Positions 1-64,000 of a stretch of 64,000 nt of DNA are shown here, piece after piece. This DNA is from an uncultured Flavobacteriales bacterium (lineage in GTDB: Bacteria > Bacteroidota > Bacteroidia > Flavobacteriales_D > Crocinitomicaceae). Within the stretch, counting starts at the first letter, position 1, and every line of letters starts with the position of its first letter. The stretch covers positions 1 through 64,000 of the forward strand of contig CAIZQH010000015.1 in NCBI GenBank assembly GCA_903935095.1, read 5' to 3'. The notes under the pieces are model-generated. The model was not told the origin of the DNA, made no database searches, and worked only from the letters and a program-made list of their open reading frames with translations. A program made the position numbers and the translations under genes.

Positions 1-61
1 AAACCCGCTAAGAAACCAAAAGTATAGACAAACCTAGACTTTTTTAGAATTTGAAGAACAT

Positions 62-98
62 AAAAAAAGCGTGCAAAACCTTGATTTTACACGCTTTT
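62..98 (-). terminator. Rho-independent terminator after tRNA-Ser
   Basis: An inverted repeat (AAAAGCGTG at 65-73 with CACGCTTTT at 90-98, extended by AAAA/TTTT across one mismatch) is followed, read on the minus strand, by a run of seven U. It lies about 25 bases past the tRNA 3' end, in the right orientation to end that transcript. Confidence 0.75.
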
Positions 99-122
99 AG
101 ACTGTTTTAGACAATCTGTCTG

Positions 123-207
123 CGGAGAGTGAGGGATTCGAACCCCCGGAACCTCGCGGTTCAACAGTTTTCAAGACTGCCGCAATCGACCACTCTGCCA
201 ACTCTCC
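123..207 (-). tRNA. tRNA-Ser (anticodon TGA)
   Basis: On the minus strand an 85-nt cloverleaf can be drawn. The acceptor stem pairs GGAGAGT (5' end at 207) with ACTCTCC, with discriminator G at 123. The anticodon loop CTTGAAA gives anticodon TGA, a long variable arm typical of class II tRNAs is present, and the T loop reads GGTTCGAATCC. The 3' CCA is not encoded. A promoter lies immediately upstream and a terminator hairpin downstream, so it appears to be a single-gene unit decoding UCA/UCG serine codons. Confidence 0.95.
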
Positions 208-211
208 GCGC

Positions 212-241
212 CAAAAGTACATAAACTTTCAGAATTGACAA
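212..241 (-). promoter_or_regulatory. Bacteroidota-type promoter of tRNA-Ser
   Basis: On the minus strand a TTG (239-241) is separated by 19 bases from TACTTTTG (212-219). This fits the known Bacteroidota pattern of a -33 TTG and a -7 TAnnTTTG. The tRNA 5' end is at 207, four bases from the motif. Confidence 0.75.
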
Positions 242-281
242 GCGTTGAGATAAAAATATTCGAAAAATATTCCTGAATGTT

Positions 282-289
282 TACCTTTG
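282..289 (+). promoter_or_regulatory. -7 element TACCTTTG before the thioesterase
   Basis: TACCTTTG matches TAnnTTTG and ends only four bases before the ATG at 294. If used, the transcript would be essentially leaderless. No clear -33 TTG is visible at the usual distance. Confidence 0.5.
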
Positions 290-293
290 TCCC

Positions 294-719
294 ATGAAAC
301 TAAAGCAAGTGCCACTCGACGATTTAAACGCAATGAACAAGGATACCTTAATGGAAAAACTTGGCATTCAATATGTTGAAATTGGGGATAATTATGTCGT
401 GGCTTCTATGCCCGTAGATCACCGCACCAAACAACCGATGGGACTTCTGCACGGTGGTGCAAGCGCTGCTTTGGTGGAAACTGTTGGATCTTTGGGTTCC
501 CTCCTACTGATCGACCAAGAAACACACTATGCTGTCGGACTCGAAGTCAGTGCCAATCATGTCGGTGGAATCCAAATAGGTCAAGTTTTAGCAAAAGCAA
601 CACTCGTTCATGGTGGAAAAACCACACATTTATGGTCGATCGAAGTCCGTGAAAAAGATACCGAACGATTAATCTGCACTGGGAAGCATACGGTGATGGT
701 GTTGGAGAAGAAGGAGTAA
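294..719 (+). CDS. menI: Hotdog-fold thioesterase, probable DHNA-CoA hydrolase (MenI-like)
   Basis: A 141-residue single-domain hotdog thioesterase of the PaaI/YdiI family. The central helix carries HGG at residues 53-55 and the likely catalytic glutamate E62 in VETVGS, the arrangement of 4-hydroxybenzoyl-CoA and 1,4-dihydroxy-2-naphthoyl-CoA thioesterases. Isochorismate synthase and MenD are encoded about 2 kb downstream on the same strand, so hydrolysis of DHNA-CoA in menaquinone synthesis is the best-supported role, though this is inferred from family and neighbourhood. The convergent ABC exporter separates it from menF, so it is not in one operon with it. A general acyl-CoA thioesterase remains possible. 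The ATG at 294 gives the normal N-terminal length. Confidence 0.8.
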   Translation: MKLKQVPLDDLNAMNKDTLMEKLGIQYVEIGDNYVVASMPVDHRTKQPMGLLHGGASAALVETVGSLGSLLLIDQETHYAVGLEVSANHVGGIQIGQVLAKATLVHGGKTTHLWSIEVREKDTERLICTGKHTVMVLEKKE

Positions 720-771
720 CTAGTAACTTCGTGATCAGTGCCTAGTGCCAAGCTCCTCGCTCTCTGCTCTT

Positions 772-2517
772 TTACTCCCTTCTCTCCCCGATCTGCTGTC
801 TCCACATGGCATAGTACAAGCCTTTTTCAGCAAGCAATTCTTCGTGCTTTCCTGTTTCGACAATGACTCCTTTTTCGAGAACGAAAATCTTGTCTGCATG
901 CATGATCGTGGATAAACGGTGAGCAATTAAAACAGTAATGTGCTCTTTGTGACTTCCAATCGAACGAATGGTATTGGAAATCGCTTCTTCGGTGATAGAA
1001 TCCAAGGCAGATGTCGCTTCGTCAAAGACTAATAAACGTGGATTACGAATCAAGGCACGTGCAATGGATAAACGTTGTTTCTCTCCTCCAGAAAGTTTCA
1101 TTCCACCTTCACCAATGACTGTATCGATCCCGTGTTCACTTCGCGCCAACATATTTTCACAAGACGCTTGATTCAATGCGAAGTCCAGTTGTTCTTGCGT
1201 TGCTTCTGGTTTGGTAAATAATAGGTTTTCACGGATCGTTCCAGCGAATAACTGAGTATCCTGTGTGACAAACCCCAATTGTTGTTGTAATTCGTCACGA
1301 TCAATTTTCGTGGATTCAATGTCGTTGTAATAGATTTTTCCATTTGGCGTGGAATACAATCCAACAAGTAATTTCACCAAGGTACTTTTTCCAGACCCAC
1401 TTGGACCAACAAATGCTATTGTTTCGCCTTTTTGTACTTCAAAATTAATGTGGCTCAAGGCATCGTAACTGGAGGACTTATGTCTAAATGTTAAGTCACT
1501 AAACGCTAATTTCTCAATCGCATTTAATGGAATTGGATTTTCTGGTTTCTTTTCAATCGGTGTATTGATGATCTTTTCGAAATTATTTAAGGATGCTTCT
1601 GCCTCGCGATACGCAATAATCACGTTTCCAACTTCTTGCAACGGTCCAAAGATAAAGAAGGAATAAAACTGCAGTGTCATGATTTGTCCAAGAGACAACG
1701 AACCGTGAAACAACAAATACATCAAAATAAACATGATTGATTGACGCAATAAATTCACCGTCGTTCCTTGAATGAAGCTGATACTGCGTACTTGTCGTAC
1801 TTTTTTCAATTCTAACAGAAGGATTTTACGCGTTCGATCGTTCAAACGATCTGTTTCCTGCTGTGTTAACCCCAAACTTTTAATCAACTCGATGTTGCGT
1901 AAACTCTCCGTCGTACTTCCCGCCAATTGCTTCGTTTCGCTCATGATGGTCATTTGCACTTTCTTGATGCGCTTGGACAAGATACTAATGAAAAAACTCA
2001 ATCCAGCTGCGGAAAACAAATACAGAAGAATTAATCCAGGTTGTACGGTAAATGCATACACCATGACAAACACCAATCCAACAATCGATACGAAAAGGAT
2101 GTTGATGAAACTCATGATGAATCGCTCTGCATCCGTGCGTACTTTTTGAAGGATGTTCAATGTCTCACCACTACGTTGATCCTCGAATTCATTATAGGCA
2201 ATTTGCAAGGTATGTTTGAGCCCGTCTGTATAAATGTCCGCGCCTAACTTTTGAATGATTAAGTTGATGCTGTAATCCTGAAATGCTTTTGCCGTGCGAC
2301 TCACCATTGCTACGCCAATCGCCGCTGCAATTAACCATCCAACTCCGGTCATGAATTGAGATTCAGTGAAATCCTTCGGATGCGTAGCGAAACGATCGAG
2401 GATTTTCCCAAAAATAAAGGGATCCAACAAGGAGAAAACTTGATTGACACTGGCTAATCCCAGAGCTAAAAAAACTAAGGATTTATATCGACCTAAATAA
2501 CTGAAAAGAATTTTCAT
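772..2517 (-). CDS. ABC exporter, fused membrane and ATPase domains (MsbA-like)
   Basis: A 581-residue half-transporter. Residues about 1-305 hold the six-helix type I exporter membrane domain, and the rest is the nucleotide-binding domain. Walker A GPSGSGKST is at 371-379, followed by a Q-loop, the signature LSGGEKQR near 480, Walker B with DEATSALD near 500 and the H-loop AHRLST. It should work as a homodimer in the inner membrane, powered by ATP. The family exports lipids, drugs or peptides, and the substrate cannot be read from sequence. It is convergent with the thioesterase and appears monocistronic, with its own TAnnTTTG motif 23 bases upstream. Size and motifs are complete. Confidence 0.9.
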   Translation of the reverse strand: MKILFSYLGRYKSLVFLALGLASVNQVFSLLDPFIFGKILDRFATHPKDFTESQFMTGVGWLIAAAIGVAMVSRTAKAFQDYSINLIIQKLGADIYTDGLKHTLQIAYNEFEDQRSGETLNILQKVRTDAERFIMSFINILFVSIVGLVFVMVYAFTVQPGLILLYLFSAAGLSFFISILSKRIKKVQMTIMSETKQLAGSTTESLRNIELIKSLGLTQQETDRLNDRTRKILLLELKKVRQVRSISFIQGTTVNLLRQSIMFILMYLLFHGSLSLGQIMTLQFYSFFIFGPLQEVGNVIIAYREAEASLNNFEKIINTPIEKKPENPIPLNAIEKLAFSDLTFRHKSSSYDALSHINFEVQKGETIAFVGPSGSGKSTLVKLLVGLYSTPNGKIYYNDIESTKIDRDELQQQLGFVTQDTQLFAGTIRENLLFTKPEATQEQLDFALNQASCENMLARSEHGIDTVIGEGGMKLSGGEKQRLSIARALIRNPRLLVFDEATSALDSITEEAISNTIRSIGSHKEHITVLIAHRLSTIMHADKIFVLEKGVIVETGKHEELLAEKGLYYAMWRQQIGERRE

Positions 2518-2540
2518 GGACTGCTTGCTTTTTGAAGGTG

Positions 2541-2548
2541 CAAAAGTA
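2541..2548 (-). promoter_or_regulatory. -7 element TACTTTTG of the ABC exporter
   Basis: Read on the minus strand, TACTTTTG (followed by C) matches the Bacteroidota -7 consensus and lies 23 bases before the ATG at 2517. Confidence 0.6.
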
Positions 2549-2600
2549 CGAAACTATTCCACTCCATTGCTTTCAAATACTCATTACACAAGAGAATATG

Positions 2601-2608
2601 TATCTTTG
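2601..2608 (+). promoter_or_regulatory. -7 element TATCTTTG of the isochorismate synthase gene
   Basis: TATCTTTG followed by C is a perfect TAnnTTTG match, eight bases before the first ATG at 2617. With a start point this close, one of the in-frame ATGs at 2623 or 2629 may be the actual initiator. Confidence 0.6.
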
Positions 2609-2616
2609 CTCAAAAC

Positions 2617-3561
2617 ATGTCCATGGGTATGCTTATCTATCGTTTTCCGGGTCAAGCAGTTGTTTCCTTAAATGGATCATTTATTCAGGTTCAAGATACT
2701 TATTTACAAGGATTTATAATTAGTAACTTTAATAATAAGTTTACTTATGTTTTTCAAGAATCCATAGAAACAGAAGATCAAGTTAAATTGATTGCACCCT
2801 TTGTTATTTCTCCACCTGGTTACCTGCTACAAGCGAAAGAAATTGTTTCTCGCTTGAAACATTCCTCGCTGGAGAAAATCGTTTACTCAAGGGTAAAATC
2901 TGAGCCAATATCCATTTCAGGTTTAACTTTATTCGAACGTTTAGCTACCGCCTATCCTACAGCATTTGTTTATTATTTCCAAGATGCTCGTTTGGGCGAA
3001 TGGATTGGTGCTTCCCCCGAAATTTTGGTTCGAGGAAAAGAGGGTCATTTTGAAAGCGTGGCACTGGCTGGAACGAAAAAAGCAGATGAAACAACTGATT
3101 GGGGTAGAAAGGAAAAAGAAGAACAAGCATTTGTGAGTCGTTATTTAGCGGAACTTTTGCAACTGCATGGTGTTTCTGCTTTGACATCAGATGGTCCAAA
3201 AACAGTTATCGCTGGGCCCCTTGCACACTTACGCACCGATTTTAGTTGGCTATCAGATTCAAACAAAGCCTGGCAAATTGCGAAGGACCTCCATCCTACT
3301 CCGGCAGTTAGCGGAACACCTGTACAGGAAGCAACAGCATGGATTTTACAAAACGAAAAACACGAACGTTCGTTTTATGCAGGAATGATAGGAAAGCTAG
3401 ATCCGGATGAAATGAATATCTATGTTAATCTTCGTTGTGCGCAAATCATTGGAGATCGTTTGTTCCTTTATCTTGGTGGTGGATTTACCGCTGATTCTGA
3501 TCCGGAAAAAGAATGGGAAGAAACCGAAAATAAAAGCAAAACGCTACTCGACCTCCTTTAA
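2617..3561 (+). CDS. menF: Isochorismate synthase, chorismate-binding enzyme
   Basis: A 314-residue chorismate-binding family protein, shorter than the proteobacterial enzymes (about 430) because the N-terminal region is reduced, as is usual in Bacteroidota. Family motifs are visible: KIVYSR, ASPEIL with a following LAGT, the HLRTDF block, LHPTPAVSGTP and FYAGMIG near the C terminus, which carry the Mg and chorismate-binding residues. It converts chorismate to isochorismate, the entry to menaquinone synthesis. menD starts 19 bases after its stop, which makes siderophore synthesis unlikely. Three in-frame ATGs (2617, 2623, 2629) lie near the promoter, so the exact start is uncertain by a few residues. 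Confidence 0.9.
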   Translation: MSMGMLIYRFPGQAVVSLNGSFIQVQDTYLQGFIISNFNNKFTYVFQESIETEDQVKLIAPFVISPPGYLLQAKEIVSRLKHSSLEKIVYSRVKSEPISISGLTLFERLATAYPTAFVYYFQDARLGEWIGASPEILVRGKEGHFESVALAGTKKADETTDWGRKEKEEQAFVSRYLAELLQLHGVSALTSDGPKTVIAGPLAHLRTDFSWLSDSNKAWQIAKDLHPTPAVSGTPVQEATAWILQNEKHERSFYAGMIGKLDPDEMNIYVNLRCAQIIGDRLFLYLGGGFTADSDPEKEWEETENKSKTLLDLL

Positions 3562-3568
3562 ATTTTGG

Positions 3569-3576
3569 TATTTTTG
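3569..3576 (+). promoter_or_regulatory. TATTTTTG motif immediately before menD
   Basis: A TAnnTTTG match lies between menF and menD, four bases before the chosen ATG at 3581. It could give menD its own near-leaderless transcript in addition to read-through from menF. No -33 TTG is visible, so it may be coincidental. Confidence 0.35.
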
Positions 3577-3580
3577 CAGG

Positions 3581-5269
3581 ATGATTTCCAGCTCTAAAAT
3601 CATGGTGCAATTGATTGTCGATCAGCTTTTGGCTTACGGCATTCGCAAGGTGGTCGTTTCTCCGGGATCGAGAAATGCGCCTTTTTCCATTGCCTTTGAT
3701 GAACATCCTGAAATCGAGACCTTTGTCGTTCACGATGAGCGTTCCGCTGGATTCATTGCACTTGGCATGGCGCAGGAATTAGGCGAAACCGTCGCACTCT
3801 GCTGTACTTCCGGAAGTGCTTGTTTAAATTACTATCCTTCGATCTCCGAAGCCTTCTATCGCTCGATTCCTTTATTCGTATTGACGGCTGATCGTCCAGC
3901 TATTTGGATAAACCATGGAGACGGACAAACAATTGTTCAACGTGATGTATTTAAAAATCACATTCTCGGAAGTTTGGAGCTCGATGAGGATTTGTTTAAT
4001 CAAACATCCTTCGAAACGCATCAACGAGAATTAGCTTCTTTGTTGCAAATAAACAAAAGCAATTGGAAAGGCCCCATTCATTTAAACGTTGGATTAAACG
4101 AACCACTCTATCAAACAGTTGAAAAAACGACTGATTTTGGTTTTCGTTTGCCAGCTCCTTCCCTGCCAACGCATTTAGAAAAAGCGGTCATGGATGAACT
4201 TATTTCTGAATTTAATGAGTGTAAAGTGCTTGTTTTATGTGGGCAAATGGATCCGAATCCAAGATTGCAAGAGGAACTCATGAAGTTTGCTTCCTTTTCC
4301 AACGTCGTTGTTTTGGTGGAGAATACCTCGAATATACAACACGATCGATTCATTCATTGTATCGACCGCACCTTAAATGGCTTTGATCAAACTGACGCTT
4401 CCTTTGAACCAGAGATCCTTGTGACCATTGGTGGAGCTGTTGTTTCGAAACGAATTAAATCCTACTTAAGAACTGCTGGAGTTCAAAAACACTACAAAAT
4501 TGGCGCTGAATTCCCAGAAATGGATACGTATCGTTGTTTAACGAAGTCTTTTTCACTTTCTGCGGATCAGTTCTTTGCTCATGTGAATGAATACGAATTA
4601 CAAGCAAACAAATATAATTTCAATGGAAAGTGGAAAGCTGTCGATATCCTTTCGAAGGATCGTGCTTTAGATTTTGTGTCTGAATTTTCCAAGCTAACTG
4701 ATTTGCAGGTATTTCAAACAGTTCAAGACTTAATTCCTGAGGATATGGTGTTGCACCTAGCCAATAGCTCTGTCGTTCGCTATGCACAGTTATTTGACCC
4801 CGTTAAAGGCGTTCGCTATGAGTCCAACCGCGGGACAAGTGGAATAGATGGCTCTACCAGCACAGCGCTTGGTGCGGCGATAGTCAATCCAAGCAAACAG
4901 CACGTACTGATCAGCGGAGACATTTCCTTCATTTACGATAGTAACGCGTTTTGGTACGAACCTTTCCCACGCAATTTCAAGATAATAGTGATTCAAAATT
5001 ATGGCGGAGGGATTTTCAACATCATTGCTGGACCAGCTGAGTCGAAGCAACGAAAACGTTATTTCGAAGCGAAACAAGTGAAAAGTCCTGCTTCCATTGC
5101 TCAAGCTTTTGGATTTCAAACGAAAACGATTTCTTCCTTGGATGAACTCACAGAATATTTACCTTTGTTTTTAGATCCAAGTTGTGAAATGCAGGTGTTG
5201 GAAGTCCAAACGGATGATGTCAACAATGCCATTGATTTGGATCGTTATTTTGAATTTTTAAGAAACTAA
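3581..5269 (+). CDS. menD: 2-succinyl-5-enolpyruvyl-6-hydroxy-3-cyclohexene-1-carboxylate synthase
   Basis: A 562-residue thiamine-diphosphate enzyme that joins isochorismate and 2-oxoglutarate to make SEPHCHC in menaquinone synthesis. The N-terminal ThDP domain shows VVSPGSRNAPF and TSGSACLNYYP. The C-terminal cofactor domain shows the SGDISF motif and NYGGGIFNI. The frame is open upstream to 3422, but that stretch overlaps the end of menF and lacks family similarity. The ATG at 3581 puts the protein directly at the conserved SKIMVQLIVDQL region, so it was chosen. It follows menF by 19 bases and precedes the TerC gene by 5 bases, suggesting one transcript. Confidence 0.93.
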   Translation: MISSSKIMVQLIVDQLLAYGIRKVVVSPGSRNAPFSIAFDEHPEIETFVVHDERSAGFIALGMAQELGETVALCCTSGSACLNYYPSISEAFYRSIPLFVLTADRPAIWINHGDGQTIVQRDVFKNHILGSLELDEDLFNQTSFETHQRELASLLQINKSNWKGPIHLNVGLNEPLYQTVEKTTDFGFRLPAPSLPTHLEKAVMDELISEFNECKVLVLCGQMDPNPRLQEELMKFASFSNVVVLVENTSNIQHDRFIHCIDRTLNGFDQTDASFEPEILVTIGGAVVSKRIKSYLRTAGVQKHYKIGAEFPEMDTYRCLTKSFSLSADQFFAHVNEYELQANKYNFNGKWKAVDILSKDRALDFVSEFSKLTDLQVFQTVQDLIPEDMVLHLANSSVVRYAQLFDPVKGVRYESNRGTSGIDGSTSTALGAAIVNPSKQHVLISGDISFIYDSNAFWYEPFPRNFKIIVIQNYGGGIFNIIAGPAESKQRKRYFEAKQVKSPASIAQAFGFQTKTISSLDELTEYLPLFLDPSCEMQVLEVQTDDVNNAIDLDRYFEFLRN

Positions 5270-5274
5270 TTTAC

Positions 5275-6036
5275 ATGGATCACTTTCTCGCATCATTTCA
5301 AATACTAAGTACTGTTCAAGGATGGACCTATTTACTCATATTAACCTTGTTGGAAATTGTTCTAGGAATTGATAATATCATTTTCATTTCCATTGTAACG
5401 GATCCACTTCCGCGTGTCAAACAGCGCAAAGCTCGCTTGATTGGATTGAGTTTAGCCTTGATTATCCGTATCCTCATGTTGAGTGTGATTTCGTGGGTGA
5501 TGACGTTAGACCAACATCCATTGTTCACCATTATGGGACAATCATTTACTGGACATAGTTTGGTTTTGTTAATCGGTGGATTATTCCTGATTTACAAGTC
5601 AGTTACCGAAATGCATTCCAGTGTGAAGGGTGCTGAAGACGGACATAAATCCAAAGAAAAAAGCACCATGCGTGGGGTGATTATGCAAATTGTCATTATC
5701 GACTTCATCTTTAGTTTTGACTCCGTTATTTCAGCGGTAGGGATGACAAATGATATTTCACACGAAACGCATGGAAATCCATTAATTATCATCGTGTTGG
5801 CTGTTATTGTCTCCATGATTGTGATGTTGTTATTTGCACGTCCAATTAGTGACTTCATTAATGAGCGTCCAACCATTAAGATGATCGCTCTCGGATTCCT
5901 AGTAACCATCGGAATCATGTTAATCGCTGAATCATTTGGTGAGCACGTTCCGAAAGGATATATCTATTTCGCATTAGTGTATTCATTGGCCATTGAGTTT
6001 TTGAATATTAAAATGCGTAAGAACAACGTTGAATGA
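5275..6036 (+). CDS. TerC-family integral membrane protein
   Basis: A 253-residue protein with about seven hydrophobic helices. The family's acidic intramembrane motifs are present (LEIVLGIDNIIFIS near the N terminus and DFIFSFDSVISAVGM in the middle). TerC/Alx proteins are inner-membrane proteins linked to metal (manganese) export and tellurium resistance, and the aspartates in these motifs are thought to bind the ion. It starts five bases after menD and its stop overlaps the next start, so co-transcription is likely, although there is no obvious functional tie to menaquinone. Substrate assignment would be a guess. Confidence 0.88.
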   Translation: MDHFLASFQILSTVQGWTYLLILTLLEIVLGIDNIIFISIVTDPLPRVKQRKARLIGLSLALIIRILMLSVISWVMTLDQHPLFTIMGQSFTGHSLVLLIGGLFLIYKSVTEMHSSVKGAEDGHKSKEKSTMRGVIMQIVIIDFIFSFDSVISAVGMTNDISHETHGNPLIIIVLAVIVSMIVMLLFARPISDFINERPTIKMIALGFLVTIGIMLIAESFGEHVPKGYIYFALVYSLAIEFLNIKMRKNNVE

Positions 6037-6605
6037 CAGTCGAAGAAGCGTCCATTCACCTTGCGCTTTCCGATGTCGAGGATTTACAGGATGCCATTGA
6101 ATCAAGCATATTCAAAGCAAAGCAAGAATTGATTCAAAAGGCCGATCAGGTATTGCTTTTTGCGGCGAAAGAAAAAAAATGGAAACTCCTTCAAGAAGCT
6201 GGAAGAACACTTGGATTTACTTTTCCTACAGATTCACCCGTTGACGTTTCCAACCTGAGGACTGATTCTATGGAAGCTGCTTTTCAATCTTTTCACCAAC
6301 AACGTGCATCCATTCTAAGTAAGCTGAATCAAGTGAATTCCTTTCATGGAATCATCGTCGTTCAACAAGCTTTGTTAGTGAATTACTTACACTGGTTGGG
6401 GTTTTGGAAAGATGCGAATACAACAATGGAACTAGGAGTTATAAAACTTTCCTCCGTTATCGATTCCATGCGTTTTTTGCAATGGCTTATTTCCTTAAAA
6501 GAACAAGGGAAAACTAACTTATCTCAATTGAAAGAAGAGCTTATTCCAAAGGATATTCAACATGAACTTTGTCGCTTAAAAATCCTATACAAACGATTGA
6601 ATTAA
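6033..6605 (+). CDS. Conserved hypothetical protein
   Basis: A 190-residue protein I do not recognise. It has no signal peptide or membrane helix and is predicted mostly alpha-helical, with a charged N-terminal half (residues 1-60 rich in Glu, Lys and Gln) and a more hydrophobic C-terminal half. Its ATG overlaps the terC stop codon by four bases (ATGA), which points to translational coupling and a real gene. It ends two bases before the convergent receptor gene. It is probably cytoplasmic and expressed with the terC homologue. Function unknown. Confidence 0.6.
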   Translation: MTVEEASIHLALSDVEDLQDAIESSIFKAKQELIQKADQVLLFAAKEKKWKLLQEAGRTLGFTFPTDSPVDVSNLRTDSMEAAFQSFHQQRASILSKLNQVNSFHGIIVVQQALLVNYLHWLGFWKDANTTMELGVIKLSSVIDSMRFLQWLISLKEQGKTNLSQLKEELIPKDIQHELCRLKILYKRLN

Positions 6606-6607
6606 GC

Positions 6608-9067
6608 TTACTCTGCCCCACCTTCGGAACCTGGTAATTTGGATTTATTGGAAATTTCTAATTTCCCAAATTTGTAACTGGCAGAAACAAAGAAGCGACG
6701 TGTAAGCCATTTGAACTCTGCTGTTTGCTCCACTCCAGGACGATTGACTTGCATATAGAATCCTTGCTTATTAAAAATGTCCGTGACACGTGCACCAACT
6801 GTCCATTTACCACCTTGTAACTTCTTCTCAAAAGCCAAATCAATTGGACCCTGACGCTGAGCAATTCCTTGCACGGTTACACGTGGACCATTATAGGTTA
6901 CACTTAACTGAATAGTAGCTGTTTTCTTCCAAAATTCAACAGATGAGTTGTATTTAAAATTATGATTAAATCCTTGTCGATTCGGTATATCCAACTGATT
7001 TGTTAGATACCAAATATAGTTTGCATTGTAGGAGAAGGTATTTTTCCACCATGTTTTTGGACGAAACATCCAAATAAATTCGGTGCCAAGGCTTTTTGTT
7101 TCTGCGATGTTCATAAAGGTCACAGCGCTTGTCCCATTAGAATAGAACTCCTTTACACGAGAAATCACACCTGTGCTATTTCGGTAATAGGTGCTTGCGG
7201 TGATGGAGTACTTTGGTTTCTCTAAGGAGTAACCTAGATCGAAGGAATGAATAAATTCTGGTTGTAAATAGGGATTTCCAGTGCGGAGGTTGTATGGGTC
7301 TGAATAATTGGTGAATGGATTTAAGTCAGCTGACGAAGCACGTGTGATGCGTCGGCTATAGCTCAAGCTGATCTCGGATTTTGGTTTGAGGACATAACGC
7401 AAGTGCGCCGAAGGAAAAAGATTGACATAATGATTGACGATGCGGATTGAATCAGAAATCAAATTTGGAATTTGATTGGCGTTCTCTGCGCGCAATCCTC
7501 CTTGAAATTTGAACTTATTGATTTGTTGTCCATATACGGCATACAAACTATAAATCTGCTCGGTGTATGCGTACAAGAAATTAGCCATGCTGTCACTTAC
7601 ATTGCTTTGAGTTGTCCAGTCGTAATGTGCAGAATACGTATCCACCAATTGATCTCGCACAATGGCTTTCGCTCCTGTCTCAAAACGTGCGCCTAATTTG
7701 GGTAGTAAATACGTGAAATCAGTTTGCAAGGTGGTAATGTTGTTTTTTTCTTTATTGTTTAATTCCTGAATCAAAGATGGATAAGTCGTTAATACAGAAT
7801 CTACCGTATAATAATTCTGACGATAATAGCCTTGAATATCTTCATTACCCAAAGATTGAGAAGCGTCAAAACTTAAGCTGCCTCGTTCATTTTTCAAATC
7901 GTATTTGTAATACACATTCATGTCGTAATTATGCTGCTGTGATGGGTCGAAAGATGTTCGCTGCCATAAACTATCTCGATTCCCTGCAATGTCATAGGTT
8001 GAATTCCACATATCACCGGTCCTATCACGGACTCCAATATTTCCAGTTGCAGAGAATCCAAGTGTATTTCGCGCTTTCAAATTCACATCCATTCCCACGC
8101 GAAAAGTATGTCCAGCGTTTAAATCTGTCCCCAATCGACTTTGATTCAAATGGAAATACGTGCTTCCGGAATTCTGAATGATTTCAGAATAGTTATTGCG
8201 GTAGCCATCCAAATAACGCACATTATACATCCCGTATACATTGAATTTCCCCTTTCGGTAACTGAGTGAAGAATTTCCTTCAGCGATATTTCCCCCTCGA
8301 ATATAGGCCGATGCTAAATTCGTTGAAACCAGGCCATTGAACCCACTTAATTTATTTTTCTTTAAAACGATGTTGATGATTCCTGAAGTTCCATCTGGAT
8401 CGTATTTCGCTGATGGATTCGTTACAATTTCCACTCGTTCAATGGATCCTGCTGGAAGTGCATCCAATAGCGATTTCCCATTTCCACCGCTCAAAGAACT
8501 TGGACGTCCATCTATTAATACCGTTACTGATCCTTCACCCCTTAACATCACACGTCCATCTTGATCCACCTCCACCGATGGCAAACGTTGAAGAATATCG
8601 TTCGCTGTCCCACCGCGGACATTTAAGTCCTCCGCGACGTTGTATATTTTTTTGTCAATTCCCGCCTTCAAAACATCTTTTTCCGCAATTACTTTCACTT
8701 CTCTTTCTGTCTTTTCGCTGATTTTGCGCATTTTCAATGTTCCAACATTAAAAATCGGCATGGCAGTTTTAACCGTGATTGCCGAAACCAAAATTGGATC
8801 GTAATTAGCGAAGGTAATTTTTAAGTAAAAAGCACCAAATTGACAGGGGATGCTGTATTTTCCGTCCAAAGTGGTAAAGGCCCCGCTCACCAAGGTAGAG
8901 TCTGATGCACGAAAAAGTCGAATAGAAACATACTCCAATGGCTTCCCACTCTGTTGATCATTTATTTTCCCAATGACCATTCCATCTTCATTTGGATTGG
9001 TATTTTGACCAAAGATTCGATTGGTGAATAGAGAACAAAAGAATAGAGAAAAAAGAAATAATTTCAT
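6608..9067 (-). CDS. Outer-membrane TonB-type receptor with carboxypeptidase-like N-domain
   Basis: An 819-residue outer-membrane protein. A signal peptide (residues about 1-20, ending near FGQ) is followed by a carboxypeptidase-regulatory-like beta-sandwich (about 28-110), a TonB plug domain (about 125-235, with VEVDQDGRVMLRGEGSVTVL and IERVEIVTNPSAKYD) and a long beta-barrel of the outer-membrane beta-barrel 3 family. Such receptors import or sense ligands using TonB energy. No SusD partner is adjacent, so polysaccharide uptake of the SusCD kind is not indicated and the ligand is unknown. The gene is single, with a TAnnTTTG motif nine bases upstream. Confidence 0.85.
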   Translation of the reverse strand: MKLFLFSLFFCSLFTNRIFGQNTNPNEDGMVIGKINDQQSGKPLEYVSIRLFRASDSTLVSGAFTTLDGKYSIPCQFGAFYLKITFANYDPILVSAITVKTAMPIFNVGTLKMRKISEKTEREVKVIAEKDVLKAGIDKKIYNVAEDLNVRGGTANDILQRLPSVEVDQDGRVMLRGEGSVTVLIDGRPSSLSGGNGKSLLDALPAGSIERVEIVTNPSAKYDPDGTSGIINIVLKKNKLSGFNGLVSTNLASAYIRGGNIAEGNSSLSYRKGKFNVYGMYNVRYLDGYRNNYSEIIQNSGSTYFHLNQSRLGTDLNAGHTFRVGMDVNLKARNTLGFSATGNIGVRDRTGDMWNSTYDIAGNRDSLWQRTSFDPSQQHNYDMNVYYKYDLKNERGSLSFDASQSLGNEDIQGYYRQNYYTVDSVLTTYPSLIQELNNKEKNNITTLQTDFTYLLPKLGARFETGAKAIVRDQLVDTYSAHYDWTTQSNVSDSMANFLYAYTEQIYSLYAVYGQQINKFKFQGGLRAENANQIPNLISDSIRIVNHYVNLFPSAHLRYVLKPKSEISLSYSRRITRASSADLNPFTNYSDPYNLRTGNPYLQPEFIHSFDLGYSLEKPKYSITASTYYRNSTGVISRVKEFYSNGTSAVTFMNIAETKSLGTEFIWMFRPKTWWKNTFSYNANYIWYLTNQLDIPNRQGFNHNFKYNSSVEFWKKTATIQLSVTYNGPRVTVQGIAQRQGPIDLAFEKKLQGGKWTVGARVTDIFNKQGFYMQVNRPGVEQTAEFKWLTRRFFVSASYKFGKLEISNKSKLPGSEGGAE

Positions 9068-9075
9068 AAGTGATG

Positions 9076-9083
9076 CAAAAATA
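9076..9083 (-). promoter_or_regulatory. -7 element TATTTTTG of the receptor gene
   Basis: On the minus strand TATTTTTG followed by C lies nine bases before the ATG at 9067. A TTG at 9100-9102 is 16 bases upstream, slightly short of the usual spacing. Confidence 0.55.
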
Positions 9084-9191
9084 CAAAAAGCAGTTTGATC
9101 AAGACTTAAAATAAATCATCAAGAAACAATAGAAATTCGTTAAATCATTCAGACTTTTACATCATAATTTCAACAATTAGCTAAAATAAAT

Positions 9192-9199
9192 TATCTTTG
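9192..9199 (+). promoter_or_regulatory. -7 element TATCTTTG of the TPR/ribH/glmM unit
   Basis: A perfect TAnnTTTG match followed by C, 17 bases before the first ATG (9216). The downstream genes are closely spaced (8, 9 and 9 bases), so this probably drives four genes. Confidence 0.6.
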
Positions 9200-9215
9200 C
9201 CACCTAAATAACCCG

Positions 9216-9851
9216 ATGATGATTGAAAATTTAAGTTTAGAAGAGTTAAAAGCAAAATTCAACAACGATAAGAAATTCAAATTAGGAACATATATTGTTG
9301 GTGGATTATTGACTGCGGTTTTATTGTTTTTTGTATACCGTCAAATGATTTGGGTTCCTGCCAATGAGAAATCAAACGATGGATGGTGGGTTGCGATGAA
9401 TTACATCTCTAAAGATTCTACAGACCAAGCGATTAAGGTGTTGATTCCTTTCGTGAAGAGTAATGATGGTAAATCAGGTGGTGAAATAGGGCAATATCTT
9501 TTGGCTACTCAATACATGAAAAAAGGTGAATACCGAAAAGCTTTGGAAAACCTAGAAGGTGTTTCTTTGGATGATTCATACATCAGTGTATTTTCTATTG
9601 GTTTACAAGGAGATTGTTATTCAGACATGAGAAAGTATGACAAAGCATTGACTTTCTATACCGAAGCTGCAGATGCTCAAGACAATGACTTAACAACTCC
9701 CATGTACTTGTTTAAAGCAGGATTGGTTGCCGAGAAATTAAAAAAGAATGAGGATGCAGAAGGATTTTACACGCGTATTCGCGATGATTATCCAGCATAC
9801 ATCCCTCAAAATGGAATTTACAAATACATTGCTCGTGTGAGCACTAAATAA
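9216..9851 (+). CDS. Membrane-anchored tetratricopeptide-repeat protein (YfgM-like)
   Basis: A 211-residue protein with a short cytoplasmic segment, one transmembrane helix (about 25-45, GGLLTAVLLFFVYRQM) and a C-terminal periplasmic part with two or three TPR-like helical pairs (for example YLLATQYMKKGEYRKALENL and GDCYSDMRKYDKALTFYTEA). The layout resembles YfgM-type proteins, which assist folding of exported proteins near the Sec machinery, but that role is inference here. It sits eight bases upstream of ribH, an order seen in other Bacteroidota. Either ATG at 9216 or 9219 could be the start. Confidence 0.8.
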   Translation: MMIENLSLEELKAKFNNDKKFKLGTYIVGGLLTAVLLFFVYRQMIWVPANEKSNDGWWVAMNYISKDSTDQAIKVLIPFVKSNDGKSGGEIGQYLLATQYMKKGEYRKALENLEGVSLDDSYISVFSIGLQGDCYSDMRKYDKALTFYTEAADAQDNDLTTPMYLFKAGLVAEKLKKNEDAEGFYTRIRDDYPAYIPQNGIYKYIARVSTK

Positions 9852-9859
9852 GAAAGACG

Positions 9860-10351
9860 ATGGCGACAGCCAACAAAAATCTATCTTCGTATTCATCTGA
9901 AAATATAAGCAATGGTGCCGATTTCCAAATCGGCATTGTTGTTTCTGATTGGAACGATCACATTACCAATCGCTTAATGGAAGGTGCAATCACAACCTTA
10001 CTAGAAAATGGTGTCTTGGAATCAAATATCCATATTCAACGTGTTCCTGGGGCTTTTGAATTACCCTTAGGAGCAAAGTTTTTCTGCGATCGTGGCGATA
10101 TTGATGGTGCAATTGCTATTGGTGTAGTCATTCAAGGCGAAACACGCCACTTCGACTTTGTTTGCTCAGGAACAACACAAGGCATCATGGAAGTAATGCT
10201 GAAAACCAATAAACCGGTCGCATTTTGTTTACTCACAGATAATCACGAACAACAATCACTTGATCGTGCTGGTGGTAAACACGGAAACAAGGGGGTTGAA
10301 GCAGCAGCAGCTTGCTTACAAATGATCTCCAATAAAAAGAAATTCGCTTAA
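9860..10351 (+). CDS. ribH: 6,7-dimethyl-8-ribityllumazine synthase
   Basis: A 163-residue lumazine synthase that condenses 5-amino-6-ribitylaminouracil with dihydroxybutanone phosphate, the penultimate step of riboflavin synthesis. Diagnostic stretches are present: the VPGAFELPLGAK substrate loop, GVVIQGETRHFDF with its catalytic histidine, LTDNHEQQSLDRAGG with the phosphate-binding arginine, and HGNKGVEAA. Length is typical for the icosahedral type. It lies between the TPR gene and glmM in a tight unit. The other riboflavin genes are not in this window. Confidence 0.95.
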   Translation: MATANKNLSSYSSENISNGADFQIGIVVSDWNDHITNRLMEGAITTLLENGVLESNIHIQRVPGAFELPLGAKFFCDRGDIDGAIAIGVVIQGETRHFDFVCSGTTQGIMEVMLKTNKPVAFCLLTDNHEQQSLDRAGGKHGNKGVEAAAACLQMISNKKKFA

Positions 10352-10360
10352 CTTTAGCAC

Positions 10361-11746
10361 ATGACATTAATAAAATCAATATCTGGTATCCGTGGAACCA
10401 TTGGTGGAACTGTGGATAATGGTTTAACCCCGATCGATGCGGTGAAATTTGCAGCAGCTTATGGTTCATGGTTAATGGAACGAAATCCTGGACAAAAACT
10501 CCGTGTGGTGATTGGACGTGATGCACGTATCTCAGGCGCTATGATTTCGGACTTAGTGGTCTCTACCCTTATTGGACTTGGAATAGACGTCATCAATTTA
10601 GGACTTTCTACCACACCAACCGTTGAAGTAGCAGTTCCATTGGAACATGCACAGGGAGGAATCATTTTAACCGCAAGCCACAATCCAAAACAATGGAATG
10701 CCTTGAAATTACTCAATGAAAAAGGTGAATTCATCAGTGGGAAAGATGGTGAAGAAGTATTGAGTATTGCAGAACAAGAACGCTTTATCTTCGCTGAAGT
10801 GGATGATTTAGGTACCGTTCGCAACGATGATTCCTATTTGCAAAAACACATTGATGCCATTCTAGCTTTACCATTGGTAGACAAAGCAGCAATTGCTGCG
10901 GCAGACTTTAACATTGTGGTAGATGCAGTGAATTCAACTGGCGGGATCTTTGTTCCAGCTATGCTACGTGCACTAGGTGTGACGAAAATCACTGAAATGT
11001 ATTGTGAGCCAACTGGACATTTCCCACACAATCCAGAACCACTTCCTGAGCATTTAACAGATTTATCAGCGAAAATTCTCGAAGTAAATGCTGATTTTGG
11101 AATCACAGTGGATCCAGACGTAGACAGATTAGCCTTGGTTTGTGAAGACGGATCTATGTTCGGTGAAGAATACACCTTGGTTGCCTGTGCGGATTATGTG
11201 TTGAAACATACGCCTGGCTCAACCGTGTCAAATTTATCTTCAACTAGAGCATTGCGCGACATCACAGAAGCACGCGGATTAACTTACGCAGCTGCGGCCG
11301 TTGGCGAAGTAAATGTGGTAAGTAAAATGAAAGAAGTCAACGCTGTAATCGGTGGTGAAGGAAACGGTGGAATCATTTATCCTGAATTACATTATGGGCG
11401 TGATTCACTCGTTGGAATCGCTTTGTTCTTGAGTCACTTGGCTCATGAGAAAAAAAGTGTTTCGGCGCTTCGCGACAGCTATCCAAAATACACGATTTCC
11501 AAAAATAAGATTGAGCTGACTCCTGACATCAACGTGGACAAAGTCCTAACAGATATGGCAACAAAATACGCACACGAAGAAGTGGACACCATTGACGGTG
11601 TAAAAATCTACATTGCCAAAGAATGGGTACATTTGAGAAAGAGTAATACAGAACCAATCATTCGAATTTATTCTGAAAGCAAGGATGAGCTAGCTGCCGA
11701 TCAATTAGCAAAACGCATCATTGAAGAAATTAAAGCGTGTATATAA
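10361..11746 (+). CDS. glmM: Phosphoglucosamine mutase
   Basis: A 461-residue alpha-D-phosphohexomutase. The active-site phosphoserine loop TASHNPKQWNALK is near residue 105, the Mg loop DPDVDRLA near 245, the sugar-recognition loop GGEGNGG near 330 and the C-terminal phosphate-binding RKSNTEPIIRIY near 425. It interconverts glucosamine-6-phosphate and glucosamine-1-phosphate for UDP-GlcNAc, peptidoglycan and lipopolysaccharide synthesis. Gly rather than a bulky residue in the sugar loop fits GlmM better than phosphomannomutase, but activity on other hexose phosphates cannot be excluded. It starts nine bases after ribH. Confidence 0.88.
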   Translation: MTLIKSISGIRGTIGGTVDNGLTPIDAVKFAAAYGSWLMERNPGQKLRVVIGRDARISGAMISDLVVSTLIGLGIDVINLGLSTTPTVEVAVPLEHAQGGIILTASHNPKQWNALKLLNEKGEFISGKDGEEVLSIAEQERFIFAEVDDLGTVRNDDSYLQKHIDAILALPLVDKAAIAAADFNIVVDAVNSTGGIFVPAMLRALGVTKITEMYCEPTGHFPHNPEPLPEHLTDLSAKILEVNADFGITVDPDVDRLALVCEDGSMFGEEYTLVACADYVLKHTPGSTVSNLSSTRALRDITEARGLTYAAAAVGEVNVVSKMKEVNAVIGGEGNGGIIYPELHYGRDSLVGIALFLSHLAHEKKSVSALRDSYPKYTISKNKIELTPDINVDKVLTDMATKYAHEEVDTIDGVKIYIAKEWVHLRKSNTEPIIRIYSESKDELAADQLAKRIIEEIKACI

Positions 11747-11755
11747 CGCCACAAA

Positions 11756-12106
11756 ATGAAATTCGAGCATAACAAACAAAAAGTAGCGGACGTCAATATC
11801 TTCGTTAAACGTGTATTTCGCTATATGCTTTTTGCGTTAGCGCTTATTGTTTTTTCCGTTGGAATTGGAACATTTGGTTATAAATACTTTGGCGCTCCTA
11901 GCTGGGTAGATGCTTTTCATATGGCATGTATGATCCTTACGGGAATGGGACCCGTAATTTCGTTAGATACAGATGCAGCAAAATTATTCTCCAGCTTTTA
12001 CGCACTTTATAGCGGTGTTGCTTTTCTTACGTGCACAGCTGTTTTCTTTTCTCCTATCATCCATCGTTTATTGCACATGTTGCAAGTCGACGATGAAGCC
12101 ATTTAA
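11756..12106 (+). CDS. Small two-helix membrane protein resembling a K+ channel pore
   Basis: A 116-residue protein with two transmembrane helices (about 21-43 and 82-104) separated by a short re-entrant-like segment, WVDAFHMACMILTGMGPV, followed by a loop and SSFYALYSGVAFL. This is the TM-pore-TM layout of two-helix potassium channels, where the second helix follows the selectivity filter and begins with F.xFYxLxG. The filter itself is TGMGPV rather than TVGYGD, so conduction and ion choice are uncertain. It follows glmM by nine bases. Function is inferred from layout only. Confidence 0.6.
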   Translation: MKFEHNKQKVADVNIFVKRVFRYMLFALALIVFSVGIGTFGYKYFGAPSWVDAFHMACMILTGMGPVISLDTDAAKLFSSFYALYSGVAFLTCTAVFFSPIIHRLLHMLQVDDEAI

Positions 12107-12196
12107 TTATTTTTTGATTCGCTTGAAATGATCTGGAGCGTGAACAAGGATTGAAAGAATCAGAATTAAAGGAAATCAAACCATTCAAAAAGTAAG

Positions 12197-12892
12197 TTAC
12201 TTTTCTTTGAATACAGCATCGCTAATGCCTTTATTCACTTTGTAATTCGTTAGTTTGATGACAATCGTTCCTTTTTGATCTTTATCTGCCGTCTTTTTCT
12301 TCTGTTGATCCGTTTTATTTAAATCGGCAGCCACACTCTTTGGCATTTTAAATTTCTTTACATCAATCGTAAAGGTTAGTTGATTTGGAAGTCCAAATTG
12401 AACTTCTGTGCCATAAGCGTAATCGACAATAACAGTTCCGCTCGAGCGCGTTGTGACCTGAGAGCGAAGAATAACATCTCTCTTCGTATCTATCCACAGT
12501 TTCGCTAGAATAATCTCACTGGTCTCCCCTGTTGGAATGACCGTGATTAAATTTGTTTTGATTTCACCAATGGTTTTTGTCCCGCTTGATACCGCCATGT
12601 ACGAACCTTTATTCATCAAAAAAGCATTCACATCGGTAAATCCTTGCTTCGGTAAAATTGCAATTCCTTTGGAAACTACTTTGAATTTGTCCTTCTGTTT
12701 GAAATAAATGGAGGCGTTTACCGGCATGATTTTAATCAATGGAATATTCGTTTTGATGTTCGCATCAACCGTGTAATCTTTGACAGTGTTCAGTTTTTGA
12801 ACAACTTGTTGAATTACTGCATCCGCATCAACTTCTTGAGAAAAAAGGGCAAAGGAATGAATGAGAAATAAAAGGGAAAGTATGGTTTTCAT
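12197..12892 (-). CDS. Exported LolA-like protein
   Basis: A 231-residue protein with a signal peptide (residues about 1-18, ending FALFSQ) and a mainly beta-strand body similar in pattern to LolA/LolB-fold outer-membrane lipoprotein carriers (repeated strands such as DYTVDANIKTNIPL, RDVILRSQVTTRSSGTVIVDYAYG and LPNQLTFTIDV). The ATG overlaps the stop codon of the upstream permease by one base, and the permease overlaps the ATPase in the same way, so the three form one translationally coupled operon. It may act as a periplasmic partner of that exporter. The cargo is unknown. Confidence 0.65.
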   Translation of the reverse strand: MKTILSLLFLIHSFALFSQEVDADAVIQQVVQKLNTVKDYTVDANIKTNIPLIKIMPVNASIYFKQKDKFKVVSKGIAILPKQGFTDVNAFLMNKGSYMAVSSGTKTIGEIKTNLITVIPTGETSEIILAKLWIDTKRDVILRSQVTTRSSGTVIVDYAYGTEVQFGLPNQLTFTIDVKKFKMPKSVAADLNKTDQQKKKTADKDQKGTIVIKLTNYKVNKGISDAVFKEK

Positions 12893-13734
12893 TAGGATGT
12901 AATGTCTTTTTTATTGAATTTATATATGGCGATTAAAACCAGTATGAGGTTGTGGGCTACTAAAATGGTGACCGAATTACGAATGGTTGTCCATGGGACA
13001 GGATCTTCAAAAAACGAACGCCAAGATGCCATGTGGGTCGTAAATAAAAAGGGTTTGATGGAATCAAAAACCGATACGTCTAAGGTGCCAATAATCGTAA
13101 AGAGAATGATAATAGCCATCGTACTTACAATAGGTCCAATCGAATTTTCAGCAAATGCAGATAAACAAATGGACAAGGTGGAAATCGTTAGTAAAGCTAA
13201 GTAAGCCACACCGAAACTCAATCCATACCTCCACAAGATATCTTGTTCTTTTAAAATCACTAAACCATCACTGTTTAAAACAATCAAATCCCCAGAACCG
13301 AACATCCATTTCCCAACAATTAAGGCTAGGAATCCAAGCCACAACGTGAGGATCAAGGTATACACTGCTCCAGCAATAAACTTGGAAAGAACAATTTGCG
13401 TTCTCGAAATGGGTTTTGTCGCCATCATGCGAATCGTCCCCATGGCTGCTTCTCCTGATATCAAATCACCTGTAACCAATGAAACCAATAATGGAATATG
13501 GACAATCAACATTTGAAGAATGATAAACGCAATCAGATTTCCATTCAAAATATTCCCATTGAAGGACAATGTCTGTTCAAAGGATGCAGTGACAAAGGAA
13601 ATAAACGATTTTCCATCGGCCTTCATGGCAAACAGAATCAGTAATACAAGAAGTGTCAATGCGCCAATTCCCAGGTAACTTCTTGGTTTTGCGAGGATCT
13701 TAATAAACTCGTTATAGGTGTTTTTCAGTAACAT
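12892..13734 (-). CDS. ABC-2 type transporter permease
   Basis: A 280-residue membrane protein with about six helices, including LRSYLGIGALTLLVLLILFA near the N terminus. The cytoplasmic stretch SGEAAMGTIRMMATKPISRTQIVLSKF (about residues 92-118) is the ABC-2 family coupling-helix signature also seen in ABC-2 and NatB-like permeases. It is coupled by a one-base TAATG overlap to both neighbours. Together with the upstream ATPase it should form an exporter or membrane-remodelling transporter. It is not an obvious GldF, since it lacks the accompanying GldG, so a gliding role is not claimed. Confidence 0.82.
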   Translation of the reverse strand: MLLKNTYNEFIKILAKPRSYLGIGALTLLVLLILFAMKADGKSFISFVTASFEQTLSFNGNILNGNLIAFIILQMLIVHIPLLVSLVTGDLISGEAAMGTIRMMATKPISRTQIVLSKFIAGAVYTLILTLWLGFLALIVGKWMFGSGDLIVLNSDGLVILKEQDILWRYGLSFGVAYLALLTISTLSICLSAFAENSIGPIVSTMAIIILFTIIGTLDVSVFDSIKPFLFTTHMASWRSFFEDPVPWTTIRNSVTILVAHNLILVLIAIYKFNKKDITS

Positions 13735-14648
13735 TAGGATTGGATTATTTTCATGAAAAAATCTTCGAGTTTTCGTTTCGGTTCCAATGCATGAACTTCC
13801 ACGCCTTCTTGAACTAACGTTTGGTTCAAACTTGGAACAAGTTGTTTCTCAATGTTTACTTCGATGATGCGCTCATTGATTTGTTTGAAGCTTGCATTTT
13901 CAAAACGTACTTTTAAAACGTTCACTGTTTTTTCTATATCATTCACGTCTATCTGAACAACCATTTCTTGTGCATTCAGCAATTCCTTTACATCACCTTC
14001 GATAATCGATTGACCTTTATTGATAATGACCATTCGATTCGAAATCAATTCAATTTCTGATAATTGGTGAGAGGAAAGAATGACTGTTTTATTTTGCTCT
14101 GATTTCAAACGCAATATTAAATTTCGAATTTCTACGATTCCTTGTGGATCTAATCCCGTCGTTGGTTCATCCAAAACAATTAAATCCGGTTGATGCAACA
14201 AGGTTTGTGCAATTCCCAACCGTTGCTTCATTCCATGTGAGAATCCACCAACCTTGTCTCGGTTTCGTCCATTTAAGCCAACAAAATCTAACATTTCGGC
14301 TATTTCACGTTTGGAAACATCTTTTCCAGAAATGCGTGCAAAAATGGCCAAATTCTTTTCTGCGGATAAATACCGATAGAAGTCTGGCTTCTCAATGATG
14401 CTTCCAACTTTAGAAAGAATTTCGTTTCGATGCTTCTGAAGGTCTTTTCCAAACAACTGAATTTGTCCATTGTCCGGCTTAATAAGCGACAACATGCAGC
14501 GAATAGTAGTGCTCTTCCCTGCTCCATTTGGACCTAGAAATCCAAATACATCTCCTTTGTTGACCGTAAAAGACACATCCTTCACCGCTTGAAAGCTCCC
14601 GAAGTTTTTCGCGAGGTGCTGAACCTTTATAATTTCGGTATTTTCCAT
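13734..14648 (-). CDS. ABC transporter ATP-binding protein
   Basis: A 304-residue ATPase of the CcmA/NatA type. Walker A GPNGAGKSTT is near residue 37, the Q-loop follows, the signature SHGMKQRLGIAQ near 137, Walker B IVLDEPTTGLDPQG near 158 and the H-loop SSHQLSE near 193. A C-terminal extension (about 220-304) typical of ABC-2 partners is present. It heads a three-gene minus-strand operon with the permease and the LolA-like protein, all sharing one-base start/stop overlaps. It powers export across the inner membrane. The substrate is not evident. Confidence 0.88.
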   Translation of the reverse strand: MENTEIIKVQHLAKNFGSFQAVKDVSFTVNKGDVFGFLGPNGAGKSTTIRCMLSLIKPDNGQIQLFGKDLQKHRNEILSKVGSIIEKPDFYRYLSAEKNLAIFARISGKDVSKREIAEMLDFVGLNGRNRDKVGGFSHGMKQRLGIAQTLLHQPDLIVLDEPTTGLDPQGIVEIRNLILRLKSEQNKTVILSSHQLSEIELISNRMVIINKGQSIIEGDVKELLNAQEMVVQIDVNDIEKTVNVLKVRFENASFKQINERIIEVNIEKQLVPSLNQTLVQEGVEVHALEPKRKLEDFFMKIIQS

Positions 14649-14682
14649 TCTTCAAAGTTAAGTAATTGTTCGTGCGTTTGAC

Positions 14683-15141
14683 TTACTTTTTATTTGGAAA
14701 AATCTCATCTACCTTTTTGGTTCTGTACTTGAAAATTTGAGTCAATTTTGGTTTGACAATAATCGGGTGAACCAGTTTTCCTAAAATCCCAAATGGCAAT
14801 TCATAACTAACAACATCCGTCATTTCTACCCCTCCATCGACCTCTTTAAAGTGATGTTCATGGTGCCAAATCGCATAGGGTCCTTTACGCTGCTCATCAA
14901 TGAAGAATTGTCCTTCCTTCACTGCCTTTATCTCTGTAATCCAATTCATTGGAATTCCCAACAAAGGAGTTACTTTATATTCAATCATCATTCCTTCGTA
15001 CATCTTCGCTGGAAGATCGGTTTTGATATTGAATCCCATTCCTGGAGGAGTAATTTCTTTCAAATTCCCTGGAGAAGAAAAATAATCCCAACATTCCTTC
15101 ATGGTTGCGGGAATAAACTGAGTGGTCTTTAATTGATACAT
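14683..15141 (-). CDS. SRPBCC (START-like) family protein
   Basis: A 152-residue single-domain SRPBCC protein. It begins with the family pattern QFIPATMKECWDYFSSPGNLKEITPP and ends with a long C-terminal helix (KLTQIFKYRTKKVDEIFPN). It resembles the cell-division-inhibitor-like or ligand-binding SRPBCC group (COG4276), which hold a hydrophobic ligand in a helix-grip pocket. No catalytic residues are known for this group. It has no signal peptide. It lies 34 bases upstream of the ABC ATPase and could be co-transcribed, but nothing links the functions. Confidence 0.75.
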   Translation of the reverse strand: MYQLKTTQFIPATMKECWDYFSSPGNLKEITPPGMGFNIKTDLPAKMYEGMMIEYKVTPLLGIPMNWITEIKAVKEGQFFIDEQRKGPYAIWHHEHHFKEVDGGVEMTDVVSYELPFGILGKLVHPIIVKPKLTQIFKYRTKKVDEIFPNKK

Positions 15142-15190
15142 GTATTTAAAACATGAGAATGCGAAGAATGTTCATCCAAAAGATCAAAAC

Positions 15191-17479
15191 TCAATGAAAT
15201 ATTTTTTTGTTCGGTTTAGCACCCATTTTCACTTCTAACATCCCTCCACTGACAATTTGCGTGTGTGTAATAAAGGGTTTCAATAAAGGAATTCCGTTTA
15301 AACTGATGGACTGAATGTAAACGTTGCTATTTGCTTGGTTTTTAACCACAATATTAAATTGTTTTCCTTCGGGCAAATGAATGGTCGCGGATTTGACACT
15401 TGTACTCGTAAGCGCATAATCCGTTGAACCGGGAGCAACGGGATAAAATCCCAAAGCCGTAAAAATATACCAGGCGCTCATTTGTCCACAGTCGTCGTTT
15501 CCTCCCAGTCCATCTGGTTTTGCTTTGTATTGCAACGGTAAAATCATCCGTGTCGTCGCTTGTGTCTTCCATGCTCGACTCGTGTAATTGTACAAGTAAG
15601 GGACATGATGCGAGGGTTCGTTTCCGTGGACATAATTCCCAATGATTCCATCGCGCATGATGTCTTCTGTTTCTGCAAAGTATTGATCCGGAAGTGACAT
15701 GGTAAACAAGGAATCTAAATGCTCGATGAAACGTTTTTCACCACCCATTAATTCCATCAAACTCTTTGGATCCTGCGGAACATACAACGAATAATTCCAG
15801 GCATTTCCTTCGATGAATCCTTGTCCGTGTGTACTCAAGACATCAAACTCCTTTTTGAAACTTCCATCCGACATTCTTGGACGCATAAATCCAATGGAGG
15901 AATCAAATTGGTTCTTGTAAAAAGCAGCACGTTTTTGGTAAATAGCATGCAAGGAATCTTGCCCTAATTTTTTGGCCATTTGAGCGATACACCAATCGTC
16001 ATAGGCGTATTCCAAGGTCTTTGAAACTGAATTTCCACTTAAGTTTTCCGGAACGAATTGATAATCTAGGTAAGCGCCTAAACCTTCATAAAATCGTTGA
16101 TTGGATGTTGTCACAGCCGCTTTCAGCGCACGAGAATAATCAAATCCAGGATTGCTTTTTATCATGGCATCAGCAAGAACGGACACACTGTGATAGCCGA
16201 TCATACACCAGTTTTCATTGGCGTAATGTGACCAAACGGGAAGCATGTGGTGTACACTTTGGTCGTAATGTGCCAACATGGACTCAATAATGTCCGCATT
16301 GACTTTTGGTTGAATTAAATTCAGCAAAGGATGTTGCGCACGATAGGTGTCCCACAGAGAAAAAGTCGTGTAATTCACAAATCCATTGGCTTGATGAATG
16401 CGTTGATCCAATCCTTTGTAACGGTTATCAACATCCATGTACAAGGTCGGACCTAAAAAAGTATGGTATAGCGAAGTGTAAAACGTTACTTTTTCATCCT
16501 GACTTAAAAAGTCTGCTTGAATGATGTTCAATTTCTCATTCCATTTTTTTTGAGCATCTTCCAAGTAGGATTTGAAATTCCAATGTGGACATTCTGTTTT
16601 TAAATTTAAGAGTGCACCGTCGATATCCACGGAGGATAAAGCTACTTTGACTTGAACATCCGTTTCACTTCCAAATTTAAAAACAGCTTTTAATCCTTCT
16701 CCTGCTGCCTCTGGGAAATTGTGTTCCACATCAAACTTTCTCCAAAATCCATTGTAGGCAGTTGGTTTTACATTTTTAAATCCATATTCGATGATAGGTT
16801 TTGAAAAGGAAATCGCGAAATACACCGTTCGTGATCGCGCCCAACCGTTTGTTTGACGATAACCTGTTATTAACGTATCGTTTTCCATTCGGATAAAGCA
16901 CCAAACATTCTTGTCCGCATAATTGTAGATTCCATGTGTCAAATCCATCAAAACATGATTGTCTTTTCCCTCTTGAAATTGATAATGATGAATTCCAACG
17001 CGTTCTGTGCTTGTTAATTCAACTTGGACCTTCGGTTCATCCAAATAAACTCGATAGAATCCCGCTTGAGCCTGTTCCTTATCGTGTGAAAAACGCGATC
17101 GATATCCTTTATCCGTTTGACTTGCCGTTCCAGGATTCCATTGAATCGAACCTGAATTTGGCATGAGAAGGATGTCACCTAAATCAGAATGACCTGTTCC
17201 ACTAAAATGGGTATGCGAAAACCCAACAATACTTGAGTCATCGTATTGATATCCTGCACAATAACGATAGACATCTTTTTGGTATTGTCCATTCACTAAC
17301 ATCGGAATGGTGTCCGTATCTGGACTCAACTGAACGGATCCAAATGGAACGGTTGCTCCAGGAAAGGTGTGTCCAGCGTTTTTCGTTCCAATGAATGGAT
17401 TTACAAAAGGAATCAAGTTGCTGTTTTGCGCACGAAGAATCGTTGGAAGAATAAAAAGAAGGAATAGAACTGTTCTCAT
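15191..17479 (-). CDS. GH92 family glycosyl hydrolase, probable alpha-mannosidase
   Basis: A 762-residue secreted enzyme with a signal peptide (residues about 1-17, ending LRAQN) followed directly by the GH92 start pattern FVNPFIGTKNAGHTFPGATVPFG. Other family blocks are FSHTHFSGTGHSDLGD, TFSLWDTYRAQHPL, YYHGNEPSHH-like residues (GNEPSHHVPYLYNY) and GNDDCGQMSAWYIFTALGFYP, which carry the calcium ligands and catalytic acids. GH92 enzymes are calcium-dependent exo-alpha-mannosidases, mostly alpha-1,2. It probably trims mannan or N-glycans in the periplasm or at the surface. It is not within a SusCD locus. The full family length is present. Confidence 0.92.
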   Translation of the reverse strand: MRTVLFLLFILPTILRAQNSNLIPFVNPFIGTKNAGHTFPGATVPFGSVQLSPDTDTIPMLVNGQYQKDVYRYCAGYQYDDSSIVGFSHTHFSGTGHSDLGDILLMPNSGSIQWNPGTASQTDKGYRSRFSHDKEQAQAGFYRVYLDEPKVQVELTSTERVGIHHYQFQEGKDNHVLMDLTHGIYNYADKNVWCFIRMENDTLITGYRQTNGWARSRTVYFAISFSKPIIEYGFKNVKPTAYNGFWRKFDVEHNFPEAAGEGLKAVFKFGSETDVQVKVALSSVDIDGALLNLKTECPHWNFKSYLEDAQKKWNEKLNIIQADFLSQDEKVTFYTSLYHTFLGPTLYMDVDNRYKGLDQRIHQANGFVNYTTFSLWDTYRAQHPLLNLIQPKVNADIIESMLAHYDQSVHHMLPVWSHYANENWCMIGYHSVSVLADAMIKSNPGFDYSRALKAAVTTSNQRFYEGLGAYLDYQFVPENLSGNSVSKTLEYAYDDWCIAQMAKKLGQDSLHAIYQKRAAFYKNQFDSSIGFMRPRMSDGSFKKEFDVLSTHGQGFIEGNAWNYSLYVPQDPKSLMELMGGEKRFIEHLDSLFTMSLPDQYFAETEDIMRDGIIGNYVHGNEPSHHVPYLYNYTSRAWKTQATTRMILPLQYKAKPDGLGGNDDCGQMSAWYIFTALGFYPVAPGSTDYALTSTSVKSATIHLPEGKQFNIVVKNQANSNVYIQSISLNGIPLLKPFITHTQIVSGGMLEVKMGAKPNKKIFH

Positions 17480-17501
17480 TCAATAAAAATACAAAAAACA
17501 A

Positions 17502-17530
17502 AAAAGGGCAGGATCAAATCCTGCCCTTTT
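17502..17530 (-). terminator. Rho-independent terminator after thiolase
   Basis: A 13-bp perfect stem (AAAAGGGCAGGAT with ATCCTGCCCTTTT) and a 3-base loop, followed on the minus strand by a U-rich stretch, lie 26 bases past the thiolase stop. It separates thiolase from the GH92 gene, which must start from its own promoter. Confidence 0.85.
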
Positions 17531-17555
17531 ATATGAATTTAGATGAATCTGTTTT

Positions 17556-18734
17556 TTAGATGTTTTCGATGATCATGGCAGAAGCACCTCCACCTCCGTT
17601 ACAAATTCCAGCTCCACCAATTTTTGCGTTGTTTTGTTTTAAAACGTTGATCAAGGTAACAATCACACGTGAACCTGAATTCCCAAGTGGGTGTCCAAGT
17701 GCTACTGCACCACCGTTTACGTCAACTTTCGCTGGATCTAGTCCAAGAATCTTAGTATTAGCAATCCCAACAACTGCAAACGCTTCGTTCAATTCCCAGA
17801 AATCAACATCGGCAACAGTCATATTGACTTTCGCTAACGCTTTCGGAATTGCTAAGGAAGGCGCTGTAGTAAACCATTCTGGTTCTTGCGCAGCATCTGC
17901 GTAACTCACGATTTTCGCGATCGGCGTCAAACCAAATTTCGCAACTGCTTCTTCCGAAGCTAATACCAACGCTGAAGCTCCATCGTTTAAGGTCGATGCA
18001 TTCGCTGCAGTGATCGTTCCTTCTTTGTCGAACGCAGGACGTAAGGATGGAATTTTGTCCAAAAAGACATTTTTATATTCTTCATCCTCCGAAACCATGA
18101 TTGGATCTCCTTTACGTTGAGGAACAGTAACAGCCACAATCTCGTTGTTGAATCGACCTGCATTCCAAGCATTTGCTGCTTTTGTGTAGGAATCCACTGC
18201 GAATTGATCTTGATCCTCACGCGAGATATTGTGTTCTTTCGCACACAACTCTGCACAGTTACCCATTGGCACTTTGTTATATACGTCTAAAAGTCCGTCT
18301 TTCGTGATTCCGTCTAACATGGTAATGTTTCCGAATTTCACACCGTTACGTCCATCTAGGTAATGTGGAACTTGTGACATGTTCTCCATTCCACCTGCTA
18401 CAACCACTTGGTTGTCACCAGCAAGAATAGATTGTGCTCCTAGCATAATCGCTTTCATTCCGGATGCACATACTTTATTAACGGTTGTACATGGAACATT
18501 ATTACCTAGTCCTGCACCAAGTGCTGCTTGACGAGCCGGCGCTTGACCAACTCCAGCTTGTAGTACATTTCCCATAAATACTTCATCGATGATGCTTGCA
18601 TCTACGTTTCCTTTTTCTAATGCTCCTTTGATTGCTACGGATCCTAATTGAGTTGCAGGAATGCTTGATAAGCCACCCATAAATGCTCCCATTGGAGTTC
18701 TTGCCGCAGCAACGATGTAAACAGTTTTAGACAT
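17556..18734 (-). CDS. Acetyl-CoA C-acyltransferase (thiolase)
   Basis: A 392-residue thiolase. The nucleophilic cysteine lies in NKVCASGMKAI (near residue 88), the histidine motif in GGAVALGHPLGNSG (near 348) and the second cysteine in GICNGGGGASAM (near 378). It catalyses condensation of two acetyl-CoA or the reverse cleavage of 3-oxoacyl-CoA. The size and motifs fit the biosynthetic acetyl-CoA acetyltransferase group, but a beta-oxidation role cannot be excluded. The frame stays open to 18842, which would collide with the divergent gene start. The ATG at 18734 gives the standard N terminus MSKTVYIVAAARTPMG. Confidence 0.92.
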   Translation of the reverse strand: MSKTVYIVAAARTPMGAFMGGLSSIPATQLGSVAIKGALEKGNVDASIIDEVFMGNVLQAGVGQAPARQAALGAGLGNNVPCTTVNKVCASGMKAIMLGAQSILAGDNQVVVAGGMENMSQVPHYLDGRNGVKFGNITMLDGITKDGLLDVYNKVPMGNCAELCAKEHNISREDQDQFAVDSYTKAANAWNAGRFNNEIVAVTVPQRKGDPIMVSEDEEYKNVFLDKIPSLRPAFDKEGTITAANASTLNDGASALVLASEEAVAKFGLTPIAKIVSYADAAQEPEWFTTAPSLAIPKALAKVNMTVADVDFWELNEAFAVVGIANTKILGLDPAKVDVNGGAVALGHPLGNSGSRVIVTLINVLKQNNAKIGGAGICNGGGGASAMIIENI

Positions 18735-18823
18735 ATGCTTTAAAATTTTCACGAATTTACGGATTCCTTTTTTGAATTTGATTTTAAACGGAAAAGAAAT
18801 CGCGACATTTCCGGAATTGTCCT

Positions 18824-18831
18824 TATTTTTG
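18824..18831 (+). promoter_or_regulatory. TATTTTTG motif before the vWA gene
   Basis: A TAnnTTTG match ends five bases before the ATG at 18837, giving a leaderless or nearly leaderless transcript if used. No TTG is visible at the -33 position. Confidence 0.4.
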
Positions 18832-18836
18832 AAGCT

Positions 18837-20915
18837 ATGCATTTACTCACAGATTTCTCACTTTGGTGGCTTGTTCCAATTGGACTTTTATCCTTTGTGT
18901 TGACTTACTTTTATTACCAAAAAGTCAGTTGGCTCACCGATTTAGCGGGATGGAAAAAGTCATTGATTAAATCTTTGCGCTTTTCCTCACTGTTTTTAAT
19001 TGGATTGCTTTTACTCGGCCTCGTTTTCGAAGCAAGCCATTTTCGCGATGAGAAACCTATTTTTATCACGCTTGTGGATAATTCATCCTCCATGAAGAAC
19101 TATAAGGATAGCTCATCCGTGGATAAAAACCTAGCAAATTACCGCAGGGAATTAACCGAGCGTTACGCTGATCAATTTGAGCTCATTGAATGGACAATTG
19201 GAAGTAAGCAGGGAACGAATCAAATCCAATTTAACGAAAAGAGCACGAATCTTGAACTCGGATTTGAAGCCATCAACACACAATTCTACAACCGAAACGT
19301 CGGAGGTGTCGCCTTGATTTCAGATGGAAATTACAATGTTGGATCGAATCCAAGTTATGCCGCTGAGAAATTAAATTTGACACCGGTTTTCACCTTAGCT
19401 ATTGGAGACACAACTCCAAAAAGAGATCAATTCGTCAAAAACGTTTCCGCCAATGATCTGGCTTATTTAAACAACGATTTTCCCGTTGAAGTGGATATTG
19501 AATCCTTTAAATTAGGTGGGAAAAGTGCAGTAGTCAGTATTTTGCACAATGGAAAAACAGTAGCAAGTCAAACCGTAACTTACGCAAATCAGAAAAGGAA
19601 CTTTAAACAAATAGATTTTCAATTGAAAGCAGATAAGGTTGGAGTGCAATCCTATACAGCTGTTATTTCTAACTTATCTGGTGAATATTCCATCAAAAAC
19701 AACCGCCGAAATTTCTACATCGAAGTGGTGGATGCACGTAGTAAAATTCTACTGATTTCTGCAGCGCCCCACCCTGATATGAGTGCCTTCAAAGATGTCT
19801 TGGAACGAAATGAAAATTACGAAGTTAAATCCATTCTTATGAAGGACTGGGATCAATCTCTCGCTAAAGTTGACTTGGTGATTTGGCATGAGCCAGGAAT
19901 CCAATTCGATGCAGCGCAACATCAAAGATTAAGGTCAGCTGGGATTCCTGTTTTATATGTGCTTGGACAACAAACGGACGCGAATGAAATTGCTAAATTA
20001 TCCATCGGATTAAAATCCAGTAGTTCAAGTCAATCTGAGGAACTGGAACCTTCCTTCAATAGTGGATTTAATGCGTTTGAATTAAGTGATGCGTGTAAAT
20101 CGTCTATTGATTTCTTACCGCCATTGACCGCGAAGTTTGGCGCGATAAAAGTCGATCCAAGTGCGGAAGTTTTATTGTATCAGCGAATTGGGAAAATTAA
20201 AAAAAATGACCCCTTACTCTTCTTTTCAAATGGTGAAAAAGTGAAAAATGGGGTAATCTTCGGAGAAGGAATTTGGCGTTGGAGATTAAATGACTTCATC
20301 CGTCATCAAAACCACGATGTGTTTAATGAGTTCATTGGAAAAATCGCAAACTATCTAATGGTTAAAAATCAAGGCATGGGCTTGCGTGTTCAACTTCCAA
20401 AGCGCATGAACAGTGAAGAGGAACTCATTGTCACCGCATCCTTCTATAATGCATCTATGGAGCCTATTACGGGTCCAAAGATCGACTTCACCCTTACAAG
20501 TGATCGTGGAAAACAATATAAATCTCAATTTGCCATTGCTGGAAGTGTGTACAAATTGAATCAGGGGAAATTAACTCCGGGGAAATACTCCTGGAAAGCG
20601 CGCACTACTTTCAGCGGTAAGAAATACGAAAAATCAGGAGTTTTTATTGTCGAAGAGATCCAATTGGAAAAATTAGAGTCCTTTGCCAATCATAGCACCT
20701 TAAAGCAATTATCCAAGCAATCAAATGGTTCGTTTCATGCGTTTTCTTCCTACCGTAAAATGTTGGATGAATTGGAAAAAAGAAACGACATCGCAACGGT
20801 CACCTATGAGGATCACACTTTTGATGATTTATTAGACTACCTCTGGGTTTTTTCCTTACTATTCTTCTTACTTGCATCCGAATGGTTTCTGAGAAGGTAT
20901 TTTGGATCTTATTAA
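18837..20915 (+). CDS. Membrane protein with von Willebrand factor A-like domain
   Basis: A 692-residue protein with two N-terminal transmembrane helices (about 8-27 and 48-66), a large periplasmic part and a C-terminal helix (about 665-685). The periplasmic part opens with a vWA domain whose metal site DxSxS is intact (D81, S83, S85 in DNSSSM), with later ISDGNYN matching the conserved aspartate. A glutamine-amidotransferase-like or beta-sandwich region follows. The layout resembles the large BatA-linked vWA proteins of Bacteroidota, but no MoxR or BatA gene is adjacent. Role unknown, probably protein-protein contact at the cell envelope. It is divergent from thiolase. Confidence 0.75.
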   Translation: MHLLTDFSLWWLVPIGLLSFVLTYFYYQKVSWLTDLAGWKKSLIKSLRFSSLFLIGLLLLGLVFEASHFRDEKPIFITLVDNSSSMKNYKDSSSVDKNLANYRRELTERYADQFELIEWTIGSKQGTNQIQFNEKSTNLELGFEAINTQFYNRNVGGVALISDGNYNVGSNPSYAAEKLNLTPVFTLAIGDTTPKRDQFVKNVSANDLAYLNNDFPVEVDIESFKLGGKSAVVSILHNGKTVASQTVTYANQKRNFKQIDFQLKADKVGVQSYTAVISNLSGEYSIKNNRRNFYIEVVDARSKILLISAAPHPDMSAFKDVLERNENYEVKSILMKDWDQSLAKVDLVIWHEPGIQFDAAQHQRLRSAGIPVLYVLGQQTDANEIAKLSIGLKSSSSSQSEELEPSFNSGFNAFELSDACKSSIDFLPPLTAKFGAIKVDPSAEVLLYQRIGKIKKNDPLLFFSNGEKVKNGVIFGEGIWRWRLNDFIRHQNHDVFNEFIGKIANYLMVKNQGMGLRVQLPKRMNSEEELIVTASFYNASMEPITGPKIDFTLTSDRGKQYKSQFAIAGSVYKLNQGKLTPGKYSWKARTTFSGKKYEKSGVFIVEEIQLEKLESFANHSTLKQLSKQSNGSFHAFSSYRKMLDELEKRNDIATVTYEDHTFDDLLDYLWVFSLLFFLLASEWFLRRYFGSY

Positions 20916-20924
20916 TCAGCCAAT

Positions 20925-21518
20925 ATGAAATTAGTGACATCCCTCCTACTTCTCCTTTTGTTTTCTTGTCAGAATTACGCACAAAAATTCAAAGATGGTG
21001 ACATCATTTTTCAGTCCTCACCTTCCCGGCAAAGCGCGGCGATTGAAGAAGCGACGAATTCGCCCTATTCGCATTGCGGAATCATCTTTTATGAGAATGG
21101 TGTTCCTTACGTTTATGAGGCTGTTCAACCTGTTGGAAAACGTTCATTGGAAGATTGGATTGAAAGCGGGGTAAATGAAATGTATGTGATCAAGCGTCTA
21201 ATAGACTCCACATTATTAGGGCCAGTTGAAATGCAATCATTAAAGAACTTCGCGTTTTCGCAATTTGGAAAGAACTATGATGGGGTATTTAATTGGTCGG
21301 ACAAAGAAATGTATTGTTCAGAACTCGTTTATAAAAGCTTTTGGAATGCCTGTCACATCAAATTAGCCAATCTTTTACCATTGAGAGATTTCAACATCGA
21401 CGGACCTATCGTTCGCAAAATCATGAAGGAACGCTACGGAAACGAGATTCCTTATGATGAACCAATGGTCTCTCCTGAACAATTATTCAATTCATCTCGA
21501 TTAATGACCATCAACTAA
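20925..21518 (+). CDS. YiiX/YebB-like NlpC/P60 cysteine hydrolase
   Basis: A 197-residue exported protein. Residues 1-15 are a signal sequence with a possible lipobox (LLFSC) or a signal-peptidase site near NYAQ. The body matches the permuted papain-like YiiX family: FKDGDIIFQSS, SPYSHCGIIFYENG with the catalytic histidine, VYEAVQPV, and MYCSELVYKSFW with the catalytic cysteine. Members are putative amidases or peptidases acting on cell-wall peptides or lipids, and the substrate is not established. It starts nine bases after the vWA gene and is followed 20 bases later by elaA. Confidence 0.82.
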   Translation: MKLVTSLLLLLLFSCQNYAQKFKDGDIIFQSSPSRQSAAIEEATNSPYSHCGIIFYENGVPYVYEAVQPVGKRSLEDWIESGVNEMYVIKRLIDSTLLGPVEMQSLKNFAFSQFGKNYDGVFNWSDKEMYCSELVYKSFWNACHIKLANLLPLRDFNIDGPIVRKIMKERYGNEIPYDEPMVSPEQLFNSSRLMTIN

Positions 21519-21538
21519 AAAAGCATTAAATTTAGGCC

Positions 21539-21997
21539 ATGAATTTAAATTTCCAATGCAAACATTTTAGTGAATTGAGCGTCGTTGAATTTCATGATAT
21601 CATCTCCGTTCGCCTGAAAACATTTGTGGTAGAACAAAATTGCGTTTACCAAGATCTCGATGGTAAGGATAAAAAATGTTATCATCTAATTTGTCGCGAT
21701 GGTATGGGGAACATTGTTGCCACTGCTCGCATTCTTCCTCCGGGAATTTCCTATGGGGAAGTTTCTATTGGACGGGTTGTTCTGCAAGAAGAACTGCGTG
21801 GAAATGGACAAGGTCACGAACTCATGAACAAATGCATGGCCTTTTGCGAAAAGGAATTTGGAAGAGTCCCTGTTCGTATTTCCGCACAAAAACACCTAGA
21901 ACGATTTTACAATGGCCATCTGTTTTTTTCTACAGGAAAAGATTACGAAGAAGATGGAATTCCTCATGTTGAAATGCTATATACACCCCTAACTTAA
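21539..21997 (+). CDS. elaA: ElaA-family GNAT acyltransferase
   Basis: A 152-residue GNAT-fold protein closely following the ElaA pattern: RLKTFVVEQNCVYQDLDGKD at the N terminus, ARILPPGISYGEVSIGRVV on the central strands, the acetyl-CoA pyrophosphate loop EELRGNGQGHELM and YEEDGIPHVEM at the end. ElaA proteins are predicted N-acyltransferases whose natural substrate is unknown. It lies between the YiiX-like gene and the M13 peptidase on the same strand with short gaps (20 and 5 bases), so a shared transcript is likely. Confidence 0.88.
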   Translation: MNLNFQCKHFSELSVVEFHDIISVRLKTFVVEQNCVYQDLDGKDKKCYHLICRDGMGNIVATARILPPGISYGEVSIGRVVLQEELRGNGQGHELMNKCMAFCEKEFGRVPVRISAQKHLERFYNGHLFFSTGKDYEEDGIPHVEMLYTPLT

Positions 21998-22002
21998 ATC
22001 AG

Positions 22003-24039
22003 ATGTTTTACAAAAGTTTATTCGCCTTTACTAGCCTTATTCTTGTGAGTTCTTGTGCGAAAAAAGAAGTTGAATTGTCCAGCAGAGAATTCTCTACTGT
22101 GAGCATGGATTATATAGATCCTAATGTCAAACCACAAGACGATTTCTTTCTTTTCTCAAATGGAAATTGGATAAAAAATAATGAGATTCCCGCTTCTGAA
22201 TCTAGATGGGGAAGTTTTAATGAGTTAGATCAAGAAAATAAAAAGAAATTAACGGCTATTCTGGAGGATGCTCAAGCAAACCAAGGTGTAAAAGGTTCTC
22301 AAAATCAACTACTTGGATCTTATTACGCTTCCTTTATGAATATGGAACGAAGAAATCAAATGGGTCTTAGTGGAATAAAAAGTGAATTAAATCGAATAGA
22401 TTCCATTAATCGCAAAGACTTTATTGTCATTGCTGTTGCTATTAATCACCGAGATGGCATCGGATCTACTTTTAGTTTTGGCGTAGGACAAGACATGAAA
22501 AATGTGACAAAGAATACAGCCTATATTGGACAAGGTGGTATTGGCTTACCAAACAAGGACTATTATTTAACAGAAAACAAAAAAGAAATCTTAGAGGCTT
22601 ACAAGCGTCACATCACAAAATCATTCGTCCTTCTAGGGAATTCTACTGAACAAGCGCAAAAAATGAGCGAGGATGTCGTTGGAATTGAGAAAAAAATGGC
22701 GGAATCCATGATGAGTCCCTCTGAAATGCGTATTCCGGAAAAAACATACAACAAGAAAAGTTTAAAGGAAACAATCACCTTACTCGGTTCATTTGATCTT
22801 CGTTATTACTTTAATATGGTTGGTTGTCAAACTCCTGATACCCTAATCGTTGGCAATCCGGACTACCTTAAAAAGATTGCTGAACTTCTAGAAGGTGAAT
22901 CCATTTCTATTTGGAAAAACTATCTTAAATGGAACGTCATCAATCATTATGCGGGGAATTTAGACGAGCAATTTGTTGCATTGAATTTTGATTTTTATGG
23001 AAAAACCTTAAGTGGTAAAAAAACTCAAAAGCCTTTAAATGAAAAAGTGATAGATGAAATCACCAATATAGAAATCGGAGAGCTTCTTGGGAAAGCTTTT
23101 GTGGAGCGCCATTTTTCTAAAGAAGCACAAGCGCGCGTGAACGAAATGGTAGATAATTTATTAGCTGTTTTTAAAGAGCGAATCCAAAACTTAGATTGGA
23201 TGTCGGACGCAACGAAGCTTGAAGCATTAAATAAACTTTCTTCCATTGGACGAAAACTTGGATTTCCTGATAAATGGGAAGATTATTCTAGCTTAAATTT
23301 TCGTTCGGAAGACTATTTGGCCAATGTGAAGGAAATGAACCGATTTAGTGTCCGAAAGAACTTCTCTGAATTAAAGAAAGAAGTGGATAAAGATAAATGG
23401 GGAATGCCCGCACACATGGTTAATGCTTACTACCATCCCCTATTGAATGAAATAGCATTCCCTGCAGGAATTATGCAAGCACCATTTTTCGATGAAAAAT
23501 CGGAAGACGCCGTCAATTATGGGCGAATTGGAATGGTGATTGGTCATGAATTTACACACGGTTTTGATGATATGGGTGCAAAATTTGCTGCTGATGGTTC
23601 CTTTAAGAATTGGTGGACAGAAGATGATTTGAAATTGTTCGAAGAGAAAACCAAAATTCTTGGTGAAACGTTTTCTGCTTTTTGTCCAATGGTGGATCAA
23701 TGTGTGAATCCTGATTTAACAATGGGAGAGAATATCGCGGATTTAGGCGGACTCACCATGGCGTTTTATGCGTACAAAAGAACCGCTGAGTTTAAGGTAA
23801 ATGAAGTACGTGGAGGATTTTCGCCAGCCCAACGCTTCTTTATTGCTTACGCTCAATTATGGAAAATTAAGTATACAGATGAGGAAATGAAAAATCGCAT
23901 TGCGAATGACCCACATTCACCGGGGATGTACAGAGTAAATGGACCATTAAAAAATTGTCCGGAATTCTTTGACGCATTTGATGTTAAAGAAGGGCAAGCT
24001 ATGAGAAATGACGCGAAGAAAATCGCTAAAATTTGGTAG
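22003..24039 (+). CDS. M13 family zinc endopeptidase lipoprotein (PepO/neprilysin-like)
   Basis: A 678-residue metallopeptidase. The N terminus is a lipoprotein signal with lipobox LVSSC, so it is likely anchored in the periplasm or outer membrane. The M13 N-terminal domain (DPNVKPQDDFFLFSNGNWI onwards) is followed by the catalytic domain with the zinc motif HEFTH near residue 515, the third zinc ligand in GENIADLGG near 576, and the substrate-binding motif NAYYHP (a variant of NAYY). The terminal W is also family-typical. It degrades short to medium peptides. A strong terminator follows the stop. Confidence 0.92.
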   Translation: MFYKSLFAFTSLILVSSCAKKEVELSSREFSTVSMDYIDPNVKPQDDFFLFSNGNWIKNNEIPASESRWGSFNELDQENKKKLTAILEDAQANQGVKGSQNQLLGSYYASFMNMERRNQMGLSGIKSELNRIDSINRKDFIVIAVAINHRDGIGSTFSFGVGQDMKNVTKNTAYIGQGGIGLPNKDYYLTENKKEILEAYKRHITKSFVLLGNSTEQAQKMSEDVVGIEKKMAESMMSPSEMRIPEKTYNKKSLKETITLLGSFDLRYYFNMVGCQTPDTLIVGNPDYLKKIAELLEGESISIWKNYLKWNVINHYAGNLDEQFVALNFDFYGKTLSGKKTQKPLNEKVIDEITNIEIGELLGKAFVERHFSKEAQARVNEMVDNLLAVFKERIQNLDWMSDATKLEALNKLSSIGRKLGFPDKWEDYSSLNFRSEDYLANVKEMNRFSVRKNFSELKKEVDKDKWGMPAHMVNAYYHPLLNEIAFPAGIMQAPFFDEKSEDAVNYGRIGMVIGHEFTHGFDDMGAKFAADGSFKNWWTEDDLKLFEEKTKILGETFSAFCPMVDQCVNPDLTMGENIADLGGLTMAFYAYKRTAEFKVNEVRGGFSPAQRFFIAYAQLWKIKYTDEEMKNRIANDPHSPGMYRVNGPLKNCPEFFDAFDVKEGQAMRNDAKKIAKIW

Positions 24040-24053
24040 GGAATTTGAGCTAA

Positions 24054-24092
24054 CAAAAAAAAGTCCCGACGTTAGGTCGGGACTTTTTTTTT
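24054..24092. terminator. Bidirectional Rho-independent terminator
   Basis: The stem AAAGTCCCGAC/GTCGGGACTTT with a 5-base loop has an A-run on the left and a T-run on the right. It therefore serves both the M13 gene (+) and the convergent lipoprotein gene (-). Confidence 0.9.
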
Positions 24093-24113
24093 GTTATTAT
24101 TATTGTGTCAGTA

Positions 24114-24401
24114 TTAATTATAATGAATGTATTGAATGGCACATTCCATTAAAATGCCTAATCGATCGTCTTCGTTTAACTTTTTCGCTGCATCGTAATT
24201 ATCATAGATTTTCTCTAAGCTATCGATATAGCAATCAAAACATAAGTCTTTTGCAGAACCAACAGTTTCCAAAGCACTCGAATATTCTTTCACATCTTTT
24301 AACGCTTCTTTACGGTCTTCCTCATTCCATTTTCCTTTTGCACTTGATGCACCGCAAGCAAACAAGGTTAAAACAGTAAATACAACAAATACTAATTTCA
24401 T
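24114..24401 (-). CDS. Small lipoprotein, function unknown
   Basis: A 95-residue protein with a type II signal peptide (residues 1-15) and lipobox LFACG, then a charged helical body containing a CFDC pair (near residues 59-62) and a further cysteine near the end. I do not recognise a family. Its start overlaps the hisS stop by four bases, so it is the distal gene of a two-gene transcript ended by the bidirectional terminator. It is probably attached to a membrane on the periplasmic side. Confidence 0.65.
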   Translation of the reverse strand: MKLVFVVFTVLTLFACGASSAKGKWNEEDRKEALKDVKEYSSALETVGSAKDLCFDCYIDSLEKIYDNYDAAKKLNEDDRLGILMECAIQYIHYN

Positions 24402-25771
24402 AATTCGGCGATTTTGGTGGTAAATGATTCGTAGCTAAGGGTTTCTTGCTCCCCAGTCTCCATATTTTTCAAGCTTAAGATTCCGGATTTTAATTCTTCT
24501 TCACCAAGTAAAACGACATACTGAACAGATCGATCATTGGCATATTTCATCTGTTTTTGAAGTTTAGCCGTACTTGGATATACTTCACAGTCGATACTCA
24601 ACTCGCGGATTTCACGGGCTAGGGAAAGACACTTTTGAACTTCCGCCTCCCCAAAATTGATAAAAAGCACTTTTAGTCCTTTCGTGATAGATTCAGGAAA
24701 TAAATTCAATTCCGTCATCACATCGTAGATGCGATCAGCGCCAAAGGAAATACCAATGCCTGAAAGTCCATTCAATCCGAAAAGTCCCGTTAAGTCATCG
24801 TAACGTCCACCTCCACAAATAGAACCCATATTGACATTGTTTGCTTTGACTTCAAAGATGGCTCCGGTGTAATAATTTAACCCGCGAGCTAAGGTTAAGT
24901 CAAATGATAAATCAGCGCGTTTAAGTCCCATTGAATCAATGATGTTCATCACATATTCTAACTCGTCAATTCCTTTCATTCCCACTTCAGAATTCGCCAA
25001 ATAAGTACGCATCAGTTGAAGTTTATCGTTATTGCTTCCGGCAAATTGAAAAAGTGGTTTGATTTTATTAATGGCAGCCTCGCTAATGCCTTTTTGAGAC
25101 AGTTCATTCAAGACACCCTCCTCACCTATTTTATCTAACTTATCAATAGCAACTGTTAAGTCAATAATGCGATCTGCTTCTCCACAAACCTCGGCAATTC
25201 CACTGAGGATTTTACGGTTGTTCAAATAAATAGTGAAGGAAGGAATGTTTAAGTTCGTAAGGACATCGTCAAAAATTTGAATCAATTCTACTTCACAAAG
25301 CAACGAATCCGAACCTACGACATCCGCATCACATTGAAAAAACTCTTGATATCTTCCGTGCTGTGGACGATCCGCTCTCCATACGGGTTGAATTTGATAG
25401 CGTTTAAATGGAAAAGTAAGTTCATTCTGATGTTGCACTACAAAGCGCGCAAATGGAACAGTTAAATCATATCTCAAGGCTTTTTCCGCTAAAGATGATG
25501 CGAACTTCGGTAGGTTATCATTGGCCAATGCATCCAAATCTGCTTTACGCATTTTATCCCCAGAATTTAAAATTCTAAAGATTAAGCGATCTCCTTCTTC
25601 ACCATATTTTCCCATTAGCGTAGAGGATAATTCAAAACTCGGCGTTTCAATTGGCGCAAATCCATAGCGTTTAAAAACGGATTTGATGGATTCAAAAAGA
25701 TAGGTTCTTTTGGCTACCTCACTTGGTAGAAAGTCACGCGTACCTTTAGGTATGGATGGTTTTTGAGCCAT
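24398..25771 (-). CDS. hisS: Histidyl-tRNA synthetase
   Basis: A 457-residue class II aminoacyl-tRNA synthetase that charges tRNA-His. The N terminus MAQKPSIPKGTRDFLP is typical. Motif 2 (RYQIQPVWRADRPQHGRYQEF) is near residue 115, the histidine-binding LARGLNYYTGAIFEV near 310, motif 3 (GIGISFGADRIYDVM) near 355, and a C-terminal anticodon-binding domain follows. The frame is open to 25834, but the extra 21 codons have no family counterpart, so the ATG at 25771 was chosen. A TAnnTTTG motif lies 67 bases upstream of that ATG. Confidence 0.95.
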   Translation of the reverse strand: MAQKPSIPKGTRDFLPSEVAKRTYLFESIKSVFKRYGFAPIETPSFELSSTLMGKYGEEGDRLIFRILNSGDKMRKADLDALANDNLPKFASSLAEKALRYDLTVPFARFVVQHQNELTFPFKRYQIQPVWRADRPQHGRYQEFFQCDADVVGSDSLLCEVELIQIFDDVLTNLNIPSFTIYLNNRKILSGIAEVCGEADRIIDLTVAIDKLDKIGEEGVLNELSQKGISEAAINKIKPLFQFAGSNNDKLQLMRTYLANSEVGMKGIDELEYVMNIIDSMGLKRADLSFDLTLARGLNYYTGAIFEVKANNVNMGSICGGGRYDDLTGLFGLNGLSGIGISFGADRIYDVMTELNLFPESITKGLKVLFINFGEAEVQKCLSLAREIRELSIDCEVYPSTAKLQKQMKYANDRSVQYVVLLGEEELKSGILSLKNMETGEQETLSYESFTTKIAEL

Positions 25772-25838
25772 ATCTTGAATAAATAATTCGATGTTTAATG
25801 AGTAAATCGTCGGCATTTTGCGAACGAAACACACAGGG

Positions 25839-25846
25839 CAAAGTTA
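25839..25846 (-). promoter_or_regulatory. -7 element TAACTTTG of hisS
   Basis: On the minus strand TAACTTTG followed by CC matches the Bacteroidota -7 motif. It implies a leader of about 60 bases before the ATG at 25771 and supports the downstream start. Confidence 0.55.
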
Positions 25847-25934
25847 AGTTCTTTAATTGATTTGAATGATATTTTACTAAACTATACATTGATTTCATAC
25901 AGGTAATCTAAAATTGTAAGACTAATAAAATGAA

Positions 25935-28349
25935 TTACTTTTTACAGACTTTTTTAGTAATGGTTTCTTGCTCCATTTGAATTCGAACGAAATAAATCCC
26001 ACCTGAAAGTTTTGAAGCATCAATTTCAGTATTTAATGATTGTGGAAAGGCCTCTTCAATTATTTCACCTGAAATATCTAGAAGTTCAATTTTCTCAATT
26101 TTTGAAACCCCGCTTATATGAATTAAGTCCATTGTTGGATTTGGAAATATTGATATGTGATCCGTTTGTATTTTATCAATATCAAGCACTCCATTAATAT
26201 TATACGTCGTGTTAGTAATAATGGCAGGATTCCAATCGAAATAAATATAAGCTGTATTGAAAATCTCATCTCCATCTCCATTAGAATCTAATTCTTTCAG
26301 GCTATACATAAGAAATCCATGACTTAAAGGCTCGTTTGTTGTTGAATCGGGAAGCCAAATATTAGGAAATTCAAATCGTCTCACACCATTGCCAAGATCA
26401 ATGACTTGTAAATCATGACTTGAATGAATCAATTCAAATGATGTCCAATCGAGTTTAGATGAAAGAGTATCCAAAATATGAATGTTTTGAGCAGGTGCGG
26501 TTCCTGTGTTTTGGAATCGAATAGTATAGTTTAATTTCTCTGTAACCACTGAATTCAATTCTTCCACATGATCTACAATTTTATCATTAGGATCGTAGCT
26601 ATTACCCAGTATTTGTAGAAGGTTACAAGAGTTGTTAGAAGAATTACAATCTGTGTTAACCCCAATAAGTTGAATGTTGGATGTGTAAAAATGAAGTGCA
26701 CCATTCAGTAATCCTGAAGGTATATTGAAAGAAATTAAATCATAAGTAGAAGATCCAGGGGTAGAATTATTTATGTTCCATGAGATAGTATTTCCAGATA
26801 TTGAATATCCCGGAATATTAATGGATCCAACTAATGGAGTAACTCCTTGTGGGAAACTAAGCGAAACGGTGTAACCTGATGTACTTATTGGACCATAATT
26901 CCCAAATTTCAAACGAATTGTTGCCACATTTCCCTGTAAATAGCCTATCCAAGGTGTAACCGTTGACCAAAGATCTGCACATGGATTTGTTATGTTGCCA
27001 TTACAATTTATAGCAAAAAGTCCTAGTACAGGGTAAATTGTATCTGAAGCAGTTAGAGAAATAATGTTATTATTCGTAGTATATCCATGTTGATTCAACC
27101 AATATGTGCTAATCGTGGAAGTGATGATGTTATTAGTGAAATAATTCCCGCAAACCATTGCATATCCATTTGAATCTGAATACGCCGTAACAACAGGGTT
27201 TAAGCCATTGTAAAATGTAACTGGTGCATTTTGAATCGGATACTCGCCATTGTCAAATACATTATTGCCATTCAAGTCGCAAAACACATTAACAGCAGCA
27301 CAAGAATACGGATATGAATTTGGACAAATTAAAGGAATATTTATTTCAGATATTAATGGGCAAATTACACCGAGTACAGCTGTGTCAGAGGAGATAGTAT
27401 TATTTTGAGCTAACCAAGTATTGTTGATACCAACATATGTTAAACTATCACCTAAATCTGGATAAGTAAGATTATATTCTCCGTTATTATTTGTGTAAAC
27501 CGTGTAATTCATTCCATTTGCACTAATGTTTACAGGTATATTTGCCATTACGTTTTCTGGTGAATTTTGAATACCATCCATGTTTTCATCACAAAATACG
27601 GTGCCGTTAATACAAAGATTTGGCGAAGAAGTATTGCAGTTTAATATGAAAATAGCGGTGTCCTCATACCCACTGACTAAGGCTGTTATAATGGTGTCGC
27701 TTGCTGTTGATACAATGTAATTATTAATCAATAACCAATTCGGGTCGATTGAAACAGTGTATACCCCTGGGGTAGTAACATTATACCAAATACTACCATC
27801 TAAACCATTTAAATCAAATCCATTTCCATTGGACCCTGAAAAAGCAAAAGGTACGTTGCTTAATTGTGTATTTTCAAATTGACCGTCATTATTACAATCG
27901 ACCATTGTATACGCCGATAACGTATAACACGTATTCGAAACATACGTTAAATTGGTTGAAACAGACGTATTGTTTTGCAAGTTAGTCAATTGAATAGAAA
28001 TAGAATAACTACCTGGGTTGCTGTAACTGTGATAAAGCGATGGTGTCCATTGTATGTTGGAGCCAATATTAAAAACGGATCCGTTATGACTTGTCACATT
28101 GCCGTCTCCCCAATTTACAATGGCATTGAATTGAGATGTGGTAAAATTATTGCCACTTAGAACCAAATTAAATGTATTGCTTGAGTTATTTGATAAGGCT
28201 CCAATCGAAATACCCGCATAAGAATTGCAATTTTGCACCGAATTTACGGTTGAGCCAAGGCTCGTTAATACAAAACCAGTTTGTGCTTTACAGACCATTG
28301 AAGTGATGAAGCAAAAAACAAAAACAATCAGGAAATTATTTTTTTTCAT
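25935..28349 (-). CDS. Large T9SS-secreted surface protein with PKD and SdrD-B-like domains
   Basis: An 804-residue secreted protein. The signal peptide (MKKNNFLIVFVFCFITSMVCKAQ) sets the start at 28349; the frame is open further, to 28454, but without a signal. In order there is a PKD-like segment (INWGDGNV-type residues near 70-130), three cysteine-starting SdrD B-like modules with calcium-type D/N-rich motifs (for example CDENMDGIQN and CDLNGNNVFDNGEYPIQN), a DUF11/DUF7619-like region beginning SYDPNDKIVDHVEE, and a T9SS type A sorting domain (SIFPNPTMDLIHISG to the end). It is probably an adhesin-like surface or released protein. The gene is isolated, AT-rich and monocistronic. Confidence 0.82.
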   Translation of the reverse strand: MKKNNFLIVFVFCFITSMVCKAQTGFVLTSLGSTVNSVQNCNSYAGISIGALSNNSSNTFNLVLSGNNFTTSQFNAIVNWGDGNVTSHNGSVFNIGSNIQWTPSLYHSYSNPGSYSISIQLTNLQNNTSVSTNLTYVSNTCYTLSAYTMVDCNNDGQFENTQLSNVPFAFSGSNGNGFDLNGLDGSIWYNVTTPGVYTVSIDPNWLLINNYIVSTASDTIITALVSGYEDTAIFILNCNTSSPNLCINGTVFCDENMDGIQNSPENVMANIPVNISANGMNYTVYTNNNGEYNLTYPDLGDSLTYVGINNTWLAQNNTISSDTAVLGVICPLISEINIPLICPNSYPYSCAAVNVFCDLNGNNVFDNGEYPIQNAPVTFYNGLNPVVTAYSDSNGYAMVCGNYFTNNIITSTISTYWLNQHGYTTNNNIISLTASDTIYPVLGLFAINCNGNITNPCADLWSTVTPWIGYLQGNVATIRLKFGNYGPISTSGYTVSLSFPQGVTPLVGSINIPGYSISGNTISWNINNSTPGSSTYDLISFNIPSGLLNGALHFYTSNIQLIGVNTDCNSSNNSCNLLQILGNSYDPNDKIVDHVEELNSVVTEKLNYTIRFQNTGTAPAQNIHILDTLSSKLDWTSFELIHSSHDLQVIDLGNGVRRFEFPNIWLPDSTTNEPLSHGFLMYSLKELDSNGDGDEIFNTAYIYFDWNPAIITNTTYNINGVLDIDKIQTDHISIFPNPTMDLIHISGVSKIEKIELLDISGEIIEEAFPQSLNTEIDASKLSGGIYFVRIQMEQETITKKVCKK

Positions 28350-28517
28350 TGTAACATAATTTGAAAGGTTAAACTTTACTAAATTTAGAAACAAAACAGA
28401 TATGTTGATGTTTCGATTGAAGATTTCAATTGTAAAATTACTTGGAATTTTCAATTTTATCTAATTTAATTCAATCCTAAAAATGAACATAGAATTAGTT
28501 AGTGGTTATTTTAAAAA

Positions 28518-29099
28518 ATGAAGCTGGATGCCGTATTCGAATTCAATAATGGTAAACTTCCTTCAAAAGGAAGTATTTTGTTGTCAGAACCTTTTCTCCA
28601 GGATCCACATTTCGAACGTTCAGTCGTTTTAATGTGTGAACATTCTGATGCTGAATCTTTTGGATTTGTTTTAAATCACCCATCAGCTGTTCAATTAAAT
28701 GACCTCGTTGACATTGCTCCAAAGTCCATTCCAGTTTTCATAGGTGGGCCAGTAGCAAACAATAGCTTATTTTACATTCACACCTTAACGGATATCGATT
28801 CTAGCGAAGAGATTCTTCCTGGATTGTTTATTGGAGGAGATTTAACGGAAATATTTGCGAATTTGTCTTTAAATCAAGCGCATAAAGAAAATGTCCGTTT
28901 TTTCATTGGTTATTCTGGATGGAGCAAAGGTCAATTGGAACAAGAAATAATAGAGCGCGCTTGGATTTGCGTGAACAATATCCCAAGGAATACTTTGTTT
29001 TCTAAAAACACTTCGAATTTATGGCGCAAGTGCATGTCTCATCAGGGAAAACAATTCCACACTTTTGCACTCTTTCCAAAGAATATTACCGATAATTGA
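28518..29099 (+). CDS. YqgE/AlgH family protein
   Basis: A 193-residue protein matching the YqgE/AlgH family: KGSILLSEPFLQDPHFERSVVLMCEHS, GFVLNHPS, the GGPV motif, and FFIGYSGWSKGQLEQEI with ENAWI-like (ERAWI) following. The family fold is known but its biochemical role is not settled. It is sometimes called a transcriptional regulator because of AlgH. It is conserved across Bacteroidota near housekeeping genes. It is probably cytoplasmic. No operon partner on the same strand is closer than rpsA, which has its own promoter. Confidence 0.9.
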   Translation: MKLDAVFEFNNGKLPSKGSILLSEPFLQDPHFERSVVLMCEHSDAESFGFVLNHPSAVQLNDLVDIAPKSIPVFIGGPVANNSLFYIHTLTDIDSSEEILPGLFIGGDLTEIFANLSLNQAHKENVRFFIGYSGWSKGQLEQEIIERAWICVNNIPRNTLFSKNTSNLWRKCMSHQGKQFHTFALFPKNITDN

Positions 29100-29150
29100 A
29101 CTTTTACCGAACCTTATTTGCAGATTTCAGAAGAAGTAAAGTAAATTCCT

Positions 29151-29180
29151 TGTTCTGAAAAGGAATTATTACTATCTTTG
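29151..29180 (+). promoter_or_regulatory. Strong promoter of rpsA
   Basis: TTG at 29151-29153, a 19-base spacer, then TATCTTTG at 29173-29180: a complete -33/-7 pair of the Bacteroidota primary sigma factor. It fits the high expression expected for ribosomal protein S1. Confidence 0.8.
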
Positions 29181-29223
29181 CACCCTCAAAAGAGAAAGTT
29201 GTGCCCTGTTCACAACGACTATT

Positions 29224-31092
29224 ATGTTTCATCCTTCTGGAAAATCAGGGATTCCGGAATACAAATTATTCAGCCACATGGCAAAAAATATTGAAATGCA
29301 GGGAGCTGCAGATTTTGACTGGGAAGCGTTACAATTAGACGGTTACACTCAAATCGAAAGATCAGAATTATCTGATGTTTACGAAAAAACCTTAACTTCT
29401 ATCAACGAGAAAGAAGTAATAAAAGGTACAGTTGCACTATTAAACAAGAAAGAAGTAATTGTTAACATCGGTTACAAATCTGAAGGTGTTATTGCAGCAA
29501 ACGAATTCCGTTACAATCCAGATTTAAAAGTTGGAGATGTAGTTGATGTGTATGTAGAATGTCGTGAAGACAAAACTGGTCAGCTAGTTGTTTCTCACCG
29601 CACAGCACGTATGCACAGCGCATGGATTCGTGTGAACGATGTATTGCGTACAGGTGAAATCATTACTGGTTTCGTTAAATGTCGTACGAAAGGTGGATTA
29701 ATCGTTGATGTATTTGGTATTGAAGCTTTCTTGCCAGGTTCTCAAATTGATGTGAAACCAATTCGTGATTACGATATTTACGTTGGTAAAAACATGGAGT
29801 TCAAAGTTGTGAAAATCAATGAAGAGTTCCGTAACGTAGTTGTTTCTCACAAAGCGCTTATCGAAGCGGAATTAGAAGAACAGAAAAAACAAATCATCTC
29901 TGGATTAGAAAAAGGACAAGTATTAGAAGGTATTGTGAAAAACATTACTTCTTATGGTGTGTTCATCGATTTAGGTGGTGTAGATGGATTGATTCACATT
30001 ACAGACCTTTCATGGGGACGCGTTTCGCATCCTGAAGAGATGTTAGAGTTGGATCAAAAAATCAATGTGGTTATTCTTGACTTTGACGATGACAAAAAAC
30101 GTATCGCATTAGGATTGAAACAATTGCAACCACATCCATGGGATTCATTAGATACAAACATCGCTGTTGGTGACAAAGTAACTGGTAAAGTTGTTGTCAT
30201 GGCAGATTACGGTGCATTTATTGAAATCGCTGCAGGTGTTGAAGGATTGATTCACGTATCTGAAATGAGTTGGTCTCAACACTTACGTTCTGCACAAGAC
30301 TTCATGAAAATTGGAGATAGCGTAGAAGCAGTAGTTTTGACATTAGACCGCGAAGAGCGTAAAATGTCTTTAGGTATCAAACAATTGATGCCAGATCCAT
30401 GGAATGATATCGAAACGAAATATGCAGTCGCTTCACGACACATGGCGAAAGTACGTAACTTCACGAACTTCGGTGTATTTGTTGAGTTAGAAGAAGGAGT
30501 TGATGGATTAATTCACATCTCTGATCTTTCTTGGCAAAAGAAAATCAAACATCCATCTGAATTCTGTAAAGTAGGTGAAGAAATGGAAGTTGTTGTATTG
30601 GAAATCGATCGCGATAACCGTCGTATTTCTTTAGGACACAAACAATTGGAAGAAAATCCATGGGATGTGTTTGAATCAACTTTCGCTGAAGGCACTGTTC
30701 ACAGTGGAACAATCATCGATATGAAAGATAAATCTGGTATCGTCGCTCTTCCTTACGGTGTTGAAGGGATTTGTCCTGCTAAACACTTGAAAAAAGAAGA
30801 TGGTTCGAACGCTAAATTGGAAGAAATCCTTGACTTTAAAGTAATTGAATTCAACAAAGACGCGAAGAAAATAGTTCTTTCTCATACACGTATGTTTGAA
30901 GAAGGTGAAGACAAACCAACCATGACTAAATCTGGCAAAAAATCAGCTGGAGGAAGTGGAAGTGGTAGCGGCGGAAACGGGAATTCAACCGATCAAGCAG
31001 TGAAAGCAATTAACCAAAACACGGAAAAATCAACCTTAGGTGATTTAGGTGGATTGGCTGAATTGAAACAAAAAATGGAAAAAGGCGAATAA
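29224..31092 (+). CDS. rpsA: 30S ribosomal protein S1
   Basis: A protein of up to 622 residues with six S1 (OB-fold) RNA-binding repeats, visible as EKEVIKGTVALLNKKEVIVN, GEIITGFVKCRTKGGLIVDV, GQVLEGIVKNITSYGVFIDL, GDKVTGKVVVMADYGAFIEI, SRHMAKVRNFTNFGVFVELE and GTVHSGTIIDMKDKSGIVAL. A Gly/Ser-rich linker and a short charged tail follow. S1 helps load mRNA on the 30S subunit. Two starts are possible: ATG at 29224 (used here) or ATG at 29278, which removes 18 residues of uncertain conservation. A strong terminator follows. Confidence 0.93.
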   Translation: MFHPSGKSGIPEYKLFSHMAKNIEMQGAADFDWEALQLDGYTQIERSELSDVYEKTLTSINEKEVIKGTVALLNKKEVIVNIGYKSEGVIAANEFRYNPDLKVGDVVDVYVECREDKTGQLVVSHRTARMHSAWIRVNDVLRTGEIITGFVKCRTKGGLIVDVFGIEAFLPGSQIDVKPIRDYDIYVGKNMEFKVVKINEEFRNVVVSHKALIEAELEEQKKQIISGLEKGQVLEGIVKNITSYGVFIDLGGVDGLIHITDLSWGRVSHPEEMLELDQKINVVILDFDDDKKRIALGLKQLQPHPWDSLDTNIAVGDKVTGKVVVMADYGAFIEIAAGVEGLIHVSEMSWSQHLRSAQDFMKIGDSVEAVVLTLDREERKMSLGIKQLMPDPWNDIETKYAVASRHMAKVRNFTNFGVFVELEEGVDGLIHISDLSWQKKIKHPSEFCKVGEEMEVVVLEIDRDNRRISLGHKQLEENPWDVFESTFAEGTVHSGTIIDMKDKSGIVALPYGVEGICPAKHLKKEDGSNAKLEEILDFKVIEFNKDAKKIVLSHTRMFEEGEDKPTMTKSGKKSAGGSGSGSGGNGNSTDQAVKAINQNTEKSTLGDLGGLAELKQKMEKGE

Positions 31093-31112
31093 GCTGATTC
31101 TTTCAGAAAGAC

Positions 31113-31138
31113 AAAGGGAGGTTCGCCTCCCTTTTTTT
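31113..31138 (+). terminator. Rho-independent terminator of rpsA
   Basis: A perfect 9-bp stem AAAGGGAGG/CCTCCCTTT closed by a TTCG tetraloop and followed by T-rich sequence, 20 bases after the rpsA stop. Confidence 0.92.
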
Positions 31139-31218
31139 ATGTCCATAAACGTGAAAAAGGTGTTAATAAACTAAAGACATTCGATGTGGCTTATCCGTTT
31201 ATCAACTAAATAAATACG

Positions 31219-31226
31219 TAAATTTG
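31219..31226 (+). promoter_or_regulatory. -7 element TAAATTTG of the fur-purA unit
   Basis: A TAnnTTTG match 13 bases before the ATG at 31240 and downstream of the rpsA terminator. It probably drives fur, STAS, purA and ostA. Confidence 0.55.
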
Positions 31227-31239
31227 TTCTGCTGAAATT

Positions 31240-31686
31240 ATGAATATAACCGAACTTTCAGGTACAGTAAAGGATATTTTTGCGGCCTATCTCGAACAGA
31301 ATGGACACAGAAAAACCCCGGAGCGCTTTGCTATTTTAGCTGAGATATATCAATATGAAGGGCATTTTGATGTGGAAACACTCTACATCAAAATGAAAAA
31401 CCACAATTACCGAGTTTCTCGTGCAACGTTATACAATACCATTGAATTACTTTTGGCATGTAACCTTGTTACAAAACATCAATTCGGAAAAAACTTAGCG
31501 CAATTTGAAAAATCCCACGGTTCCAAGCAACATGATCACGTTATCTGTACTGACACAGGTGAAGTGATCGAGTTTTGTGACCCGCGTATTCAACAGATTA
31601 AAGCAACCATTGAAGACCTATTCGATGTTAAAATTCAACATCATTCACTTTATTTTTACGGAATAAAAAACAAGTTAAATTCTTAA
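31240..31686 (+). CDS. Fur-family transcriptional regulator
   Basis: A 148-residue protein with an N-terminal winged helix ([27 protein letters not shown] then [18 protein letters not shown] as recognition helix) and a C-terminal dimerisation domain with [17 protein letters not shown]. The regulatory metal ligands (the HDH residues and later His residues in [11 protein letters not shown]) are present. The structural zinc CxxC pairs are not: only one cysteine stands at the first position (ICTDT). Which metal or signal it senses (iron, peroxide, zinc) cannot be read from sequence. It is the first gene of a tight four-gene unit with purA, a conserved neighbour pair in Flavobacteriia. Confidence 0.88.
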
Positions 31687-31688
31687 AA

Positions 31689-32021
31689 ATGGAAGTAAAT
31701 CTTAAGAATCATATTCAGTATGCTATATTATCTTTTGATGGGAAGTTTATGTCCGATGCAGATTTGATAAAGCCACAAGAACTATTGAATACCTTAACCA
31801 ATTGGAATGTCGTTTTGGATTTGACCAATTTATCCTACGTTAATTCTTCCGGAATAGCATTTTTTATTAAAGTCTTGACGCGTGCAAGATTGAATCAAGG
31901 GGATGTTGTTGTAATAAACGTTAACGAACAATTAACGAAAATTTTTGAACTGACTAAAATCAACCAAGTGTTTCACCTGGTAAATACAATGAATGAAGTC
32001 GAAGCGTACTTTAAAAAATAA
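31689..32021 (+). CDS. STAS-domain protein (anti-sigma-factor antagonist-like)
   Basis: A 110-residue single STAS domain. The central strand-loop-helix reads WNVVLDLTNLSYVNSSGIAFFIKVLTRA. The serine in NSSGI occupies the position phosphorylated in SpoIIAA/RsbV-type antagonists. A C-terminal TKIFELTKINQVFHLV helix completes the fold. It could take part in a partner-switch pathway with an anti-sigma kinase, but none is encoded nearby. It lies two bases from both fur and purA and is certainly co-transcribed with them. Confidence 0.83.
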   Translation: MEVNLKNHIQYAILSFDGKFMSDADLIKPQELLNTLTNWNVVLDLTNLSYVNSSGIAFFIKVLTRARLNQGDVVVINVNEQLTKIFELTKINQVFHLVNTMNEVEAYFKK

Positions 32022-32023
32022 GC

Positions 32024-33295
32024 ATGAAAGTAGATGTATTATTAGGATTACAATGGGGAGATGAAGGCAAAGGAAAAATTGTCGATGTATTAACACCTGA
32101 ATATGATATTATTGCGCGTTTTCAAGGTGGACCAAATGCAGGACATACCTTAGAATTCAACGGTATTAAACATGTACTTCATACGATTCCCTCTGGAATT
32201 TTTCATTCCAATGTGGTGAATCTAGTTGGTAATGGCGTTGTGATCGATCCTGTCATTTTTAAAGGTGAGCTGGACAAATTAGCGCCGTTCAATATTGATT
32301 TTAAAAACCGCCTACTGCTTTCAAAAAAAGCACATTTGATTTTGCCTACTCACCGACTTTTAGATGCAGCATCTGAAACTTCCAAAGGAAAAAATAAAAT
32401 TGGATCTACCTTGAAAGGTATCGGTCCAACGTATATGGACAAAACAGGAAGAAACGGATTACGTGTTGGTGATATTTTTTCTCCAAATTTCAAAGAAAAA
32501 TACGATGCGCTTGTTGAAAAACACGTGGGTATGTTGAAACATTACGAAGGATTCGAATATGATCTCACCTCACTCGAGAAACCATGGATGGATGCTCTTG
32601 ACACCTTGAAAAATTTGCAAGCTGTTGACAGTGAACATTACTTGAATACCGCTTTAATGAACGGAAAACGCGTTCTAGCTGAAGGTGCCCAAGGAACCAT
32701 GTTGGACATCGATTTTGGAACCTATCCCTTTGTTACTTCTTCAAATACCGTGACCGCTGGGACTTGCACAGGACTTGGAATTGCTCCAACACGAATTGGG
32801 AAAGTAATTGGAATTTTCAAAGCTTACTGCACGCGTGTAGGTAGTGGACCCTTCCCTACTGAATTAGACGATGAAGTGGGTGAGGAAATTCGTAGAGAAG
32901 GACGTGAATTTGGTGCAACAACTGGACGTCCACGTCGTTGCGGATGGATTGACCTTGTTCAAATGCGTTATGCAATCATGATCAACGGTGTTACAGAACT
33001 TTCCATGATGAAGGCAGATGTGCTCAGCATTTTTGACAAAATCAGTGTTTGCACGCATTACCTGGTTAATGGCGAAAAAGTCTATGATTTCCCATTCGAT
33101 GTAAGCGACCTAGATTTTACTCCTGTCTACAAAGATTTGGAAGGCTGGAATTGTGATTTAACGGAACTTTCCGACTATTCTTCAGCACCTGAGGCACTTA
33201 AAAATTATGTTACTTACCTAGAAGCACAATTAAATGTACCTATTAACGTTGTATCTGTGGGTCCTGACAGAAAACAAACATTAGCAAATCACTAA
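32024..33295 (+). CDS. purA: Adenylosuccinate synthetase
   Basis: A 423-residue GTP-dependent enzyme converting IMP and aspartate to adenylosuccinate in AMP synthesis. Signatures are the P-loop-like GLQWGDEGKGKIVD at the N terminus, the IMP-binding FQGGPNAGHT, GIGPTYMDKTGRNGLR, EGAQGTMLDIDFGTYPFVTSSN, and TTGRPRRCGWID. The terminal KxD-type guanine-recognition sequence is SVGPDRKQT. Length is normal. It is the third gene of the fur-STAS-purA-ostA unit. Confidence 0.96.
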   Translation: MKVDVLLGLQWGDEGKGKIVDVLTPEYDIIARFQGGPNAGHTLEFNGIKHVLHTIPSGIFHSNVVNLVGNGVVIDPVIFKGELDKLAPFNIDFKNRLLLSKKAHLILPTHRLLDAASETSKGKNKIGSTLKGIGPTYMDKTGRNGLRVGDIFSPNFKEKYDALVEKHVGMLKHYEGFEYDLTSLEKPWMDALDTLKNLQAVDSEHYLNTALMNGKRVLAEGAQGTMLDIDFGTYPFVTSSNTVTAGTCTGLGIAPTRIGKVIGIFKAYCTRVGSGPFPTELDDEVGEEIRREGREFGATTGRPRRCGWIDLVQMRYAIMINGVTELSMMKADVLSIFDKISVCTHYLVNGEKVYDFPFDVSDLDFTPVYKDLEGWNCDLTELSDYSSAPEALKNYVTYLEAQLNVPINVVSVGPDRKQTLANH

Positions 33296-33296
33296 T

Positions 33297-34835
33297 ATGC
33301 ACATCAAACCATTCATACAAATTGCGCTCTTCTTGAGCGCATTTTTTTTGAGTGGAATCGTGCATGCCCAAAAGAAAACATTGGAACTTCTTCCAGGTTC
33401 TGAAAAAATGTACTTTGATAAAGCTACTGGACGTCACCGACTTATTGGTACAGTTAGTTTTGCTTACCATGGAAATACGATGTATTGCGACTCTGCCCAC
33501 TACCAGGATAAAGAGAAAATCGTTCATGCCTACGGGAATGTCCACATTCGAAAAGAAGACGTGAATCTTTACTGCGATTCTCTTTTCTACGATGAAGGAA
33601 ATAAATACGCAAAATTATGGGGTGACGTGCGTGTGCGTGACCAAGAATACAAACTAAGCTCAGATTCACTCGATTACGACGCGAAACGTGGAAGAGCGAT
33701 CTACCGAAATAAAGGACGAATTGAGTCCATTGTATCGAATGAACGCATCACGAGTACACTTGGGTATTTCTATCCAAATAACGGAAGCTTCTTTTTCAGT
33801 GGAAATGTGGACTACCGAAAAAATGACTTAAATGTCACCACGGATACACTACAATTCGCATACGAACAACAAAAACTGTATTTCTTCGGGCCTACAACGA
33901 TGAAAAACGATAGCCTTACCATACATTGCAAAAAAGGTTGGTTCCATGTCCAAACGGAAGATGGGGTACTTTACAAACAAGCCGAAGTCATTCAAAAAAC
34001 AAGTATAATCAAAGGAGACACGCTGTTTTTAAATACAAAATTGAACAATTACGAAGGACGAGGAAATGTATTTTACAAAGATTTCACCCAGAACATGGCA
34101 TTTATGGGCAATCGAGCAAAGTCTAGTAATTCTTTGCATGTGACATATGTCACAGGAAACACCTTAGCCTTTAAAGTGTACGATGGGGATACCTTGTACT
34201 TGCATGCAGATAGTTTAATCATGCAGAAGGATTCTTTAAATCGAACAACAGAAACAATGGCTCATAGAAATGTACGCATATACAACAAAGGAATGCAAGG
34301 AATATGTGATTCTGCTTCTTACTTCCCGAAATCAGAAGAGCTATTTTTGAAAAGTAATCCGAAAGTATGGGCGGAAAATGCGGAATTAAAAGGCATTACC
34401 ATGAGAATATCGATAAAAGATAGTAGCCTAAGGGAAATCGAAATCATTGATCAAGCCAGTGCTGTGATGGAAATTGACTCCGGAAAATACTACAATCAAC
34501 TTGCCGGTAGAACCATGACCGCATATTTTGTCAATAATGAACTAGTCAAGGCGGATGCCAAAGGAAATGCTTGGACCATCTTCTATCCGGAAGAAGAAAA
34601 GAAAACCGACACAAGTCTGGTGAAAATTCGCAAAGGAATGAATAGGCTTTATGCTTCAGATTTATTGGTAGAACTGGATAGCGGTGAAGTGGAATCGATT
34701 ACCTACTACGATAAACCTGATGGTATTTTCTATCCGATGGATCAAATTAAACCAGAAGAACAATTTATCAAAGGATTTTCTTGGAATCCACTATTGAGAC
34801 CAAAGGATCCATATTCTATTCGTAGAGATTATTGA
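33297..34835 (+). CDS. OstA/LptA-like exported protein
   Basis: A 512-residue protein with a signal peptide (residues about 1-24, ending VHAQ) followed by repeated OstA-type beta strands: MYCDSAHYQDKEKIVHAYGNVHI, LYCDSLFYDEGNKYAKLWGDVRV and SDSLDYDAKRGRAIYRNKGRI. The pattern of CDS/SDS plus Y.....G.V is the LptA/LptD N-terminal fold that carries lipopolysaccharide across the periplasm. It starts one base after purA stops, a neighbour pair common in Bacteroidota. The C-terminal half also appears to be beta. A role in LPS transport is likely but not proven. Its 3' end overlaps the convergent rel gene by seven bases. Confidence 0.82.
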   Translation: MHIKPFIQIALFLSAFFLSGIVHAQKKTLELLPGSEKMYFDKATGRHRLIGTVSFAYHGNTMYCDSAHYQDKEKIVHAYGNVHIRKEDVNLYCDSLFYDEGNKYAKLWGDVRVRDQEYKLSSDSLDYDAKRGRAIYRNKGRIESIVSNERITSTLGYFYPNNGSFFFSGNVDYRKNDLNVTTDTLQFAYEQQKLYFFGPTTMKNDSLTIHCKKGWFHVQTEDGVLYKQAEVIQKTSIIKGDTLFLNTKLNNYEGRGNVFYKDFTQNMAFMGNRAKSSNSLHVTYVTGNTLAFKVYDGDTLYLHADSLIMQKDSLNRTTETMAHRNVRIYNKGMQGICDSASYFPKSEELFLKSNPKVWAENAELKGITMRISIKDSSLREIEIIDQASAVMEIDSGKYYNQLAGRTMTAYFVNNELVKADAKGNAWTIFYPEEEKKTDTSLVKIRKGMNRLYASDLLVELDSGEVESITYYDKPDGIFYPMDQIKPEEQFIKGFSWNPLLRPKDPYSIRRDY

Positions 34836-37069
34836 ATCTCCTCACCTTCTGCTGAATCCCAACGCGTTACACGCTGAACACCTTCTACTTCTTCGAATTT
34901 ACGCGTCAATTGTTCTAGTTGTGCCGTATCAAATACCAAAACTTTGATTCTCCCTTCGAAGACACCATCATTGGTTTCAAAGGAAATACTTTTCATGTTG
35001 ACATGATTCTGTTTAGAGATGATTTCCGTTAGGCGGTTCACCATTCCTAACTGATCAATTCCAACAATTCGAATTGCTGCAATTCGCTCCACTAACTGAT
35101 CACCTTCCCATTTGGCTTTGAGGCATCGATAGGCTAATTTAGACATCAAATGCACGGCATTCGGACAATTGTACCGATGGATTTTAATCCCACTACTAAT
35201 CGTAATGAAGCCAAAAATTTTATCACCAGGAATTGGATTACAACATCGTGCCAATTGATAATCAAATCCTTTAAAGTCCTCACCGATAATGATGGTGTCC
35301 TTATCAGTATTGATTCCTTCAAAAGTTCCTTCTTCAGGTCCACTATTTATTTTCTTCGATTGAATCTTTCTTTGCGATTGAAGCATTCCTCCAACTACTT
35401 CCAATTCACGAAGCTTTGATAAGTCAACTTTTCCTTTGGCAATTCGGAAATAGAATTCAGTTATGGTAGAAATATGAAAATGGTTAGTCAAATACTGAAT
35501 GTTCTCAGCATTCATACGCACATTGAACTGCTTGAATTTTCGTTCTAGAATCTCCTTGCCATCAGAAGCTATCTGTTTGCGTTCTTCATTTAGGGAAGAT
35601 TTTATTTTTTGCTTCGCTCTGGCTGAAACAACAAACTTTATCCATTCATCATTAGGCTTTTGCTTCTTTGATGTTAGAATCTCTAATTGATCTCCGTTCA
35701 ACAACTGATAACTTAAAGGCATCAAGCGATTATTCACCTTTGCCCCAATACAATGATTCCCTATTTCTGTATGGATATCGTAGGCGAAATCTAAGATGGT
35801 TGAACCTCTTGGCAGTACACGTAATTCTCCCTTTGGCGTAAACACATAGATTTCATCATTGAATAAATTCAATTTAAAATCATTCACAAAATCCAAGGCG
35901 TTCATATCTGGACTATCTAGTAAATCACGAATTTCAGCAATCCATCGATCGAATTTATTTTCGTCCGTTTTAGATTCTTTGTATTTGTAATGTGCTGCTA
36001 ATCCATGTTCAGCAATCTCGTCCATTCTCTTGGAACGAATCTGAACCTCAACCCAACGTCCTTGTGGGGACATCACCGTAGTATGTAGCGACTCGTAACC
36101 ATTCGCGCGTGGTGTCGAAATCCAGTCGCGTAAACGATCAGGGCTAGGTTGATAAAAATCTGTAACAATGCTGTAGATTCGCCAACAATCTGCTTTTTCC
36201 AAGTCATAGGTTGTATCGACAATAATACGCAAAGCAAACAGGTCAAAAACCTCTTCAAACGGAACACTCTTGGATTGCATTTTACGCCAAATAGAAAAAA
36301 TCGACTTTGGACGTGCTTTGATTTCAAAATGATATCCTTGATTTTCTAATTCCTCTTTTATAGGCGCAACAAATCGACGAATAAAGCGATTTCGAACATC
36401 CTGTGTACTTTTTAATTTGGAATCAATATCCTTGAAAATATCGGGTTCACAGTACTTCATAGACAAATCCTCTAACTCGGTCTTGATCGGATACAATCCC
36501 AAACGGTGAGCTAAAGGCGCATAAAGAAAACGTGTTTCCGATGCGATTTTTAATTGCTTTTCCACTTTCATACTGGAAAGCGTACGCATGTTATGCAAGC
36601 GATCCGCTAATTTGATTAAAACCACTCGGAAATCATCGGATATCGTAAGGATCATTTTCCGGAAATTCTCTGCCTGAATAGAGGTGTTTTCGTCGAATAC
36701 TTCAGGGATTTTAGTAAGTCCATCAATAATTGTTCGAACCTTAGAACCAAAAATATCTTCAATATCTTGCAAGGTAATATACGTATCCTCAACTGTGTCA
36801 TGCAGTAAGGCACAAGCCACTGCGATTGGCTCCAATCCCATTTCTTCTGCACAGATGCGCGCAACAGCCAATGGATGATAAATATAAGGTTCACCAGATT
36901 TTCGACGCATGTCTTTGTGCGCCTCCAATGCAATGTCAAACGCTTTACGTACCATTTTCGTCTCCTCACGGCTCCGGTCTTTCATGGCTCTTAATAAACC
37001 TTTGAACGCATTTAATATTTCAATGCGTTCTAATTCAAGATCGATATGCTCGGAGTCGTATGGTTGCAT
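34829..37069 (-). CDS. Bifunctional (p)ppGpp synthetase/hydrolase, RelA/SpoT family
   Basis: A 746-residue Rel protein. The HD hydrolase domain (residues about 45-200) has HPLAVARI and the metal motif HDTVED. The synthetase domain (about 245-400) contains DLFALRIIVDTTYDLEKADCWRIYSIV, RPKSIFSIWRKM and NGYESLHTTV. A TGS domain (IYVFTPKGELRVLPRGSTILDFAY) follows, then a C-terminal conserved-cysteine and ACT region. Both catalytic sites look intact, so it should make and break the stringent-response alarmone. It directly abuts fahA upstream (no gap) and belongs to the ychF-fahA-rel transcript. Its end overlaps ostA. Confidence 0.94.
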   Translation of the reverse strand: MQPYDSEHIDLELERIEILNAFKGLLRAMKDRSREETKMVRKAFDIALEAHKDMRRKSGEPYIYHPLAVARICAEEMGLEPIAVACALLHDTVEDTYITLQDIEDIFGSKVRTIIDGLTKIPEVFDENTSIQAENFRKMILTISDDFRVVLIKLADRLHNMRTLSSMKVEKQLKIASETRFLYAPLAHRLGLYPIKTELEDLSMKYCEPDIFKDIDSKLKSTQDVRNRFIRRFVAPIKEELENQGYHFEIKARPKSIFSIWRKMQSKSVPFEEVFDLFALRIIVDTTYDLEKADCWRIYSIVTDFYQPSPDRLRDWISTPRANGYESLHTTVMSPQGRWVEVQIRSKRMDEIAEHGLAAHYKYKESKTDENKFDRWIAEIRDLLDSPDMNALDFVNDFKLNLFNDEIYVFTPKGELRVLPRGSTILDFAYDIHTEIGNHCIGAKVNNRLMPLSYQLLNGDQLEILTSKKQKPNDEWIKFVVSARAKQKIKSSLNEERKQIASDGKEILERKFKQFNVRMNAENIQYLTNHFHISTITEFYFRIAKGKVDLSKLRELEVVGGMLQSQRKIQSKKINSGPEEGTFEGINTDKDTIIIGEDFKGFDYQLARCCNPIPGDKIFGFITISSGIKIHRYNCPNAVHLMSKLAYRCLKAKWEGDQLVERIAAIRIVGIDQLGMVNRLTEIISKQNHVNMKSISFETNDGVFEGRIKVLVFDTAQLEQLTRKFEEVEGVQRVTRWDSAEGEEIQ

Positions 37070-38338
37070 TTATTTTGCAGGTAATATTTTTGCTTTAACT
37101 TCACCAAAACCAATTCGAATCTGATCGTTTTGACAGTAACCTCTCATGGTAATGGTATCACCATCTTGAATAAAACGACGTTCGGAGCCATCATTCATGG
37201 CTAGTGGTTTCGTTCCTTTCCAAGCTAATTCCAACATGGAACCGAAGGAATCAGGAGTTGAACCTGAAATAGTCCCTGAACCCATTAAATCACCGCAACG
37301 CACATTGCATCCATTCACGGTATGATGTGCTAATTGTTGAGACATGTTCCAGTACATATATTTGAAATTCGAGTTAGAAATGATTTTTTCCGTAGAATTT
37401 TCAGGGGTCATTCCTACTTCTAATTGAATATCATAAGATTTCTTTCCTTCAAACGCGAGGTAAGAAAGGACAGATGGATCTTGTTCAGGTGATTCCACCG
37501 CAAACGGTTGCAATGCATCCAAAGTCACAATCCAACAAGAAATGGACGAAGCGAAATTCTTCGCTAGAAATGGTCCAAGTGGAACATATTCCCATTTCTG
37601 AATATCACGTGCTGACCAATCATTGAACAAGCACATTCCGAAAATATAATCTTCCGCTTCGCTAGTCGAAATGGAATCACCTAACGGTTTTCCGTCGTAG
37701 GTAATGAAACCCATCTCTAATTCGAAATCAACCTGACGAGAAGCAGAAAAAATTGGCGGTTCGTTGTCATCTGGTTTGATTTGTCCTTTTGGACGGTGAA
37801 TGTCTTGTCCGGAAATAATCACAGAAGATGAACGTCCATGATAACCTACTGGAATCCATAACCAGTTTGGCAAGAGAGCATTCGCCGGATCACGAAACAT
37901 GATTCCCACGTTTGTTGCGTGTTCTTTGCTTGAGTAAAAGTCAGTGTAATCACCAATTTGAACCGGCATGCACATGTCCACTTCATTCACAGTAAACAAC
38001 GCCTTTTTAATCGATTCATTGGCAGCTGCAGCTTGGTTTTCTATTGAAAAAAGATCGGAAAGCGCTTGACGCAAACGACGCGTTGCCTCTTTTCCTTTTT
38101 TCATCATTGGATTCAAAAATTCCTGTGAGAAATCTTCCGTTGTAAATCCATCAACTGCTAGTTGACTAGATTCTGTAAGAATGGATAAATCAATCACGGT
38201 GTCGCCAATGCGTGTTCCCACACGAACTGTGGATCCACTTGTCCTAAATACTCCAAAAGGAAGGTTTTGAATCGGGAAATCAGATCCTTCTGGAACGGAA
38301 ATCCATGAACGTAAACTTGGATTATTTGCTGCTATCAT
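37070..38338 (-). CDS. fahA: Fumarylacetoacetase
   Basis: A 422-residue enzyme that hydrolyses fumarylacetoacetate to fumarate and acetoacetate, the last step of tyrosine breakdown. The N-terminal FAH domain (LPFGVFRTSG) is followed by the catalytic core: DFYSSKEHATNVG with the metal-binding aspartate, VGYHGRSSSVIISGQ, VDFELEMGFIT, FNDWSARDIQKWEYVPLGPFLAKNF and the C-terminal GSGTISG. No other tyrosine-catabolic gene is in view. It sits between ychF (12-base gap) and rel (adjacent), presumably by operon convenience. Confidence 0.93.
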   Translation of the reverse strand: MIAANNPSLRSWISVPEGSDFPIQNLPFGVFRTSGSTVRVGTRIGDTVIDLSILTESSQLAVDGFTTEDFSQEFLNPMMKKGKEATRRLRQALSDLFSIENQAAAANESIKKALFTVNEVDMCMPVQIGDYTDFYSSKEHATNVGIMFRDPANALLPNWLWIPVGYHGRSSSVIISGQDIHRPKGQIKPDDNEPPIFSASRQVDFELEMGFITYDGKPLGDSISTSEAEDYIFGMCLFNDWSARDIQKWEYVPLGPFLAKNFASSISCWIVTLDALQPFAVESPEQDPSVLSYLAFEGKKSYDIQLEVGMTPENSTEKIISNSNFKYMYWNMSQQLAHHTVNGCNVRCGDLMGSGTISGSTPDSFGSMLELAWKGTKPLAMNDGSERRFIQDGDTITMRGYCQNDQIRIGFGEVKAKILPAK

Positions 38339-38350
38339 GTTCTACTTGTA

Positions 38351-39448
38351 TTAAACGTTGAAACGGAAATGCATCACATCACCATCCTCTACGACGTATT
38401 CTTTTCCTTCTACTTTGAATTTCCCCGCTTCTTTGACAGCGCTTTCTGATCCGTAGGTAATAAAATCGTTGTATTTCATGACCTCCGCACGAATAAATCC
38501 TTTTTCGAAATCGGTGTGAATAACTCCTGCTGCTTGTGGAGCGGTCATTCCTTTGCGAATGGTCCATGCACGCACTTCTTTCACTCCAGCAGTAAAATAA
38601 GTCTGTAAGTTCAATAAATGATATGCTTGACGAATCAAACGGTTCACTCCTGGCTCTTCCAATCCAAGTTCATCGAGGAACATTTGACGCTCATCGTATG
38701 TCTCCAATTCCGTAATGTCTGCCTCGATTTTTGCACCGATGATCATCACTTCTGCATTTTCATTCGCTACTGCTGCTTTTACAGCGTCCACATGCGCATT
38801 TCCTGTCTTCACAGAAGCTTCATCCACATTACAAACATACATCACCGGTTTAGAGGTGATTAAGTTGAATTTATGAATTATTTCAAATTCTTCCTGTGTG
38901 AAATCCAAGCCACGAATAGAACGTCCTTGCTCTAATCCTTCTTTTATTTTGTGCGCTAATTCGTTTTCTTTTACCGCATCTTTATCTCCAGACTTGATTA
39001 CTCGAGCTAAACTTTGGATTTTTTTCTCTACCGAATCCAAGTCTTTTAATTGCAACTCGATATCAATGATTTCTTTGTCACGAATTGGGTTGACACTTCC
39101 GTCCACGTGGATAATGTTTCCATCTTCAAAGCAACGAAGCACATGCAAAATCGCATCTGTTTCTCGGATGTTTGCTAGGAATTGATTCCCAAGTCCCTCA
39201 CCTTTAGACGCCCCTTTCACCAATCCTGCGATATCAACAATTTCCATCGTTGTTGGCAACACACGCTCAGGATTCACCAACGCTTCTAATTTCTCTAAGC
39301 GTGGATCAGGAACAGATGTCGTTCCTAAATTTGGCTCAATGGTACAAAAAGGGAAATTCGCCGCTTGTGCCTTTGCATTTGATAAACAGTTAAATAAAGT
39401 TGATTTTCCAACATTCGGCAAGCCGACAATTCCACATTTTAAAGCCAT
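38351..39448 (-). CDS. ychF: Redox-regulated ATPase YchF (Obg-like)
   Basis: A 365-residue TRAFAC P-loop protein. G1 [12 protein letters not shown] is near residue 8, switch [10 protein letters not shown] near 31, G3 [14 protein letters not shown] near 68, a coiled-coil insertion (about 115-200), G4 NVDE in place of NKxD (which explains ATP rather than GTP preference in the family) and a C-terminal TGS domain ending [11 protein letters not shown]. It binds ribosomes and is linked to oxidative-stress responses. The frame runs on to 39502, but a promoter motif lies inside that stretch, so ATG 39448 is the start. Confidence 0.95.
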
Positions 39449-39468
39449 TCTACGTATTTTTTTATGAG

Positions 39469-39476
39469 CAAAGATA
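39469..39476 (-). promoter_or_regulatory. -7 element TATCTTTG of ychF-fahA-rel
   Basis: A TAnnTTTG match followed by C on the minus strand, 20 bases before the ychF ATG. The three following genes (gaps of 12 and 0 bases) have no other visible promoter. Confidence 0.6.
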
Positions 39477-39573
39477 CAAAGAATCTTGCCTGACAGAGTC
39501 ATGAAAAGCGCTAGATTTCACCTCTTCAAATGATTCCCGTCGTTTTTGGTTATTTTTATGCCAAATATTGCGA

Positions 39574-40935
39574 ATGAAACACCTACTTACTACCTATATT
39601 CTTTCACTGAGCACCATTCTATTTGGACAAGATTCATTGATGATTCGTTCCATTTATGATGAGGCCTTGCTTCGTGGTGAATCCTACGAAAACCTCCGTC
39701 AATTGTGTAAAGACGTTGGACCAAGATTAAGTGGGTCCACGGAAGCTCAAATGGCAGTAGAATGGAGTCAAGCAAAGATGAACACTTACGGATTCGACCG
39801 TGTCTACCTTCAGGAAATTAAAGTACCTCATTGGGAAAGAGGAACAAAGGAAAGCGCATGGTTTCGAACCTCCGACGGACAATTAACGAAAGTTCACCTA
39901 CTTGCACTAGGTGGTTCTATTGGAACAAATGGCACGATGGAAGGAGAAGTCATTGAATTCAAAACAATTGACGAACTTAAAAAAGCAAAACCAGCAAAGA
40001 TTAAAGGCAAAATTGTCTTTTTAAATCAAGCGATGGATGCGGCACAAATCCAAACATTCAAAGCATATGGCGCCTGTTATGCGATTCGCGGAAATGGAGC
40101 TGTGGAAGCAGGAAAACTTGGCGCAAAAGCGGTGATTATTCGCTCCCTTGGACTTCCAGAGGATATACATCCACACACTGGATCCATGCATTACGAAGAT
40201 TCTGTTAAACGCATTCCAGCAGGTGCTTTGGCAACAGCGGATGCGAGCGCATTATCTGCTGCTTTAGCGAAAGGAGCCGTTCGTTTTATTTTTGAGATGG
40301 ACTGCCGTGTATTTCCAGACGCGACTTCGTATAATGTCATTGCTGAAATACGTGGCAGCGAGAAACCGGAAGAAATCATTGTTTTTGGCGGACATTTAGA
40401 CTCATGGGATGCGGGAGAAGGCGCGCACGACGACGGTGCTGGTGTCATTCATTGCTTAGAAGCATTACGCATTTTGAAAGTACTCAACTACAAACCGAAA
40501 CACACATTGAGAGTCGTGTTTTTTATGAACGAAGAGAATGGAAATATGGGCGGAAAATCTTATGCTTCCATCGTCAAATCAGCAGATGAAAAACACATTG
40601 CAGCCTTGGAATCCGATCGCGGTGGATTCGTCCCACGTGGATTTGGTGTCGATGGCTCCGATGCGCAAGTAGCCTTTCTTCAAACATTTGCTACAAACTA
40701 CAAAAACTACGATTTACACGTTTTTGAAAAAGGATACGGCGGGGTTGATATTGGTCCATTGAAAGAACAATACCCTGGAATTCCCTTGTTCGGATTCGTA
40801 CCTGACTCTCAACGTTATTTTGATTACCACCACGCACCGAGTGACGTTTTTGAAAGTGTCAACAAACGCGAGTTAGAATTAGGTGCTGCAGCGATTTGTA
40901 GTTTTATTTATTTGTTGGATTTAAAGTTGAAGTAG
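39574..40935 (+). CDS. M28 family zinc aminopeptidase/carboxypeptidase, exported
   Basis: A 453-residue peptidase with a signal peptide (residues about 1-19, ending ILFGQ), a PA-domain insertion (near 110-240) and an M28 catalytic domain. The metal ligands are visible in GGHLDSWDAGEGAHDDGAG (His and Asp), FFMNEENGNMGG (paired Glu) and the later YHHAPSDVFE histidine. It is similar in layout to carboxypeptidase Q/glutamate carboxypeptidase-like enzymes, cleaving dipeptides or N-terminal residues in the periplasm. The ATG at 39574 directly precedes the signal sequence. Confidence 0.88.
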   Translation: MKHLLTTYILSLSTILFGQDSLMIRSIYDEALLRGESYENLRQLCKDVGPRLSGSTEAQMAVEWSQAKMNTYGFDRVYLQEIKVPHWERGTKESAWFRTSDGQLTKVHLLALGGSIGTNGTMEGEVIEFKTIDELKKAKPAKIKGKIVFLNQAMDAAQIQTFKAYGACYAIRGNGAVEAGKLGAKAVIIRSLGLPEDIHPHTGSMHYEDSVKRIPAGALATADASALSAALAKGAVRFIFEMDCRVFPDATSYNVIAEIRGSEKPEEIIVFGGHLDSWDAGEGAHDDGAGVIHCLEALRILKVLNYKPKHTLRVVFFMNEENGNMGGKSYASIVKSADEKHIAALESDRGGFVPRGFGVDGSDAQVAFLQTFATNYKNYDLHVFEKGYGGVDIGPLKEQYPGIPLFGFVPDSQRYFDYHHAPSDVFESVNKRELELGAAAICSFIYLLDLKLK

Positions 40936-40960
40936 GTTTAATGTGCTTGAGGACATCGCG

Positions 40961-40992
40961 AAAATCAACGAAATAAAAACCAATAAATCACG
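40961..40992. repeat. 32-bp direct repeat, copy 1 (left of higBA)
   Basis: This 32-base sequence recurs at 41850-41881 with one mismatch (31/32). It contains the higA stop codon. The other copy is the 3' end of the small membrane-protein gene. The two copies bracket the toxin-antitoxin pair. Confidence 0.85.
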
Positions 40993-41338
40993 CCAAAAGA
41001 GATTCTGCGGGAATCCCAAACTCCTTGTGAAGCTTTTTGATCATCGCTAAACTCAAATTTCGTTGCTTGTTAAGTATTTCAGAGACTCTTGCTCGCGTAC
41101 CTAAATACTGTTCTAAATCGACACGTTTCATCCCCATTTGTTCCATTCTAAACTTGATGGCTTCAATGGGATCGGGCGCTTCGATTTTGTAATGTTGTTC
41201 TTCATAGAACTCAACGAGTTTCATTAAAAGTTCAACTTCATCAAAGTTTTTACTTCCTGGTGTAGCATCAAAGAGCTCATCTATTCTTGCCAACGCAGCG
41301 CTGTAATCTGCTTCGGTTTTTATCAATTTTATCTTCAT
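40988..41338 (-). CDS. higA: HigA-like antitoxin (XRE helix-turn-helix)
   Basis: A 116-residue protein. The N-terminal half (residues about 1-60) is helical and acidic, probably wrapping the toxin. The C-terminal half is an XRE/Cro helix-turn-helix (FRMEQMGMKRVDLEQYLGTRARVSEILNKQRNLSLAMIKKL). It neutralises HigB and should repress the operon together with it. Its ATG is 22 bases after the higB stop, the toxin-first order usual for higBA. Its stop codon lies in the direct repeat that flanks the module. Confidence 0.88.
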   Translation of the reverse strand: MKIKLIKTEADYSAALARIDELFDATPGSKNFDEVELLMKLVEFYEEQHYKIEAPDPIEAIKFRMEQMGMKRVDLEQYLGTRARVSEILNKQRNLSLAMIKKLHKEFGIPAESLLA

Positions 41339-41360
41339 CTCTGTCTTTTTTTTCGTGTGA

Positions 41361-41663
41361 TTAAATCGTTGCCGTATCTATTTTATCATATTCCTCATGG
41401 GTTCCAACAAAACGAATGAATACCCACTGCGATTCGTAGTTGATTTTTACGATCAATCGGTACTTATTTCCGCAAATGTTAAACGCAATTCGATTGTCCC
41501 CAATAATACTTGCGATTCTGTAAATTTGCTTGACTTCATTCGGACTTTTCCAATTGGACTTCTTGACCTCCTGATACCAAACTTTTAATTGCGCTTCGGA
41601 ATCTTCTCGACCTGCTTTTTCCCAATGTTCCTTCAATGTTTTTACAGAAACAATATTTTTCAT
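41361..41663 (-). CDS. higB: HigB-family RNase toxin
   Basis: A 100-residue RelE-like toxin of the HigB family (PF09907 type), recognisable from NWKSPNEVKQIYRIASIIGDNRIAFNICGNKYRLIVKINYESQWVFIRFVGTHEEYDKID spread over residues about 35-97. GNKYRLIV and FVGTHEEYD are the most diagnostic parts. Such toxins cut mRNA on the ribosome. The frame is open up to 41783 but without family similarity. ATG 41663 gives the normal length, with a TAnnTTTG motif five bases upstream and a palindrome at the -33 region for autorepression. Confidence 0.88.
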   Translation of the reverse strand: MKNIVSVKTLKEHWEKAGREDSEAQLKVWYQEVKKSNWKSPNEVKQIYRIASIIGDNRIAFNICGNKYRLIVKINYESQWVFIRFVGTHEEYDKIDTATI

Positions 41664-41668
41664 TTTAA

Positions 41669-41707
41669 CAAATTTACGGTTTTTTTTCATTTGCTCCCGT
41701 ATCGGGA
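41669..41707 (-). promoter_or_regulatory. higBA promoter with candidate operator palindrome
   Basis: On the minus strand TAAATTTG (41669-41676) lies five bases before the higB ATG. The perfect inverted repeat TCCCG-TAT-CGGGA (41695-41707) covers the -33 region, where HigA binding would block transcription. The operator role is inferred from position. Confidence 0.5.
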
Positions 41708-41849
41708 ACATTATTTTAGTGATGTGCTTATAAAAACAGCTTACACGATAAGTTAACGTGAAAAAATGAAATTTCTTGCCCAAGTGAAGTCACTCCCTTA
41801 TGAACGCATGGAAAATTGAAAACGAAAAGAAAAATATGCTTATTTATTG

Positions 41850-41881
41850 AAAATCAACGAAATAAAACCCAATAAATCACG
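41850..41881. repeat. 32-bp direct repeat, copy 2 (right of higBA)
   Basis: Matches 40961-40992 at 31 of 32 bases. This copy encodes the last residues and stop of the two-helix membrane protein and so is probably the ancestral target. The repeat-to-repeat distance is 889 bp. Confidence 0.85.
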
Positions 41882-42018
41882 ATCCAAATCGCCGCAAATA
41901 GTGCACTAACCAGCAACAGGGACTTCATGTCGATTTTCTTTTTCTTCAACAATACTTGCCAAAGAACGATGATCCAAACGATGAAGCCGATGACAATCGG
42001 TAGAAAAATGCGCAACAT
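41854..42018 (-). CDS. 54-residue two-helix membrane protein
   Basis: A short open frame: ATG at 42018 and TGA at 41854-41856. The translation begins MLRIFLPIVIGFIVWIIVLW (helix 1), continues with the basic loop QVLLKKKKIDMKS and ends with LLLVSALFAAIWIVIYWVLF (helix 2). The start codon overlaps the stop of the upstream VOC gene by one base (TGATG), strongly suggesting coupled translation. The positive loop would face the cytoplasm, giving a hairpin in the inner membrane with both ends outside. No family is recognised. Its last 27 bases lie inside the direct repeat bordering higBA. Confidence 0.65.
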   Translation of the reverse strand: MLRIFLPIVIGFIVWIIVLWQVLLKKKKIDMKSLLLVSALFAAIWIVIYWVLFR

Positions 42019-42452
42019 CAGGAGTTGTAAATATCTTCGAGCATTTGACAGTCAAACTTTGACATTTTCAAGAATGCTTCGGTGATTTTTTGTCCATTGG
42101 TCGGATGTGACATCCATTTTCCTAAATCTGATGGAATAACTTGCCAGGAAAATCCGTACGGATCTTTGCACCAGCCGCAATGTCCTTCTTCTCCCCCGTT
42201 CGCCGTTAATCCATTCCAGTAATGGTCGATTTCTTCTTGACTTTCACAGTTGATGGTGTAGGAAACAGCTTCCGTTGGTTTAAACATCGGTCCACCATTC
42301 AATCCCATGAATGTTTGTCCATTTAATTCAAAAAATACGGTTAATCCGGAATCGGACGTAATCTTTGAATTGGGAAACAAGGAACAGTACAATTCTGCTG
42401 CTTCTTTGGCCTTTCCGTCAAACCAAAAACATGGGTAAATATTACCTTTCAT
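42018..42452 (-). CDS. VOC superfamily protein (PhnB/YdhR-like)
   Basis: A 144-residue protein of the glyoxalase/bleomycin-resistance fold, in the PhnB/3-demethylubiquinone methyltransferase-like group: YPCFWFDGKAKEAAELYCSLFPNSKI at the N terminus, FMGLNGGPMFKPTEAVSYTINCESQEEIDHYWNGL, and EGHCGWCKDPYGFSWQVIP with WQVIP typical of the family. Metal-binding positions are not clearly conserved and the substrate is unknown. It follows dnaE2 by 32 bases and is coupled to the 54-residue membrane protein. Confidence 0.85.
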   Translation of the reverse strand: MKGNIYPCFWFDGKAKEAAELYCSLFPNSKITSDSGLTVFFELNGQTFMGLNGGPMFKPTEAVSYTINCESQEEIDHYWNGLTANGGEEGHCGWCKDPYGFSWQVIPSDLGKWMSHPTNGQKITEAFLKMSKFDCQMLEDIYNS

Positions 42453-42484
42453 GGTGATTTTTTTTTTACGAAGTTAAGATTTCT

Positions 42485-45451
42485 CTACGACAATTCCATA
42501 TACCGCACGTCTTGCTGAAAGGGCAATTTTTGCATCCACCCTACTTGTAAACAATAGTAAGAAAACTCTTCGGTTACTACTCCCCGCAAGTGATAAATTC
42601 CTTTTCCGTGAAAGGGAAAACGCCGCACACTCTCCGGAAAATGGACGGTGTCAATCGTGTCTCCGTTCACATCGATAAAGGTTCCGAAATTCATCAATGC
42701 TCCTCTTGCTGTCTTGGATTGTTTGATGGCCACCAAATACCCAAATAATTCGACGGTCATTCCCAGTAACGATTCCATTTCAACCGCCTTCACATGCTGC
42801 GCCGGGAGCACTGATTGAAGCAAGCGAAAAGGATTACACAGGGGAAATCCCATTAATTCCATTTGCTCAAAGGACGCCTCTTCCTCCTGCTCTTCCAAGT
42901 CTGGTAGCTCAAAATGACGCGAACGAACCTCAAACAATTCGATGCTTCGGTCCCGTTGTGGATTTTTATGGTGGTGAAAATGTGCTTTCCACAACAATTC
43001 CTTACGCTTCTCTGGAAAATCACGCAGCGCTCCAATGCGAATCAACAGCGATGTTTGCTCCAATGGAACATGCACACGACGGACAAAATCTTCAAAGTCA
43101 CGGAATTCCCCCGCACGATCGCGTTCCTCCAAAATCTTCAAGACCAATGACGCTTCAATTCCTGCAACCAAATTGAATCCAAGAATTAATGTATTCCCCG
43201 ACAGCACACACTCATAGGAACCATGATTCACTGACGGAGCCTCAATCTCCGCTCCAAAACGCCGCGCTTCGTGCACATAGATTTCTGTTCGGTAATAGCC
43301 CCCGAAATTATTGATCGTCGCCGTCATGTATTCCAATGGATAATGCGCCTTCAAGTACAAACTTTGGTAACTTTCCACCGCATACGAAGCGGAATGTCCC
43401 TTCGAAAAGGCATAGCCCGCAAAACTCTCAATCTGACGCCAGACATCCATCGTCAATTTCTGATCGTATCCTTTTTTTGTACAATTGCCAACGAACTGTT
43501 CCTGAACACGCAGAAATTCCTCCCTCGAACGAAATTTACCAGACATTCCTCTCCGCAGGACATCCGCCTCTGCTAAACTGAGTCCAGCAAAGTGATGTGC
43601 GACTTTGATGACATCTTCCTGATACACCATCACCCCATACGTTTCTGGCATAATTTCGAGTAAAATCGGATGTGCTTCTTTCCGACGTTCTGGATTTCGG
43701 TGACGCAAAATATACTCCCGCATCATTCCCGACTGCGCAACTCCCGGACGTATAATCGAACTCGCAGCCACCAATTCAAGGTACGTCTCGACTTTTAATT
43801 TGGACATCAACATCCGCATGGCGGGCGATTCTACGTAAAAACAACCAAGTGCTTTTCCAACCAACAACAACTGACGGACTTTTTCATCCTGCTTAAAATG
43901 CGCCACATCGTGAATGTCGTGCGGTGGTTCTTCGGGACGATTGTACGCAATCACCTCCAAGCAATCGTGAATTTTCCCGAGTCCACGCTGACTCAAAATA
44001 TCGAACTTATACAAGCCAACATCCTCCGCTTCCATCATTGAAAACTGTGTAGTTGGATACCCTTTTGGCGGTAAAAAAGTCGCGGAATACCAGGTCATTG
44101 GACGCTCGCTGATCACAATTCCTCCCGAATGTACACTCAAATGCGAGGGCAATCCCTGAATGTACTTGCTGTAACGCAAAACCAAGCGCGAGAATTGGTC
44201 CAACTTGTCGAATTGAAACTTCCCACTACTCAAGGTATCAATTTCCGATTTCGGCAAACCAAAGACCTTTCCCAATTCCCGAATAGTCGCCCGATACTGA
44301 AAGGTATTGTAGGTACACAGCCATGCGGTATGTGGATAACGTTCAAACAAATAGCGTACAATATCATCGCGATCCTTCCACGAGAAGTCAATGTCAAAAT
44401 CCGGTGGATTCTTGCGATACAGGTTAATGAAACGCTCAAAATACAGGTCCAATTCGAGCGGATCAACGTCCGTAATGCGTAGCAAATACGCCACGATGCT
44501 ATTCGCCCCACTCCCGCGTCCGACATGAAAATATCCTTTAGATCGCGCATACGAGGTAAAGTCCCACGTGATGAGAAAATAAGACAAGTAATGCTTCTCT
44601 GCGATGACTTCAATCTCCATCTCAATGCGCTCAATGATTTCATCCGTCACGACTTTGTAGCGGTAATCGAGTCCTTCTGCACAGAGTTCTTTGAGCAAGT
44701 TGCGATCTCCGTCAATCGTTCCGGTATACGTCGTTGGATTTTGAGGCTTGGCATCGTCACCGAACTCAAAGTTCACGCGGCAACGTCCAAACAAGGCTTC
44801 GGTACGCTCAATGATTTCTGGGTACTCGGAAACGCCGGCAGCAAGCGGAGCTTCTTTCCATTCTTGGTAGGAAATAAAACGTTCGTTCTCATCCGCCTGA
44901 TCTTCTTTTTCCAACTTCGACAGCAAGCAATTGTGGTCAATGGCTCGAAGCAAACGGTGTGCGTTAAAATCCGCCTTCGATTGAAAGACCATTGATTGCA
45001 GCGCGAGCAACTTCCCTCTCGGAACCTTCTTGTATTTTATGTTTAAGTAAACTAATTCAGATAGCTGTATTTCAATGTATTCGTGTTCTTTTAGTTTCGC
45101 TGGATACTGCTCAATCGAATAACACACATAGCAACTTGAAAAGTGCGGCAAAACCCTTGGAAAAGGGATTTTTCGGTGAATAAACTGACTTAAAAACACA
45201 TTCAATTCATTCAATCCATGATTGTTTCGCGCAATCACCGTCGCGATTTTCTCACGTTCATTGCGCAGCTCCACACCCACCACTGGAAGAATTCCTTTCC
45301 GTTGCGCTTCCCGCACAAAAGCAAGCACGGCACCTGTCGAATTGATGTCCGCCAAGAAAACATAGGGATAGCCGCTATCCGCTGCCCATTGGACAATGGC
45401 TTCCGGAGAATGAATGCCATACTTCAAACTAAAATGAGACTTCGTTTTCAT
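42485..45451 (-). CDS. dnaE2: Error-prone type DNA polymerase III alpha subunit (DnaE2/ImuC-like)
   Basis: A 988-residue C-family polymerase, much shorter than a replicative Bacteroidota DnaE. The N-terminal PHP domain looks degenerate (LADINST where active PHP domains have LTDHG). The palm has GRGSGANSIVAYLLRITDVDPLELDLYFERF and the catalytic aspartates in PPDFDIDF, and a finger/little-finger region with YQEDVIKVA, FSKGHSASYA and a helix-hairpin-helix follow. A C-terminal OB domain remains, but the tau-binding tail is absent. It lies 12 bases after dinB, so both probably act together in mutagenic translesion repair. No imuA or imuB is present. Confidence 0.85.
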   Translation of the reverse strand: MKTKSHFSLKYGIHSPEAIVQWAADSGYPYVFLADINSTGAVLAFVREAQRKGILPVVGVELRNEREKIATVIARNNHGLNELNVFLSQFIHRKIPFPRVLPHFSSCYVCYSIEQYPAKLKEHEYIEIQLSELVYLNIKYKKVPRGKLLALQSMVFQSKADFNAHRLLRAIDHNCLLSKLEKEDQADENERFISYQEWKEAPLAAGVSEYPEIIERTEALFGRCRVNFEFGDDAKPQNPTTYTGTIDGDRNLLKELCAEGLDYRYKVVTDEIIERIEMEIEVIAEKHYLSYFLITWDFTSYARSKGYFHVGRGSGANSIVAYLLRITDVDPLELDLYFERFINLYRKNPPDFDIDFSWKDRDDIVRYLFERYPHTAWLCTYNTFQYRATIRELGKVFGLPKSEIDTLSSGKFQFDKLDQFSRLVLRYSKYIQGLPSHLSVHSGGIVISERPMTWYSATFLPPKGYPTTQFSMMEAEDVGLYKFDILSQRGLGKIHDCLEVIAYNRPEEPPHDIHDVAHFKQDEKVRQLLLVGKALGCFYVESPAMRMLMSKLKVETYLELVAASSIIRPGVAQSGMMREYILRHRNPERRKEAHPILLEIMPETYGVMVYQEDVIKVAHHFAGLSLAEADVLRRGMSGKFRSREEFLRVQEQFVGNCTKKGYDQKLTMDVWRQIESFAGYAFSKGHSASYAVESYQSLYLKAHYPLEYMTATINNFGGYYRTEIYVHEARRFGAEIEAPSVNHGSYECVLSGNTLILGFNLVAGIEASLVLKILEERDRAGEFRDFEDFVRRVHVPLEQTSLLIRIGALRDFPEKRKELLWKAHFHHHKNPQRDRSIELFEVRSRHFELPDLEEQEEEASFEQMELMGFPLCNPFRLLQSVLPAQHVKAVEMESLLGMTVELFGYLVAIKQSKTARGALMNFGTFIDVNGDTIDTVHFPESVRRFPFHGKGIYHLRGVVTEEFSYYCLQVGWMQKLPFQQDVRYMELS

Positions 45452-45463
45452 AAAAGAGAATAC

Positions 45464-46681
45464 TTACACACGTCGATTTGCGAGCAACATCGGCGGTTCT
45501 CCATTAAATGGATTATGGTGTCCGATCGTACGCGCCTCCATACCAATTGCCCGAATCACCGCTCGGTCACCGTAGCGCACCCGAATCTGATCCAGCGCTT
45601 TATACAGCGAAGCAAAATGCGTGTCGTTATCAAACAAGTTCAACTGGTGATGTCCAGAAACCAAGGAACTAAAGCGAATGCCAATGAGTCGAACCAGTAG
45701 GCGTCGGTTGTAAATGCGCTTAAACAATTCCGTAACGACCGGCAACAACTCATGATCTGCTGCGGTGTACGCAATTTGCTTTTGGAGTGTCTGCGTTTGA
45801 AAGTCAGAATAGCGAATTTTAACCGTTACACAGCCCGTCAGCTTCATTCCTCTGCGCAACTGAAAAGCTAAATTCTCCGCCATGGCAGCGAGGATTCCAT
45901 TCAACTTCACGACATCAATCGTATCTTGATCGAAGGTTCGTTCAGTGGAAATAGACTTCCGCTCGTTGTATTGTTCCACGGGGGAATGATCGATTCCTTG
46001 AGCTTTTTTCCAGATACTCACGCCATTCATTCCCAGCGCCCCTTCCATCATCTCCATCGGCATTTCCTGCACTGTTTTGATTTTCCGCACACCAAGATTG
46101 CACAAGGTTTGATAGGTCTTGGTTCCCACCATCGGAATTTTCTTCACGGACAAGGGCGCCAAAAAATCGCGTTCCGTCCCGTAGTCGACGTGAATTTGAT
46201 TGTTCGGTTTTGCTTCACCGGTAGCAATTTTGGACACTGTTTTATTCTGCGACAAGCCAAAGGAGATGGGTAATCCCGTTTCCTTCAGGATACGCTGACG
46301 CAGTTCTCCCGCATACTTAAAGGTACCGAAGAAGCGGTCCATTCCCGTGAAATCAATGTAGAATTCATCGATGGACATTTTCTCATACACGGGAACAGCC
46401 TCGCGGATGATTTCAGTTACATCGCGCGAGTATCCACTATACGTTTGTGTATTCCCCTTAATGACAATGGCTTCCGGACATCTTTCCCTCGCCATTTTCA
46501 TCGGCATGGCGGAATGAATTCCAAACTGCCTTGCCTCATAGCTACAGGAAGCAACCACTCCTCGGTCACTTGTCCCGCCAATCAAAATGGGTTTTCCAAC
46601 TAAACGACTATCTAATAAACGTTCACAGGAGACAAAAAACGTGTCTAGGTCCATGTGAACAATCGAACGCAATACTGACAT
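45464..46681 (-). CDS. dinB: DNA polymerase IV (Y-family, DinB)
   Basis: A 405-residue translesion polymerase. The palm motifs HMDLDTFFVSCE and SIDEFYIDFTG hold the three catalytic acids. SYEARQFGIHSAMP is the finger motif. The thumb contains GLSQNKTVSKIATGEAKPN and a helix-hairpin-helix (KIPMVGTKTYQTLCNLGVRKIKTVQEM), then the little-finger domain. A beta-clamp-binding peptide QLNLF lies near residue 345. It is the first gene of the minus-strand set dinB, dnaE2, VOC and the two-helix protein. The ATG at 46681 was preferred to a TTG two codons upstream. No SOS box was identified. Confidence 0.92.
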   Translation of the reverse strand: MSVLRSIVHMDLDTFFVSCERLLDSRLVGKPILIGGTSDRGVVASCSYEARQFGIHSAMPMKMARERCPEAIVIKGNTQTYSGYSRDVTEIIREAVPVYEKMSIDEFYIDFTGMDRFFGTFKYAGELRQRILKETGLPISFGLSQNKTVSKIATGEAKPNNQIHVDYGTERDFLAPLSVKKIPMVGTKTYQTLCNLGVRKIKTVQEMPMEMMEGALGMNGVSIWKKAQGIDHSPVEQYNERKSISTERTFDQDTIDVVKLNGILAAMAENLAFQLRRGMKLTGCVTVKIRYSDFQTQTLQKQIAYTAADHELLPVVTELFKRIYNRRLLVRLIGIRFSSLVSGHHQLNLFDNDTHFASLYKALDQIRVRYGDRAVIRAIGMEARTIGHHNPFNGEPPMLLANRRV

Positions 46682-46819
46682 GATCAAAAAGATTAAAGTA
46701 AATGCGTGCTATCGTTGGTCCAACAAAGTTACTAAAATGATTAGATATTCATCTTTTATTTTGATGATATTTTAATCATATTGATATTTTTCACTAAATT
46801 CAATAGAAAAAAAAGAAAG

Positions 46820-47323
46820 ATGGAACTAACAACAATCAAAAACAGCATTCACGAAATCAGGGGAAAACGCGTCATTCTTGATTATGAATTGGCGAAAATG
46901 TATGAAGTAGAAACGCGTGTATTAAAACAAGCCGTCCGCAGAAACATCGATCGATTTCCGGAAGATTTTATGTTTGAACTGACAGAAGAGGAAATGAAAA
47001 ACTTGACATCACAAATTGTGATGTCAAGTTGGGGAGGTACCAGACATGTAATATTCGCTTTCACAGAACAAGGAATAGCCATGCTATCAAGTGTACTAAA
47101 AAGTAAATTGGCCATTCAAATCAACATTTCCATCATGCGTGCATTTGTGATGATGCGTCAATGGAGCCTCACCTATCATGAACTAGCGGAGCGATTAGAC
47201 GAGTTGGAACGTAAACACGGACAGCGCTTTGATGGCATTGAACAAGTGTTAAATTACTTTATACAGAAAGACAAACAAAGCGCTCAGCAGAATCAAAGAA
47301 AACAAGTGGGGTATAATAAATAA
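46820..47323 (+). CDS. ORF6N-domain DNA-binding protein, copy 1
   Basis: A 167-residue protein whose N-terminal 90 residues are an ORF6N domain (VILDYELAKMYEVETRVLKQAVRRNIDRFPEDFMFELT, then SSWGGTRHVIFAFTEQGIAMLS), a fold found in phage and bacterial DNA-binding proteins. The C-terminal half is a helical, coiled-coil-like oligomerisation region (LTYHELAERLDELERKHGQRFDGIEQVL). The target is unknown. It is the first of three tandem paralogues. Its stop overlaps the next start by one base. A perfect 31-bp palindrome lies in its coding sequence at 47000-47030. Confidence 0.85.
   Translation: MELTTIKNSIHEIRGKRVILDYELAKMYEVETRVLKQAVRRNIDRFPEDFMFELTEEEMKNLTSQIVMSSWGGTRHVIFAFTEQGIAMLSSVLKSKLAIQINISIMRAFVMMRQWSLTYHELAERLDELERKHGQRFDGIEQVLNYFIQKDKQSAQQNQRKQVGYNK
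47000..47030. other. Intragenic palindrome in ORF6N copy 1
   Basis: AACTTGACATCACAA, a single A, then its exact reverse complement: 15-bp arms, 31 bases in all, inside codons for NLTSQIVMSSW. Confidence 0.95.
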
Positions 47324-47811
47324 TGGAATTAACAACAATCAAAAACAGCATTCACGAAATCAGGGGAAAACGCGTCATTCTTGATTATGAATTGGCGAAA
47401 ATGTATGAAGTAGAAACGCGTGTATTAAAACAAGCCGTGCGCAGAAACATCGATCGATTTCCGGAAGATTTTATGTTTGAACTTAGTTTAGATGAAATGA
47501 AAAACTTGGTATCACAAAATGTGATACCATCATTAAAATATTTCGGTGGAGCTAAGGTTTATGCATTTTCAGAGCAAGGGGTGGCCATGCTATCAAGTGT
47601 GCTCAAAAGTAAATTGGCCATCATGCGCGCCTTTGTCATGATTCGACAATGGGCATTCACGCACCAGGAACTTTCCGAGAAGTTAACAGCGCTTGAAAAA
47701 CAACACCAGCAAAAATTCAAGGACATCGATCAAGTGCTCACGTATTTACTGCAAAAAGATCAGACTAAAATCAAACTAGCACCAAGAGAAAAAGTGGGCT
47801 ATAAAAAATAA
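47323..47811 (+). CDS. ORF6N-domain DNA-binding protein, copy 2
   Basis: A 162-residue paralogue. Its first 160 bases differ from copy 1 at only about two positions, while its last 190 bases are nearly identical to copy 3, so it looks like a recombinant of the two. It lacks a five-residue stretch present in both neighbours (after SKLAI, where copies 1 and 3 have QINIS or an equivalent), which shortens a helix. The ORF6N domain and the C-terminal coiled-coil part are otherwise kept. The start overlaps the copy 1 stop (TAATG). It has its own palindrome at 47507-47529. Confidence 0.82.
   Translation: MELTTIKNSIHEIRGKRVILDYELAKMYEVETRVLKQAVRRNIDRFPEDFMFELSLDEMKNLVSQNVIPSLKYFGGAKVYAFSEQGVAMLSSVLKSKLAIMRAFVMIRQWAFTHQELSEKLTALEKQHQQKFKDIDQVLTYLLQKDQTKIKLAPREKVGYKK
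47507..47529. other. Intragenic palindrome in ORF6N copy 2
   Basis: TGGTATCACA, AAA, TGTGATACCA: perfect 10-bp arms at the same codon position as the palindrome of copy 1 but with two compensating base changes in each arm. Confidence 0.93.
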
Positions 47812-48318
47812 ATGATGGAATTAACAACAATCAAAAACAGCATTCACGAAATCAGAGGAAAGAAAGTCATACTTGACTTTGAATTAGCCAAAATGTATCA
47901 AGTGGAAACAAAATACCTAAAAAGAACGGTAAGAAATCATTTGAAGAGATTTCCATCAGATTTCATGTTTGAGTTAAGCAATGATGAGTGGAATGACTTG
48001 AGGTGCAAAAACAGCACCACAAGTTGGGGTGGACAACGCTATCTTCCATTTGCATTTACCGAGCAAGGAGTCGCCATGTTAAGCGGCTTGCTCAATTCTG
48101 ATTTGGCCATTGAAATGAACATAGCCATCATGCGCGCCTTTGTCATGATTCGACAATGGGCATTCACGCACCAGGAACTTTCCGAGAAGTTGACGGCGCT
48201 TGAAAAACAACACCAGCAAAAATTCAAGGACATCGATCAAGTGCTCACGTATTTACTGCAAAAAGATCAGGCTAAAATCAAACCAGCACCAAGAGAAAAA
48301 GTGGGGTATAAAATATGA
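47812..48318 (+). CDS. ORF6N-domain DNA-binding protein, copy 3
   Basis: A 168-residue paralogue (167 if the second ATG at 47815 is used). The DNA-binding half differs more from copies 1 and 2 (KVILDFELAKMYQVETKYLKRTVRNHLKRFPSDFMFELS) and has TTSWGGQRYLPFAFTEQGVAML. The C-terminal half is almost identical to copy 2 at DNA level. It starts directly after the copy 2 stop. It carries a third, different palindrome at 47996-48024. The three genes appear to be one transcript. Confidence 0.83.
   Translation: MMELTTIKNSIHEIRGKKVILDFELAKMYQVETKYLKRTVRNHLKRFPSDFMFELSNDEWNDLRCKNSTTSWGGQRYLPFAFTEQGVAMLSGLLNSDLAIEMNIAIMRAFVMIRQWAFTHQELSEKLTALEKQHQQKFKDIDQVLTYLLQKDQAKIKPAPREKVGYKI
47996..48024. other. Intragenic palindrome in ORF6N copy 3
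   Basis: ACTTG-A-GGTGC, a 7-base loop, GCACC-A-CAAGT: ten of eleven positions pair. It is at the same codon position as in copies 1 and 2. The outer ACTTG/CAAGT matches copy 1, but the inner arm is unrelated. Confidence 0.85.
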
Positions 48319-48326
48319 ACTAAAAC

Positions 48327-48347
48327 AGTAGAAGTCCCCTACTTTTT
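48327..48347 (+). terminator. Weak hairpin after the ORF6N genes
   Basis: AGTAG/CTACT with a 7-base loop followed by TTTT, about 10 bases after the third ORF6N stop. The stem is short, so termination efficiency is doubtful. Confidence 0.35.
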
Positions 48348-48535
48348 AACATCAAGTATTTAGAGCGAATTCGTCCTTTATTCGATGATTGATGAAATAT
48401 TTTTCTATTTTTATAAATCGTTGATCAATGAGGCATAGCAAACAGATGGATGTTGAGCTTAAGAGAATTCATGAGGGGTATAAGTAAGTTATAACCAATG
48501 GTTAGAAGTAAAAATAGAGAACTACAAAAAATCCA

Positions 48536-49270
48536 ATGATAAATTATACACCGACAATTAGTTATAAATCAAGATTATTTATACTGATTATTTGCCTTAC
48601 TTTTATGGTGTCTTGCACCGTAACTAATAATTTGTATGTTACCAATCCCAACCCAATGGGCAAAGGGAATTCGGAGGGTTATTTGGGCATAGGTGCCGGT
48701 GTGAAAGCAAAAATAGATTCGATAAACAATACTACTGGCAAAATATCTTTTACAAATAAGATTTCAAACGCTCCTATTTTATCAGTAGGTGGGCAATGGG
48801 GTGTTTCGAATCAAACAGATGTCAGGTTTGCATTGCATTTACCATATGTTCTTGGTGGCGTGGGTCTACGGGCGGGGTTACAACATAGTTTTATGGATCC
48901 TAGTGCAAAGATGAATTTTGCAATTGGCTTTGATTTAGGAGTTGTTTTTGCTAAAGATTCCATAGAAATATTTGGCTCAAAAAGTTCTTTGTATAGAGAA
49001 ACCAATGGAGGATTAAACGCTGATATTTTTATTCCATTTGGTGTTAATCTAAAAAAAGATATTTCAATAATTCTTACACCCCGATATAGTTTCAATAGAA
49101 TATATATTCGTGAATTTCAATTAAATAATAACACCTCTAATTTTAATTTTGGATACCCAGCATTATCTATAGGGATTAGGAAAAGGCAATTTTATTTTGA
49201 AACAACCGCCATTTACTACGACAGACAGGTTTTCCCACTTTTTGGTATAGTTATATTATTCAAAAACTAA
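48536..49270 (+). CDS. Outer-membrane lipoprotein-like protein, unknown
   Basis: A 244-residue protein with a type II signal (FILIICLTFMVSC, lipobox MVSC near residue 27), then a Gly-rich start and alternating amphipathic strands (for example GISVGGQWGVSNQTDVRFALHLPY-like and LSIGIRKRQFYFETTAIYYD) that suggest a small outer-membrane beta-barrel. No family is recognised. It is AT-rich, follows the ORF6N set after about 215 bases, and is followed 31 bases later by the first attC-like palindrome. It may therefore be the first cassette of the array, though no site was found upstream of it. Confidence 0.6.
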   Translation: MINYTPTISYKSRLFILIICLTFMVSCTVTNNLYVTNPNPMGKGNSEGYLGIGAGVKAKIDSINNTTGKISFTNKISNAPILSVGGQWGVSNQTDVRFALHLPYVLGGVGLRAGLQHSFMDPSAKMNFAIGFDLGVVFAKDSIEIFGSKSSLYRETNGGLNADIFIPFGVNLKKDISIILTPRYSFNRIYIREFQLNNNTSNFNFGYPALSIGIRKRQFYFETTAIYYDRQVFPLFGIVILFKN

Positions 49271-49301
49271 TTTATAACTAGGCAATGTCAAATACCACTG
49301 G

Positions 49302-49433
49302 CTATAACAGCACATTTGCAATAGGCGGGATTTCGTGTTCAGCAGATAGTTTTGTAGTTGCAGAGAGCTTAGTTCTCCGCATCAATATTTGTGGTAAAAA
49401 TCCCGCCCATCGCAAATCTGCAAAACGTTAGCA
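49302..49433 (+). repeat. attC-like palindrome A
   Basis: Outer boxes are CTATAAC at 49302-49308 and GTTAGCA at 49427-49433. The arms pair perfectly as ATTTGC/GCAAAT (49314-49319 with 49412-49417) and GGCGGGATTT/AAATCCCGCC (49324-49333 with 49398-49407), separated by 4-nt unpaired spacers, with a roughly 64-nt loop. The layout matches integron attC sites, but the outer boxes deviate from the class 1 consensus. Confidence 0.6.
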
Positions 49434-49531
49434 AACATTAATAGCATTGTCTTGTCCTGAAATATGCAATCATCATTATTTATAATGTTTCTTAATAAGG
49501 ATAATATTTGTATACTTGCATCAAAAACAAA

Positions 49532-50218
49532 ATGATGAAAAAGATTCTACTTTCTTTAATTTTTGCTTTAGGGCTAACTCAAACAACACAAGCACAAGTT
49601 AGTTGCGACATGATGAACTTAATAGTTAATGTATCTGATACTGGTTTGGTTAAATTATATCATCCCGGTCACTATTTAACTTGGCCACAAAGTGAAAATG
49701 TTATTGTGTGGGAGATTACAGATTCTCAAGGTAATATTATTGCTGACGATACTTTAATTAATAACAGTGATTTTTTGTTTTATCATAATATTCCTCTCAC
49801 CGATACAATGAATGTTACTGCACTATTAACAAATGACTCGGCTGGAATTGCATGTTTGATAGAAGATAAATTATATTGGGAAGTAACAACTATTGGAACT
49901 TCTGTTTTGGGAAGGTGGGAATTTGTTTATGATAATGTAGGTGTAGATGTAACAAATACAGTAGGTATTGATGATATCGAACCTACCACTGCAAGTGTAT
50001 ATCCAAATCCATCAAGTGATGTAATAAATATAAGCTTAAATAAAGGTCAACTTTTAAAAATAGAACTATTTAGTATGACTGGTAGGCTAATATTTAAAAA
50101 GGATTTAAATTCCAAAACATATGCATTAAATATTGGTGATTATCCATCTGGCGTCTATCTGGTGAGAGTTTTTAACCAAAATAATGACATCGTAAACACA
50201 AAGATTTTAAAAGAATAA
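49532..50218 (+). CDS. T9SS-secreted protein
   Basis: A 228-residue protein with a signal peptide (KKILLSLIFALGLTQTTQAQ), about 130 residues of beta-rich sequence of no recognised family and a complete T9SS type A sorting domain (SVYPNPSSDVINISL to NTKILKE). It should be exported through the type IX system and attached to or released from the cell surface. It is the only gene between attC-like sites A and B, and site B starts two bases after its stop. ATGs at 49532 and 49535 are both possible; an upstream TTG was rejected. Confidence 0.78.
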   Translation: MMKKILLSLIFALGLTQTTQAQVSCDMMNLIVNVSDTGLVKLYHPGHYLTWPQSENVIVWEITDSQGNIIADDTLINNSDFLFYHNIPLTDTMNVTALLTNDSAGIACLIEDKLYWEVTTIGTSVLGRWEFVYDNVGVDVTNTVGIDDIEPTTASVYPNPSSDVINISLNKGQLLKIELFSMTGRLIFKKDLNSKTYALNIGDYPSGVYLVRVFNQNNDIVNTKILKE

Positions 50219-50220
50219 CG

Positions 50221-50371
50221 TTTGCTAACAGCACCTACAAGAAATTGGCGGTTCAGTGGTTAAATGAAGCTTTGTGCTTCGTCTCAAGTTCAGTGCTGGC
50301 AGACAGTTTTGTGCTCCGATCCCGATAGCTATCGGGACGCCAACTTCTTGTAGCTTCAAAACGTTAGCAAA
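50221..50371 (+). repeat. attC-like palindrome B
   Basis: Outer TTTGCTAAC (50221-50229) and GTTAGCAAA (50363-50371) are exact inverse complements. The inner arms CTACAAGAA/TTCTTGTAG and TTGGCG/CGCCAA pair with one mismatch between them. The loop carries a separate 16-bp palindrome, CCCGATAGCTATCGGG (50321-50336). This is the clearest of the long sites. Confidence 0.65.
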
Positions 50372-50386
50372 CATTAAAAAGAAAAG

Positions 50387-51877
50387 ATGAAAAAGAAATC
50401 AGTTTCACTAATAATCACAATCCTTACCTTAGGACTAACAAGCTATGGGCAAGTGCAAATAGGTAATAATATTGATGGAGAAAATCCAGGAGACCTATCA
50501 GGTCATTCAGTAGCCATTTCGGCTAATGGAAACATAGTCGCTATTGGTGCTATTGAAAATAATGACGGTGGAAGTAGATCGGGTCATGTGAGGGTATATG
50601 AAAATGCAGGCGGTACTTGGACACAAATAGGCGAAGATATTGCCGGAGAGGCTGTGGACGATCGGTCAGGATGGTCATTGGCTCTATCTGCAGATGGTGG
50701 TATAGTTGCCATTGGTTCTGATTTAAATAATTCATGGAGGGGTCAAGTGGAGGTGTATGAAAATATAGGAGGCACCTGGACACAAATAGGTGAAGATATT
50801 GAAGGTGAAAACTTTCAAGATATATCAGCAACAAGTATATCATTATCAAACGATGGGAGTATCATAGCTATTGGTGCGCCACGTAGCGATGGCACTGCAA
50901 ATAATTCTGGACATGTTAGAGTTTTTGAAAATTCGGGTGGATCATGGATACAAATAGGTCAGGATATTGACGGTGTGCAGGAACAAGGTCGACTAGGTAA
51001 TTCGGTAGCACTAAATGGTGAAGGGAACATTGTTGCTATTGGTGCCTCTCAAAATGACGAGAATGGCACAAATACAGGTGAGGTTAAAGTCTACGAAAAC
51101 ATAAATGGTACTTGGACTCAGCTAGGTGGAGACATCAATGGTGTAGTCGAATTTGAGGATTCGGGTTATAGAGTTGCGTTATCCGAAGTTGGAGATATAG
51201 TAGCTATTAGTTCAGCGAGCAGCAATGCCAATGGCCTGCATTCGGGTCATGTACGAATTTTTGAATACCTGGGAGGCGTCTGGACACAAATAGGTGATGA
51301 TATAAATGGGGAAGCAAGTGAAGATTATTTTGGTTGGTCGATGGCGCTGTCCGCAAGCGGAAACATTATAGCCATTGGCTCGCTATGGAATGATAACAAT
51401 GGAAGTGACGCAGGTAATGTTAGAATTTTTCAAAATCTAAGTGGAGTTTGGACACAAATAGGTGAGAGTATTAACGGAGAGGCTGCTAATGACAATTCAG
51501 GTTATTCGGTAGATATTTCGGCTGATGGTAATACCGTAGCTATTGGCGCTAAGTTTAGTGATGGCAATGGTAGCAGTTCAGGCCAAGTAAAGGTGTTTGA
51601 TCTAACGCAATCTGTTCTGTCAATTCCCACAATTGATTTAGAAACCACATTAAGTTTATTTCCAAATCCATCAAGGGATTTCATAAAAATACAATTAGAG
51701 GCAGATCAGATTGAAAAGATAGAACTATATAGTCTGACAGGTAAACTAATTTTCAAAACGGATTTGAATTCTAATATATTCATTTTAGATACCGCCAATT
51801 ATCCTTCCGGAACTTATCTCTTGAAAGTTTTTAGTCAAAATCATGGCTGCATAAATACAAAGTTTATAAAGGAATAA
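50387..51877 (+). CDS. T9SS-secreted beta-propeller protein (FG-GAP-like repeats)
   Basis: A 496-residue protein with a signal peptide (residues about 1-21, ending TSYGQ), seven or eight repeats of roughly 50-55 residues built on the pattern S.S.DG.IVAIGA...N....G.V.VYEN..GTWTQIG.DI.GE, and a T9SS type A sorting domain (LSLFPNPSRDFIKIQ to the end). The repeats resemble integrin-type FG-GAP/PKD-free propeller blades and would close into a propeller. It is a likely surface adhesion or binding protein. It is the sole gene between sites B and C, starting 16 bases after site B and ending four bases before site C. Confidence 0.82.
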   Translation: MKKKSVSLIITILTLGLTSYGQVQIGNNIDGENPGDLSGHSVAISANGNIVAIGAIENNDGGSRSGHVRVYENAGGTWTQIGEDIAGEAVDDRSGWSLALSADGGIVAIGSDLNNSWRGQVEVYENIGGTWTQIGEDIEGENFQDISATSISLSNDGSIIAIGAPRSDGTANNSGHVRVFENSGGSWIQIGQDIDGVQEQGRLGNSVALNGEGNIVAIGASQNDENGTNTGEVKVYENINGTWTQLGGDINGVVEFEDSGYRVALSEVGDIVAISSASSNANGLHSGHVRIFEYLGGVWTQIGDDINGEASEDYFGWSMALSASGNIIAIGSLWNDNNGSDAGNVRIFQNLSGVWTQIGESINGEAANDNSGYSVDISADGNTVAIGAKFSDGNGSSSGQVKVFDLTQSVLSIPTIDLETTLSLFPNPSRDFIKIQLEADQIEKIELYSLTGKLIFKTDLNSNIFILDTANYPSGTYLLKVFSQNHGCINTKFIKE

Positions 51878-51880
51878 CGT

Positions 51881-52015
51881 TCGCAAACAACACCTACAAA
51901 AAATTGCCGGTTTAGTGCTTCGTATGACAGTTTTGTGGTTAATAAAACATTCGTTCTTCGTATGAACATATGTGGTAAAAATCGCCAACTTCTTGTTTCC
52001 GCCAAACGTTAAGGG
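51881..52015 (+). repeat. attC-like palindrome C
   Basis: The left side (CGCAAACAACACCTACAAAAAATTG-type, 51881 onward) is homologous to site B and pairs imperfectly with the right side CGCCAACTTCTTG (51982 onward). It ends at GTTAAGGGC (52007-52015). It is more decayed than B, but the inner arms still align. Confidence 0.5.
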
Positions 52016-52065
52016 CAAGCTATCGATCCAATTGCCCAAAAAAAACAATTAAAAACAAACAAAAC

Positions 52066-53391
52066 ATGAAAAAGAAAAATTTACTAATGACAACAATTGC
52101 AATCTTCGGATTAGCAACGATTTCAATGGCTCAAGTTCCTTCGTATGTACCCACAAATGGACTTGTTGGTTGGTGGCCGTTTAATGGAAATGCCAATGAT
52201 GAAAGTGTAAATGGGAATAATGGAACTGTGAATGGACCTACTTTGACAACAGATAGGTTTGGAAATACGAATAGTGCTTTTAGCTTCACAAATAATTCAA
52301 TAAGTGTTTTAAACTCCAATTTTGCAGCTTTTGGATCAAATTCATTCTCTTGTTCTGTTTGGGTAAAATATACAAATCCCGGGAATAGTTTAGGCAATTT
52401 TGTTCGATACGGAAATGGTGTTAATGGTCCTGGTTGGGGAATGAGGTATACTGGAGATAGTAAGATTAACTCTTTAGAATATAGTGTTACTAATAATAAT
52501 ATTACTTCTAGTCTTGCATACAACGATAATAACTGGCATAACATAATATTTGTTAAGGATGTTAATAATCTATCAGTAATACTTTACATTGACGGAGTAT
52601 TAATCAATACTGTTTCCATGATGTCAAGTTACATAAACGATATTTCTATTGGACTCCCATTCAATATTGGCACAGCAAATGGGTATGAAAATTTTATTGG
52701 TAGTTTAGATGATATCGGCATTTGGAACCGCGCTTTAACACAATGCGAAATTCAAGTCCTATATGATGTACAGTTAGGGTCTCAATCAATTTCAGCAGGT
52801 ATCGACCAAACCTTGTGCAGTGGCGACAGCATAGCTTTAAGTGCATCTGGAGGCATTAATTACCAATGGAGCAACAACGTGTTAGATAGTCAAACATTTG
52901 CGCCCACTCAAAGTAATGTATATGTGGTGAATGGTACCGATGCCTTAGGTTGTCAAGGTTCAGATACAGTAATGATAACCGTTTTGGAAAACGCTACAAG
53001 CACACTCAATGAAACGGCCTTAGATTCCTATACCTTGAATGGCCAAACCTATACTGAAAGTGGCACTTATTCACAAACCATACCTTCTGCAAATGGTTGC
53101 GATAGTGTTATTACCCTAAACCTAACGTTAAACTTCACAGGCTTACCTCAAGATGAAACTACATTATTTGTGTTATATCCAAATCCAGCTTCAGAACAAA
53201 TCACCATTAAAACGGATGAAGGAATGATTGGCAAAGAATATGTCTTGTACGATCAAGTAGGTAAGTTGATAACAAAAGGAAAAATAACGGGTCTAAATAC
53301 AAGTTTGTTTTTACAAGGCCTTGCACGTGGTTTGTACTCCATAGTGATCCAAGGTCAAGAAAAGAAGAGCTTTACAATTAGCAAAGAATAA
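52066..53391 (+). CDS. T9SS-secreted LamG/concanavalin-like protein
   Basis: A 441-residue protein with signal peptide MKKKNLLMTTIAIFGLATIS, a LamG/concanavalin A-like domain (residues about 22-245, with GLVGWWPFNGNANDES, YNDNNWHNIIFVKD and GSLDDIGIWNRALT), an Ig-like or SprB-type segment (SAGIDQTLCSGDSIALSASGG onward) and a T9SS sorting domain. LamG domains bind carbohydrate or protein. The signal-peptide DNA is nearly identical to two other genes in the array. It is the single gene between sites C and D. Confidence 0.85.
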   Translation: MKKKNLLMTTIAIFGLATISMAQVPSYVPTNGLVGWWPFNGNANDESVNGNNGTVNGPTLTTDRFGNTNSAFSFTNNSISVLNSNFAAFGSNSFSCSVWVKYTNPGNSLGNFVRYGNGVNGPGWGMRYTGDSKINSLEYSVTNNNITSSLAYNDNNWHNIIFVKDVNNLSVILYIDGVLINTVSMMSSYINDISIGLPFNIGTANGYENFIGSLDDIGIWNRALTQCEIQVLYDVQLGSQSISAGIDQTLCSGDSIALSASGGINYQWSNNVLDSQTFAPTQSNVYVVNGTDALGCQGSDTVMITVLENATSTLNETALDSYTLNGQTYTESGTYSQTIPSANGCDSVITLNLTLNFTGLPQDETTLFVLYPNPASEQITIKTDEGMIGKEYVLYDQVGKLITKGKITGLNTSLFLQGLARGLYSIVIQGQEKKSFTISKE

Positions 53392-53397
53392 GCCATT

Positions 53398-53457
53398 CCT
53401 TAACAGCGTGTAAGCGCAACCCTCTGGGTATGCGCCTACACGCAAACCGTTATAGGC
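53398..53457 (+). repeat. attC-like palindrome D
   Basis: A compact 60-bp site: CCTTAAC at the left and GTTATAGGC at the right. Arms GCGTGTA/TACACGC (7 bp) and GCGCA/TGCGC (5 bp) are split by a single mismatch, with a small ACCC/GGGT hairpin in the loop. Length and architecture are those of short integron attC sites. Confidence 0.68.
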
Positions 53458-53507
53458 AAGCGTGAACCGAAATTACCGAATCGTTAAACAATTAAAACAA
53501 ACAAAAA

Positions 53508-54068
53508 ATGAAAAAGAAAAATTTACTAATGACCGCAATTGCAATCTTCGGACTTGCAACAACTTCATTAGCTCAAATTGGATTTGTATGTAATAACAGT
53601 GGCAACGTATACAAAACAACAAACGGAGGTTCAAGTTGGACTGGAGACTTTGTATCCGGATCATTGACAGGAATTAGCTTTGTTAATGCTAATACTGGAT
53701 TTGTATGTAATAATAGTGGCAACGTATACAAAACAACAAACGGAGGTTCAAGTTGGACTGGAGACTTTGTATCCGGATCATTGACAGGTATCAGTTTTAT
53801 TGGAACTAATGTGGGAATTGATGAATTTGGCTCAAGTAATTTGTTTTCCGTTTATCCTAACCCTGCTCAAAGTATAATCAATGTTAAAGCAGATGCCAAA
53901 CTTATTGGTTCAGCTTACATAGTTTATGACAACACAGGAAAAGTAGTTTTATCAGGAAAAATATCTTCTGAAAATACAAGCATTGAATTGGGTAATTTAT
54001 CGGTAGGTATTTATTTGTTTAATGTAGGAGAAAATTTGAAACAGACATTTAAGGTGATTAAAGAATAA
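53508..54068 (+). CDS. Short T9SS-secreted protein with two YCF48-like repeats
   Basis: A 186-residue protein with a signal peptide nearly identical in DNA to its neighbours at 52066 and 56255, two tandem 39-residue repeats (GFVCNNSGNVYKTTNGG then SSWTGDF...), and a T9SS sorting domain close to that of the gene at 56255. The repeats resemble single blades of the YCF48/sortilin-like propeller, which normally has six or more, so this gene looks like a contracted or recombined remnant that remains open. It is the single gene between sites D and E. Confidence 0.75.
   Translation: MKKKNLLMTAIAIFGLATTSLAQIGFVCNNSGNVYKTTNGGSSWTGDFVSGSLTGISFVNANTGFVCNNSGNVYKTTNGGSSWTGDFVSGSLTGISFIGTNVGIDEFGSSNLFSVYPNPAQSIINVKADAKLIGSAYIVYDNTGKVVLSGKISSENTSIELGNLSVGIYLFNVGENLKQTFKVIKE
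53580..53803 (+). repeat. Tandem 117-bp coding repeat
   Basis: Two adjacent copies starting at 53580 and 53697, almost identical apart from a few third-position changes. Each encodes one 39-residue blade. The high DNA identity indicates a recent duplication or contraction. Confidence 0.9.
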
Positions 54069-54074
54069 GCCAGC

Positions 54075-54154
54075 CCTTAACAGCGTGCAAGCGCCATAAA
54101 CCCTGCCGCAGGCGCAACACAGGGTTACGAGCGCCTGTGCGCAAACCGTTAGCG
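54075..54154 (+). repeat. attC-like palindrome E
   Basis: CCTTAAC at the left and GTTAGCG at the right (54148-54154). Outer arms GCGTGCA/TGTGCGC pair with two G-T wobbles, then AGCGC/GCGCC, and the inner arm AACCCTG/CAGGGTT is perfect. Its core is almost identical to site G. Confidence 0.65.
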
Positions 54155-54233
54155 TTCATTGGAAAAACGGAAACGACTCAGAAAACAATTAAAAACGATA
54201 AATAAAAACGAATATTAACAAGTAAAAAACAAG

Positions 54234-54761
54234 ATGACAAAAAACAAATCAAAACCACTGACAATGCTTGGAATAACAATGCTATTTGCTGTTGGGCTCC
54301 GCGCTCAAAGTATTCATTTCAATTACACCGATGGCACCAATGCTTCTTATAATTTGGAGGATGTGCGGAAAATTACCTTTGATTCAGACCTGATGAATCT
54401 CCATTTGTTGGATGGTAGTGTGTATGGTTGGAATGTAAGCACAATTGGCGATTACCAATATAATGAATCTTCCTTAAATGTGCAAGAGTGGCTGAATAGC
54501 GCGAATGCGTGGGAGGTTGTGATTTTTCCGAATCCGACAAGCACAAATTTGAATTTACGTTACAATCTACCTAAAGATGATGAGATAACTATTGCATTGT
54601 TTGAAATGCAAGGAAAACTCATTCTGCAAAAAAGCTTAGGTAAACAAGTATCTGGAGAACAGCAGCAAACTCTTGATGTAAGCAATTTGCACGAAGGTTC
54701 GTATGTGTGTCGTATTAAAGGCCAGCACCAAACAGTGACTAAAACAGTAATAAAAAACTAA
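54234..54761 (+). CDS. T9SS-secreted protein
   Basis: A 175-residue protein with a signal peptide (residues about 1-24, ending LRAQS), a short beta-rich region (HFNYTDGTNASYNLEDVRKITFDSD), and a T9SS type A sorting domain (VVIFPNPTSTNLNLRYNL to TVIKN). The N-terminal region has the pattern often seen in FISUMP-associated surface proteins (repeated YxLxDVRKITF). It starts the cassette between sites E and F and is followed five bases later by the FISUMP gene, suggesting joint expression. Function unknown. Confidence 0.72.
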   Translation: MTKNKSKPLTMLGITMLFAVGLRAQSIHFNYTDGTNASYNLEDVRKITFDSDLMNLHLLDGSVYGWNVSTIGDYQYNESSLNVQEWLNSANAWEVVIFPNPTSTNLNLRYNLPKDDEITIALFEMQGKLILQKSLGKQVSGEQQQTLDVSNLHEGSYVCRIKGQHQTVTKTVIKN

Positions 54762-54766
54762 AGAAT

Positions 54767-55840
54767 ATGAAAATAAAAGTATATTTCTTCGCACTAACAG
54801 TAATGAGTGCATTCGTGTTGCAAGCGCAAACCATTATGAACATTCACCAGAGTAACGGAACCGTATTGCAAATTCCTTTGAACACCATAGATAGTATTAC
54901 CTACACTATACCCAATCCCGGCAATTTAGCTACGCTTACCACAACCGCTGTCAGTTCAATTTCTGAAACCACTGCTATCTCTGGAGGCAATATCACCAAT
55001 GATGGGGGAACTCTCATCACACAGCGTGGTATTTGCTACGGTACAAACCCTTCACCTACAACTGCAAACACGACAATTATAAGCGGCGGCGGTACAGGAA
55101 GTTTTATAAGCAACTTAACCGGTTTAACTTCTAGCACAACCTATTACTTGCGTGCTTATGCCACCAACAGCGCTGGAACCGCTTATGGAAATGAGTTGAG
55201 TTTTACAACCTCGGCAGTTGGTAGTAATATTGTGAGTAATCCCGGTGCAGGAGTAACATTTGATGGTTACACCTACGCAAGTATTGTATTGGGCAACGGC
55301 CAAGAATGGATGGCAGAAAACCTAAGAACCACCACTTACGCCAATGGTGACCCAATACCAAATGTAACAGATAATACGCAATGGTCAAGCTTAACCACAG
55401 GTGCCTGGGCACATTACAACAACGACAACCAATATGAAAACCCTTATGGTAAGTTGTATAACTGGTACACCGTAGCAGACACACGCAATGTATGTCCAAC
55501 AGGCTGGCATGTGCCAACAGATGCAGAATATACTCTTCTGACCGATTATTTAGGAGGTGAACCTATTGCAGGCGGAAAAATGAAAACTACTGGTAGTCAG
55601 TATTGGCAAAGCCCCAATATTAATGCTACAAATGAAAGTGGTTTTTCAGGTCAACCAGCTGGGAGCAGAATTGATATTGGCACATTCTATTTAATATTAA
55701 GCCATGGTGGCTTTTGGAGCAATTCTGAGATTGATGTCAATAATTCATTGGTTCGAATTCTTTATTATAACAATGATGATGTGCTTAACGATATTAATGC
55801 TAAGAAGAATGGTTTGTCAGTTCGTTGCCTCAGGGATTAA
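54767..55840 (+). CDS. FISUMP-domain secreted protein, possible DGR target
   Basis: A 357-residue protein with a signal peptide (ending LQAQT), a short ATI.L..IDSITY-type region, an Ig/FN3-like segment (residues about 58-145, ICYGTNPSPTTANTTI and TYYLRAYATNSAGTAYGN) and a C-terminal FISUMP (TIGR02145) C-type-lectin-like domain (QEWMAENLRTTTYANGDPIP, GKLYNWYTV, CPTGWHVPTDAEY, NGLSVRCLRD). The last 66 residues have the asparagine-rich, substitution-prone pattern of variable regions of diversity-generating retroelements. A truncated Avd-like gene follows within 85 bases. It has no T9SS domain, so it may be a lipid- or protein-anchored surface protein. Confidence 0.8.
   Translation: MKIKVYFFALTVMSAFVLQAQTIMNIHQSNGTVLQIPLNTIDSITYTIPNPGNLATLTTTAVSSISETTAISGGNITNDGGTLITQRGICYGTNPSPTTANTTIISGGGTGSFISNLTGLTSSTTYYLRAYATNSAGTAYGNELSFTTSAVGSNIVSNPGAGVTFDGYTYASIVLGNGQEWMAENLRTTTYANGDPIPNVTDNTQWSSLTTGAWAHYNNDNQYENPYGKLYNWYTVADTRNVCPTGWHVPTDAEYTLLTDYLGGEPIAGGKMKTTGSQYWQSPNINATNESGFSGQPAGSRIDIGTFYLILSHGGFWSNSEIDVNNSLVRILYYNNDDVLNDINAKKNGLSVRCLRD
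55640..55837 (+). other. Candidate DGR variable region
   Basis: Codons for GFSGQPAGSR to SVRCLRD. Frame residues typical of FISUMP VRs are kept (GTFY, WSNSE, NN.L.R, YNND, GLSVRC), while positions that are Asn in template repeats read I, D, L, V, S or H. No template repeat was found in the window. Confidence 0.45.
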
Positions 55841-55924
55841 TTTTACCTATATCGGAGTGGAAGGACGATAATTTTCCGCGGCTGGTGCTGAGCCTGTAGA
55901 AGTAAGCGGTCGATTTTTTTGAAA

Positions 55925-56059
55925 ATGGTACTTTACAGTGAACTTCCAGTATATAAAGCTACTTACGACTTATTATTGGCTATTTTTCGGTTTACAAAAG
56001 ATTTCGTTAAGGAGTATAAATATACGGTTGGGGAGAGTTTGAAAAAGGAGACGATTAAG
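55925..56059 (+). pseudogene. Truncated Avd-like four-helix-bundle gene
   Basis: Forty-five codons from ATG 55925 encode SELPVYKATYDLLLAIFRFTKDFVKEYKYTVGESLKKETI, the first half of the four-helix-bundle family that includes DGR accessory protein Avd. Similarity then stops abruptly: the frame continues to 56236 through attC-like site F with unrelated residues. A full-length protein would be about 115-125 residues. It was probably cut by recombination at or near site F (left box at 56074). No reverse transcriptase follows. Confidence 0.65.
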
Positions 56060-56073
56060 AAGAACCAACGAAA

Positions 56074-56206
56074 CGCTAACAGCAAGCAAGCGCCAGCCAG
56101 GTTCTTACTTCAGTGGATCGTTTTGTTTGTAAAAAGTATGTTTTATCTTCGGAGAAACGTTCTTGTGAAAAGTGGGCCGATCGCTTGCTTGCAAACCGTT
56201 AAGGGC
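56074..56206 (+). repeat. attC-like palindrome F
   Basis: CGCTAAC (56074-56080) and GTTAAGGGC (56198-56206) bound an 11-bp perfect arm GCAAGCAAGCG/CGCTTGCTTGC (56082-56092 with 56182-56192) around an 89-nt loop. The right box matches site C. Confidence 0.6.
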
Positions 56207-56254
56207 AAGCTCAAGAGAAAATTGCTCAATGGTTAAACAATAAAAAAACAAAAA

Positions 56255-57628
56255 ATGAAAAAGAAAAATTTACTAATGACAGCAATTGCAATCTTCGGAT
56301 TAGCGACAATTACATTTGGGCAGACAGTACCATCTTATGTTCCAACAAGTGGCCTTGTGGGTTGGTGGCCTTTTAATGGTGATGCAAATGATGAAAGTGG
56401 AAATGGGAATAATGGAACGGTAAATGGGGCGACTGTGACTGCTGACCGGTTTAATTCTTTAAATGCTGCCTACCATTTGGATGGAAATGGTGATAATATC
56501 TATGTTGCAAATAATTTTTTCGACAATGGTTCAGTAGGTTGGAGTCTTTCTGTTTGGTACAATTTAGATCAACTGTCAAATCCAAATAATGGAAATTCCA
56601 GCCATTTACTCTTTAATACCAGCCCACATAATGGAATGGGGTTTGGTTTGAATTGGGGTAGTTCTTCTAAATACTCTTTATCTTTGGGTAACGGAACTCC
56701 AGCTACTAGTTGGAATACGTCAATTTTTAATGCACAATCCAATCAAAATATCACTCTAAATTCTTGGAAACATGTTGTACTAGTTAAATCTGGAAATACA
56801 TATTCGCTATATATTGACGGTGTTTTTGATCTTAATTGGGCCTCCAATACTACAATTTCAAGCTATTTTTATCAAATGTATTTTGGGTCAACTGATCCTG
56901 GTGCCAGTAATGAGGTAATAATTGGCGATATAGATGACATCGGTTGCTGGGACAGAGCCTTAACCGCATGTGAAGTGAAAGACCTTTACAATGCTCAACT
57001 CAATTCAAGTACTTCTATTCAAGCTGGAACTGATGTGTCTATTTGCGAAGGCAATGATGTGATATTTAATGGTTCGGGTGGATCTAATTACACTTGGAAT
57101 AATGGCGTTCAAAACGGCGTGGCTTATACACCAACAATCTCACAAGAGTATATTGTTATTGGACAAGATGCTAATAACTGTTACGGTACAGATACAATTT
57201 ATGTTGAACTTATTCCGAACACTACCGCTACTCAAACAGAGACGGCTCTTGATTCATACACTTGGCCGATAAATAGCCAAACATATACACAATCAGGAAA
57301 TTATACTGCTGTAATTCCAAATGCAGCAGGTTGTGACAGTACAATTACGCTTGACTTACAGTTAGATTTTACTGGCATCAATGAATTTTCTGAAGACAAT
57401 TTGTTTACTGTCTTTCCAAACCCTGCACAAAACATAATTAATGTAAATGCAGACAGCAAACTTATTGGTCATGTTTATTCCATTTATGATAACACCGGAA
57501 GAGTTGTCTTAAATGGTAAACTTAACTCTCAAAACACAACAATTGAGTTGAGCAATTTATCAGGAGGGATTTATATGTTTAGTGTTGGAGAAAACATGAA
57601 ACAGACATTTAAAGTGATTAAAGAATAA
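56255..57628 (+). CDS. T9SS-secreted LamG/concanavalin-like protein
   Basis: A 457-residue protein with the array's shared signal peptide (MKKKNLLMTAIAIFGLATIT), a LamG domain (residues about 25-250, GLVGWWPFNGDANDESGNGN, LNSWKHVVLVKSGNTYSLYID, GDIDDIGCWDRALT), an Ig-like or gliding-motility-type segment (SICEGNDVIFNGSGGSNYTW) and a T9SS sorting domain (TVFPNPAQNIINVNA to FKVIKE). It is a paralogue of the gene at 52066 in its middle and of the gene at 53508 in its C terminus. It is the single gene between sites F and G. Confidence 0.86.
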   Translation: MKKKNLLMTAIAIFGLATITFGQTVPSYVPTSGLVGWWPFNGDANDESGNGNNGTVNGATVTADRFNSLNAAYHLDGNGDNIYVANNFFDNGSVGWSLSVWYNLDQLSNPNNGNSSHLLFNTSPHNGMGFGLNWGSSSKYSLSLGNGTPATSWNTSIFNAQSNQNITLNSWKHVVLVKSGNTYSLYIDGVFDLNWASNTTISSYFYQMYFGSTDPGASNEVIIGDIDDIGCWDRALTACEVKDLYNAQLNSSTSIQAGTDVSICEGNDVIFNGSGGSNYTWNNGVQNGVAYTPTISQEYIVIGQDANNCYGTDTIYVELIPNTTATQTETALDSYTWPINSQTYTQSGNYTAVIPNAAGCDSTITLDLQLDFTGINEFSEDNLFTVFPNPAQNIINVNADSKLIGHVYSIYDNTGRVVLNGKLNSQNTTIELSNLSGGIYMFSVGENMKQTFKVIKE

Positions 57629-57634
57629 GCCAGC

Positions 57635-57714
57635 CCTTAACGGCGTGCAAGCGCCATAAACCCTGCCGCAGGCGCAACACAGGGTTACGAGCGCCTGTGC
57701 GTGGCACGTTAAAA
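57635..57714 (+). repeat. attC-like palindrome G (end of array)
   Basis: Nearly identical to site E over about 65 bases, but the right box has decayed to GTTAAAA. It is the last site before the tpx gene and marks the end of the array. Confidence 0.6.
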
Positions 57715-57743
57715 AAATTTACATACATTTAAAAAAACAAACA

Positions 57744-58244
57744 ATGGCAACAGTAACAATAAAGGGTAATCCTTTTCAAACAACAGGCGAGCTTCCAACG
57801 GTTGGACAAACAGCACCAGATTTTTCATTGGTTAAAGAAGATCTTTCCGCTCTGACCTTAAGCGATTTCAAGGGAACAAATTTGATTCTGAATATCTTTC
57901 CAAGTATTGATACACCAACGTGCGCCACATCGGTTCGCACGTTTAACCAGCGCGCTGCAGCGATGGAGAACACAAAAGTGGTGTGTGTTTCCCGCGATTT
58001 ACCTTTTGCACAGAAACGTTTTTGTGGCGCAGAGGGAATTGAACATGTGGTAAACGCTTCCGATTTTGCTGAAGGAGCTTTTGGGAAAACGTACGGAATA
58101 GAAATGGCGAATGGACCTCTGCAGGCCTTGCATGCTAGAGCGATTGTGGTAATTGATGCCAACGGAATTATCAAACATGCCGAATTGGTTGGAGAAATTG
58201 CAGATGAACCAAACTATGACACGGCAATTGCTGCTTTGAGCTAA
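57744..58244 (+). CDS. tpx: Thiol peroxidase
   Basis: A 166-residue atypical two-cysteine peroxiredoxin. The peroxidatic cysteine is C60 in PSIDTPTCATS and the resolving cysteine C94 in QKRFCGAEG, at the spacing of Tpx enzymes. It reduces alkyl hydroperoxides in the cytoplasm or periplasm using thioredoxin; no signal peptide is seen, so it is probably cytoplasmic. It begins 30 bases after attC-like site G and is probably the first chromosomal core gene on this side. Confidence 0.93.
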   Translation: MATVTIKGNPFQTTGELPTVGQTAPDFSLVKEDLSALTLSDFKGTNLILNIFPSIDTPTCATSVRTFNQRAAAMENTKVVCVSRDLPFAQKRFCGAEGIEHVVNASDFAEGAFGKTYGIEMANGPLQALHARAIVVIDANGIIKHAELVGEIADEPNYDTAIAALS

Positions 58245-58300
58245 ACGAATAAAGTGGTTTGTAATCATTAGGACTTTCGTCATTTAAATTAAAAAGACAA

Positions 58301-59266
58301 ATGGCCATTAAAAACAAAATAAATGCAGAAGCGAAGCGTGAATGGTTTGCCATCCTCACAACCTCTGCCATTTCTGCAGTGTTTGCCTTGATGGGAATTT
58401 ATGTCATCAAAGACTACGGATTAGCTATTTTTATTTTCATCCCCTTTTTAATGGGATCCCTGCCATCCTTTATTTACAGCCGTAAAAAGGAACTAACATG
58501 GAGGAAATCTTGGAAAATGGCCTTGCTTACACTAACTGTTTGCACCGCTTCACTCCTATTATTCGCTATTGAAGGATTGATTTGCATTGTAATGGCCTTG
58601 CCGATTGCGATATTATTTCAATTCATTGGCTGTCTACTCGCATTCACCTATTTAAATCGTTCCAAGAACAAGGACATAAAACCCATGTTTATCTTCATTG
58701 CACTAATTCCACTTGTCCAATGGACTGAGAAAAATATTCAGCCTGAAGTTAAGCCTGTCCACACTTCCATCATTATTCACGCGTCTCCTGAACAAGTTTG
58801 GAAACAAGTCATCGAATTCCCTCGATTATCAGCACCAACAGAATACTTGTTCAAAGCTGGAATTGCCTATCCAACACATGCCACCATAAAAGGATCTGGC
58901 GTTGGATCCGTTCGTTACTGCCATTTCACAACCGGATGCTTTGTTGAACCCGTTAAAATTTGGGATGAACCAAAATTGCTGCAATTTTCCGTATTAGAGC
59001 AACCTGCACCGATGAAGGAATTGAGCTTTTGGGACATCGATGCGCCACATTTACACGATTATTTCGTTTCGAAGAAAGGGCAGTTTAAACTAACACCAAT
59101 GGCAAATGGCGATACCAAGCTGGAAGGAACCACTTGGTATTATCACAATATTCGTCCGGCAACATACTGGAGAACATGGAGCGATTACATCATTCACAAA
59201 ATTCACTTACGCGTGTTGACACACATCAAAAAGAATGCAGAAAAAAATGTCAAAATGTCATCCTGA
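58301..59266 (+). CDS. Membrane protein with C-terminal SRPBCC domain
   Basis: A 321-residue protein. Residues about 15-140 contain four hydrophobic helices, and residues about 155-315 form an SRPBCC (START-like) domain (SIIIHASPEQVWKQVIEFPRLSAP, GSVRYCHFTTGCFVEPVKIWDEPKLLQFSVLEQPAPM, GDTKLEGTTWYYHNIRPATYW). The soluble domain would face one side of the inner membrane and could hold a lipophilic ligand. Similar fused proteins occur in Bacteroidota but have no assigned role. It lies 56 bases after tpx. Confidence 0.72.
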   Translation: MAIKNKINAEAKREWFAILTTSAISAVFALMGIYVIKDYGLAIFIFIPFLMGSLPSFIYSRKKELTWRKSWKMALLTLTVCTASLLLFAIEGLICIVMALPIAILFQFIGCLLAFTYLNRSKNKDIKPMFIFIALIPLVQWTEKNIQPEVKPVHTSIIIHASPEQVWKQVIEFPRLSAPTEYLFKAGIAYPTHATIKGSGVGSVRYCHFTTGCFVEPVKIWDEPKLLQFSVLEQPAPMKELSFWDIDAPHLHDYFVSKKGQFKLTPMANGDTKLEGTTWYYHNIRPATYWRTWSDYIIHKIHLRVLTHIKKNAEKNVKMSS

Positions 59267-59322
59267 AAAACTTGGAACACAAATTGACAGATAACAGTAA
59301 ATAAACAACAAAAACAACGATT

Positions 59323-59880
59323 ATGAAACCGATTTACATTGTATTAGCGAGTATTGGAGCTATTATTCTTTTCACTTTTTTAGGCTACCGCAGCCTTTTT
59401 AACAATGCCGTTGGCTACCAAGAAACGGTGGACGAAAAATGGTCCAACGTGCAATCAGCGTATCAACGTCGTGCGGATTTGATTCCTGCATTGGTGAAAC
59501 AAGTGAAAGCTGGATCGAAAAACGAACGTGAAATCCTGACACAAGTGACACAAGCAAGAGCTGGAATCGTGAACGCGAAAACACCAGACGATTTAGAGTT
59601 GATGGGTAGAAAAATCAACACTGCCATTAACTTGGCGTACGAAGCGTATCCAGAATTGACTTCGACGAAATTGTTCGTGGATTTTGGTCGCGCTGTGGAA
59701 GGATCTGAAAACAGAATCAACTACGCACGCGACGAATACAACGGTTCCGTGAAAACGTACAACACGCACATCCGTAGCTTCTTCGCAAGCATGTTCTTGA
59801 ACCGCGAAGAATTCGGCAAGAAAGAAGGATTTAAAGCGAATGCAGGAAGTCAAGACGCACCTGATTTCGAATTGGAATGA
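59323..59880 (+). CDS. lemA: LemA family protein
   Basis: A 185-residue protein with one N-terminal transmembrane helix (residues about 4-24) and the helical LemA domain: FNNAVGYQETVDEKWSNVQSAYQRRADLIPALVKQVK, the AYPELTS motif and ENRINYARDEYNGSVKTYN. LemA proteins are membrane-anchored with a large domain outside the cytoplasm and unknown biochemical function. They are usually encoded with TPM-domain proteins, as here: the next start overlaps its stop by four bases. The three genes form one transcript. Confidence 0.93.
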   Translation: MKPIYIVLASIGAIILFTFLGYRSLFNNAVGYQETVDEKWSNVQSAYQRRADLIPALVKQVKAGSKNEREILTQVTQARAGIVNAKTPDDLELMGRKINTAINLAYEAYPELTSTKLFVDFGRAVEGSENRINYARDEYNGSVKTYNTHIRSFFASMFLNREEFGKKEGFKANAGSQDAPDFELE

Positions 59881-60299
59881 TCAACAAAGAAGAAAACGAC
59901 CTAATCGTAGCAGCGATTCAAATAGCTGAACAACAAACCTCTGGTGAAATTCGCGTGCACATTGATAAAAAATGTAGCTCGGATCCAGTGAAACGCGCTG
60001 TTCAAGTATTTGAAAAGTTAGGCATGCACAACACTGCCTTGCGAAATGGTGTACTCATTTACGTATCGTTTAGCGATCGAAAATTAGCCATCATAGGCGA
60101 TCAAGGAATCGACGCTGTTGTTCCTGCAGATTTCTGGGTGAGTACCAAGGATCAAATGATTCACTGCTTTAAAGAAAATCGTTTTGCCGATGGAATCATC
60201 GCTGCCATCACAGAAGCTGGAATGCAACTGAAATCCTTTTTTCCTTACATGGAAAACGACGAAAACGAATTAACCAACGAAATAAGCACGGAAGCATGA
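59877..60299 (+). CDS. TPM-domain protein, short form
   Basis: A 140-residue protein consisting mostly of one TPM (TLP18.3/Psb32/MOLO-1) domain: IQIAEQQTSGEIRVHIDKKCSSDP, LRNGVLIYVSFSDRKLAIIGDQGIDAVVP and FADGIIAAITEAGMQLKSFFP. It has no signal peptide or membrane helix, unlike the next gene. The family binds proteins or nucleotides with an unclear role in membrane stress or repair. Start and stop both overlap neighbours by four bases. Confidence 0.87.
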   Translation: MINKEENDLIVAAIQIAEQQTSGEIRVHIDKKCSSDPVKRAVQVFEKLGMHNTALRNGVLIYVSFSDRKLAIIGDQGIDAVVPADFWVSTKDQMIHCFKENRFADGIIAAITEAGMQLKSFFPYMENDENELTNEISTEA

Positions 60300-61048
60300 G
60301 AAAGATCATAAGCCTTTTCCTCGTTTGCTTCACAGCCCTTTTCACTTGGAGTCAGATTCCAACTGCTCCTAACCCACCTCGATTCTTCAACAACTTTTCC
60401 CAAACGGGAATTATCAGTGAGGAACAAGGAGCGGAATTGGAAGCGATGTTGGACCAATTCGAACAAGAAACCAGCAACGAAATCACCGTAGTCATTGTGG
60501 ATGATCTCAATGGCGACGAAGCTTGGCACTACGCTTCCGAACTTGGCGAAAAATGGGGTGTTGGAAAAGCGGACAAAGACAATGGAATTATAATTCTGGT
60601 CAAACCAACCAAAGAAAAAGGCGGACACCAAGTGTTCATCTCTCCCGGACGTGGATTGGAAGGCGCCGTAACCGATATTTCTTGTGGTGAAATCGTGGAC
60701 AATGAACTGATCCCAAATTTCAAAAAAGGAGATTACTTCACGGGGATTAAAAATGCGATTGTCGTTTTAGCGAAAATGGCCAAAGGGGAAATCAATGAAA
60801 AGTCTTACCGAAAAGCAATTCACAAAAACGACCTCGTAAGTTCGATTTTTGGTTTCCTTCTCATCATAGTCCTTGTTATTCTGCTCATCCGAAAAGGTGG
60901 ACGTGGAGGCAATGGCACTACTTTTGGACGCGGTGGATTCTTCGTTGGAGGATTTGGCACAGGTGGTGGCTTTGGCGGAGGTAGCTCTGGTGGCGGCGGA
61001 TTCGGTGGCGGTAGTTTCGGTGGAGGTGGTTCCGGTGGAAGTTGGTAA
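60296..61048 (+). CDS. TPM-domain membrane protein with Gly-rich tail
   Basis: A 250-residue protein with a signal peptide (residues about 1-19, ending TWSQ), a TPM domain (about 35-165, ISEEQGAELEAMLDQFEQETSNEITVVIVDD and GIIILVKPTKEKGGHQVFISPGRGLEG), one transmembrane helix (about 183-201, SSIFGFLLIIVLVILLI) and a tail of some 50 residues made almost only of Gly, Ser and Phe. The tail is the usual end of LemA-partner TPM proteins. The third gene of the lemA unit. Confidence 0.9.
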   Translation: MRKIISLFLVCFTALFTWSQIPTAPNPPRFFNNFSQTGIISEEQGAELEAMLDQFEQETSNEITVVIVDDLNGDEAWHYASELGEKWGVGKADKDNGIIILVKPTKEKGGHQVFISPGRGLEGAVTDISCGEIVDNELIPNFKKGDYFTGIKNAIVVLAKMAKGEINEKSYRKAIHKNDLVSSIFGFLLIIVLVILLIRKGGRGGNGTTFGRGGFFVGGFGTGGGFGGGSSGGGGFGGGSFGGGGSGGSW

Positions 61049-61062
61049 TAAAAAAAGAGATC

Positions 61063-62007
61063 ATGAAATTAAAAAGTTTACTTGTCCTTGTTCTATTTGT
61101 TCAATGCACCTTTGCACAAAAGACCTACAAAATAGCATTCTATAACACGGAAAACCTATTCGACACCATCGATGGACCAAATGACGACGCAGAGTTTTTG
61201 CCAACGTCCAAATCACAATGGAATGGAACGCGTTACAACGAAAAACTGACGCACATCCGTCAAGTGATGAACGACTTAAATCGTCCGATGGTTGTTGGAT
61301 TTAGTGAAATTGAAAATAAAAGCGTTCTGACGGATTTAATCAAAGAAGGATACTCCACATACGGAATCGTTCATTATGAAAGTCCTGACCTACGTGGAAT
61401 CGATGTCGGAATGATCTACGACAAGAAACTATTGAGCTTAAAAGAATCGGGGAAAATCCGTTTTGTCCTTCCAGGCGACACCACTCCCCTCACCCGCGAC
61501 ATCGTTTGGGCGAAATTCAAATGCAACAAGGAATACATTTACGTGATGGTCAATCACTGGCCGAGTAGACGTTCCGGAACAGATACAAGTGAACCAAAAC
61601 GCATCAAAGCAGCGGAAGCTGGTGCACAGTTCATTGATTCGATCATGAAAATCAATCCGTTAGCGAAAATCGTTTACTTGGGAGATTTAAATGACCATCC
61701 GCAGGACAAAGCTCCTCAAATCATTCAACAACGATTGATTCCGGCGATTACAGCAGCTTCTGGTGAATTCGGGGGGTCATACAACTACAAAGAGGAATGG
61801 GGTATATTAGATCACATCTATGTGTCCAAAGGAATGTCAACAGGTTCCGTTCGTTTGAAAGAAAACTCCGGTAAAATTTCTTCCTTCCCTTACTTAATTA
61901 CCGAATACAAAGGAAATAAAGTTCCTTTCAGAACGTATGCTGGTGATAAATTTCTAGGTGGATACAGCGATCACCTACCGGTGTCAATCGAGATTTTAGT
62001 TCCGTAG
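61063..62007 (+). CDS. Secreted endonuclease/exonuclease/phosphatase-family protein
   Basis: A 314-residue protein with a signal peptide (residues 1-18, ending CTFAQ) and the EEP fold: FYNTENLFDT at the start (metal-binding Asn and Glu), GFSEIENKSVL, MVNHWPSRR with the catalytic His, YLGDLNDHPQD with the Asp/Asn pair, and YSDHLPVSIEI at the end with the catalytic Asp-His. It could cleave nucleic acid or phosphodiesters in the periplasm. ATG 61063 places the signal peptide at the N terminus; the frame is open to 61042. It overlaps the convergent next gene by 37 bases. Confidence 0.88.
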   Translation: MKLKSLLVLVLFVQCTFAQKTYKIAFYNTENLFDTIDGPNDDAEFLPTSKSQWNGTRYNEKLTHIRQVMNDLNRPMVVGFSEIENKSVLTDLIKEGYSTYGIVHYESPDLRGIDVGMIYDKKLLSLKESGKIRFVLPGDTTPLTRDIVWAKFKCNKEYIYVMVNHWPSRRSGTDTSEPKRIKAAEAGAQFIDSIMKINPLAKIVYLGDLNDHPQDKAPQIIQQRLIPAITAASGEFGGSYNYKEEWGILDHIYVSKGMSTGSVRLKENSGKISSFPYLITEYKGNKVPFRTYAGDKFLGGYSDHLPVSIEILVP

Positions 62008-63350
62008 TTTTTCTCCATTCCCTTAAATTGATATGGAAGTTTTTCCTTGTAGAGGAATTTCTTTTGAATAGATTCGAAGGGACGATAAACGTAGTAAACG
62101 TAATTGTTGTGCACTCGGATTTTATCCACGTAGCGAAACGTTAACTTCACTTTTTCGCTAATCTCTCCCGTTTTTATGTTCACGAGTCCAAGGTAGCAAT
62201 AGCCGTCTTTTTCATACGTCGTATAAATGGAACCTGTCACGCGGTCTTGAATCACATTCCGCCTCCACCCTGTTTCCTTTGCTTGATAATGGTGATACAG
62301 TGGAATGGAATCCATCAGATTTCCGTCAATGGAATAAACCAACAAGACATCCTTTGGATAGTTAAAAATAAGAATGGAATCGTTTCGATGAAACATCGGC
62401 GCATAGACTTCCTGGTAATAAATCGATTGCGTAAAGTAATTCGCTCCAATGTAAATCTCTGCATCGATTCCCGTTTCGAGTTCCTTGTTTTTCGCCCAAA
62501 GTTTCGTTCGGACATCCATCCATTTGTATTCAGAACGATACAGTTCCATCATCAAATCATCTTTGATATTCACGATGGATTTATACGATGAATCCAATTT
62601 ATCGTAAACGTAATAATCGAAAGCTGGATAAATCTTGCTGAAATCCGAAAAGAAGATCTTTGATGTATTCGTGTCGACAATCGGTTCAATGTACTTGAAA
62701 TAATAGTCCTTCGGTATTTGCCCCAATTCAATTTGATCTCCATCCGAATACACGCCATAGACATGTTCCTTACAAATGACATGCGCATTCCCACGGAAAT
62801 CTCGTTTTAATTCAATGGCGGCATCGTTCAGTAAGACACTTGACTTGGTTTCTTCTCCGTCGAACAAGATCAATTCACTGCCCTTTTGCAATTGCTTCGG
62901 ATAAGCCAAAAGAATGATGTCACCGTTTGCTTGCACTTCAAAATCACCGACGCTCAATCTTTTGGAACCAAAAACGGTATCTGGAACGCCTACCGATTTC
63001 ACGATGACTTCCTTCGAAAGTTGGATGCGCATGGAAATTAATAGTACCTCTATACGAATGGTATCCTTGCGCTCCTTGAAATGAAATTCAATGTTAGTCG
63101 TTTGGTAAATCGCATGACGAAAATCAAAATACAAGGTTTGCCCAAGGTTGATTTTGTTCAATGGATAATCTGTCACACCATTAACAGTTGTTTGATAGAC
63201 AATCGAATCGCCTCTTAAAAATTGCGACATGGAAATACCGACATTGGAAACTAAATCGCCAGTGCGCTTATCCAAACAAGTCACGCGCAACACTTGCGTA
63301 TGGGCTAAATGGACAACAAAGGTCAGTAAAAATAAAAAGTAGAATCTCAT
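61971..63350 (-). CDS. Exported protein, unknown (propeller-like)
   Basis: A 459-residue protein with a signal peptide (residues about 1-18, ending LAHTQ), a carboxypeptidase-regulatory or CNA-B-like beta domain (about 20-110) and then a long region with repeated short strands containing Asp and aromatic residues (YSDGDQIELGQ, VYSIDGNLMDS, NIKTGEISEKVK), which suggests a six-bladed propeller. I do not recognise a defined family. It has no T9SS domain, so it is probably periplasmic. Its 3' end runs 37 bases into the convergent EEP gene. Confidence 0.7.
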   Translation of the reverse strand: MRFYFLFLLTFVVHLAHTQVLRVTCLDKRTGDLVSNVGISMSQFLRGDSIVYQTTVNGVTDYPLNKINLGQTLYFDFRHAIYQTTNIEFHFKERKDTIRIEVLLISMRIQLSKEVIVKSVGVPDTVFGSKRLSVGDFEVQANGDIILLAYPKQLQKGSELILFDGEETKSSVLLNDAAIELKRDFRGNAHVICKEHVYGVYSDGDQIELGQIPKDYYFKYIEPIVDTNTSKIFFSDFSKIYPAFDYYVYDKLDSSYKSIVNIKDDLMMELYRSEYKWMDVRTKLWAKNKELETGIDAEIYIGANYFTQSIYYQEVYAPMFHRNDSILIFNYPKDVLLVYSIDGNLMDSIPLYHHYQAKETGWRRNVIQDRVTGSIYTTYEKDGYCYLGLVNIKTGEISEKVKLTFRYVDKIRVHNNYVYYVYRPFESIQKKFLYKEKLPYQFKGMEKNYGTKISIDTGR

Positions 63351-63393
63351 GACTTAGGTGAGACGCAAAGAAAAGAAAAATTCCACAAGGAAA

Positions 63394-64000
63394 TTATACG
63401 CGAACGTTCCAATTGAACACATCCGCTTCTTTACCTGATTTCAAATCATCCATGTGTTGTTTGATTCGATTGGATATGGTACGTGTTTCAAATGCCGGCA
63501 ATTCTAGGATTTCGTCACGGTAACCAATCACAATAATCTGAGCAATGGTTGCAGCTGTTCCAGCTCCAAACGCATCTTCCAGTGTTCCGTTTTTCGTCGC
63601 TGTCACTATTTCTTCTACTGAAACTTGACGTTCTTCAATTTCGATTCCCCAGCTTGCTGCTAGTTCTAAAACAGAACGTTTCGTTATTCCTCTTAAAATG
63701 GTATCTGAATCCTCAGAAGGTGTAATTAACTTCCCTCCAATTTGGAAAATGATGTTCATTGTTCCAGATTCCTCGATGTACAAATGTTCTTTCGCATCCG
63801 TCCAAACTAACTGGTGGAATCCTTCCATCTGACATTGTTTTGCTGGATACAAAGAAGCACCGTAGTTTCCGGCAGCTTTCGCACGTCCAACTCCACCTTT
63901 CGCTGCACGCGTATAATACTCTTCGATTTTCACTCGAACAGGTTCCGCGTAGTAAGCTCCAACAGGAGAGGTGATGACCATGAATTTGTAGGTGTCAGAT
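63394..64000 (-). CDS. ilvE: Branched-chain amino acid aminotransferase (3' part)
   Basis: The gene is cut by the window edge, and only the C-terminal two thirds (about 202 residues) are visible. It begins at SDTYKFMVITSPVGAYYAEPVRVKIEE and carries GVGRAKAAGNYGASLYPAKQ, EESGTMNIIFQIGGKLITP and LRGITKRSVLELAASWGIEIEERQV. These are family-typical PLP-enzyme regions of fold type IV, with the phosphate-binding and substrate motifs; the PLP lysine motif is probably in the KAAGNY stretch. It transaminates leucine, isoleucine and valine. The open frame continues to position 64000 without a start. Confidence 0.92.
   Translation of the reverse strand, partial: SDTYKFMVITSPVGAYYAEPVRVKIEEYYTRAAKGGVGRAKAAGNYGASLYPAKQCQMEGFHQLVWTDAKEHLYIEESGTMNIIFQIGGKLITPSEDSDTILRGITKRSVLELAASWGIEIEERQVSVEEIVTATKNGTLEDAFGAGTAATIAQIIVIGYRDEILELPAFETRTISNRIKQHMDDLKSGKEADVFNWNVRV

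Follow-up and report, generated by a model that had tools for sequence, protein, structure and literature searches.

The window analysed in this study, a stretch of 64,000 nucleotides from an uncultured Flavobacteriales bacterium, contains at positions 46820–48318 three ORF6N genes in tandem, each of which harbors one palindrome at the same codon position, and the question raised by this locus is what such palindromes are retained for inside coding DNA. Both the coordinates and the pairing of the palindromes could be confirmed in all three copies (Table 1), as could the compensated arm changes between copies 1 and 2 pointed out in the initial annotation, which fall at half-site positions 8 and 9. 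Copies 1 to 3 match the Pfam ORF6N profile PF10543 with 120.7, 108.8 and 111.1 bits, respectively, against a curated cut-off of 27.8, and KilA-N was not returned by Pfam for the copies. They also belong to PHROG anti-repressor families and to the PADLOC candidate defence family PDC-S05 (E 6.2e-55 for copy 1 and 1e-51 for copy 3); none of these entries mentions an intragenic site. The stop codon of copy 1 is overlapped by the ATG of copy 2, and the source genome contains five ORF6N matches in total. The array lies head to head with two genes on the minus strand (42485–46687) which, judging from their translations, we take to resemble a DnaE-type polymerase and a Y-family (DinB-like) polymerase.

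Table 1. Positions in the window of the ORF6N genes, their palindromes and the recognition-helix codons of copy 1
Feature	Position	Strand	Description
ORF6N copy 1	46820..47323	+	167 aa ORF; PF10543 E 3.1e-35; recognition residues R33 V34 Q37 R41
Recognition-helix codons, copy 1	46913..46942	+	residues 32-41; helix in AF2 model and code columns
Copy 1 palindrome	47000..47030	.	31 bp, perfect; arms of 15 bp each without mismatch, 47000-47014 and 47016-47030; core ATCACAA; encodes residues 61-71 (predicted loop)
ORF6N copy 2	47323..47811	+	162 aa ORF; PF10543 E 1.6e-31; recognition residues R V Q R
Copy 2 palindrome	47507..47529	.	23 bp; 10-bp arms TGGTATCACA (47507-47516) and TGTGATACCA (47520-47529), 3-nt loop (47517-47519); core ATCACA as in copy 1
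ORF6N copy 3	47812..48318	+	168 aa ORF; PF10543 E 3.2e-32; recognition residues K Y R N
Copy 3 palindrome	47996..48024	.	29 bp; 11-bp arms, 47996-48006 and 48014-48024, 10/11 paired, 7-nt loop; core GGTGC

Palindromes at one codon position across the family

ORF6N genes, mostly from Bacteroidota, were gathered from relatives, from GTDB contigs, from the phylum, and from plasmid, phage and virus records, in a sample that is skewed to relatives of copy 1 since the best matches come first. Palindromes scoring at least 10, 12 and 14 were found in 163, 120 and 71, respectively, of 283 distinct ORF6N coding segments, whereas synonymous codon permutation within each gene (20 permutations per segment, 5660 in total) reached these scores in 0.57%, 0.05% and 0 of the cases. 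The centre lies at profile column 63–64 in 146 of the 163 palindromes with a score of at least 10. The expectation voiced in the initial annotation, that this codon position should be palindromic in excess across many ORF6N genes, was thus borne out. Chance or protein constraint as the source of the palindromes is ruled out by the codon permutation. The background consisted of 154 further ORFs from these loci, all 337 ORF6N hits being excluded, and two of them score at least 10; these two are one gene in two relatives. Earlier background runs had tails of high scores, with 22 of 400 and 20 of 220 ORFs at 11 or more, the latter tail arising because duplicate ORF6N copies on overlapping loci had stayed in that background. 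The two background ORFs with high scores, at 4715 of L056 and at 3097 of L060, are the same unrelated ORF and carry a perfect palindrome with a score of 14 (CAATTTTGCACACAGTGTGTGCAAAATTG); the frame could be spurious and the DNA under it non-coding. When only the expected region was scanned, with looser settings, 246 of 278 ORFs scored at least 8; among the 32 ORFs below 8, L192 is degraded, and L207 and L222 are without a trace by eye.

The palindrome is read in two frames. Its centre lies at codon position 1 in 227 of 251 analysable genes (class A, e.g. LRSQFATSS) and at codon position 2 in the other 24 (class B, e.g. ELVANCDRF), and it stands at the same place in both classes, such that the same DNA is kept and the protein reading differs. 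The sequences of the palindromes diverge yet stay self-complementary (GGTCACAA, GGTCGCAA, GGACGCAA, GATCACAA, CATCACAA, GGTCGAAA, GGTTCCAA, GGCGCCAA, TATTCCAA and others), and each of positions 2–13 is paired in 83–99% of the 190 distinct class A palindromes, with pairing declining farther out. One could suppose that the arms resemble each other through template switching and without any selection, or that the palindrome is a product of protein constraint and chance, and it is true that the arms are often perfect and their changes paired. However, the palindrome is lost in synonymous permutations, one and the same DNA serves two reading frames, and the bases track the recognition helix, whose codons lie farther upstream in the gene, as described in the next section, so that we regard this explanation as having next to no probability. 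Outside Bacteroidota, plasmid genes with the site were found in Spirochaetota (L147), Campylobacterota (L146), Pseudomonadota (L145, L149 and L153) and Bacillota (L148), some of them mismatched. For a gene from Fusobacteriota (L144), the best palindrome was located elsewhere in one scan, and the expected site scores 7 in the looser scan.

Half-site bases and residues of the N-terminal helix

In an AF2 model of copy 1 (92 sequences; mean pLDDT 82), helices are predicted at residues 21–28 and 32–41 with a short turn between them, which would correspond to a helix-turn-helix-like layout. The residues encoded by the palindrome, 61–71, fall within a predicted coil (63–78) or at its edge, and the mean pLDDT for residues 61–70 is 62. 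Searching the PDB gave no match at E 0.001 by fold and no meaningful match by sequence (best E 0.49), and among the best fold matches to viral proteins several bear the names KilA-N, antirepressor or regulatory protein.

We scored a half-site base only where both arms agree, and calculated its mutual information with all N-terminal domain columns filled to 80% or more, residues being numbered as in copy 1. The entropy of base 4 is explained to 0.97 by residue 37 and to 0.90 by residue 34 (next column 0.23), and that of base 5 to 0.93 and 0.73 by the same two residues (next column 0.30). For base 7 the value is 0.89 with residue 33 (next column 0.31), and for base 3 it is 0.70 with residue 41 (next column 0.53). 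Residues 33, 34, 37 and 41 are all within helix 32–41 of the model. In class A, base 4 is A with Q37 (111/114 genes), G with E37 (74/75), and C with R37 (22/24) or K37 (6/6), whereas base 5 is C with Q37 (111/114) or E37 (75/75), T with K37 (6/6) and G with R37 (18/24, the six others being unpaired). Base 7 is G with K33 in 133 of 133 genes and A with R33 in 48 of 78 (28 unpaired, 2 with G), and base 3 is C with R41 (198/206) and A with N41 (11/18, 7 unpaired). In class B, base 4 is G with E (13/13), A with Q (8/8) and unpaired with R (3/3), base 7 is G with K33 (19/19) and A with R33 (3/5), and base 3 is C with R41 (21/21) and A with N41 (3/3). Arginine and lysine prefer contacts with G, glutamine and asparagine with A, and glutamate with C, and the code fits these common residue–base preferences. 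In class A, base 4 of the left arm occupies the third position of a codon, which in the listed genes usually encodes Ser or Thr, and a change there is mostly silent; yet this base is A in 112 of the 114 genes with Q and G in 74 of the 75 with E. Protein–protein coevolution as the cause of the code is out, because the other frame shows the same code and one base is usually silent. The notion, contained in the initial annotation, that selection holds the pairing and not the sequence needs correcting in that the pairing is not all that is held, half-site bases 3, 4, 5 and 7 being tied to residues of the recognition helix. In the source genome, the two ORF6N genes besides the array are L002, which combines K R E R with GGACGCAA, and L005, which combines K R E N with GGTCGAAA; together with copies 1 to 3 they all fit the code, all five being within the set from which it was built.

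Over all 251 genes, bases 4 and 5 are each as coded in 234, contradicted in 1 and unpaired in 8, the residue being outside the code in the remaining 8; the corresponding numbers are 203, 4, 28 and 16 for base 7 and 233, 4, 11 and 3 for base 3. Among 67 representatives less than 60% identical outside the helix, they are 58, 1, 6 and 2 for base 4, 61, 1, 3 and 2 for base 5, 50, 2, 8 and 7 for base 7, and 65, 0, 0 and 2 for base 3. To control for relatedness, we compared disjoint closest pairs whose members share at least 50% identity outside the helix and are expected to differ at the base in question. Residue 37 differs in 94 such pairs; both members agree with the code at base 4 in 88 of them, 6 are unpaired and no pair contradicts it; for base 5 with the same residue, 26 pairs follow, none contradicts and 7 are unpaired. 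Base 7 with residue 33 gave 58 pairs that follow, 4 that contradict and 30 unpaired, and base 3 with residue 41 gave 11, 0 and 7. In held-out genes, mostly viral, bases 3, 4, 5 and 7 were without contradiction in two overlapping sets of 8 and 11, in which the helix was located by a text pattern that was widened between runs, with 15 and 11 frames skipped. Because of the code and the helix-turn-helix layout, we infer that this helix reads DNA.

A message hairpin, i.e. an RNA stem kept to control translation or decay, had also been suggested, and the long and often perfect arms would indeed fold in the transcript. However, Rfam gave no match up to E 1 for positions 46500–48600, and the mismatches in 146 distinct class A palindromes comprise 24 G.T against 45 A.C, that is, no excess of sense-strand wobble pairs. 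Those of the 17 class B palindromes lean the other way (11 G.T against 4 A.C), and the test as a whole is a weak one, being confounded by codon constraints. Nor does a hairpin predict that bases track the recognition helix, and we have set it aside as highly improbable mainly because the code explains the bases.

A predicted site for the protein of the same gene

The sequences themselves establish that the site exists, that it is in excess, that it covaries with the helix and that it is independent of the reading frame, and from the code together with the excess at one codon it would follow that the gene carries the recognition site of its own protein. In our view, with a probability of roughly 0.88, the ORF6N protein encoded by each gene binds DNA sequence-specifically at that gene's palindrome, a possibility raised in the initial annotation and now supported by the recognition code, the binding itself being predicted from sequence. 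Presumably, the N-terminal helix-turn-helix binds the palindrome as a two-fold symmetric dimer, in which residues 33, 34, 37 and 41 would read half-site bases 7, 4, 4–5 and 3, respectively, of a site of ~25–27 bp. The site is located ~195 bp into the gene, in codons of a predicted loop, where the protein may tolerate what the DNA needs. In the array, the copy 1 palindrome is accordingly named here as the predicted binding site of copy 1's own protein. A different specificity for each copy, as had been proposed, can be upheld for copy 3, which by its K Y R N residues and GGTGC core is predicted to be clearly different from the other two. It does not hold between copies 1 and 2, which share the recognition residues R V Q R as well as the core ATCACA and differ at the outer positions 8–9.

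Operators inside genes, such as lac O2 in lacZ and the gal internal operator in galE, are a known kind of element, as is one cognate element within a locus (BstA/aba, discussed below). Like the lac and gal sites, the ORF6N palindrome would be a repressor site within coding DNA; unlike them, since they are located in genes other than that of the regulator, it is found in the gene's own coding sequence, and this in nearly every sampled member of the family. Going by the code, ORF6N genes would have one feature of an autoregulatory intragenic operator, a cognate site in the coding sequence of the regulator itself. We found no description of intragenic sites in ORF6N genes in the open-access literature searched, and what appears to be new is that the predicted site of the gene's own product is embedded in nearly every sampled gene of a family, with the code visible. 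It would mean that a protein-to-DNA code can be obtained from sequence alone, for a domain with no solved relative found and with many natural specificity variants, and that coding sequence is dictated by a predicted DNA-binding requirement in two reading frames. ORF6N variants would also supply candidate orthogonal protein–site pairs.

Sites outside the genes and possible uses of the palindrome

Sites with the gene's own core (at most 3 mismatches in 16) were found 16 times just upstream and 20 times just downstream of ORF6N genes, whereas shuffled half-sites gave 0.2 in either place; farther from the gene there are 6, against 1.4. The 16 upstream sites have their centres 25–154 bp before the guessed start codon. 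When ORF6N-type palindromes of any core are counted, there are 20 upstream (0.36/kb), 31 downstream (0.59/kb) and 10 far from the gene (0.029/kb). At least one flanking palindrome is present in 37 of 227 genes, and 26 of the 51 flanking sites have the core of the gene they flank. No other ORF6N remnant was found at E 0.01 in 42 of the 51 flanking sites, a number that is an upper bound because the sites of L042 and L229 coincide in place with truncated copies in relatives.

The likeliest use of the palindrome is autoregulation, to which we would give somewhat less than even odds. ORF6N would occupy its own gene, and the upstream sites where these are present, and would repress transcription by roadblock or looping; control of the ORF6N gene would thereby travel with the gene. 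The enrichment of own-core sites just upstream of the start codon argues for such a use, whereas the small number of genes with an upstream site of any core (17/227), the downstream position of 31 of the 51 flanking sites and the foreign core of about half of them argue against it.

One pattern, searched with up to 3 mismatches in 12 genomes, gave 29 matches, of which 28 are in or within ~500 bp of ORF6N genes; read backwards, it gave zero matches in the same 12 genomes. The 29th match (G225:C7:277163; L297 ~1664) is a solitary ORF6N-type palindrome between two genes, in a 3.5-kb stretch with no ORF6N protein among its listed ORFs. Rickettsia palindromic elements are mobile repeats inserted in frame inside unrelated coding genes. 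The ORF6N palindromes are likewise maintained in frame within coding genes, but differ in that their matches in the 12 genomes are nearly all in or near ORF6N genes rather than unrelated ones.

In IMG/VR, three patterns were found in 21, 37 (overlapping) and 1 stretches, respectively, and one scramble of the first gave zero matches. Of 54 IMG/VR sites, 8 are in ORF6N frames, 4 are on loci with ORF6N elsewhere and 42 are on loci without it, 29 of these orphan sites having no frame of more than 100 aa across them. An ORF6N match was found in 0 of the 41 viral records with orphan sites, many of which are fragments, with some sites near-duplicates. Several individual arrangements were noted. In L299 (~850–1000), three to four palindromes with differing cores follow within ~150 bp of the stop codon of an ORF6N gene and face a convergent glycosyltransferase-like gene. 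In the viral locus L409, an ORF6N-type site precedes a gene that we take to resemble a T4-type single-strand-binding protein. A viral contig without ORF6N (L442, 4442–4525) has two palindromes with different cores, 59 bp apart, adjoining a small helix-turn-helix gene and a second, presumably RelE-like, gene.

Another explanation shares the claim of a binding site and differs in its use. ORF6N could be an anti-phage protein for which the cognate palindrome marks a molecule as self or titrates the protein, in a manner similar to BstA/aba, and elements or phages would then gain from palindromes of several specificities. We know of no defence activity of ORF6N proteins, and PDC-S05, to which they match, is a candidate family only. 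On a Treponema plasmid, on the other hand, an ORF6N gene lies between genes for a methyltransferase and a restriction subunit S, and the flanking sites with foreign cores and the viral orphan sites fit a self tag better than plain autorepression, even if the fragmentary and partly duplicate nature of the viral records weakens the latter point. BstA, whose domain is KilA-N-like, is reported to have in its own locus a cognate element that acts as DNA and confers self-immunity (PMC8585504). This element, aba, is there described as 63 bp long, overlapping the gene start and needing terminal direct repeats (CCCGCC), features unlike those of the ORF6N palindromes, and the palindromes of the window are without the CCCGCC terminal direct repeat (PMC8585504). 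Both systems have a phage-related DNA-binding protein and a cognate element in its own locus that differs between variants (for BstA, PMC8585504), cognate in the case of ORF6N by the code. They differ in that the ORF6N palindrome is ~195 bp into the gene and its bases follow a readable code, and a kinship of the proteins is not implied. On balance we rank a self tag second, behind autoregulation, as a tentative and rather unlikely use. In a more specific and still more speculative form, ORF6N and, by their layout, Bro-N and DinD could form a superfamily of small phage-related DNA-binding proteins with private passwords, in which the word embedded in each gene follows the helix and phages or rival loci collect foreign words to escape or titrate the protein; if true, such a system would distinguish self from non-self DNA by a code that can be read from the sequence. 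Either way, the function of an obscure and widespread phage-related family becomes testable, as autorepression versus self tag.

The palindrome could also be a crossover point or target by which ORF6N genes are exchanged, recombine or move, with the protein as a binding factor. The tandem arrays have near-identical ends around differing middles, and free-standing palindromes and truncated copies are found beside genes, as might be expected of such a site. However, no recombinase domain was found by Pfam in the short ORF6N proteins, and the long ones show nothing beyond a weak match to a PLD-like domain that does not reach the cut-off, which makes this use improbable. This match is located in the C-terminal part of the long variants L423 and L147 (E 0.0011 and 0.0032, under the curated cut-off), which could be a nuclease-like effector.

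Palindromes were also found in Bro-N-type ORFs of Bacteroidota (92 ORFs within the set L319–L408), of which 49 score at least 10 and 25 at least 12, against 2.0% and 0.5% of codon permutations. They are mostly directly behind the DNA-binding part, inside the coding sequence, and the proteins have two layouts, a DinD type, whose relatives are annotated dinD, and a type ending in motifs like QLVTNCNQL. Plasmid relatives of DinD gave mixed scores (Bernardetia 12, Zymomonas 11, Streptococcus 8, E. coli 6 and Aulosira 6, the last imperfect), and the one from a Thiothrix plasmid scores 5 where the motif is expected and 7 elsewhere. Rha (PF09669) is above the cut-off in 2 of 296 genomes, with one strong match (L302) whose palindrome is weak (score 6). 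For Bro-N, in small samples of 35 and 39 related genes and with kinship ignored, the mutual information between bases and helix residues is suggestive of a covariation that points the same way as in ORF6N.
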